Assembly: GCA_025933775.1 (NCBI GenBank)
Contig: JAICZH010000032.1
Coordinates: 1 to 32,785 of the forward strand
DNA length: 32,785 bases
Reading direction: 5' to 3'
Source of the DNA: Chitinophagaceae bacterium
GTDB lineage: Bacteria; Bacteroidota; Bacteroidia; Chitinophagales; Chitinophagaceae
Within the stretch, counting starts at the first letter, position 1; each line of letters begins with the position of its first letter. The translations under genes were made by a program, and so were the position numbers. Of this stretch, positions 1-32,785 are shown piece by piece. Below the pieces are notes generated by a model. That model did not search any database, was not told the origin of the DNA, and saw only the letters and a list, made by a program, of their open reading frames with translations.

Positions 1-1580
1 CCCAAAGATGTTGTGATAAACCATCCTCCCATCATCAATGCAGTTAATCTTCGCGGAGCCACTTTCGATGTAAGCGATAAACCCACAGGACTTACAAACA
101 ATTCGCTTATGGTAAAAACACCATAGCTGGTAAATATCCACCAACTCGATACTTTGTCTATGTAAATATTTGTTGATACGCAGGCAAGAATCATTACAAC
201 TGAAGATAGGCCCGCTATTAAAGTGCCCCATGCAAACTTGCTTGGCGTGGACATTTCTTTGCCTCTTGCTTTTAGAAATCCGAAAAAGCCAACGACCAGC
301 GGCGTTAAAACAATTATCCAAAATGGATTGATAGATTGATATATTTCTGTTGACATAAGTTTTAAATCTTTTCCAGGCGGCGGATATTTATCTTTTGGTA
401 AATTTTGAAAATATAAATCAGTTCCTTGTTTGGTCATTATTTTTCCGCTTGCGTCTGCCACTGCCCGAAATTGATTATCTACTACCGGTACTTCTGTAGG
501 TTTTGTATTTACTGTTTCTAAAAAGTGAAATGGTTTTAATACGGGCTGAATAAATTTCGGCGCTTCACGATCTGTATATGTTTGCGCCCAGATAGTTAAT
601 GCGGTGGAGTTTTGATTATAAATGTTCCAAAAAATTATTGAAACGCCAAAGAGTATTAATAAAGTGCTGATTCGTTTTTTATCAAATCCTTTTGCACGAT
701 ACCAAAGGTTGAAATAAAAAATTATAATGGGAATGCAGGCGAAAATGAAGGCATCATTAGACTGAGCTCCTAAAAAATCGATTCCTTGCTTGAACCACCA
801 TCCTGTATATTTATAAACTTCTTGAGGTAAAAACCAACCGATAGCTCCTGCAATGATTGCAGGTAAAAAAACATACAATCCAATTTTGGAAATTGGCATA
901 TCTTCTTTTTGTACGGGCTTTATTACATCGGCATGCTTTACATGTTTTAATCCGAAGGCAAACCAAATTAATCCTAACACCATTCCAAAACCAGCAGCAG
1001 AAAAAGCAATCCCCCATCCATTGTGATCCTGATATTTATTACGTAAATATGCAGCAACAAAATTGCATACAAATGCACCTATATTAATGCCCATATAAAA
1101 AATATTATAAGCAACATCTTTTTTTGGTTTCAAATCCGGACGATTGTAAATATTACCCAACAAGGTGCTGATGTTGGGCTTAAAAAAACCATTACCAATT
1201 ATTGCAGAGGTTAGACCCAGATACATAATAAGGTTGCTGCCATTTAAGGCAATTAAAAAATATCCAATTGCCAATAAAGTGCCACCTAAAAAAATTGATT
1301 TTATATAACCTAAATACCGGTCTGCAATCAAACCTCCGATAAATGGTGTTAAATAAATAAGCGCTACATAAGTGCCAACTATACTAATTGCTGCTGCGTT
1401 ATCCAGCCCCCGACCTCCATGACCAACCGTATCTTTTAAATACAAAAGAAAAATACCGATCATTAAATAATAACCAAAACGTTCCCACATTTCGGTAAAA
1501 AATAAAACATACAAACCTCTCGGATGCTTGCCCTTTCCTAATTCTTCTATATCCGCAGGATGAATCGTTTGGTCTTGCAT
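1..1580 (-). CDS. Proton-dependent oligopeptide transporter (POT/PTR2 family), 3' end cut by window
   Basis: Inner-membrane MFS symporter expected to import di- or tripeptides with protons. I translated it from the ATG at 1580; 526 codons lie in the window and the reading frame runs off base 1 with no stop, so the last helices are missing. The N-terminus carries the POT signature E30-x-x-E33-R34-F-G-Y-Y, and the second PTR2 signature FYMGINIGAF follows near residue 190. Near the cut end is a conserved run LMMGGWF. A long hydrophilic loop between the middle helices (rich in K, P and T) is, from memory, usual for Bacteroidota POT proteins. It is divergent from purD across a 191-base gap in which I see no clear TAnnTTTG box. 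The family call is firm; the exact substrate is not. Confidence 0.92.
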   Translation of the reverse strand, partial: MQDQTIHPADIEELGKGKHPRGLYVLFFTEMWERFGYYLMIGIFLLYLKDTVGHGGRGLDNAAAISIVGTYVALIYLTPFIGGLIADRYLGYIKSIFLGGTLLAIGYFLIALNGSNLIMYLGLTSAIIGNGFFKPNISTLLGNIYNRPDLKPKKDVAYNIFYMGINIGAFVCNFVAAYLRNKYQDHNGWGIAFSAAGFGMVLGLIWFAFGLKHVKHADVIKPVQKEDMPISKIGLYVFLPAIIAGAIGWFLPQEVYKYTGWWFKQGIDFLGAQSNDAFIFACIPIIIFYFNLWYRAKGFDKKRISTLLILFGVSIIFWNIYNQNSTALTIWAQTYTDREAPKFIQPVLKPFHFLETVNTKPTEVPVVDNQFRAVADASGKIMTKQGTDLYFQNLPKDKYPPPGKDLKLMSTEIYQSINPFWIIVLTPLVVGFFGFLKARGKEMSTPSKFAWGTLIAGLSSVVMILACVSTNIYIDKVSSWWIFTSYGVFTISELFVSPVGLSLTSKVAPRRLTALMMGGWFITTSL

Positions 1581-1771
1581 AATTGAATAAATTTTTAAAG
1601 AAAATTAAAAAGCAGTTTTAATATTTTGTAAAATACAGATAAATTTTAAATACGAAAATTCAATTTATAAAAAATAAATCAAGTAATATTAAATCTTTTT
1701 AAATGGTAATGAATTAAAAATTGTAATTCCTAACTTGCGCACTCTTTTCCGTAAAATTAAAATCATTCTTT

Positions 1772-3082
1772 TTGAAAATACTTATTCTCGGCGCAGATGG
1801 CAGAGCACATGCTTTTTGCTGGAAAATACACCAAAGCAAATTGTGCACACAATTATTTATTGCGCCCGGAAATGCAGGCACAGCACAGTTTGGCGAAAAC
1901 ATTGATATTGCTGTTACCGATTTTGATTCTATAAAAAAATTATGCATTGATAAAAAAATTGACCTCGTTGTTGTTGGCCCCGAAGAACCATTGGTAAAAG
2001 GCATTTATGATTTTTTTAAAAATGATAAACAAATAAATCATATAATTATTACCGGCCCATCCGCAAGCGGTGCAAGGCTTGAAGGAAGTAAAGCTTTTGC
2101 AAAAGCTTTTATGCAACGGCATCATATTCCCACTGCACAGTATGAAGAATTTGATACTGCTTCTTATGAAGATGGTCTTGAATATATAAAAAATCATCCG
2201 ATGCCTATTGTATTAAAAGCAGACGGACTTGCTGCTGGAAAAGGAGTTATTATTTGCAACAACACTGTTGAAGCCTTGGGAGAATATGAATGGATGATTC
2301 AAAAATCAAAATTCGGAGATGCAGGAAAAAAAGTAGTTGTAGAACAATTTCTCAGTGGAATTGAATTAAGCGTTTTTGTACTTACTAACGGTGATGCATA
2401 TACGCTTTTTCCGGAAGCGAAAGATTATAAAAAAATATTTGAAGGAGATGAAGGCCCAAACACAGGCGGGATGGGCGCTATAAGCCCTGTGCCATTTGCT
2501 TCAGAAATTTTTCTGGAAAAAGTTATTAAAAAAATTATAGAGCCAACCATAAAAGGACTGCACGAAGAAAAAATAGATTACAAAGGTTTTATTTTTTTCG
2601 GATTAATAAAAGTAGATGATGAACCTCACGTAATAGAATACAATTGCCGGATGGGCGATCCCGAAACAGAAGTGGTTTTACTTCGCTTAAAAAATGATTT
2701 GGTAGAATTACTGATAGCAATGGAAGAAAATAAATTACATAAAGAAAAAATAATTATTGATGAAAAAGTAGCTGCCACTATTGTTGCAGTGAGCGAAGGA
2801 TACCCGGCTGCTTATGAAAAAGGATTTCCCATTGACTTTGGTTATCTCGAAAATACTGAAGCTATAAAACACATTGATTCCAATGGCGGCGTTATGGTTT
2901 TTCATGCCGGCACTAAACAGCAAGGTGATGATGTGGTTACTAACGGTGGACGTGTACTCGCAGTTTCTTCACTCGCCGATTCGCTTGCAGAAGCTATTGA
3001 ACTTTCAAAAGAAATTTTAAATCAAATACATTTTGAAGGAATGTATTATCGAAAAGATATCGGTTATGAATTTATTGAATGA
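1772..3082 (+). CDS. purD: Phosphoribosylamine--glycine ligase (GARS), TTG start
   Basis: Second step of purine biosynthesis: ATP-dependent joining of glycine to 5-phosphoribosylamine, in the cytoplasm. At 436 residues it has normal family length. ATP-grasp features are present: A154-A-G-K-G158, the G228-P-N-T-G-G-M-G235 loop and G295-D-P-E298 near the metal site. The start must be TTG at 1772: the frame is closed upstream by a stop at 1724-1726 with no ATG between, and the encoded MKILILG strand is the expected N-terminus. The N-terminal motif is odd. Where the family has G-G-R-E-H-A (residues 9-14 of E. coli PurD), this protein reads D-G-R-A-H-A, so the usual Glu12 is Ala. It stands alone, upstream of mreB by 240 bases. 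Confidence 0.95.
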   Translation: MKILILGADGRAHAFCWKIHQSKLCTQLFIAPGNAGTAQFGENIDIAVTDFDSIKKLCIDKKIDLVVVGPEEPLVKGIYDFFKNDKQINHIIITGPSASGARLEGSKAFAKAFMQRHHIPTAQYEEFDTASYEDGLEYIKNHPMPIVLKADGLAAGKGVIICNNTVEALGEYEWMIQKSKFGDAGKKVVVEQFLSGIELSVFVLTNGDAYTLFPEAKDYKKIFEGDEGPNTGGMGAISPVPFASEIFLEKVIKKIIEPTIKGLHEEKIDYKGFIFFGLIKVDDEPHVIEYNCRMGDPETEVVLLRLKNDLVELLIAMEENKLHKEKIIIDEKVAATIVAVSEGYPAAYEKGFPIDFGYLENTEAIKHIDSNGGVMVFHAGTKQQGDDVVTNGGRVLAVSSLADSLAEAIELSKEILNQIHFEGMYYRKDIGYEFIE

Positions 3083-3096
3083 AAATATTTTTTTTC

Positions 3097-3127
3097 AGAA
3101 AAGAAAAATATGAGCTTTTCTTTTTTT
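3097..3127 (+). terminator. Weak rho-independent terminator candidate after purD
   Basis: A 7-bp stem (3097-3103 AGAAAAG with 3115-3121 CTTTTCT) around an 11-base loop runs straight into a T-tract ending at 3127, 15 bases after the purD stop. The stem is AT-rich and therefore weak, but position and T-tail fit a terminator. Confidence 0.4.
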
Positions 3128-3166
3128 AACTCAATAGTGTTTATAAATTTTTTTATCCTGAAATTT

Positions 3167-3189
3167 CGCATAAACTAAAGTTTTATGCG
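3167..3189. repeat. Inverted repeat CGCATAAA-N7-TTTATGCG
   Basis: Two perfect 8-base arms (3167-3174 and 3182-3189) separated by 7 bases, in the purD-mreB gap and about 70 bases upstream of the mreB promoter candidate. It could be an operator or a hairpin; it has no T-tail on the plus strand. Confidence 0.5.
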
Positions 3190-3256
3190 TTTATGAAACA
3201 AAGCAGGACATTAATTTCGGTTAAAAAAAATTGTGGAATCTAAATCGGTTTTACAA

Positions 3257-3287
3257 TTGTTATTTCAAATTATTTCCTACAACTTTG
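3257..3287 (+). promoter_or_regulatory. Candidate mreB promoter (Bacteroidota -33/-7 type)
   Basis: TTG at 3257-3259, a 20-base spacer, then CAACTTTG at 3280-3287, which matches the Bacteroidota -7 box TAnnTTTG at 5 of its 6 fixed bases. The predicted transcript starts near 3294, leaving a leader of about 29 bases before the mreB ATG. This is by eye only. Confidence 0.4.
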
Positions 3288-3322
3288 CATCCATTAATAA
3301 TTTTTCAATATCTCGTTAAAAC

Positions 3323-4348
3323 ATGGGTCTTTTTAATTTTTTTACACAGGAAATAGCCATTGATCTTGGAACGGCAAATACATTGATAATTCATAATGAT
3401 GTAGTGGTGGTGAATGAGCCATCCATTGTTGCGCTTGACAGAAACAATCCGAAAAATATATTGGCTGTGGGCAAAAAAGCATTGATGATGCATGAAAAAA
3501 CCCACGAAAGCATCAGAACCGTTCGGCCGCTGAAAGACGGTGTGATAGCGGATTTCAACGCTGCAGAATTAATGATTAGGGAAATGATTAAAAAAATTTA
3601 TCCCAAAAAACCATTGTTCCCACCAAGCTGGCGCATGATGATTTGCATACCGAGCAGCATTACAGAAGTAGAAAAACGTGCAGTAAGAGATAGCGCCGAA
3701 CAAGCAGGCGCCAAGGAAGTGTATTTGCTTCATGAACCAATGGCGGCTGCGCTCGGAATTGGAATTGATGTGGAAGAACCTGTAGGAAATATGATCATTG
3801 ATATTGGCGGTGGCACTACAGGAATTACGGTAATTGCACTGGCAGGTATTGTTTGCGATCAATCCATTCGCATTGCGGGTGATGAATTTACAGGTGATAT
3901 AATGGAAGCGCTTCGCCGTTATCATAGTTTATTAATTGGAGAACGCACGGCCGAACAAATAAAAATTCAGATTGGCGCAGCCATGAAAGATATTGATAAT
4001 CCGCCGGAAGATATGCCTGTAAACGGAAGAGATTTGGTTACCGGTATTCCCAAACAAATAATGGTAAGCTACCAGGAAATTGCCGAAGCATTGGATAAAT
4101 CTATTTTTAAAATTGAAGAAGGAATTTTAAAAGCTTTGGAAACAACTCCGCCAGAACTGGCGTCGGACATATATCGCAGAGGATTGTACTTAACTGGCGG
4201 CGGGGCTTTATTGAGAGGACTTGATAAAAGACTTGCAGCAAAAATTAAATTGCCAGTGCATGTTGCTGATGATCCTTTAAAAAGTGTGGTGCGGGGAACG
4301 GGGCTTGCATTAAAGCATTATGATCGCTATCCTTTTGTAATGAGATAA
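3323..4348 (+). CDS. mreB: Rod shape-determining actin-like protein MreB
   Basis: Bacterial actin homologue that forms membrane-associated filaments on the cytoplasmic face and organises the elongasome (MreC, MreD, PBP2, RodA). At 341 residues it has normal length. Actin-fold nucleotide motifs are visible: IDLGTANT near residues 13-20 (phosphate 1), IDIGGGTTGI near 158-167 (phosphate 2) and LTGGGALLRGL near 290-300 (adenosine loop). The ATG at 3323 gives an N-terminus that reaches the first strand at once, as in other MreB proteins. It is the first gene of the shape module, separated from mreC by a 116-base gap that contains a strong hairpin, so its expression may be partly uncoupled from the rest. 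Confidence 0.97.
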   Translation: MGLFNFFTQEIAIDLGTANTLIIHNDVVVVNEPSIVALDRNNPKNILAVGKKALMMHEKTHESIRTVRPLKDGVIADFNAAELMIREMIKKIYPKKPLFPPSWRMMICIPSSITEVEKRAVRDSAEQAGAKEVYLLHEPMAAALGIGIDVEEPVGNMIIDIGGGTTGITVIALAGIVCDQSIRIAGDEFTGDIMEALRRYHSLLIGERTAEQIKIQIGAAMKDIDNPPEDMPVNGRDLVTGIPKQIMVSYQEIAEALDKSIFKIEEGILKALETTPPELASDIYRRGLYLTGGGALLRGLDKRLAAKIKLPVHVADDPLKSVVRGTGLALKHYDRYPFVMR

Positions 4349-4361
4349 CGGCCCACCTAAA

Positions 4362-4378
4362 TCCTCCCGAAGGGAGGA
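4362..4378. repeat. Perfect hairpin TCCTCCC-GAA-GGGAGGA after mreB
   Basis: A 7-bp GC-rich stem (4362-4368 with 4372-4378) and a 3-base loop start 14 bases after the mreB stop. The surrounding text, a CCTAAATCC...GGACTT arrangement, resembles short intergenic palindromes that I recall recurring in many Bacteroidota genomes. There is no T-tail on either strand, so it may be a dispersed repeat, an mRNA 3'-end stabiliser or an attenuator rather than a classic terminator. Confidence 0.6.
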
Positions 4379-4464
4379 CTTGGAATAACTTCAATCAAAA
4401 ACCGTATTCTTTCAATAAACTTTTTTAAATTTTCTCCGATAATTATTGAAATAGAAAAATCTTT

Positions 4465-5322
4465 ATGCGAAATATTTTTCTTTTTATCCGCATCTATTTT
4501 AATTTCATTTTCTTTTTATTTTTAATGGGCGTATCGTTGTATATGCTTTTCACCTATAATCGTTTTCAACACACCGCTTATTCTTCAGTTGCCGGAGAAA
4601 TTACCGGAAAGATCAACATCCAATACAATGGTGTTGAATATTATTTTAAATTAAAAAAAACAAATGATTCTCTTGTAAAAGCAAATGCTGCTTTGTACAA
4701 TAAATTAAAACAGGATTATGAAATGCCTGATACCACTACCAAACTTGCCATTGACACTTTAAAAATTGATACACTTTTTCATAAAAGAAAATATTTATAC
4801 ATGCCTGCAAAAGTGGTGGGCAATTCTGTAAGCCAACCCAATAATTATTTACAACTTCATCGCGGTTCATTGCAAGGTGTAAGTCGCGACCTTGGTGTAA
4901 CTGATATTAATAATAATGTGGTAGGAACAGTTGTAGATGTAAGCAAAAACTATTCTGTAGTAATGAGCATGCTTCATCGCCAAAGCAATATCAGCGCGAA
5001 GCTTAAAAAAACAGGTGAAACCGGAAGCATTGTGTGGGATGGCGTTCAGCCCAATGTGGTTATATTAAAAGATATTTCCAAAGATGTAAGAGTTGGTAAA
5101 GGCGATAGTGTTATTACAAGTGGCTTTTCTGATAAATTTCCTTTTGGGCTTCTTATTGGAACTGTTATAGAAGTTTCGAATGATAACAGCACCGGCACGC
5201 ATATTATTAAAATAAAAACTGGTGCCAACTTTTATAACCTTCAATATGTAAACATTATTAATAACCTTCAAAAAGACGAGCCACAGCAACTTTTAAAAAG
5301 TGTGAAAAAAATAAATGAGTAA
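4465..5322 (+). CDS. mreC: Rod shape-determining protein MreC
   Basis: Periplasmic scaffold of the elongasome that activates PBP2 and RodA. At 285 residues it has the expected plan: a short cytoplasmic N-terminus, one membrane helix at about residues 8-30, a charged segment likely to be coiled coil at about 60-90 (KLKKTNDSLVKANAALYNKLK), then the beta-rich MreC core with typical runs such as NNYLQLHRGS and a late GD-x-V-x-TSG-type strand. It overlaps mreD by 8 bases, consistent with translational coupling. Confidence 0.93.
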   Translation: MRNIFLFIRIYFNFIFFLFLMGVSLYMLFTYNRFQHTAYSSVAGEITGKINIQYNGVEYYFKLKKTNDSLVKANAALYNKLKQDYEMPDTTTKLAIDTLKIDTLFHKRKYLYMPAKVVGNSVSQPNNYLQLHRGSLQGVSRDLGVTDINNNVVGTVVDVSKNYSVVMSMLHRQSNISAKLKKTGETGSIVWDGVQPNVVILKDISKDVRVGKGDSVITSGFSDKFPFGLLIGTVIEVSNDNSTGTHIIKIKTGANFYNLQYVNIINNLQKDEPQQLLKSVKKINE

Positions 5323-5848
5323 CCTTTTAAAAAATATTATCAGGTTTTGTTTTTTTATATTGGCGCAGGTTTTTATACTCAATCAAATTCCGCCATTGCA
5401 TCATTTGGTAACTCCTTACATTTATTTTTTATTTATTCTGTGGCTTCCATTTAAAATGGGGCGCCGGTCAGTAATGATATTGGCTTTTGCTTTAGGCTTT
5501 TGCCTGGATTGTTTTACAAAAACTTACGGGCTGCATACAGCGCCATGTGTGCTCATCGCTTACCTGCGGCCATTTCTAATCAACCTACTTATATCGCAGG
5601 AAGGCGCCGAAAGCAATTATAATGAGCCTTCCATTCAAAGCATGGGCTTTGCTCCTTATTTTACTTATGTTGCTATTTTAACCCTGCTGCATCATGGGTT
5701 GCTTTTCTTTTTAGAAGCTTTGCAATCGGGCGGTTTTTTTTATTTTATTATAAAAACTTTAGTGTCTGCTGCAATAAGCCTGTTATTAATTTTACTAACA
5801 GAATTAATATTTGCAAGAAAACAAAGATTTAGAACTAATACGGTATAG
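5315..5848 (+). CDS. mreD: Rod shape-determining membrane protein MreD
   Basis: Small polytopic inner-membrane protein of the elongasome. At 177 residues it is almost entirely hydrophobic, with about five membrane helices. Sequence identity is weak in this family, so the call rests on length, hydrophobicity, the F-x-L-D-C-F region near residues 67-72 and above all its place between mreC (8-base overlap) and mrdA. No alternative function fits the context. Confidence 0.9.
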   Translation: MSNLLKNIIRFCFFILAQVFILNQIPPLHHLVTPYIYFLFILWLPFKMGRRSVMILAFALGFCLDCFTKTYGLHTAPCVLIAYLRPFLINLLISQEGAESNYNEPSIQSMGFAPYFTYVAILTLLHHGLLFFLEALQSGGFFYFIIKTLVSAAISLLLILLTELIFARKQRFRTNTV

Positions 5849-5854
5849 ACATAT

Positions 5855-5862
5855 TATTTTTG
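5855..5862 (+). promoter_or_regulatory. Candidate internal promoter -7 box for mrdA-rodA
   Basis: TATTTTTG is a perfect TAnnTTTG match in the 63-base mreD-mrdA gap, giving a leader of about 43 bases before the GTG start. No TTG lies at the matching -33 position, so support is partial. Confidence 0.35.
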
Positions 5863-5911
5863 CATAAATTCCGTTCTTACTTTCTCAACCCCCTTTAATC
5901 ATTGTAAGTCT

Positions 5912-8047
5912 GTGTCCGCATTCAATCAGTCCCGTAAAAATATAATTATTGCCATGTTTATTGCAATGGCGCTTCTTATTATTTTACGATTGTTAGACCT
6001 CCAGGTTTTGAATACCAAATATTCTTTGATGGCAGATGAACAAGGAAAATTCAGAAAAGTAATTTATCCTGATCGGGGAATTTTGTATGATAGAAATGGC
6101 AAAGCCATTTTAAGAAATACGATCATTTACGATCTTATGGTAACTCCTTCCAAATTAAAAGGGATGAACCTTGACACCGCTGCTCTTTGCCGTATTCTTG
6201 ATATTGACACCACAGAATTTAGAAAAAGAATTGTAACAGCCATTATAAAAAACCGAAGCTATCGTGCATCTGTTTTTGAAGCTTTGCTTCCGCCCGAAAA
6301 AATTGCACGAATTAATGAAAGCATGTACAAATTTGTTCCAGCATTTTATTTGCAGGAAAGGCCTATCCGCGATTATCCTTATAATGCAGGCGGTAATATA
6401 TTGGGTTATTTATCCGAAGTAGATTCTTCTTTTATTAAACATCATGAAAGCGATGGCTATCAAATTGGCGACTATGCCGGAAGAACAGGGCTGGAGCGCA
6501 GTTATGAAAAAGTTTTAATGGGCCAAAGAGGTATTGAATTTTGGAAAAGAGATAATAAAAACCGTTTAACCGGCAGGTTTGAAAACGGGAAGTATGATAC
6601 TGCTGCAATAGCCGGAAAAAATTTACATCTTTCGCTGGATATTAATTTGCAAATGCTTGGCGAACATTTAATGGAAAATAAAATAGGAGCCATTGTAGCG
6701 CTCGATCCTAAAACAGGCGGAGTGCTTGCAATGGTAAGCAGCCCTACTTACAACCCCGCGCTTTTAGCAGGCGCCGAAAGAAGAAAACATTTTTCGGAAT
6801 TGTTCTTAGATCCGCGATTGCCGATGATTAATAGAACCGTAAATGCTTATTACTCCCCCGGCTCTACTTTTAAAACATTACAAGCATTGATCGGACTTCA
6901 GGAAGGCGTGATTACTACCTCAACAAGATTTTTATGCACAGGCGCTTTTTATGGATGTGGCAAGCCAATGGGCTGTCTGGATCCGGGAGATTTTAATCTG
7001 AAAGGAGCCATTGCAGTTTCATGCAATACTTATTTTGCCAATGTAATGCAAAAAGTAATTAACAATCCTGAATATGGAACCGTGGACAGCAATTTAAAAG
7101 TTTGGGATAAATATATGTATGCATTTGGCTTAGGTCATAAATTAGGAATTGATATACCCACTGAAAAAGGAGGACTTATACCAACGCCCAGAACTTACAA
7201 TAGAATGTATGGCGAGGGGCATTGGAATTTTTGCACTTTTAAATCGGTAAGTATTGGCCAGGGCGAAGTAAATGTAACACCTTTGCAGGTAGCCAATGAA
7301 ATGGCCTACCTGGCAAATAAAGGATGGTACATTACCCCTCATCTGGTTGATTCAATTGAAGGAGGGGATATATATGGCATGCTCGATTCATTTAAAACAA
7401 AACATCATCCGCTTTCTATCCCGGATACTTTATTTGATGCGGTGCATGATGGCATGCAAGGCGTAATGGAAACGGGAACCGGCTCTGCGGCTAAGGTTCC
7501 GGGGATTGTAGTATGTGGAAAAACTGGTACTGTTGAAAATTATTATAAAGGAGTAAAACAAAAATCTCATGCATTTTTTGCAGCGTTTGCACCCAGGGAA
7601 AACCCGCGTATAGCCATCGCCGTTATATGCGAAAATGCAGGCTTCGGCGCTAATTCATCAGCGCCCATTGCCAGCCTTATGATTGAGCAATATTTAAAAG
7701 ATTCTATTCCGGAGCCTGACCGCAAAGCAAAAATAGAAACGCTTGCCAAACTAAATCTGATGCCCGAACGAATTTATGAAGCGCTTCGCATTCGCGATTC
7801 ATTAAGAAATGCAAAAAATAATTTGGATAATATAGAAAAGGGATTTATAAAAACTGCAAAAGATACTTCGGACATTGAAGATGATGAAGCTGTTTCCGAT
7901 TCATTATACAAATTAAAAAATGAGCCGCAAAAAAATGTACAGAATACTTCGCTTCCAAAAAAAAATGAAAATGATGTGAAAGAAAATGAGAAAGCCATTT
8001 TACCTGAAAATAAAAAACGAATTGATACCACCCATCTCATAAAATAA
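5912..8047 (+). CDS. mrdA: Penicillin-binding protein 2 (elongasome transpeptidase), GTG start
   Basis: Class B PBP that cross-links peptidoglycan during lateral growth, working with RodA as the glycosyltransferase. Domains in order: a membrane anchor at about residues 10-30, the PBP dimerisation domain (about 45-220), and a transpeptidase domain with S318-T-F-K321 (catalytic Ser318), S370-C-N372 and K537-T-G539. The C-terminal ~100 residues form a charged, Lys/Asp/Asn-rich tail beyond the domain; this makes the protein longer (711) than typical PBP2 and is likely disordered. GTG at 5912 is preferred: the next Met lies inside the membrane helix. rodA follows 19 bases downstream. Confidence 0.95.
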   Translation: MSAFNQSRKNIIIAMFIAMALLIILRLLDLQVLNTKYSLMADEQGKFRKVIYPDRGILYDRNGKAILRNTIIYDLMVTPSKLKGMNLDTAALCRILDIDTTEFRKRIVTAIIKNRSYRASVFEALLPPEKIARINESMYKFVPAFYLQERPIRDYPYNAGGNILGYLSEVDSSFIKHHESDGYQIGDYAGRTGLERSYEKVLMGQRGIEFWKRDNKNRLTGRFENGKYDTAAIAGKNLHLSLDINLQMLGEHLMENKIGAIVALDPKTGGVLAMVSSPTYNPALLAGAERRKHFSELFLDPRLPMINRTVNAYYSPGSTFKTLQALIGLQEGVITTSTRFLCTGAFYGCGKPMGCLDPGDFNLKGAIAVSCNTYFANVMQKVINNPEYGTVDSNLKVWDKYMYAFGLGHKLGIDIPTEKGGLIPTPRTYNRMYGEGHWNFCTFKSVSIGQGEVNVTPLQVANEMAYLANKGWYITPHLVDSIEGGDIYGMLDSFKTKHHPLSIPDTLFDAVHDGMQGVMETGTGSAAKVPGIVVCGKTGTVENYYKGVKQKSHAFFAAFAPRENPRIAIAVICENAGFGANSSAPIASLMIEQYLKDSIPEPDRKAKIETLAKLNLMPERIYEALRIRDSLRNAKNNLDNIEKGFIKTAKDTSDIEDDEAVSDSLYKLKNEPQKNVQNTSLPKKNENDVKENEKAILPENKKRIDTTHLIK

Positions 8048-8066
8048 AATTTATTTTTCGTATTTA

Positions 8067-9422
8067 ATGAGCAACCAAACTGGCATATCAAAAGGCATTG
8101 ACTGGGCAACTACATGGTTGTATATACTTTTAGTATGTATTGGCATCTTGTGCATTTTTTCTGTTGAATATCATAGTAACGAAAACATATTTCAAAATAT
8201 AATTGGTTTAAAAAAAAATTATTCCAGGCAAATATTATTTCTCGTAATGTCGGCAATTGTTGCCATTTTTATTTTGGTTACAGATAGTAAATTTTTTACT
8301 GCCACTGCTAATCTAAGCTATGTGCTCGGAATAATTTTAATGATGGCGACATTTGTGGTTGGTAAGGATATTAATGGTTCCAAATCATGGATACCATTGG
8401 GTTTTTTCAATCTTCAACCAGTAGAAACGTGTAAAATATTTACTGCGCTTGCGCTTGCAAAATATTTATCAAGACCCGAAACCAATTTTGAGAAACCGCG
8501 CTCACAGCTTATTGCTGCGGCAATCATTTTAACGCCGGCTGCATTTTCAATTTTACAAAATGAAACCGGATTGGCTTTGGTTTATTTTGCATTTCTTATT
8601 CCCATGTATCGCGAAGGATTGCCGCCCATTTATCTCATCATTGGATTTTCATTTGCAGTGCTTGTTGTTGCAACAATTTTAGTAGAAAAAAATACATTGG
8701 CAATTATACTTACTGCTATTGCCGCTTTGTCCATTTATATTTTTCGAAAAAATATAAAACGCGATAAAAGTATTTTAGTGGTAATTGTGGGTTTATGGAT
8801 ATTGTGTGTAAGCATTCAGCGTTTTGCTGTGCCTTATATTTTTAAGCATGTATTGCATCCTTACCAGGTAGAAAGAATTATGAATACTTTCGGCGTGGAT
8901 TACGTTCCTGATGCAAATGCAGATGCAAAAAATCCTAATGAGCAAAAAGAAGAATTAAAAACAAAAGAATTAAAAAAGGCAAAAGAAAATTATAATGTAA
9001 AACAATCAAAAATAGCAATTGGTTCCGGTGGTTTTTTGGGCAAAGGATTTTTAAAAGGAACACAAACGCAGGGAGACTTTGTTCCAGAGCAACACACTGA
9101 TTTTATTTTTACAAGTGTAGGAGAAAACTTTGGCTTTATGGGAAGCAGCTTCATTATTATTTTATATTTATTATTTATGCTGCGCATTGTTTTTCTTGCC
9201 GAACGACAACGAAGCACTTTCAGCAGAGTGTATGCTTACAGCGTTGCCGCTATTTTATTTTTTCATGTTACCATCAATATTTGTATGACGGTAGGGTTGG
9301 CGCCCGTTATTGGTATTACCCTGCCATTAATGAGCTACGGGGGTTCTTCTTTATTAACTTTTACAATATTGATTTTTATTTTAATTCGCCTTGATGCAGA
9401 CAGGCAAATGGTTTTACGATAG
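8067..9422 (+). CDS. rodA: SEDS peptidoglycan glycosyltransferase RodA
   Basis: Polytopic SEDS enzyme that polymerises lipid II into glycan strands with PBP2. The 451 residues show about ten membrane helices. Family landmarks: NGSKSWIPLG (about 103-112, with the conserved Trp108), Q117-P-V-E120 where most SEDS proteins have QPSE, Q163-N-E-T-G at the usual QPDxG site, and P340-EQHTDFIF with the essential Asp at 345. A charged insertion at about 280-312, rich in Lys and Glu, lies in the large extracytoplasmic loop; I recall similar insertions in Bacteroidota RodA. The catalytic Asp is intact, so it should be active despite the two variant motifs. Confidence 0.94.
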   Translation: MSNQTGISKGIDWATTWLYILLVCIGILCIFSVEYHSNENIFQNIIGLKKNYSRQILFLVMSAIVAIFILVTDSKFFTATANLSYVLGIILMMATFVVGKDINGSKSWIPLGFFNLQPVETCKIFTALALAKYLSRPETNFEKPRSQLIAAAIILTPAAFSILQNETGLALVYFAFLIPMYREGLPPIYLIIGFSFAVLVVATILVEKNTLAIILTAIAALSIYIFRKNIKRDKSILVVIVGLWILCVSIQRFAVPYIFKHVLHPYQVERIMNTFGVDYVPDANADAKNPNEQKEELKTKELKKAKENYNVKQSKIAIGSGGFLGKGFLKGTQTQGDFVPEQHTDFIFTSVGENFGFMGSSFIIILYLLFMLRIVFLAERQRSTFSRVYAYSVAAILFFHVTINICMTVGLAPVIGITLPLMSYGGSSLLTFTILIFILIRLDADRQMVLR

Positions 9423-9462
9423 TTTTTATTAATTAAAAAATGTATCAGGTAAAATTTTATTT

Positions 9463-10194
9463 ATGAAAATTATTCCTTTAAGCGAAGGGGCCTTCACCGT
9501 TGATCAAACAAAAAAATTTATCCCATTTCAGTTTGATAAAGATGATTTGCAACAAAGAACTAAAGGAAGTTTATTGGTAGAAATTCAGCCTTTCGCAGTC
9601 ATCACTTCAAAAGATATAATTGTTTTAGATACAGGATTGGGCTTTACTAACGGTGATGGACAAACGCAGATTCATAAAAATCTTTCTTCGCATGGAATAC
9701 AACCTGCCGATGTAACCAAAGTGCTTCTCTCTCATCTTCACAAAGATCATTCAGGCGGCATTGCAATGCCCGGTAAAAAAAAATTAAGTTTTGAAAATGC
9801 AACCTATTATATCAATCACAATGAATGGAATTTTGCTTTTGAAAAAAAATCTGCTTCGTACATTCCCGAAGATTTTGCGTGCCTCGATGGAAGCAACCAA
9901 TTACAATTTACACAAGGCAATAATGTAATTGATAATTATATTCATTATGAAATGACGAATGCGCATAGTCCGTATCACCAGGTATTTTGGATAAAAGAAA
10001 ATAATGAAACAATTTTTTTTGGCGGTGATGTAGCACCCCAATTACAACAAATGAAAAACAGGTTTAAAGCCAAATATGATTATGATGGCGCCAACGCTAT
10101 GGAACTAAGAAAACAATGGTGGGAATCAGGCGAAAAAGAAAAATGGACCTTTCTTTTTTATCACGATATTAAATATCCTTTTTATAAATTTTAA
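9463..10194 (+). CDS. Metallo-beta-lactamase-fold hydrolase
   Basis: Cytoplasmic MBL-fold metal hydrolase of 243 residues; no signal peptide is visible. A full two-metal site can be traced: H91-L-H93-K-D95-H96 (HxHxDH), H168, D189 in the FFGGD strand and H234 near the C-terminus. The VLDTG strand near residue 55 is also typical. The substrate cannot be told from sequence; lactonases, glyoxalase II-like and other thioesterases share this frame. It follows rodA by 40 bases on the same strand, which may be simple read-through rather than a functional link. Confidence 0.85.
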   Translation: MKIIPLSEGAFTVDQTKKFIPFQFDKDDLQQRTKGSLLVEIQPFAVITSKDIIVLDTGLGFTNGDGQTQIHKNLSSHGIQPADVTKVLLSHLHKDHSGGIAMPGKKKLSFENATYYINHNEWNFAFEKKSASYIPEDFACLDGSNQLQFTQGNNVIDNYIHYEMTNAHSPYHQVFWIKENNETIFFGGDVAPQLQQMKNRFKAKYDYDGANAMELRKQWWESGEKEKWTFLFYHDIKYPFYKF

Positions 10195-10200
10195 AACGCT

Positions 10201-10235
10201 TTTAATAAAAAGGCCTGCCCTAAAAAGGGCCGGCC
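10201..10235 (-). terminator. Rho-independent terminator, minus strand (distal of two)
   Basis: A 10-bp GC-rich stem with one mismatch (10212-10221 with 10226-10235) and an AAAA loop. On the minus strand it is followed by TTTTTATT, so it terminates the sigma / repeat-protein / secreted-protein operon. On the plus strand there is no T-tail, though it may still shield the converging rodA-MBL transcript. Confidence 0.7.
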
Positions 10236-10263
10236 GTTGCTAACCTATGAAAAACACCTAGTT

Positions 10264-10292
10264 ACAAAAATAGGAGAAATTTTAGTTTCTCC
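10264..10292 (-). terminator. Second hairpin terminator candidate, minus strand (proximal)
   Basis: Perfect 7-bp stem GGAGAAA (10273-10279) with TTTCTCC (10286-10292) and a 6-base loop, followed on the minus strand by TATTTTTG. It lies 36 bases after the stop of the small secreted protein, with the stronger hairpin about 40 bases further on. Confidence 0.5.
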
Positions 10293-10327
10293 AATTATCA
10301 TTTTAAATAATATTTTAAACAAGGTTT

Positions 10328-10723
10328 TTAATGTAGCAGCGGGTTCAACCGTTGCTGGTTGCGATTTTGAAGCCGGCGAATTAAAACTTCGCGAAAATCT
10401 CTTTCGGCATTAAAGAGCTTATTGGTCTTTTGCGGCCCTAAAACTTTTTCAAAAGAGTTTAAATATTTTTTACGGATGTTCAATAACTTTTCTTCATTTT
10501 CTAAAGCAGGACCGTTTTTACTATCCAATTGCAAGCCTTTAATTTCATTTTCATATTGATCGTATATAGGCCAGAACTTTTGCGCTTCATCAGGAGTGAG
10601 TTGAAGCTTTTGCGTAATAAAAGCAATTTTTAATGCCTTAATTTTTTCGCCATCCTGCGCACGCGCTTTAAAACAAGATAAACTACCAAGTAGTACAATT
10701 AATATGAGTAAATATTTTTTCAT
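10328..10723 (-). CDS. Small secreted helical protein, 'sensor of ECF sigma factor'-like
   Basis: 131 residues with a clear signal peptide (MKKYLLILIVLLGSLSC...). A Cys at residue 17 is a possible but imperfect lipobox; otherwise signal peptidase I would cut after the A-R-A-Q region. The mature part is charged and helical and contains LTPDEAQKFWPIYDQYE near residues 42-58, a pattern of the Spy/CpxP-like proteins that Bacteroidota databases often name sensor of ECF-type sigma factor. It starts 1 base after the repeat protein ends and is the last gene of a sigma operon, so a periplasmic sensing role is plausible but unproven. Confidence 0.7.
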   Translation of the reverse strand: MKKYLLILIVLLGSLSCFKARAQDGEKIKALKIAFITQKLQLTPDEAQKFWPIYDQYENEIKGLQLDSKNGPALENEEKLLNIRKKYLNSFEKVLGPQKTNKLFNAERDFREVLIRRLQNRNQQRLNPLLH

Positions 10724-10724
10724 G

Positions 10725-11624
10725 TTACGGAGTTAATTTACTTGCATTAGCATTTATTTTATTAAGATATTCATTCAAAGTATTATCATCAATCAAATAA
10801 TCAGTAGGGCTGGGCATTTCGCTAACATCTGTATTATTTATGAGCATTTCATTGTCCATCACGTTGCCATTTTTTTCAAGATACCTGGCAATATCAGCGT
10901 CATCTAATTTTGCAATCGCTGCATCTACATCCGCTTCGGTTTTATATTTAAGCGAAGCAGCCACATAATCCGGAACCGGTGTCTTTTTATGCGAACCATT
11001 AAATAATTGAAAAGAAGTAACTGTAATAATTCCTGCAACCACCGCTGCTGCTGCGTATTTCAGCCATGAGGTTCTTTGTTTCATGGTAACCACTTTAGCA
11101 GCCGGGCGATTTATTTTATCAATGATTTCATCAGAAAGAGTTGCAAAATATCTTCGTGGAATTGTAAATACATTTTCATCTTTTATGGCATACAACAGCG
11201 GTGATATTGTTCGCAATTCTTCTTCTGCATTTTCAGACTGTTCTTTTATTTTATTATAAAGAACATTATTTAAATTATCAAAATATTCAACCGGAACTGA
11301 GAAAACATTTTTATTTTTTAAATCATATAAAACTGTGCTCAGGTTTTTTATTTCATCAACTGCACTTTCAGAAATAGCTGCTTTTACTTTTGCAAGAATG
11401 GATTCACTTAAATTATCAAAATATCCTTCGGGCACTTGTTGCACATTTCTTTTATTAATATTTTCTACCGGTGAAGAATTATTAAGTATGGCATAATCCG
11501 TAATTCTTGTATGCAATTCATTAAAATATCCTTCAGAAACTTGAAACACATTCGTCTTTGCAAGCCCTGCAATGAGCGGGCTGATGGCTTTTAATTCATC
11601 TAATATTTCCTGTGAATTTTGCAT
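10725..11624 (-). CDS. Membrane protein with four YF-type repeats, candidate anti-sigma factor
   Basis: 299 residues. The N-terminal ~175 residues hold four copies of a unit built on N-V-F-x-V-P-x-x-Y-F-x-x-L, beginning at Asn25, Asn60, Asn106 and Asn151. Three of the four are preceded by an S-P-L-L/I- or S-T-V-L-type helix; the second copy lacks it. One membrane helix follows at about 188-208 and a ~90-residue acidic region after it. Cytoplasmic helical repeats plus a single helix, directly after an ECF sigma gene (34 bases) and before a secreted protein (1 base), is the layout of an anti-sigma factor. I do not recognise a named domain, so the function is inferred from context. Confidence 0.6.
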   Translation of the reverse strand: MQNSQEILDELKAISPLIAGLAKTNVFQVSEGYFNELHTRITDYAILNNSSPVENINKRNVQQVPEGYFDNLSESILAKVKAAISESAVDEIKNLSTVLYDLKNKNVFSVPVEYFDNLNNVLYNKIKEQSENAEEELRTISPLLYAIKDENVFTIPRRYFATLSDEIIDKINRPAAKVVTMKQRTSWLKYAAAAVVAGIITVTSFQLFNGSHKKTPVPDYVAASLKYKTEADVDAAIAKLDDADIARYLEKNGNVMDNEMLINNTDVSEMPSPTDYLIDDNTLNEYLNKINANASKLTP

Positions 11625-11658
11625 TACGTGTGTTTAGACTGTTTTACTGCTAAGCGGT

Positions 11659-12210
11659 TTAATGATTTAATATAAATTCTTCAATTTTTTTTGCCGCATG
11701 ATGATAGCTGGCTTTCAGCGCGCCTTCGCTCGTATCAAGTATTTTACTCATTTCTTCATAGGGCATTTCATCATAATATCTCAGATTAAAAACGAGCCGT
11801 TGTTTTTCGGGCAGATTTTGTATGCCCAGCTGCAGTTTCCATTCCAGTTTATTTGCATCAAAATTGGAATCGCTTTTTAATTTATTACTAAGCCCGGTTT
11901 CTACATCACTTAAGGAAACAGCGCTCCGTTTTTTTTGTTGACTTAAAAAAGTAAGCGATTCATTTGTCGCAATGCGATAGAGCCACGTGTATAGCTGGCT
12001 GTCTTCTCTGAAATTTTCCAGGCCTTTCCAGACTTTTATAAACATATTTTGCAACACATCATTGGTATCATCATGGTCCACCAGCATTCTTCTTATATGC
12101 CAATATAATTTTTCCTGGTATTTTTTTATAATACTTGTAAATGCTTTTTCCCGGGTAGCCGGATCTTTGAAACTTTGTAAAAGTTCAGCGTCATCTGCCT
12201 GTGGAGTCAT
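11659..12210 (-). CDS. ECF-type RNA polymerase sigma factor
   Basis: Alternative sigma factor of 183 residues with region 2 (DVLQNMFIKVWKGLENF, then TWLYRIATN) and a C-terminal region 4 helix-turn-helix (LPEKQRLVFNLRYYDEMPYEEMSKIL, then ALKASYHHAAKKI). I start it at the ATG at 12210; an in-frame TTG at 12228 would add six residues but ATG is the better choice. It heads an operon with the repeat membrane protein and the secreted protein, suggesting an envelope-stress-like signalling unit. The target genes are not visible here. Confidence 0.93.
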   Translation of the reverse strand: MTPQADDAELLQSFKDPATREKAFTSIIKKYQEKLYWHIRRMLVDHDDTNDVLQNMFIKVWKGLENFREDSQLYTWLYRIATNESLTFLSQQKKRSAVSLSDVETGLSNKLKSDSNFDANKLEWKLQLGIQNLPEKQRLVFNLRYYDEMPYEEMSKILDTSEGALKASYHHAAKKIEEFILNH

Positions 12211-12225
12211 AATATTTATATGTGT

Positions 12226-12233
12226 CAAAAATA
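12226..12233 (-). promoter_or_regulatory. Possible -7 box upstream of the first ECF sigma gene
   Basis: On the minus strand this reads TATTTTTG, a full TAnnTTTG match. It would leave a leader of only about 9 bases to the ATG at 12210 and has no TTG at the right -33 distance, so it may be chance in AT-rich DNA. Confidence 0.25.
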
Positions 12234-12273
12234 GAAAAAACCAGATTTATTGACCGTAATTTAAGCAAAACGT

Positions 12274-13446
12274 TTAAATAATATTTCGTATCATTTTTAT
12301 AAATTCTTTAAAACCTGCTTTAATAAATATTTTTTTTGGAAGTGTTTTCAGCAATTTTATTTCTTCTGCAATGGTGGTTTCATTATCAAGAAATTTAAAT
12401 ATTGCAGATGCTTTATTTTTCTTGAAAAGAATTGAAAAAATTGTTTTTCCCTCCATCATTTTTTTAGAAAGAATATGTAACAATGTACTATCGTAAAACA
12501 AAAATCTTTTTTTTGTTTGTTTATTTTTAAAAAGATTTCCTTTTAAAATCAACTGTTCAACAATTGCATCCGCTTGTTTTTGTATAAATCTGAAAGTAAA
12601 GCCCGTAGATGCTTTGGTTTGTCCGCCGGCAGTTCCAATAAAATACATTCCATTTTTAAAAAAAGAAAACTTTTCATTGGTCATGGGAATAATGCCAAAC
12701 TCTTTTTCACAAATAGTATAATCATGTATTTGCAAAAATTCATTTAAATATAATTTTAATTCTTTGTCATATTCATTTTCCGGTAAAATATTTTCACTAA
12801 ACAAAGTATATTCAATTAAAGCACGGTTAGCAGCTAATGGTAAGGCATACACGAAAGTAGTTCCATTATTTTGATGAACTCTGAAATCCATAATGGTAGC
12901 TTGTTTCGGAGTAAAAACATTTTCTTTAGTTTCTACAATCCAGCCTGTAAAATGTTGCAGCAGATAGAATGTAACTTTTGTTTTTTTTAAGGGAATATAA
13001 ATTGAATTGAAAATTATTGCGTGTTCATTGTAAACTAATAATTCATTATTAATTTTTATTTCAGTCAATCCATTTTTTATTTCTTCAAAAGAAATTTCAC
13101 CATAAAGTGTATCAATATTTTTGTGCTGCGCTATTTCTGAAAAACATTTGTTATAAAAATCAATCCCTCTTATCATTTTATATTCATAGTTATCCATTTG
13201 CAGAGGAGTAGTTTCATCCGTTGTTTTAAATAAAAGTTGATCCCATTTGCGATAAACTATTTCTTCAAAAAAACCGGGCTGATGCTCCCAAAAGCACCAG
13301 GTGCGGTCGTTTTTTGTTTTAGGTTCTTTATCAATGAGCAATATTTTTTTTTGATTAAATTTTTGAGAAGCAATCATTCGCATAATGATGCTGAGTGATG
13401 CACAGCCTGCGCCCAAAAAAATATAATCGTAATTTTTTAATTGCAT
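12274..13446 (-). CDS. crtY: Lycopene beta-cyclase
   Basis: FAD/NAD-dependent cyclase that closes both ends of lycopene to give beta-carotene. 390 residues from the ATG at 13446; an in-frame TTG two codons upstream is possible but less likely. Visible family marks: an N-terminal dinucleotide fold with LGAGCAS at 11-17, DRTWCFWE around Arg48, MDFRV in the middle, and G-T-A-G-G-x-T-K-A-S-T-G-F near the second FAD contact. It is the last gene of the crt operon, 107 bases after crtZ. Confidence 0.93.
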   Translation of the reverse strand: MQLKNYDYIFLGAGCASLSIIMRMIASQKFNQKKILLIDKEPKTKNDRTWCFWEHQPGFFEEIVYRKWDQLLFKTTDETTPLQMDNYEYKMIRGIDFYNKCFSEIAQHKNIDTLYGEISFEEIKNGLTEIKINNELLVYNEHAIIFNSIYIPLKKTKVTFYLLQHFTGWIVETKENVFTPKQATIMDFRVHQNNGTTFVYALPLAANRALIEYTLFSENILPENEYDKELKLYLNEFLQIHDYTICEKEFGIIPMTNEKFSFFKNGMYFIGTAGGQTKASTGFTFRFIQKQADAIVEQLILKGNLFKNKQTKKRFLFYDSTLLHILSKKMMEGKTIFSILFKKNKASAIFKFLDNETTIAEEIKLLKTLPKKIFIKAGFKEFIKMIRNII

Positions 13447-13553
13447 GGGCAATTACTTATCAAAAAAAATAAATGCGAATGAAGATAAATAATTCAGGGA
13501 TGAAAGAAAGAAATTTATAACAGCAGATTATTTAAACAAAATTAAAAATCGAA

Positions 13554-14069
13554 TTATACATGAGAAGAAGTTGCGGCGTTTGTTGCCATTTTATTTTTAG
13601 CCATCATTTTTTTTTCGGCTCTTACTTTGTTCCAATATTTTTTTGCAACCAATAACATTCCAAAACTTTCGCCATCTTCTTTTTCCAAATGTTTATGATG
13701 CATTTTATGCGCCCAACGAATGCTTCGCACATACAAATTATTGCTTCTTGTAAACAATTTTATCCGTTGATGAATAATTACATCATGTACTATAAAATAA
13801 GAAAATCCATACATGGCAATACCGGCGCCTATTGCAGCCAGCCAGTATTTATTATCAAGCGTTCCGAATAAAATGCACAAGATACTTGGAATGGAAAATA
13901 TGAGAAAGAAGGCATCATTTTTTTCAAAAACGCCGTGCCCTTTTTTATGATGGTCTTCATGCAGGTACCATAAAAAACCATGCATTACATATTTATGCGT
14001 AAGCCAGGTAACACCTTCCATTGTAAAAAAAGTGGCTAACATTATCATTATAAAAAACAAAATCTGCAT
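13554..14069 (-). CDS. crtZ: Beta-carotene hydroxylase (fatty acid hydroxylase superfamily)
   Basis: Membrane di-iron hydroxylase that adds 3-hydroxyl groups to beta-ionone rings, giving zeaxanthin by way of cryptoxanthin. At 171 residues it has the typical bacterial length. The histidine clusters are all present: H25-x4-H30, H37-x-x-H40-H41, H95/H100 and H121-x-x-H124-H125. Hydrophobic helices fall at about 1-20, 53-70 and 76-95. With CrtY next to it and no CrtW-type ketolase in the window, zeaxanthin is the predicted end product of the encoded steps. Confidence 0.93.
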   Translation of the reverse strand: MQILFFIMIMLATFFTMEGVTWLTHKYVMHGFLWYLHEDHHKKGHGVFEKNDAFFLIFSIPSILCILFGTLDNKYWLAAIGAGIAMYGFSYFIVHDVIIHQRIKLFTRSNNLYVRSIRWAHKMHHKHLEKEDGESFGMLLVAKKYWNKVRAEKKMMAKNKMATNAATSSHV

Positions 14070-14126
14070 TGTACAAAAATACTATTTTAAATGTTGCTCA
14101 ATTTTAAAAACCAATTAATTTATGCG

Positions 14127-14645
14127 TTAAAAATTTTCTTTATGAAATTCTATAATTTGAGGCAAAGCAATTTTAAACCATTCAGTATATTTTTGTGGGC
14201 TGGCTTGTAAAGAATCCTGTAAATTATTAAGTGATTTAAAACAATAATCTTTCACTTCGCTGCTATCAATCTTAATTTTTCCATCGTATATGCCCGTAAA
14301 AATATGATCAAATTCATGCTCCGTTAATCCATTATCAAAAGCTGCTTTATAAATAAAATTAAACAGGTAAGAAAGTTTTGTTTTAATTCCCATTTCCTGC
14401 ATAAGCCTTCTGTTTGCAGCGCTTAAAATATTTTCACCGGGCAAAGGATGGCTGCAACAAGTGTTAGTCCATAATCCGCCATTATGGTATTTTTCAAAAG
14501 CACGCTGCTGTAATAAAAATTCTCCTTTGCTATTAAAAATAAAAATACTAAATGCTCGATGCAACACCCCACGGGCATGGGCTTCCAGCTTTTCCATCGT
14601 TCCGGTTTGCACATCATTTTCATCAACCAAAATTACTTCTGTCAA
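14127..14645 (-). CDS. idi: Isopentenyl-diphosphate delta-isomerase, type 1
   Basis: Nudix-fold enzyme interconverting IPP and DMAPP, feeding the carotenoid pathway. 172 residues. The active-site cysteine is in the T-N-T-C-C-S-H-P run, with Cys64 aligning to E. coli Cys67 and His66 to its His69; metal ligands His23 and His30 and the E-H-E-F motif (the Glu pair) are also in place, as is the Nudix-like helix AANRRLMQEMGI. Its place inside the crt operon (28 bases after crtB, 57 before crtZ) ties precursor supply to pigment production. Confidence 0.95.
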   Translation of the reverse strand: MTEVILVDENDVQTGTMEKLEAHARGVLHRAFSIFIFNSKGEFLLQQRAFEKYHNGGLWTNTCCSHPLPGENILSAANRRLMQEMGIKTKLSYLFNFIYKAAFDNGLTEHEFDHIFTGIYDGKIKIDSSEVKDYCFKSLNNLQDSLQASPQKYTEWFKIALPQIIEFHKENF

Positions 14646-14673
14646 AATATTTTTTACTTATTTTAAAAAATTA

Positions 14674-15510
14674 TTAAATAAGATTCAGCTGACTTCTTAC
14701 ACCGGCTCTTACCACAATCAAGGCTTTAGAATAATTGGGAATCCGTATGCGCTTGTCAAGAATTTTTTCTGCATGAGTGCGCTTAATTTTTTTGAAAAGA
14801 GAAAGATAATATTTGTAAGCAACATATACACCAAATCTCGCTTCAAGTGGTAATTGTATTATTCCTTCATAAGCATTATTAAAATCGGCCATAATCTCAT
14901 CTTCAATATTTTTTTTACTTACCGAAGTAAAATTGCTAAAATTAACTTCGGGAAAATAAATTCTTTCGAGTTGCTGATAATCTGATTTCACATCTCTTAA
15001 AAAATTTACTTTTTGAAATGCTGCGCCAAGTGATTGTGCAAAAGGTTTCAGCTTCTCATATTTTATGTGATCTTTTTCACAAAAAATATGAAGGCACATA
15101 AGCCCTACCACTTCTGCGCTTCCATACACATAATCTTTGTAGCATGCATCATCATAAATTGTTTTATAAAGATCATACTCCATACTTTTAAAAAATGCAT
15201 CTATGAGTGATAGTTTAATTTCAAATTCATGCACTGTTTTTTGAAAACTATTGAGGATGGGATTAAGGCTTATTTTTCTTTCAATTGCTTTATACGTTTC
15301 AATTTTAAATTCATATAAAAGTTCTTCTTTATTATATTGGTGAAAGGTATCCACTATTTCATCGGCAAAGCGTACAAACCCATAAACATTATAAATAGGT
15401 GCGCGCAAATCTTTATGCAAAAGTTTTATAGCGCTGCTGAATGAAGTGCTGTACGTATGTGTAGTAAACTTACTGCAGGCCCCACTTACCTCATGAAATA
15501 GGTGCATCAT
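14674..15510 (-). CDS. crtB: Phytoene synthase
   Basis: Head-to-head condensation of two geranylgeranyl diphosphates to phytoene. 278 residues, all-helical squalene/phytoene synthase fold. Both metal-binding motifs are visible: R47-F-A-D50-E51-I-V-D54 and N169-F-L-R-D173-V-K-S-D177. The A-x-x-L-G-A-A-F-Q element precedes the second motif as usual. Start at the first of two adjacent ATG codons (15510). It lies 36 bases after crtI. The GGPP synthase that should supply it is not encoded in the window. Confidence 0.95.
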   Translation of the reverse strand: MMHLFHEVSGACSKFTTHTYSTSFSSAIKLLHKDLRAPIYNVYGFVRFADEIVDTFHQYNKEELLYEFKIETYKAIERKISLNPILNSFQKTVHEFEIKLSLIDAFFKSMEYDLYKTIYDDACYKDYVYGSAEVVGLMCLHIFCEKDHIKYEKLKPFAQSLGAAFQKVNFLRDVKSDYQQLERIYFPEVNFSNFTSVSKKNIEDEIMADFNNAYEGIIQLPLEARFGVYVAYKYYLSLFKKIKRTHAEKILDKRIRIPNYSKALIVVRAGVRSQLNLI

Positions 15511-15546
15511 AATTTGTGGTTTGTGGTTATAATAATTTTTTACAAT

Positions 15547-17043
15547 TTAAGAATTAAAATGTTTCCTTATCTCTTTCGCCACTACTTCTCCGCTAATTAA
15601 AGCCGGCGGCACGCCCGGCCCGGGAACAGTAAGCTGGCCTGCATAAAAAAGATTTTTTATTTTCTTACTCCTGCACGAAGGCTTAAGCACTGCGGTTTGC
15701 AGCAATGTATTAGCCAGCCCATAAGCATTTCCTTTAAATGCATTGTAATCATTTACGAAATTTACAGGCCCGAAAGTTTTTTTATAAATAATAGATTTTT
15801 TAATTTCTTCACCCGTCAATTTTTCAAAACGTAGTATAATTTTTTCAAAATAAAATTCTCTTAATGATTCTGAATCTCCCGTCAATCCTGATGCTACGGG
15901 TATTAAAAAAAATAAATTTTCACAACCCGCAGGCGCTGCCTTTTTATCAGTTAGGGATGTAGCGCTTACATAAAAAAGCGGTTCAGTTGGCCATTGTTTG
16001 GTAACATAAATTTCTTCACCATGCTTTTCGAAATCAACATCAAAAAATAATGTATGATGCGTTATATTTTTTAATTTTTTATTTAAACCAATATAATACA
16101 ATAAACAGGATGGCGCCAACACCCGGTTATTCCAATATGATTCACTATAACTTCTTAATTGCTGCGGCAGCAGTTGCGTTTCTACGAAATGATAATCAGC
16201 AGTTGCAATTATCACATCGGCGTCATAATGTTTTATTTTTTTTGTATTGCTTTCTGAAATTTCAGTTTTAATTCCTGTTGCCAAATTTTTTTTTGCAATT
16301 ATAGAAATAACATTTTCATTAAAATAAAATTTTATGTTCAATTCTTTTGCGAGTGAATACATAGCCTCAACGATACTGTACATTCCGCTTTCAGGATACC
16401 ACGTGCCGCTTTTTATATCAGCAAAATTCATTAAGCTGTACAATGCAGGCGTGTCTTTTGGCAATGCTCCTAAAAATAAAACAGGAAACTCAAGCAATTG
16501 CCTGAGTTTTTTATTTTTAAAATTTTTATAAATATGTTTTTGTATTGAAGAAAAAACTTCCAGCTTAAACAAGCCTTTTATTAAATCAACATCTAAAAAT
16601 TCATTCCACGATTGCCCGGATTTTTGAACCAATTTATTGATACCAACTTTATATTTATATTCGGCTTGTTGTAAATATTTGTCAAGTTTATTCCCGCTTC
16701 CCGGTTCAATTGTTTCAAATAATTTTTTTAATTCATTATAATCAGCGGGAACATTTATCATTTCATTTTCCCAAATAATTCTATAAGAAGGATCGAGCCT
16801 TTGTAAAGAATAATAATCGGAAACTTTTTTCCCAAAGCATTTAAAATATCTTTCAAACACATCCGGCATCCAATACCAACTTGGCCCCATATCGAAAGTA
16901 AATCCTTGTTCTTTTAATTGCCTGGCGCGGCCTCCGGGCGTTGATTGTTTTTCAATAACCGTTACATCCCATCCATATTTTGCTAAAAAAGATGCAGCAG
17001 ATAATCCTGCAAATCCGCTTCCAATAACGATTGCTTTTTTCAA
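15547..17043 (-). CDS. crtI: Phytoene desaturase, TTG start
   Basis: FAD-dependent desaturase/isomerase converting phytoene to lycopene. 498 residues, normal for CrtI. The N-terminus gives the dinucleotide-binding G8-S-G-F-A-G13-L, with E31 at the end of the second strand, and the C-terminus ends in the bacterial-type signature with FYAGQLTVPGPGVPPALISG. The start is TTG at 17043: there is no in-frame ATG between it and an upstream stop at 17059-17061, and the fold begins at once. A homologous CrtN-type desaturase is less likely given CrtB and CrtY beside it. Confidence 0.95.
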   Translation of the reverse strand: MKKAIVIGSGFAGLSAASFLAKYGWDVTVIEKQSTPGGRARQLKEQGFTFDMGPSWYWMPDVFERYFKCFGKKVSDYYSLQRLDPSYRIIWENEMINVPADYNELKKLFETIEPGSGNKLDKYLQQAEYKYKVGINKLVQKSGQSWNEFLDVDLIKGLFKLEVFSSIQKHIYKNFKNKKLRQLLEFPVLFLGALPKDTPALYSLMNFADIKSGTWYPESGMYSIVEAMYSLAKELNIKFYFNENVISIIAKKNLATGIKTEISESNTKKIKHYDADVIIATADYHFVETQLLPQQLRSYSESYWNNRVLAPSCLLYYIGLNKKLKNITHHTLFFDVDFEKHGEEIYVTKQWPTEPLFYVSATSLTDKKAAPAGCENLFFLIPVASGLTGDSESLREFYFEKIILRFEKLTGEEIKKSIIYKKTFGPVNFVNDYNAFKGNAYGLANTLLQTAVLKPSCRSKKIKNLFYAGQLTVPGPGVPPALISGEVVAKEIRKHFNS

Positions 17044-17113
17044 ATAATTAAATTGAAGCTAAAAGATAAGCTTTATAATAATTATAGCGATCAAACAAAA
17101 GAAGCAATTTAAA

Positions 17114-17170
17114 TTGTCGCCGTTTGGTGGCGACAAGGCGTCTGTCGTGGAGGGTGTTCACACCGTCCAC
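17114..17170. repeat. Tandem GC-rich hairpins between the crt sigma gene and crtI
   Basis: Hairpin 1: TTGTCGCC (17114-17121) and GGCGACAA (17129-17136), a perfect 8-bp stem with a 7-base loop. Hairpin 2: 17147-17156 with 17161-17170, 9 of 10 pairs and a TTCA loop. The stretch is much richer in GC than its surroundings. It could be a dispersed REP-like element or a structure that modulates crtI expression relative to sigma. A short reading frame across it is judged spurious. Confidence 0.65.
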
Positions 17171-17191
17171 CAGCAGCAACTTCAAAAAATA

Positions 17192-17692
17192 TTAAAAACG
17201 ACTGATCCTTTTTTTGAGGAGTTTTCTTGCAAAATGAATTCTGCTTTTTATAGTTCCCAATGGCTCGCGAAGCGCCTGGGCAATTTCATTGTATTTATAA
17301 CCTTCAAAATATAATAAAAAAGGCTCTTTAAAAATACCGGGCAATCGGTGAATGGTTGTTTTAATTTCTTTTATTTTTAATTTACTTTCGGCCATATTGG
17401 AAATAGCGGGCTGATTATAATTTAATAAAAAGTCATTGTGCGTAGCATCGAAGATGGTTTGTTGTCTGGTTCTTTTCCGGTAATCATTTATAAAAATATT
17501 GCGCATAATGGTATAAAGCCACGCTTTTATATTGGTGCCATTATTATACTTTTCGCGATTAGCAATGGCTTTATACATGGTTTCCTGCACAAGATCTTTG
17601 GCGCTTTCTGTATCTCTTGTAAGCGTAATGGCAAAAGGATTCAGGAAATCGGAATTAATTAAAAGAAGTTGATTGAATTCTAATATGGACAT
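17192..17692 (-). CDS. ECF-type sigma factor heading the crt operon
   Basis: 166-residue sigma factor with region 2 (SAKDLVQETMYKAIANREKY, then IKAWLYTIMRNIFINDYRKR) and region 4 (LPGIFKEPFLLYFEGYKYNEI, then LGTIKSRIHFARKLLKKRI). It sits 148 bases upstream of crtI on the same strand, with no anti-sigma gene beside it. I infer that it controls the carotenoid genes, perhaps in response to light or oxidative stress as CarQ does in Myxococcus, but the cognate anti-sigma and signal are not in the window. The next gene upstream faces the same way but belongs to the polysaccharide block. Confidence 0.92.
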   Translation of the reverse strand: MSILEFNQLLLINSDFLNPFAITLTRDTESAKDLVQETMYKAIANREKYNNGTNIKAWLYTIMRNIFINDYRKRTRQQTIFDATHNDFLLNYNQPAISNMAESKLKIKEIKTTIHRLPGIFKEPFLLYFEGYKYNEIAQALREPLGTIKSRIHFARKLLKKRISRF

Positions 17693-17724
17693 CAGGCTGG
17701 TTGTTTTAAATTATTTATTAATTG

Positions 17725-17756
17725 CAAATAAATGCTTAACAAAGCGGGTGCCAAAA
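17725..17756 (-). promoter_or_regulatory. Candidate promoter of the sigma-crt operon
   Basis: Read on the minus strand: a TTTTG at the -33 position (17756-17752), a spacer of 19 bases, then TTTATTTG (17732-17725), 5 of the 6 fixed bases of TAnnTTTG. The transcript would start near 17717, leaving about 25 bases to the ATG at 17692. Spacing fits the Bacteroidota housekeeping consensus. Confidence 0.45.
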
Positions 17757-17870
17757 GACACAAAAGATGGCGCCGTTGAATGGCCTCAAAAAATTTTTTT
17801 TAATAGAAGGAATTTTTTTACCACAATAGAAATGAAAAAATAACAATAGCTATCAAAGGCAATTATTTTT

Positions 17871-19007
17871 TTACCTAATGGCTTCTTTGATTGCTTTTAA
17901 ATAAGCGTTAATAACAATTTGCTTATCATATTCTTTAATAATTTTTTGCCTGGCCTGGTTGCCCATTTCTTTGCGGCTTTCTTCAGAAAGGCAAATCATT
18001 TTTTCCATTTTATTTGCCAGGTCGGTTTCATCTTTTACGCGACAAAGGAAGCCTGTTACATTATTCGAAATAATTTCTTTGCATCCGGTTGTGTTGCTTG
18101 CAATCACCGGCTTTTCCATGCTGGCGGCTTCCAGCAGCGTGTTGGAAGTTCCTTCGCGATACGAAGGAAGCACAATACAATCGGCTTCTGCAATAAATTT
18201 CCTTATATCTTTTTTTTCTCCGAGATAATCAATTACTCCTTCATCAATCCAGTTTTGTAATTGCTTGCGGGTAATTGTATTTTTTTTTAAATTTTGTGTC
18301 CAGAAAGGGCCCATCACATTAAAAGCGGTATGGGGAAATTTCTTTTTAACTGCCCTCGCTGCGTTCACATATTCAAAAATTCCTTTGTCTTTTATAAGCC
18401 TGCCGATAAATAAAAATATAAATGTATCAGGATCTTTTTCTTTTAGAATTATCGGGCTGAATTTATTGTAATCAATTCCTGACCCGGGGATTCTTTCTGC
18501 AACAGAATGTTTCACAAATTTTCTTTCGATAAAAAGATGCATATCATCATAGTTCTGAAAAAAAACTTTTTTGGTTTTGCTAAGTGCATTCCTGTATAAA
18601 GTACGTGCCGTACGATACACCACATTTTTGCTTATAAACAAAGGGCCTACGCCGGTAATGTTAGTAATAGTAGGAATTTTTAATTCGCGTGTGATAAGAT
18701 TGCCCCAAATAGCAGGCCTGATGCTGAATGTGAGGCATACATCGGGTTTTATTTTTTTTAGCGCTTTGCGAAGATTAAAAATATACCTGGTAACTTTTGC
18801 AGGATTAAGATTTCCGGAACCTATATTTATTACTTTGAGTCCGGTTTTTTCTACCTGCGGAAGAAAGCTATTAATGTGCGTAAGTATATACACTTCGCAG
18901 CCTTCGCTCAGCAAACGCATCATAAGGCCTTCACGCATGGTGTAGGTAGAAAAAAGCCCGTTTTCTATAACTGCAATTTTTTTTCCTTTCAATTCACTTG
19001 CGCACAT
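17871..19007 (-). CDS. Glycosyltransferase, GT4 family
   Basis: GT-B fold retaining glycosyltransferase of 378 residues, probably cytosolic or membrane-associated, acting on a lipid-linked sugar. The donor-binding domain contains the G202-R-L-I-K-D-K-G loop and E285-x7-E293 (EGTSNTLLE) followed by the P-V-I-A-S strand. The N-terminal half, with LTHI, NLRKALKKIKPDVCLTF and NITGVG, resembles undecaprenyl-diphosphate-sugar glycosyltransferases of the PglA type. It overlaps the upstream asnB-like gene by 19 bases, so the two are likely co-translated. It is the last gene of the polysaccharide block. Confidence 0.85.
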   Translation of the reverse strand: MCASELKGKKIAVIENGLFSTYTMREGLMMRLLSEGCEVYILTHINSFLPQVEKTGLKVINIGSGNLNPAKVTRYIFNLRKALKKIKPDVCLTFSIRPAIWGNLITRELKIPTITNITGVGPLFISKNVVYRTARTLYRNALSKTKKVFFQNYDDMHLFIERKFVKHSVAERIPGSGIDYNKFSPIILKEKDPDTFIFLFIGRLIKDKGIFEYVNAARAVKKKFPHTAFNVMGPFWTQNLKKNTITRKQLQNWIDEGVIDYLGEKKDIRKFIAEADCIVLPSYREGTSNTLLEAASMEKPVIASNTTGCKEIISNNVTGFLCRVKDETDLANKMEKMICLSEESRKEMGNQARQKIIKEYDKQIVINAYLKAIKEAIR

Positions 19008-20842
19008 TGATACACTTTTTTATACCAGATTTCCATTGATAATAACGTCCATAAAATTTTGGCTCTTTTTTCGCCATCAATATTAATTTTTTTTGAAAGT
19101 AAATTTTGTACAAAATCTTGTGCCACGAAATTTTTATATAAACATTGAGAATTGTTCAAATAATCAAAAACCATTTCTTTTAATTCACTATCAATCCAGC
19201 TTTTTAAAGGAATTTCAAAGCCTCTTTTTGGCTGATGGATTAATACATCGGGAAGATAATTTATTGCCAGCTTTCGCAATAAATATTTGGTAGTTTTTCT
19301 TTTTATTTTGTACCCGTCATTGAGCGCAGGCGCATATTCCAATAATTCTTTTGATAAAAAAACACTTCTTCCTTCGAGCGAATGAGCCATCGTAGCAATG
19401 TCCATTTTTGTAAGCAGATCGCTAAAAAGATTGGTATCAAAATCAAGGTTCATCATTTTTTTTAGTCCGCTTAAATTACTATCAACGATTGTATCAAAAT
19501 CTTTTTTTAAAGGCAGAAGATAATCAAAATTATTTTGCAAAATATTTTGTTCAAAATCTTCAAAAATATCAACGCCTGCGGAAAGATAAATATCAATACT
19601 TGATTTGGAAGCAAGCGCAGCAAGCCGGTACAAATAATCGTAAGCAGATCTTTTATCGCGTGCCCTGGGCAAAGTATTTTTAAAAAACAAAGCGCCTTTT
19701 TTTACCAAATAATTTTTCTTAAAAAAATCGTAATGTGCAAATGGAACATAACGCCGGTAGCCCGCAAACAGTTCATCGGCGCCATCGCCATTAAGAACAA
19801 CCGTTACATATTTTTTTGCTTCGCGGCTTACGTAATAACCGGGTATTGCAGAGCTATCGAAAAAAGGTTCTCCATAATTTGACAAAATTTTTTCTAAATC
19901 ATTTTTCAAATTAAAAAAAGAAATTTTTATTTCAGTGTGATGCGTTTTATATTTTTCGGCAACCAGCTTTGCAAGCGGCGCTTCATCATATTCTCCGTCA
20001 AACGAAACGGTAAATGTTTTCAATTTATGATTGTATTGGCTGGCAATAGCCGTGGCAATTCCACTATCAATTCCACCGCTTAAAAAACAACCCACTTCAA
20101 GGTCGCTCGATTCAATTCTTCTTTTTACCGAACAATGAAGATAATCATTGGTTTTTTGCAAGGCTTCTTCCAGCGAATCATCGTTTTGTTTTTTATAAAA
20201 ATCATTAATGTTCCACCACCGGGTTTGTGCGATGGATAATGTATTGCAATCAACTATCATAAAAGTTCCTGCAGTTAATTCCATTACATTTTTATAAGGA
20301 GTAAATTGACGGTAAAACGAACCAAGCCTTAAGTATTGATAAAAATTTTCATCATTTATTTCAAGTGACACCATGCTTTTAAGACAATTCAATTCACTTG
20401 CAAAAACAAATTTTTTTTCATCGCCATAATAATAAAATGGTTTTTCGCCCGCACGATCTCTTGCAATAAAAAGTTCATTTTTTATTTTATCGTGAATTAT
20501 AAAAACAAACATTCCATCGAGGTATTCGAGAAATTTGATACCAAATCGTTCATACAACAGCAGCAATGTTTCTGTGTCCGAAGAAGTACTGCCATTTAAA
20601 TTAAATTGTTTTCTTATTGCTGCATGATTATAAATTTGTCCGTTAAAAATAATAGTGTATTTATTGCCAAGATGCATCGGCTGTTTGCCAAGTGCAATGT
20701 CAAGAACAGAAAGCCTTAAATGAAAAAAATTTATATTGCCATGCTGATAACTACCCTGTTCATCGGGGCCGCGATGATGCATTTTTTCTATTACATCTTT
20801 ATAAGAAAAGCCAGCGTTAATAGTTCCTGCAATTCCACACAT
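18989..20842 (-). CDS. asnB: AsnB-type glutamine amidotransferase / asparagine synthetase, copy 1
   Basis: 617 residues: a class II glutaminase domain with nucleophile Cys2, R43 and N67-G-Q, then an ATP-pyrophosphatase synthetase domain with S255-G-G-I-D-S260 and a D-G-A-D-E-L-F motif. In E. coli AsnB the substrate-glutamine site has Asn74-Gly-Glu76; here the Glu position is Gln69. Within a sugar cluster, such proteins often amidate uronic acids or attach amino-acid-like groups rather than make free asparagine, so the gene symbol denotes the family only. It overlaps the GT4 gene downstream and lies 89 bases after the Wzy-like gene. Confidence 0.88.
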   Translation of the reverse strand: MCGIAGTINAGFSYKDVIEKMHHRGPDEQGSYQHGNINFFHLRLSVLDIALGKQPMHLGNKYTIIFNGQIYNHAAIRKQFNLNGSTSSDTETLLLLYERFGIKFLEYLDGMFVFIIHDKIKNELFIARDRAGEKPFYYYGDEKKFVFASELNCLKSMVSLEINDENFYQYLRLGSFYRQFTPYKNVMELTAGTFMIVDCNTLSIAQTRWWNINDFYKKQNDDSLEEALQKTNDYLHCSVKRRIESSDLEVGCFLSGGIDSGIATAIASQYNHKLKTFTVSFDGEYDEAPLAKLVAEKYKTHHTEIKISFFNLKNDLEKILSNYGEPFFDSSAIPGYYVSREAKKYVTVVLNGDGADELFAGYRRYVPFAHYDFFKKNYLVKKGALFFKNTLPRARDKRSAYDYLYRLAALASKSSIDIYLSAGVDIFEDFEQNILQNNFDYLLPLKKDFDTIVDSNLSGLKKMMNLDFDTNLFSDLLTKMDIATMAHSLEGRSVFLSKELLEYAPALNDGYKIKRKTTKYLLRKLAINYLPDVLIHQPKRGFEIPLKSWIDSELKEMVFDYLNNSQCLYKNFVAQDFVQNLLSKKINIDGEKRAKILWTLLSMEIWYKKVYQCAQVN

Positions 20843-20931
20843 GGGTATTCGTTGAATTTTATGGTGCGCAAAATAACCTTAATATCTGTGAAATGAAAAC
20901 GCAAAAATGTTTTATAAAAAATTGATTACAA

Positions 20932-22314
20932 TTATATGGCTGGAGTGTACAATGCTATTTCCCGATTGGGCGAGCCCAAAGAAATTGCCTGTGATTTTTT
21001 AGCAGATTTTTCTTTTACTTTTTCATAAATAAGAAATAAACAAATGGTGTAAAAAGGCAAGCAGGGAATTTTATACCGAACCAATGTGCCGAAGTTTAAA
21101 GTGCTGGCTCCCACAAACATGGCAAATACTAAAGAGAATAAAAAGCAAAACATAATTAAGGGATCGTATAATATGATTTTTATAAAAGAAAATATCCTGC
21201 ATTTAAAAATTACATATAAGGAAAAAAATAGTAGAATAGCGCTTTCCAGCGATGCAAGAAGTTGAGAAATTTTATCGGACTCCCAAAAAAATGGCCGGAA
21301 GAAAGTTGTAAAAATGGCAACGGGCGCCACTTTTATAAGGCCATTGAAAGTTCCGTCAAACCCAACGCCAAGGTCAAAGTTTGAATCGGCTGTTTCATTG
21401 CCATCCATTGCTTCGATAGTGCCATTTAAATGTTTCATACTTGCTGTAATATCATTTACGGCATAAGCGCCAAGCTCTTCATCAAACGAATTAAGAACAC
21501 TTGTAAACCCATACATGCAACCGGCTATTAAAGCCGGAGCCAATAAATATTTCAGTAATTTATTTTTTATTCCCTGTATATTTTTAAGAACGATGAATAG
21601 CATAAAGAATGGAACATAAGAAATGAGAATATACACTTTTAGAACAGCCAGCAAATAACCAAACACAAATAATATGATTCCATTTTTCACGATTCGTTTT
21701 TTCTTATAAAAAATTTCGTAAAGCGCATAAGTAATCCAGCCGAGAGAAGCAACGCAAAGTGTGTCTTTTAAAATACCGCCGCTCCAAAAAACAAATGTGG
21801 GAAAAAACAAAATGGCAATTGCAAACTTTTTGTGCAAGTGAGGATATTGTTCGTAGAAAAAAAGAAATAATTTCCAAACGCCGGAAAATGCAATGCACGC
21901 AAATATAAGACTGATGACAGCATATCTTCCGGCAGTTATAAACGACAAAAGCGTTACAACTCTTACTACCATAAAATTGGCTTCAGACCTGAAATAGCCG
22001 CTATTATGCGGGTCTTTTAAAAATGTTTCATCAAAATATTTTCCTTTTTGAAAAAGCCATTGCAAATGCCGTGAGTCTTGTAAAATGAGGTGATAAATAT
22101 TATTGCCCTCTTTTTGATAAAGGCCGGTAGAATCGCCGGGCGACACATACACACTGTACATAAAAAATGCAACGCATCCGACTATTTTTACCCAGAAACC
22201 CCACCGGTGATATTTTTTTAAAATGGGATCATCATAAGTATTTCTTATCATCTTAAAAAAAAGACTGAGCACGATAAGAAAAACAAAAAATAATATCAGG
22301 TCGCCATAGTCCAT
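20932..22314 (-). CDS. Polytopic membrane protein, candidate polysaccharide polymerase (Wzy/EpsG-like)
   Basis: 460 residues with about ten hydrophobic segments (for example 5-22, 42-57, 115-150, 164-200, 211-243, 259-273, 328-340, 356-372, 386-403 and 416-430). The run FWSGGILKD (176-184) and N407-F-G-T-L-V-R-Y-K-I-P are of a kind found in membrane polymerases and GT-C-like proteins of surface glycan clusters. An extracytoplasmic loop at about 275-330 is rich in Asp and Asn. Sequence in this group is poorly conserved, so polymerase is inferred from topology and neighbours; a GT-C glycosyltransferase is the main alternative. Confidence 0.55.
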   Translation of the reverse strand: MDYGDLILFFVFLIVLSLFFKMIRNTYDDPILKKYHRWGFWVKIVGCVAFFMYSVYVSPGDSTGLYQKEGNNIYHLILQDSRHLQWLFQKGKYFDETFLKDPHNSGYFRSEANFMVVRVVTLLSFITAGRYAVISLIFACIAFSGVWKLFLFFYEQYPHLHKKFAIAILFFPTFVFWSGGILKDTLCVASLGWITYALYEIFYKKKRIVKNGIILFVFGYLLAVLKVYILISYVPFFMLFIVLKNIQGIKNKLLKYLLAPALIAGCMYGFTSVLNSFDEELGAYAVNDITASMKHLNGTIEAMDGNETADSNFDLGVGFDGTFNGLIKVAPVAIFTTFFRPFFWESDKISQLLASLESAILLFFSLYVIFKCRIFSFIKIILYDPLIMFCFLFSLVFAMFVGASTLNFGTLVRYKIPCLPFYTICLFLIYEKVKEKSAKKSQAISLGSPNREIALYTPAI

Positions 22315-22356
22315 TCAGTGTATAGATAATATTGCCTTTTATAATTTCGGAAATTG

Positions 22357-23355
22357 TTATGCTTTTTTCAATTTGCCTACATCCGGATTGAAAAAAAGTA
22401 TAAATGAATTTTTTAAATTTTTTATCGGGTTAAAAAAATAATGCCGGTTCCGTTGCATTGCCGGCGAAGAAATTTTTTGCAAAATAAATGACGGGCTGGC
22501 CTTAAAATTATTAGTAATTGCATCTTTGATTGGCCACAGCATGAAACTCATTTTTTTTAGTTTGTTTGTTTTTTGAAAAACGAGAATGGTTCCTGCAAAT
22601 ATTGTTAGAAAACCAATGTACATCATTACTGCCAGGGGCTGGTTATTACTGAATTTCGTTTTTAAAATGGTGAAGCGGTTTCTTATATAGAAATACATTT
22701 TCCAGTTGGTTTCATAATTCCAGTCATTTTTATAAGAATATGCCGATGGCGGATGGTAATGAATGCTATTGGCTTTGGTATAAAATGGTATTTTATTTTT
22801 TTTGATAATGCGATAAAAATATTCTGTTTCATCGCCCCACAAAAAAAGATTCGCTTTTGGAAAGCCTGCCCGTTCAATAATTTTACGATGCAAAAGCGTA
22901 CCATTAAAAGGATGCGCTACATTTTTGATTACGGGATTTTCTACATCATTCAAACTCGCATAATGATTGGTTTTCCAAACAAAACTTTTTTTATCTTCTT
23001 TATTTATAACTGCACAATTGCGCAGGCATAGCTCTTCATCATTACCTTCAAGAAGCATTTCAAGCGCATCTTCTTTGGGGTATCCGTCATCATCCATAAG
23101 CCATATCCATGTTCCGCCATTTTCGTATGCGGTTTTAATGCCCGTATAAAATCCGCCGGCGCCGCCTACATTTTCCTGGGTTATCCATTCAATATCCGTC
23201 TGGCTGTGCAACCATAGTTCTGTATTATCGGCGCTGCCATTATTTATTACCAGTATTTTATCAATTGGGTGTGTTTGTTTTCTGAGCGCATCAATACACT
23301 GCGAAAGCAGCGCTTGCCGGTTGTATGTAACTACTACTGCAATAATCTTATCCAT
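22357..23355 (-). CDS. GT2 glycosyltransferase, GlfT/rhamnosyltransferase-like
   Basis: 332-residue GT-A fold enzyme. The N-terminus has the VVVTYNR strand; N62-V-G-G-A-G-G-F is followed by the W-L-M-D88-D-D90 metal-binding triad and later W173-G-D-E-T-E, a set seen in galactofuranosyl- and rhamnosyltransferases. A membrane helix lies at about 241-261 and the last ~70 residues are basic, suggesting peripheral membrane docking. It lies 42 bases before the Wzy-like gene and 267 bases after the preceding GT4 gene, so a new transcript could begin in that gap. Confidence 0.85.
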   Translation of the reverse strand: MDKIIAVVVTYNRQALLSQCIDALRKQTHPIDKILVINNGSADNTELWLHSQTDIEWITQENVGGAGGFYTGIKTAYENGGTWIWLMDDDGYPKEDALEMLLEGNDEELCLRNCAVINKEDKKSFVWKTNHYASLNDVENPVIKNVAHPFNGTLLHRKIIERAGFPKANLFLWGDETEYFYRIIKKNKIPFYTKANSIHYHPPSAYSYKNDWNYETNWKMYFYIRNRFTILKTKFSNNQPLAVMMYIGFLTIFAGTILVFQKTNKLKKMSFMLWPIKDAITNNFKASPSFILQKISSPAMQRNRHYFFNPIKNLKNSFILFFNPDVGKLKKA

Positions 23356-23622
23356 AGGTTTTGGATTTTGTTTCTTGGGGAAAGGGATTGTATTATTAAT
23401 AACGCAGATGCGCAGTTGTTATTGTTGATTATGGCAGAATTTTCATCGCAGAAGATTACAAAAAAAAGCAATTTTTTTTGAAGTTTAACGAAGCAAAAAA
23501 TTATACACTTTCAGTATTGGGAAATGCAAGTGAAAAAGTTTTTCCCAAAATATTAATGAATGGTATGAAGAAATAACAAACAGCGTTTATGCATTACCGT
23601 TATATATACTTGTATTTCCAAA
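23356..23622. other. 267-base gap inside the polysaccharide block, with one inverted repeat
   Basis: No convincing gene and no TAnnTTTG box on the minus strand. The only structure I find is TTGGGAAA (23517-23524) with TTTCCCAA (23541-23548), a perfect 8-bp stem around 16 bases, without a T-tail. This is the largest interruption in an otherwise tightly packed operon. Confidence 0.45.
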
Positions 23623-24858
23623 TCATTTATGAATAATGGCATCATATACTTTTTTATATTTTTCAATTGCATTTTCAAGTGAATAAAATTCCTGCGCGCC
23701 ATTCCTGATTTCATTTGAATCAAAATGCGCAGCGCATAACGCTTCAATGGCTTTTATATAATTTTCATTATTGAAATTATTAACCACAATTCCCGAATGA
23801 TATTTTGTTACAATTTCTGCAACGTCTCCTACGCCTGAATTGGTAATTACGGGAATACCCATTGCCATTATTTCTGCATGTTTCGTGGGCGAAGATGATT
23901 GTTTGGAATAACATGGCTTAATAAAAAAAACAGAATAATTGCTCAGCGACAGAAATAATGGAACCTGCTGCCGGCTTGCATTTTGCACAATTATTTTTTG
24001 CGGCTGTATTCCGAAATGCAATGCCTTATTATAAATAATTTCTTTACCCTGAGGTGATATAAATAAAAATTTTGCATTGGCAATCTTATCGGAAAGATGC
24101 TTACACAATTGCATCATTTCATCAGTAAGATACCAACCGCCGATAGAGCCAAGATAGCTGACAATACAATCATCTTTATGAATGTTTAATCGCTGCCTCA
24201 ATGCATCTTTTAATTGCAAGTTTATTTTGCATGGACTGAACAACTCCATATCTACACTGCATGGAATTACCTCAAGAATAGTTTCTTTTTTGCAATGAGG
24301 AAGCTGCTTAATAATTTTTTCAGCCACATAAGTAAGGCACATCATTCCATCGCAGTTTTCAATTTCTTTCTTTTCCGTTTTTTTGAAATAGTTATAAATT
24401 TCCCGGTAAAAAAAAATTTTATTGTTCCACATGCCGCCGTCAATTCTGCTGTCTGCATAAAATTCTCTTATATCATGTAAAAATTTTATTCCGAATTTTT
24501 TTTTCATCCATAAACCAATCAAAGACGGAATGCCGGCGCGGGTATGAACCATATCAAATTTTTCTTTTGTATGCAATTGCTTTGCTTTTTTTTTCAACAT
24601 CCATACATCATACACTGAAGAAAGCACAGGAGGTTTTTTATGATAAGGAATAGGCTCCCATTTTATTGAAAAGTTTTCGAGTGTTTTTTTAATATTTTTT
24701 TTGTGCAGATTAAATGCATCCCGTTTTTCGCAACTTAAAATAGTGAATTGATAGCCATGTTTTGTAAGACCCGTGAGATATGGAATTACCTGGCTTTGGC
24801 CCAGCGGATCGGTCATACCATCATAAGAAATAAAAAGTATGTTCGCTTTGTTTTTCAT
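23623..24858 (-). CDS. Glycosyltransferase, GT4-like
   Basis: 411-residue GT-B fold protein. The N-terminal FISYDGMTDPLGQSQVIPYL run and the C-terminal SPTKHAEIMAMGIPVITN stretch (acidic donor-binding helix) are typical of GT4 enzymes in Bacteroidota surface glycan loci. A middle segment with YLGSIGGWYLTDEM marks the linker and start of the donor domain. It overlaps the upstream asnB-like gene by 4 bases (ATGA arrangement), implying coupled translation. The sugar donor cannot be read from sequence. Confidence 0.83.
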   Translation of the reverse strand: MKNKANILFISYDGMTDPLGQSQVIPYLTGLTKHGYQFTILSCEKRDAFNLHKKNIKKTLENFSIKWEPIPYHKKPPVLSSVYDVWMLKKKAKQLHTKEKFDMVHTRAGIPSLIGLWMKKKFGIKFLHDIREFYADSRIDGGMWNNKIFFYREIYNYFKKTEKKEIENCDGMMCLTYVAEKIIKQLPHCKKETILEVIPCSVDMELFSPCKINLQLKDALRQRLNIHKDDCIVSYLGSIGGWYLTDEMMQLCKHLSDKIANAKFLFISPQGKEIIYNKALHFGIQPQKIIVQNASRQQVPLFLSLSNYSVFFIKPCYSKQSSSPTKHAEIMAMGIPVITNSGVGDVAEIVTKYHSGIVVNNFNNENYIKAIEALCAAHFDSNEIRNGAQEFYSLENAIEKYKKVYDAIIHK

Positions 24859-26732
24859 TGCTGCTTGTTATTTTCATGAAGCCACCAATGCAAAATGATA
24901 ATCGCCCAAAGCCTGTTATATAAATAATCGTGTCCTTTCAAATATTGATTTTTTATTTTTTGAACTGCTTCATATTTTAAAATATTATGTTGCTCAATCA
25001 TTTCTTTACAAACATATTTATCCAGCAAATATTTTAAATCGCCTTTGAGCCATTTGTGCAAAGGCAGGCTGAATCCCTGTTTGGGCCTGTTAAAAATTTC
25101 TTTCGGAATAAAATCATACAAAGTTTCTTTCAAAAGATATTTCATTACGCCGTCTTTAATTTTAAACTCACGGTGAAGGCTATACGCAAATTCAATAATC
25201 CGGTAATCAAGCAAAGGAACTCTTGCTTCGAGAGAATAATACATGGAGGCACGATCTACTTTCACCAGCAAATCATCGGGCAGGTAATAATTAAAGTCCC
25301 AAACGGATTGGTTTTCTTCGCTGCTTAATCTTTTTGATGAAACTTCCATAGTATTTAAGCGTTCAAAATCAAAATCATTATTGATTAATATATCATACAA
25401 TTCATTTTCTTTAAAAAAATATTGCTCTTGCGAAAAAATATGACTCTTTATATTTTGATTGCTGTAATCAAACAAATTTCCTGCTCGCTGGTATTTATCA
25501 TTCATCAGTTTGGATGCGGCAAACAGCCCATGTTTCATGGGTTTCAGCCATTTATTGGAAAGCCTTTTGGCCCACGTGTACATGCCATAACCCATAAACA
25601 ACTCATCGCCGCCATCGCCGCTTAATGCAACGGTTACATATTTTTTTGCAAGCCGGCTTACCATTCGCGTTGGCAATGCAGATGAATCGGCAAATGGCTC
25701 ATCATACACATTGGGAATGGATTCAATAAGTTCCAATACTTGTTGTTCGGCTACATTAAATTCATGGTGTTCTGTATTTAAATATTTAGCCACTTGCAAA
25801 GCATATTTCGATTCATTAAATCTTCCGTTGCCAATGGCAATGTTGAATGAATTTATTTTTTGCGAACTTACTTTGCTTGCAATGGCAGTAATAAGGCTGC
25901 TGTCAATTCCGCCGCTTAAAAAAGTTCCGATGGGCACATCGCTTACCAATTGCTTTTCTACTGAATCAAATAGTAAACCTGTTAATATTTTTTTTGCTTC
26001 GTTTTCATTGCATACCGATTTTTTTTCAATGCGCGATTCCAGATTCCAGAATGGAATAATTGCAGAATGAATGTTTTTAAAGTTAGAACTATTTATATCC
26101 ATCTGCAGATAATGCGCCGCCGGAAATTTTTCTACATTGTTGTAAATGGTGAATGGATGCGGAATGTAGCCCAAATGCAAAAAGTATGGAATTACATTTT
26201 TATTAACCGTTAATTGATTTCCTTTTATTGAGCGAATCACTTTTAATTCGGATGCAAAAATGAAATCTGTTTCATCAAAATAGATAAATAAAGGTTTTAT
26301 TCCTGCATGATCTCTGCAAAGTGTTATTCTATTTTTTTCTGTATCATAAATTGCTAAAGAAAACATTCCGTTAAGTTGTGCGAAACAATCTGTGCCCTGT
26401 TCTGCAAACAACTCTACAATAACTTCTGTATCGGATGTGGTTTTTAGTGAAGCACCTTTATCTTTCAGTTGTAATTTCAATTCTTTGAAATTGTACACTT
26501 CGCCGTTGAAAACAATGGCATACCTGCCATCATTAGAAAACATAGGCTGGTTGGCGCTTTCACTCAAGTCTAAAATAGAAAGTCTCCTGTGGCTTAGCCC
26601 TAAATTTTCATCTTCGGTAAAATAAAATCCTTCCGCATCGGGGCCGCGATGCTGCATTAAACCGGTAGCTTTTTTTAATTGATTCAGTTTAATGTTTTTT
26701 GTTAATGAAATATATCCTGCAATACCGCACAT
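24855..26732 (-). CDS. asnB: AsnB-type glutamine amidotransferase / asparagine synthetase, copy 2
   Basis: 625 residues. Glutaminase domain with Cys2, R50, the canonical N76-G-E-V-Y-N and S-D-T-E; synthetase domain with S273-G-G-I-D-S278 and S-G-D-G-G-D-E-L-F. All expected catalytic residues are present, in contrast with copy 1 where the Glu of NGE is Gln. It overlaps the downstream GT4 by 4 bases and lies 5 bases after the upstream GT4 gene. Likely role: transfer of amide nitrogen to a sugar acid or similar acceptor in the glycan; making free asparagine remains possible. Confidence 0.9.
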   Translation of the reverse strand: MCGIAGYISLTKNIKLNQLKKATGLMQHRGPDAEGFYFTEDENLGLSHRRLSILDLSESANQPMFSNDGRYAIVFNGEVYNFKELKLQLKDKGASLKTTSDTEVIVELFAEQGTDCFAQLNGMFSLAIYDTEKNRITLCRDHAGIKPLFIYFDETDFIFASELKVIRSIKGNQLTVNKNVIPYFLHLGYIPHPFTIYNNVEKFPAAHYLQMDINSSNFKNIHSAIIPFWNLESRIEKKSVCNENEAKKILTGLLFDSVEKQLVSDVPIGTFLSGGIDSSLITAIASKVSSQKINSFNIAIGNGRFNESKYALQVAKYLNTEHHEFNVAEQQVLELIESIPNVYDEPFADSSALPTRMVSRLAKKYVTVALSGDGGDELFMGYGMYTWAKRLSNKWLKPMKHGLFAASKLMNDKYQRAGNLFDYSNQNIKSHIFSQEQYFFKENELYDILINNDFDFERLNTMEVSSKRLSSEENQSVWDFNYYLPDDLLVKVDRASMYYSLEARVPLLDYRIIEFAYSLHREFKIKDGVMKYLLKETLYDFIPKEIFNRPKQGFSLPLHKWLKGDLKYLLDKYVCKEMIEQHNILKYEAVQKIKNQYLKGHDYLYNRLWAIIILHWWLHENNKQQ

Positions 26733-26737
26733 GGTTT

Positions 26738-27829
26738 TTAAGAGTTAGAAGGTTGGCCTTCGAGTTCATTATAAAAATTTAAAAGTCCGTTTATATATTT
26801 TTCTTTAGTATAATTTTCTTTTGCAATAAGTTTTCCTTTATCAGAAAATTTTTTTAAATCTATTTTATTGTTTAAAATGTTTGTAACTATATCTGCAAAA
26901 CTTTGCGCATTGCGCGGATCAAAAAATAATGCATTGCCCTGTGACACTTCATGAAGCGTTTTTATATCGGATAACAACAGTGGAAGTCCTATTGTCATTG
27001 CTTCTGCAGCAGAAATACCGAAGCCTTCCAGCAATGAGCACATTACAAAAACATCGTAGCGCGGAAGTATTTCAAATATTTTTTCGTGCACGCCCATCAG
27101 TTGTATCGGCAATTGAAACTCGTCTATTTGCTTTTGAAGAGAATCGCGATAAGGCCCTTCGCCGTAAATGTGCAATGAAACATTTTTATTTTGCAACAAC
27201 TTAAAAGCATTAATCATCAATTGATAATTTTTTACATCTTTCAAATTACCGACAGCAACAAGTTTTAGCTCACCAGGCAGCATTTCATAATTAATTTCAT
27301 TTTTAAAAAAATCATCATTTACAAAATTGTACAATACTTTTTTTCTTCCTTTTATGCCGATTGAATTATCAAAATCATCAAGTGCTTCCTGCGACGGCGA
27401 AACGATGGCTTGTTCTTTTTTATAAGTAAGCATATCTAACAGTCGCGTATAAACGCTGTACCATTTATGCCGGTAAATGCCTGCCGTCATTATAGTTGCG
27501 AGGCTAAAAACCTGGCGTATTTTTTTGCTACAGGCGAGCCTTGATATAATTACACTCCAATACAAAGTAGCGTGAACAATGTGTACTTTATTTTCTTTTA
27601 TTATTCTTTTGAGCTTTCGTACGCTTTGCAAAATATTTTTTTTGCCTTGCATGTTGAGGCAATAAATTTTATCATGGCTTAATTCATTTTCAGTAAAAGC
27701 ATTGCCGGGTTTTAATGTAACAATAATAATGTTATAATGATAATGAACCTCTTTCAAAGACGCCACCAGCATCACTTCTGCCCCTCCTCTTTCTAGCGAA
27801 TCAATGATATAAAGAATGGTTTTTTTCAT
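26738..27829 (-). CDS. Glycosyltransferase, GT4 family
   Basis: 363-residue GT-B enzyme with the N-terminal acceptor-side motif SLERGGAEVML, a donor domain starting at KLVAVGNLKDVKNY, and the E-G-F-G-I-S-A-A-E (E-x7-E) helix followed by GLPLLLSD. No membrane helix is seen. It shares 4 bases with the flippase upstream and is 5 bases before the second asnB-like gene, so it is embedded in a single translation-coupled run. Confidence 0.88.
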   Translation of the reverse strand: MKKTILYIIDSLERGGAEVMLVASLKEVHYHYNIIIVTLKPGNAFTENELSHDKIYCLNMQGKKNILQSVRKLKRIIKENKVHIVHATLYWSVIISRLACSKKIRQVFSLATIMTAGIYRHKWYSVYTRLLDMLTYKKEQAIVSPSQEALDDFDNSIGIKGRKKVLYNFVNDDFFKNEINYEMLPGELKLVAVGNLKDVKNYQLMINAFKLLQNKNVSLHIYGEGPYRDSLQKQIDEFQLPIQLMGVHEKIFEILPRYDVFVMCSLLEGFGISAAEAMTIGLPLLLSDIKTLHEVSQGNALFFDPRNAQSFADIVTNILNNKIDLKKFSDKGKLIAKENYTKEKYINGLLNFYNELEGQPSNS

Positions 27830-29115
27830 GCTTCAGCAGAATGTAAAATTGGTTTCCAATATTTTTTTGTTGAAATAATTGTGAAAAGCATTACAATAAA
27901 ATAAGTGCAGCAAACTGAAACACATGCTCCCCGTGAACCAAAAAATTGTATTAAAAAATAATTGCTGAAAAGGCTTATGACAAGAGACAAACACGCCAGT
28001 ATCAACAATATTTTTTTGTGTTTAAAATACAAAAGAAAAGTATAGAGAAAAGTAGTTATTGCCCAGAAAAAATATCCCGAAGAAAGAAAATAAAAATAAC
28101 GAATGCCGGGCCAGTAATTATTATTAATGAAAAAGTGATAAATTAATGGAACGCTTAAAAGAAGCGATGCGAAAGCGAAAAACATAAGGCCGGTATAAAC
28201 CAAAAATTGTTTTTTTATACGGGCATAATCTATTATTTTTTGGGATAAAATTTCATTGAGTTTTGGAATCATGTATTGAATAAGAGCGCTGGAAAATGTA
28301 ATGAGAATACTTCCGAATACACAAGCCATCCCGTAAATACCTACTTCAGAATTATTTTTTGTAATGCCTGCTAAAAAAAAACTATCTGATGAAAAAAGGC
28401 AAAACATACTCAGTTGCATCATGATTATAGGCACACTATATTTTAATTCATCATAAATAATTTTCTTTTTTATACATCCCGATAAAAGGCCATTACTGAT
28501 AAAAAAATAAATTGCATATAACGTAATAATTCCTCCGGCGATAAGAATACCGGAAACTCTTCCTTTCCATGTCCATGAAAATAATACGATAAGAATTATG
28601 GCAAGCCCTAATTCGATGATTATTTTTATCATATTTACTTTCATGTATTTTGTTGCATCATTGCGGTTGCGTATAAGAAGAATTAAAAACTCATAACAAA
28701 AATTCAAAAAAGCAGCGAGGGGAATGGCCCAAATAAACATAGAAGGAAATGAAAACGATTCAGATAAAAAATTACGGCATAGAAAAAAAACAAAAAAAGT
28801 AAACGCAGTCATTACAGCAGATATGGTAAAGCCCGTAGTGCAAAAATCATTAAACTCTTTTTTACCAAGTTTAAAATAATCAGCGGAAGCCGATTGCAAT
28901 ACGCCAAGATTTATAAAAGGCGCTACAAAAATAATAGCCTGGCCAAACAGGCTTAACAATCCATTATCCGCAGGTGATAAATATTTTGGGTTTGTAAAAA
29001 GAGGCAATAAAAGAAAAGATAATCCTTTACCAAAAAAATTGGTAAGTGTATAAATCCCGATCGCTTTTATATCAGGGCTTTTATGCGCTTGTTTTAAAAA
29101 TTGGACTGCAGCCAT
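27826..29115 (-). CDS. Oligosaccharide flippase, Wzx/MOP superfamily
   Basis: 429-residue membrane protein with about twelve hydrophobic segments, beginning with a G-I-Y-T-L-T-N-F-F-G-K-G amphipathic entry followed by a Leu/Phe-rich helix typical of polysaccharide transporters. It is expected to flip undecaprenyl-linked repeat units across the inner membrane. Sequence motifs are weak in this superfamily; the call rests on topology, length and location between glycosyltransferase and acyltransferase genes. Confidence 0.82.
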   Translation of the reverse strand: MAAVQFLKQAHKSPDIKAIGIYTLTNFFGKGLSFLLLPLFTNPKYLSPADNGLLSLFGQAIIFVAPFINLGVLQSASADYFKLGKKEFNDFCTTGFTISAVMTAFTFFVFFLCRNFLSESFSFPSMFIWAIPLAAFLNFCYEFLILLIRNRNDATKYMKVNMIKIIIELGLAIILIVLFSWTWKGRVSGILIAGGIITLYAIYFFISNGLLSGCIKKKIIYDELKYSVPIIMMQLSMFCLFSSDSFFLAGITKNNSEVGIYGMACVFGSILITFSSALIQYMIPKLNEILSQKIIDYARIKKQFLVYTGLMFFAFASLLLSVPLIYHFFINNNYWPGIRYFYFLSSGYFFWAITTFLYTFLLYFKHKKILLILACLSLVISLFSNYFLIQFFGSRGACVSVCCTYFIVMLFTIISTKKYWKPILHSAEA

Positions 29116-29188
29116 TTAAATTTAGGAAATACCGTAAACTATAAACGAATAAAAGCAGAAAAACTTATGTAGTGAAGCGCCAAAAAAA

Positions 29189-29752
29189 TTATATACCATC
29201 TTTAATAAATTTTGCCGGTATTCCTCCCCACAGCTCTCCCGACGGAATATTTTTGGTAACTACAGCAGAAGCCGCAACCACCGCGTGTTTGCCGATAGTA
29301 ACTCCTTTTACAATCGTTGCTTTGGAAGCTATCCACACATTTTCTTCAATAATAACCGGAGCCGTACTAAATTTTTGATCGTGCAATGTGGAATTAGTAT
29401 GAATTATATGATCCTGGTCTCTTATTACCACCATTTCTGCAACAAGACAATTTTTATTTATTGTTATTTTTTCTTTTGAAGTGATAACGCAGTTTCTTCC
29501 GATAAAAGAATTATCAATGGTAAGATGGCCTGTGGAATCAGTAATAATTTGTGTGCCAAAAGAAATTTTTGAATTGATAATTTTCAATTGGCCTCCTTTA
29601 ATGCACACAATATTGCAGCGGCTTTCAATCTTTGTTTTAAAATCAATAACGATCCCCGGATACAATAGTTTTAACTTTAGAACCCGCAATATTTGCAACA
29701 GACGGAAAAAATTTTTGAATACAAATCTTAAAATTTTTGAAATAATATTCAT
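29189..29752 (-). CDS. Left-handed beta-helix (hexapeptide) acyltransferase
   Basis: 187-residue protein. The C-terminal half is a hexapeptide repeat beta-helix (IASKATIVKGVTIGKHAVV, then A-S-A-V-V-T-K-N-I-P) ending in the G-G-I-P-A-K cap that marks CysE/WbbJ-like acetyltransferases. The N-terminal ~25 residues form a basic amphipathic stretch. It probably O- or N-acetylates a sugar of the glycan. It is the first gene on the minus strand of the block, with a 73-base gap before the flippase. The acyl acceptor is unknown. Confidence 0.85.
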   Translation of the reverse strand: MNIISKILRFVFKNFFRLLQILRVLKLKLLYPGIVIDFKTKIESRCNIVCIKGGQLKIINSKISFGTQIITDSTGHLTIDNSFIGRNCVITSKEKITINKNCLVAEMVVIRDQDHIIHTNSTLHDQKFSTAPVIIEENVWIASKATIVKGVTIGKHAVVAASAVVTKNIPSGELWGGIPAKFIKDGI

Positions 29753-29885
29753 TGGTAAGAAATCATTTAAGAATCAGTTTATTCATTTAGAAAAATTTTA
29801 TTGAATGCTAACGTATTTTTTATGAAAAGATTGCAACATCCTTTTATGGAGATAAAGTTTTAGAGCGCTGATTTATTTTCTATCT

Positions 29886-29893
29886 TATATTTG
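29886..29893 (+). promoter_or_regulatory. Candidate -7 box for the divergent glycosyltransferase-like gene
   Basis: TATATTTG is a perfect TAnnTTTG match, about 54 bases before the ATG at 29947. No TTG is found at the matching upstream distance. Confidence 0.4.
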
Positions 29894-29946
29894 AAACCTA
29901 TGCGAGCGCAACCTAATAAACTCGTATATGATTTACCGTTTCAAAT

Positions 29947-30996
29947 ATGGATTTTACAAATTTAAAAATAGGTTATGTGCCCTATTTGCCCGATCTCTCC
30001 CAGCCGGGAGACAGAAGAAGATTTCCCCATTTTGCTAAAAGAAATAACATCTCTTTTGAAATTGCCCATGCAAATAAAGAATACGACATTGTTTTATTAA
30101 CTGCTTCTGCAAACCTTAGCCGGTGGCTTATTTACAAAAAGAAACATCCGCAAACAAAATTTATTTTTGAAATGGTGGACAGCTTAATTTTTTCACCAAC
30201 ACTTTTCAATACTTTATTTAAAGGAATAGGATGGTTTGTGCTTGGGAAGGAAACGACACTTTATTTCAATTACCGGAAATTGGTTATTAAATGGCTGAAG
30301 GCTGCCGATGTAGTTCTTTGCTCGAGCAATGAATTAAAAAATATTATTGATAAATGGAATGACACGGTAATAGTAACATGGGATTACATGGAAAACGAGT
30401 ATCCCTTTTGCAAAAAAGATTTTTTAATTAATGGTAAAATGAAATTAGTGTGGGAAGGGCAGAGTGTAGTGCTATCGCAATTTTTATATTTTAAAAATGT
30501 TTTAAAAAAAATAAACTCATTTTGCGAGTTACATATCATTACCAATGAAACATATCCTAAATACGGCAAGCTCATAAATAAAAAAGTAAGTAATGTATTA
30601 AAACAATTGCCCATTGAAACCATTTTTCACAAATGGAATCTTAAAAATAATAGCAACATATTTAGCCAATGCGATTGCGGTATTATTGCACTCAATAAAA
30701 AAAATCTGTTTGGATGGCATAAGCCCGGTAATAAATTAATTTCATTTTGGTTTACAGGATTGCCAACAGTGGTATCGGCCACACCAGCCTACAAAGAAAT
30801 AATGAATAAAGCCGGCGAAAATCTGTATTGCGATAATGATGAAGAATGGACAACAAAAATTCAAATCATAAAAAATATGACGGCTGAAGAAAGAGAAACG
30901 CTTGCAAAAAAAAATTGTGCCTTTGTACAAAATAATTATTCCGATAAGAAGCTGGATATGATTTGGAAAAATGTATTTGAAAACTATTTAAAATAA
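29947..30996 (+). CDS. Glycosyltransferase-like protein (GT-B fold)
   Basis: 349 residues. It begins with a G-Y-V-P-Y-L-P-D strand-loop, then EYDIVLLTASANLSRW and a K-x-I-F-E-M-V-D-S strand typical of the first Rossmann domain; the second domain starts near MKLVWEGQS and contains the donor-site region HKPGNKLISFWFTGLPTVVS. No canonical E-x7-E is seen; a Lys-containing version (PGNKLISFW) stands in that place. It faces away from the polysaccharide block and probably belongs to it functionally. The sugar specificity is unknown. Confidence 0.6.
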   Translation: MDFTNLKIGYVPYLPDLSQPGDRRRFPHFAKRNNISFEIAHANKEYDIVLLTASANLSRWLIYKKKHPQTKFIFEMVDSLIFSPTLFNTLFKGIGWFVLGKETTLYFNYRKLVIKWLKAADVVLCSSNELKNIIDKWNDTVIVTWDYMENEYPFCKKDFLINGKMKLVWEGQSVVLSQFLYFKNVLKKINSFCELHIITNETYPKYGKLINKKVSNVLKQLPIETIFHKWNLKNNSNIFSQCDCGIIALNKKNLFGWHKPGNKLISFWFTGLPTVVSATPAYKEIMNKAGENLYCDNDEEWTTKIQIIKNMTAEERETLAKKNCAFVQNNYSDKKLDMIWKNVFENYLK

Positions 30997-31081
30997 AATA
31001 TTTGCGGGTGCAATGATACACGCCTAATCCATTACCACTATTTATTAAAAAAAATATTTACCGGATAAATTATTTATTTTA

Positions 31082-31121
31082 ATACTAAATTATTTAGTAT
31101 ATTTACACTAAAAAAAATAGT
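31082..31121 (+). promoter_or_regulatory. Tandem palindromic operator candidate with -7-like box
   Basis: Site 1 is a perfect palindrome with 9-base arms and one central base (31082-31100; core ACTAAATTATTTAGT at 31084-31098). Site 2, ACTAAAAAAAATAGT (31107-31121), shares 11 of 15 positions with that core. Their centres are 23 bases apart, about two helical turns. TATATTTA at 31098-31105 matches 5 of the 6 fixed bases of TAnnTTTG between and overlapping the sites. This is the layout of a repressor-controlled promoter for the gene at 31146. Confidence 0.5.
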
Positions 31122-31145
31122 TTAGAAATTTAAAACTTTTTACCT

Positions 31146-31760
31146 ATGAACACAAAATCATTGATACAGATACCCGGCTATATTTATAATGAATATCTTT
31201 TAGTAATTAGCCCGCATAGAGAATTGTGGAATAAGATAATGAAAATAAAAGAAAAATTTCATGATGATTACAAAGCGCCCAATGCCTTGTGGAATAAGCC
31301 ACACATTACACTTGTAAACTTTATCCAGTTTGAAATGATGGAAGAAAAAATTGTGAATCGCCTACAAACAATTGGTATGGGCTATAAGCCTTTTAAAGTA
31401 GAATTAAAAAATTTTGGAAGCCATCCAAGCCACACGATTTATATAAATATTGAGAGCAAGCAGCAGGTGCAAAATTTAATAAAAGAATTAAAACCTGCGC
31501 AACAATTATTTAAATTAAATAAAGAAAACAAACCGCATTTTATGAATGACCCTCATATAATCATTGCAAGAAAATTATTGCCGTGGCAATATGAAAAAAG
31601 CTGGATGGAATATAGTCATAAACATTTTACCGGCCGTTTTATTGCAGATGAAATGTTATTGATCAAGCGGCGGGTAGGAAATAAGGCTTATCAAATTGTA
31701 CAGCGATTTGAATTTATGAATTTGCCGGTTGCAACAAGCCAGGGCGAATTATTTATTTAA
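31146..31760 (+). CDS. 2H phosphoesterase-like protein (2'-5' RNA ligase family)
   Basis: 204 residues. Family members have two H-x-T/S motifs flanking a central cleft and act on cyclic phosphates or 2'-5' linkages. Here the first is P52-H53-I-T55-L. The second site reads P136-H137-I-I139-I-A-R, where the usual Thr or Ser is Ile139. Otherwise the beta-rich spacing fits. ATG at 31146 follows the tandem palindromes, and the radical SAM gene begins 79 bases downstream. Activity may be altered or lost if the second motif is truly degenerate; family membership is likely. Confidence 0.72.
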   Translation: MNTKSLIQIPGYIYNEYLLVISPHRELWNKIMKIKEKFHDDYKAPNALWNKPHITLVNFIQFEMMEEKIVNRLQTIGMGYKPFKVELKNFGSHPSHTIYINIESKQQVQNLIKELKPAQQLFKLNKENKPHFMNDPHIIIARKLLPWQYEKSWMEYSHKHFTGRFIADEMLLIKRRVGNKAYQIVQRFEFMNLPVATSQGELFI

Positions 31761-31810
31761 AAATATCATTACTAACGGTGATGGTTATACGAAAATAATT
31801 ATAATGATTC

Positions 31811-31826
31811 TATGAATTTATTCATA
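31811..31826. repeat. Palindrome TATGAAT-TT-ATTCATA before the radical SAM gene
   Basis: A perfect 7-base arm inverted repeat ending 14 bases before the ATG at 31840. It could be a hairpin masking translation or a second operator; its sequence differs from the one at 31082. Confidence 0.4.
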
Positions 31827-31839
31827 ACAAAAAAAATTT

Positions 31840-32785
31840 ATGCAAAACCAATTACAGCAAGATCATTTTAAAGTGGCGGCACAACAAAAAGAAGAAAACG
31901 ATCAGTATTTAACTGGCCGCGGTGCACAATTCAATACAAAAAATAAATTCTTAAAAGACCAGCAAACAAAAGAACATGTTGAAGGAATTGATGATTGGGA
32001 AATAGCAAATGTTGGAACACAATATTTAGAACAACAGGTAAAAAGTATTGTAAATAAAGTAGAAAGCCCAGACCTGAGCATGATGTACAGCATGAACCCC
32101 TATGCAGGCTGCGAGCATGGATGCATTTATTGCTATGCCCGAAACGTGCATGAATACTGGGGTTACAGCGCAGGACTTGATTTTGAAAGAAAGATTATTG
32201 TAAAAATGAATGCACCCGAAATGCTTCGTAAATTTCTGATGAATAAAAAATGGGAACCCACACCCATTATGCTGAGTGGCAACACAGATTGCTATCAACC
32301 GGCAGAACAAAAGTATCGTTTAACAAGAGGGCTTCTCGAAGTGTGCAATGAATTTAATCAACCTGTTGGTATTCTTACTAAAAATTCGTGGATCATAAAA
32401 GATAAAGATATACTGCAGGAAATGGCAAAAAAAAATTTGGTGACGGCAATGGTTTCTATTACCTCATTCAATGAAGATCTGCGAAGAATAATGGAGCCGA
32501 GAACAACAACAGCTAAGCAAAGATTGAAAGTAATTGAAGAGTTAAGCAATGCCGGAATACGCATGGGCATTATGATGGGCCCGATGATACCGGGATTGAA
32601 CGAACATGAAATGCAACGAATAATGAAAGCGGCAAAAGATGCCGGAGCAAAATTTACTGCTTACACTTTTATTCGTTTGAATGGCGCCATACAATTTTTA
32701 TTTCGCGATTGGTTATACAAAAATTTTCCTGACAGGGCAGATAAAGTATGGCATTTAATCGGCAGCAGCCATGATGGTAAAGTAA
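31840..32785 (+). CDS. PA0069-family radical SAM protein, 3' end cut by window
   Basis: 315 codons are seen before the window edge. The radical SAM cluster motif is C91-E-H-G-C95-I-Y-C98, within the N-P-Y-x-G-C-x-H-G-C-x-Y-C-Y-A-R signature of the PA0069 and spore-photoproduct-lyase-like (SplB) group. The protein should bind a 4Fe-4S cluster and cleave S-adenosylmethionine. The function of PA0069-type proteins is not settled. A first ~60-residue basic, Gln-rich segment precedes the core. The start is the ATG at 31840. The last residues are missing from the window. Confidence 0.85.
   Translation, partial: MQNQLQQDHFKVAAQQKEENDQYLTGRGAQFNTKNKFLKDQQTKEHVEGIDDWEIANVGTQYLEQQVKSIVNKVESPDLSMMYSMNPYAGCEHGCIYCYARNVHEYWGYSAGLDFERKIIVKMNAPEMLRKFLMNKKWEPTPIMLSGNTDCYQPAEQKYRLTRGLLEVCNEFNQPVGILTKNSWIIKDKDILQEMAKKNLVTAMVSITSFNEDLRRIMEPRTTTAKQRLKVIEELSNAGIRMGIMMGPMIPGLNEHEMQRIMKAAKDAGAKFTAYTFIRLNGAIQFLFRDWLYKNFPDRADKVWHLIGSSHDGKV

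Follow-up and report, generated by a model that had tools for sequence, protein, structure and literature searches.

A probable non-canonical LexA operator before an operon of a 2H-fold protein and a PA0069-family radical SAM protein with clamp-type C-terminal tails in Chitinophagaceae

In Bacteroidetes, CTAA-N5-TTAG is the operator of a non-canonical LexA, as indicated by EMSA and mutagenesis on the P. actiniarum regulator in the sections of PMC8565304 considered here. The regulon outlined in those sections has this operator motif, an XRE-S24 repressor with its own boxes, recA and umuDC as members, and several boxes per promoter; it includes an SplB-type radical SAM gene (COG1533), and in Chitinophagaceae such regulons are large. 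In the parts of PMC3765255 considered here, SplB-like radical SAM, ImuB-C and SRAP genes are placed in SOS-linked contexts, and non-catalytic accessory domains are proposed. Proteins that bind the sliding clamp have the consensus QL[S/D]LF, e.g. QLNLF in UmuC and QLGLF in Pol II, and in Pol II and Pol IV the motif lies at or beside the C-terminus (PMC3716654, in the sections considered).

The locus described here lies at the end of a contig of 32,785 nucleotides from a Chitinophagaceae bacterium (GCA_025933775.1); this whole stretch is referred to as the window, and its features are listed in Table 1. The locus resembles the regulon of PMC8565304 in all of the respects named above, and it resembles the contexts of PMC3765255 in that radical SAM genes are linked to SOS repair genes. 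Its operator is a further member of the known regulon. Unlike what is described in the sections of PMC8565304 considered, there is a divergent umuDC/2H-radical SAM module with clamp-type tails. These tails resemble the motifs of Pol II and Pol IV in having QxxLF at or beside the C-terminus, and differ from the clamp proteins in the sections of PMC3716654 considered in that the motif is carried by a 2H-fold and a radical SAM protein, whose binding is predicted. Overall, the best reading, which we consider very probable, is a non-canonical LexA operator before an SOS operon of two accessory factors for lesion bypass or repair, both docked on the clamp.

Table 1. Coordinates of the operator, the promoter element and the operon within the window
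Feature	Position	Strand	Remarks
Box 1	31082..31100	.	perfect 19-base palindrome; core CTAA-N5-TTAG at 31085-31097 is the non-canonical LexA operator motif
-7-like promoter element TATATTTA	31098..31105	+	directly 3' of the box 1 core, 5' of box 2
Box 2	31107..31121	.	ACTAAAAAAAATAGT; CTAA-N5-aTAG at 31108-31120, 7/8 positions of CTAA-N5-TTAG
2H-fold (2'-5' RNA ligase/LigT-like) protein, 204 aa	31146..31760	+	Pfam PF13563, E 8e-14; YjcG fold; His53 (HIT), His137 (HII)
QGELF codons (residues 199-203), clamp-binding-type C-terminal pentapeptide	31740..31754	+	tail pLDDT <50
PA0069-family radical SAM protein, cut by contig end	31840..32785	+	NF033668, 419 bits against a cut-off of 360

Two boxes at one promoter and their copies in the genome

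The sequence bears out the initial annotation, which had described a perfect 19-base palindrome and a degenerate relative with centres 23 bases apart. Box 1 is ATACTAAAT-T-ATTTAGTAT, with perfect 9-base arms around a one-base centre, and the centres of the two boxes, 31091 and 31114, are exactly 23 bp apart. The overlap with a -7-like box holds as well, in that TATATTTA starts between the cores of both boxes. This element was called -7-like by what we take to be the Bacteroidota -7 consensus; the -33 region is weak, having TTTT instead of TTTG, presumably the -33 consensus.

As a bare observation, the palindromes are no more than chance. The AT-rich window has one perfect palindrome with 9-base arms and a one-base loop against 0.6 expected, and one CTAA-N5-TTAG against 0.56 expected, with at least one in 44 of 100 shuffles. 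Exact ACTAA-N5-TTAGT occurs at six places in the 3.25 Mb of the own genome, against about three predicted by the composition of 62 kb of sampled sequence; in these searches, the reversed control pattern was more frequent than the box pattern itself. Such counts near chance would suit palindromes that are merely AT-rich sequence, or the site of an unrelated dimeric regulator. Copy number alone was therefore rejected as evidence, and weight was put on position and conservation. Because copies sit at the repressor gene, recA and the window operon, with a near-copy at umuDC, and because the box is conserved upstream of orthologues, the palindromes are judged to be real.

The six exact places precede the XRE-S24 repressor gene, the window operon, recA, an LEA_2 lipoprotein gene (two places), and an m5C methyltransferase-Vsr pair. 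The repressor gene is on contig C50, and its promoter holds a second CTAA-N5-TTAG box 22 bp distant, while umuDC, on contig C155 and separate from the window operon, has its own box, GCTAA-N5-TTAGT, with the core 26 nt 5' of the umuD start. The repressor consists of HTH_3 and Peptidase_S24 domains with Ala101-Gly102, Ser138, and Lys177; together with UmuD, it makes up the two S24 proteins of the genome, and no match to the canonical LexA DNA-binding domain (PF01726, LexA_DNA_bind) was obtained at E 0.001 in this genome, which is 98% complete. An upstream dyad, an XRE/CI-type S24 repressor with its own boxes, the lack of a canonical LexA match, and boxed core SOS genes are thus found together, as is characteristic of a non-canonical LexA operator.

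The hypothesis of an SOS-like operator, raised in the initial annotation, is supported by the boxes at recA, umuDC, and the repressor gene together with the conservation before orthologues, and the genome-wide search proposed there did return other copies, at SOS genes. It was also correct that no repressor gene is visible in the window, since the repressor is encoded on C50 instead. No repressor gene adjoins the window, which is a whole contig ending at 32785 inside the radical SAM gene. The suggestion that a LexA- or XRE-S24-type gene might lie just past this base did not hold: the contig ends there, and S24 genes are on C50 and C155 only.

Several further observations concern the surroundings of the copies. 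On C141 (1397-1411, L032), the exact box core starts 24 nt before the m5C DNA methyltransferase gene, which is followed by vsr, and the box lies where a HindVP-type restriction enzyme gene ends; damage control of this restriction-modification unit is possible. On C97 (28905-28963, L031), two exact boxes 44 bp apart lie before the LEA_2 lipoprotein gene. Since CTAA-N5-TTAG is present within 500 nt upstream in 11 of the 30 LEA_2 homologue loci examined, the own locus included, this may be an occasional SOS gene. The repressor gene on C50 (L028) is followed by ssb, and recA on C185 (L030) by a 171-aa ORF that appears DNA glycosylase-like by eye.

Conservation of the boxes and linkage to umuDC

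A search of 298 genomes of the order for the 2H protein gave matches in 66, and the best locus was examined in 62 of the 66 (G207, G236, G257, and G285 were left out for 2H). These loci were divided into 52 orthologous ones, i.e. 51 main copies and L099, which is a member of the upstream-paralogue clade on the tree, and ten distant homologues that were set aside (L093-L098, L101-L104). The division was made after the architecture had been seen and not by E-value alone, so that G072, which was set aside, outscores G283 and G095, which were kept. The distant homologues are longer ORFs or other families, with neither a box nor a radical SAM neighbour; in L093-L098, the distant 2H domains, which come from other genomes, are part of ORFs with lengths of about 430-470 or 1090-1290 aa and are possible fusions.

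CTAA-N5-TTAG was found upstream of the operon in all 52 orthologous loci (52/62 when the distant homologues are counted). In 48 of the 52, its distance to the first 2H start is at most 250 nt, against 0.33 expected from shuffles; in the remaining four, the box is inside an over-extended ORF call (L052), or the box and the 2H gene are separated by a short ORF or umuD (L080, L081, L087). From the first 2H start onward, there are 5 sites in 138,473 nt. At +23 bp from the 5'-most exact box, the mean match over the 52 loci is 5.75/8, against about 2-3 at most other offsets and up to 4.4/8 at those where the site overlaps itself. A second box with 7-8 of 8 positions stands at +23 bp in 25/52 loci and at 24 bp in 2 more, with at most 2 at any other offset. 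In many relatives, a TTTTG-like sequence precedes box 1 and a TAAATTTA-like sequence lies between the boxes; therefore, it appears that the operator brackets the promoter.

The comparison of orthologous upstream regions, which the initial annotation had proposed, thus finds the palindrome conserved throughout, and the two sites about two helical turns apart turn out to be a recurring arrangement. It is barely conceivable that the palindromes are chance sequence or serve an unrelated regulator, given this conservation, the fixed spacing of the second site in many loci, and a motif common to recA, umuDC, and the S24 repressor gene.

In 47/52 loci, a radical SAM gene with the orientation of the 2H gene lies 3' of it, no more than about 500 nt away. 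Among the five loci without an adjoining radical SAM gene, three have umuD and a radical SAM gene nearby on the other side; in L083 the radical SAM gene is 7 kb off, and in the genome of L099 (G095) no radical SAM match was found anywhere. In 39 of 56 loci (the 52 orthologous ones and four named ones), umuD and the operon are divergently arranged around a box that they share. The box common to umuD and the operon in these loci could also mean that it is historically that of umuDC, acting at a divergent promoter, and that the operon of 2H and radical SAM genes is carried along as a passenger and plays no part in the damage response. However, umuDC of the own genome is on C155 and there is a box at both promoters, the 2H gene of L083 has two boxes with no umuD upstream while its distant radical SAM gene has its own box, and in many loci the box is about 50 nt before the 2H start. 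A mere passenger is therefore very improbable.

Radical SAM genes of the window's family that lack a 2H neighbour have two boxes near the start in five loci of one genus, and others follow dinB- or umuD-like ORFs (by eye); within this family, no box was seen upstream in L107, L121, and L124. Outside the window's family, CTAA-N5-TTAG was absent upstream of the radical SAM gene in 15 of 16 loci, two of which hold little upstream sequence. Therefore, the box is not general for the radical SAM gene.

The two proteins and their C-terminal tails

The nearest named relative found for the window 2H protein is from Ginsengibacter hankyongi (81% identical). A model was predicted from a 7-row alignment, in which one of five models was confident (best pLDDT 85.1, the other four 32-59). 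It aligns with B. subtilis YjcG (2d4g) over 164 residues (Z 19.0, rmsd 2.1), and it also matches LigT and, with Z 13.0, ASCC1 (8tuk). The predicted model thus has the fold of the 2H phosphoesterase superfamily, which is common to YjcG, LigT/ThpR, CPDase, AKAP18, and ASCC1. Of the two HxT/S motifs of the superfamily, the window copy has HIT, with a catalytic-type His, and HII, in which Thr is replaced. It is therefore regarded as a relative by fold of the 2H phosphoesterases, and enzymatic activity is not claimed. Unlike the other 2H-fold proteins, the group of the window protein often loses the catalytic His and combines putative SOS control with a clamp-type tail.

Of the 51 main orthologues, 36 retain the first catalytic-type His and 30 retain the second; both His are present in 25, both full HxT/S motifs in 22, and neither His in 10. 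On a 73-row tree that includes the upstream copies, the state without His corresponds to 10 changes, at least six of them on well-supported branches, with the support being rough as the bootstrap had not settled. Two copies of one genus without either His have a dN/dS of 0.24; therefore, the gene is still constrained. The tail is kept in the copies without His, as QxxLF in 9 of 10 and as QGELY in the other. His96 (PSHTIYI), unlike both classical catalytic His, is invariant in 50/50 aligned copies (L050 was omitted from this alignment, A1, for its over-extended ORF start and is within the counts of 51). Another activity is therefore possible, and some chemistry or binding at His96 may be kept.

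These data bear on a different reading, in which the operator is rightly assigned and the 2H protein is an enzyme (a 2',3'-cyclic phosphodiesterase or an RNA ligase) acting in the repair of RNA or nucleotide ends that arise from damage, and the tails serve a role other than clamp binding. The good fold match to YjcG and LigT, the invariant His96, and the presence of both His in the window copy and in about half of the main copies are in its favour, and judging from its residues the window protein may itself be an active phosphoesterase. The full motifs are nevertheless found in fewer than half of the copies, both His have been lost repeatedly, and the tail persists where they are gone. We therefore regard this reading as unlikely, and prefer two clamp-docked accessories.

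A tandem upstream 2H paralogue is present in the operon in 21 loci (L039, L045, L047, L049-L051, L053, L057-L060, and others). These paralogues are without the clamp-type tail and often without the catalytic His. They were rejected as candidate clamp proteins: of 22 rows (the 21 upstream copies and the single copy L099), two contain QxxLF, one of them close to the N-terminus and the other 10 residues from the end.

The radical SAM protein exceeds the NF033668 cut-off although truncated, and its CxxxCxxC motif reads CEHGCIYC, in agreement with the PA0069 family. PA0069 proteins are presumably included in COG1533, to which the SplB-type member of the described regulon belongs. A fragment at the end of C148 overlaps 32358-32785 of the window; it encodes a radical SAM protein with 93% identity over 428 nt, and its C-terminus ends in QGKLF. 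The overlap suggests a strain mixture in the assembly, and the fragment is probably a strain variant.

The main 2H orthologues end in QxxLF in 48/51 cases and in a relaxed form in 51/51; of the 50 aligned rows, 48 have Q199, 49 have L202, and 49 have F203. Residues 193-204 have low confidence in the predicted model. The linked radical SAM copies have the same kind of tail in 42/44 (41 QxxLF and one QIKMF), the exceptions being L055, which is shortened, and L081 (SLRLF). The 44 copies are those whose ORF ends inside the locus; L033, L035, and L041 of the 47 linked ones are cut by the locus or contig end. In the order-level family search, 26/30 radical SAM copies have the tail, i.e. 14/14 in the window's family and 12/16 outside it, with L125 and L131 coming from genomes already counted. 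Ends that miss the strict motif are QLKLW, QLSLL, QLEFF, and QLSLDIGG, and a split copy in L138 ends in QLSLGLDF.

Tails of radical SAM proteins from 18 of 36 plasmid records were also inspected. When QxxLL and QxxMF are counted, the tail is present in 10/10 proteobacterial and 4/4 actinobacterial copies; QxxLF in the strict sense is found in 6/10 and 2/4, and the rest are QxxLL or QxxMF. The Gemmatirosa protein ends in QLSLGI, and three Bacillota rows, one of them covered only to an early stop, have no strict motif. As background, a QxxLF end was found in 0 of 269 ORFs of at least 200 aa from the fetched loci, from which both families had been excluded by profile search.

The 2H tail agrees with the clamp consensus in Q, L, and F, and UmuC of the own genome has QSNLF. 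A QxxLF-type motif in an exposed segment is what is found in sliding-clamp binding proteins. It is predicted from these motifs that both operon proteins probably dock on the sliding clamp DnaN through their C-terminal tails; partners other than DnaN are possible for such a short tail.

A proposed SOS module and its meaning

The boxes and their conservation, the repressor gene, the umuDC linkage, the tails, and the loss of catalytic residues are established at the level of sequence. Repressor binding and its cooperativity, induction by damage, clamp binding, and the functions of both proteins are what we infer, and a proposed course of events can be potentially described as follows. In undamaged cells, XRE-S24 repressor dimers would occupy box 1 (5' of the -7 element) and box 2 (3' of it); since the boxes are just upstream and just downstream of this element, the bound dimers would block RNA polymerase at the operon promoter. 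Upon DNA damage, RecA filaments would trigger self-cleavage of the repressor at Ala101-Gly102, and the operon would then be expressed together with umuDC, recA, and the repressor gene. Both operon products would dock on DnaN by their QxxLF tails, next to UmuC, and the docked pair would act at stalled forks beside DNA polymerase V. In this scheme, the radical SAM protein may be the lesion-acting enzyme, and the 2H protein an adaptor or nucleotide-binding partner, for which classical catalysis would be dispensable in many species and retained in some only. We put forward tentatively, as possible rather than probable, that this is a previously unrecognised SOS effector module, in which an often-pseudoenzyme 2H protein and a PA0069 radical SAM protein are recruited to the clamp by QxxLF beside polymerase V, with the radical SAM part reaching Proteobacteria and Actinobacteria.

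In the main text of PMC8565304, phosphoesterase, RNA ligase, and PA0069 are not mentioned, and they may be listed in its supplements. The words 'clamp' and 'phosphoesterase' are absent from the main text of PMC3765255, which differs from the tails and the 2H protein here. A literature search that covered few subscription papers gave no report of a radical SAM clamp-binding motif, and for radical SAM with sliding clamp nothing on the subject, judged by titles and the beginnings of abstracts. The same search gave no paper joining PA0069, radical SAM, and SOS, or Rv2578c and LexA, or RNA ligase, umuC, lexA, and Bacteroidetes, and none on a 2H protein under SOS control or with a clamp-type tail. 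The combination of 2H and radical SAM proteins with clamp-type tails downstream of an SOS operator thus looks unreported.

The locus draws attention to a part of the damage response that has been little studied. For two families whose role is unclear, it provides a common, testable hypothesis, namely that their members dock on DnaN in the course of the SOS response. For the radical SAM family PA0069/Rv2578c, which is found repeatedly in different phyla, it suggests a likely place of action. A 2H protein with a retained clamp-type tail but without its catalytic residues would be an SOS pseudoenzyme of an unusual kind. If the proposal is true, the clamp-tailed radical SAM protein would belong to the damage response more widely, as far as Proteobacteria and Actinobacteria.
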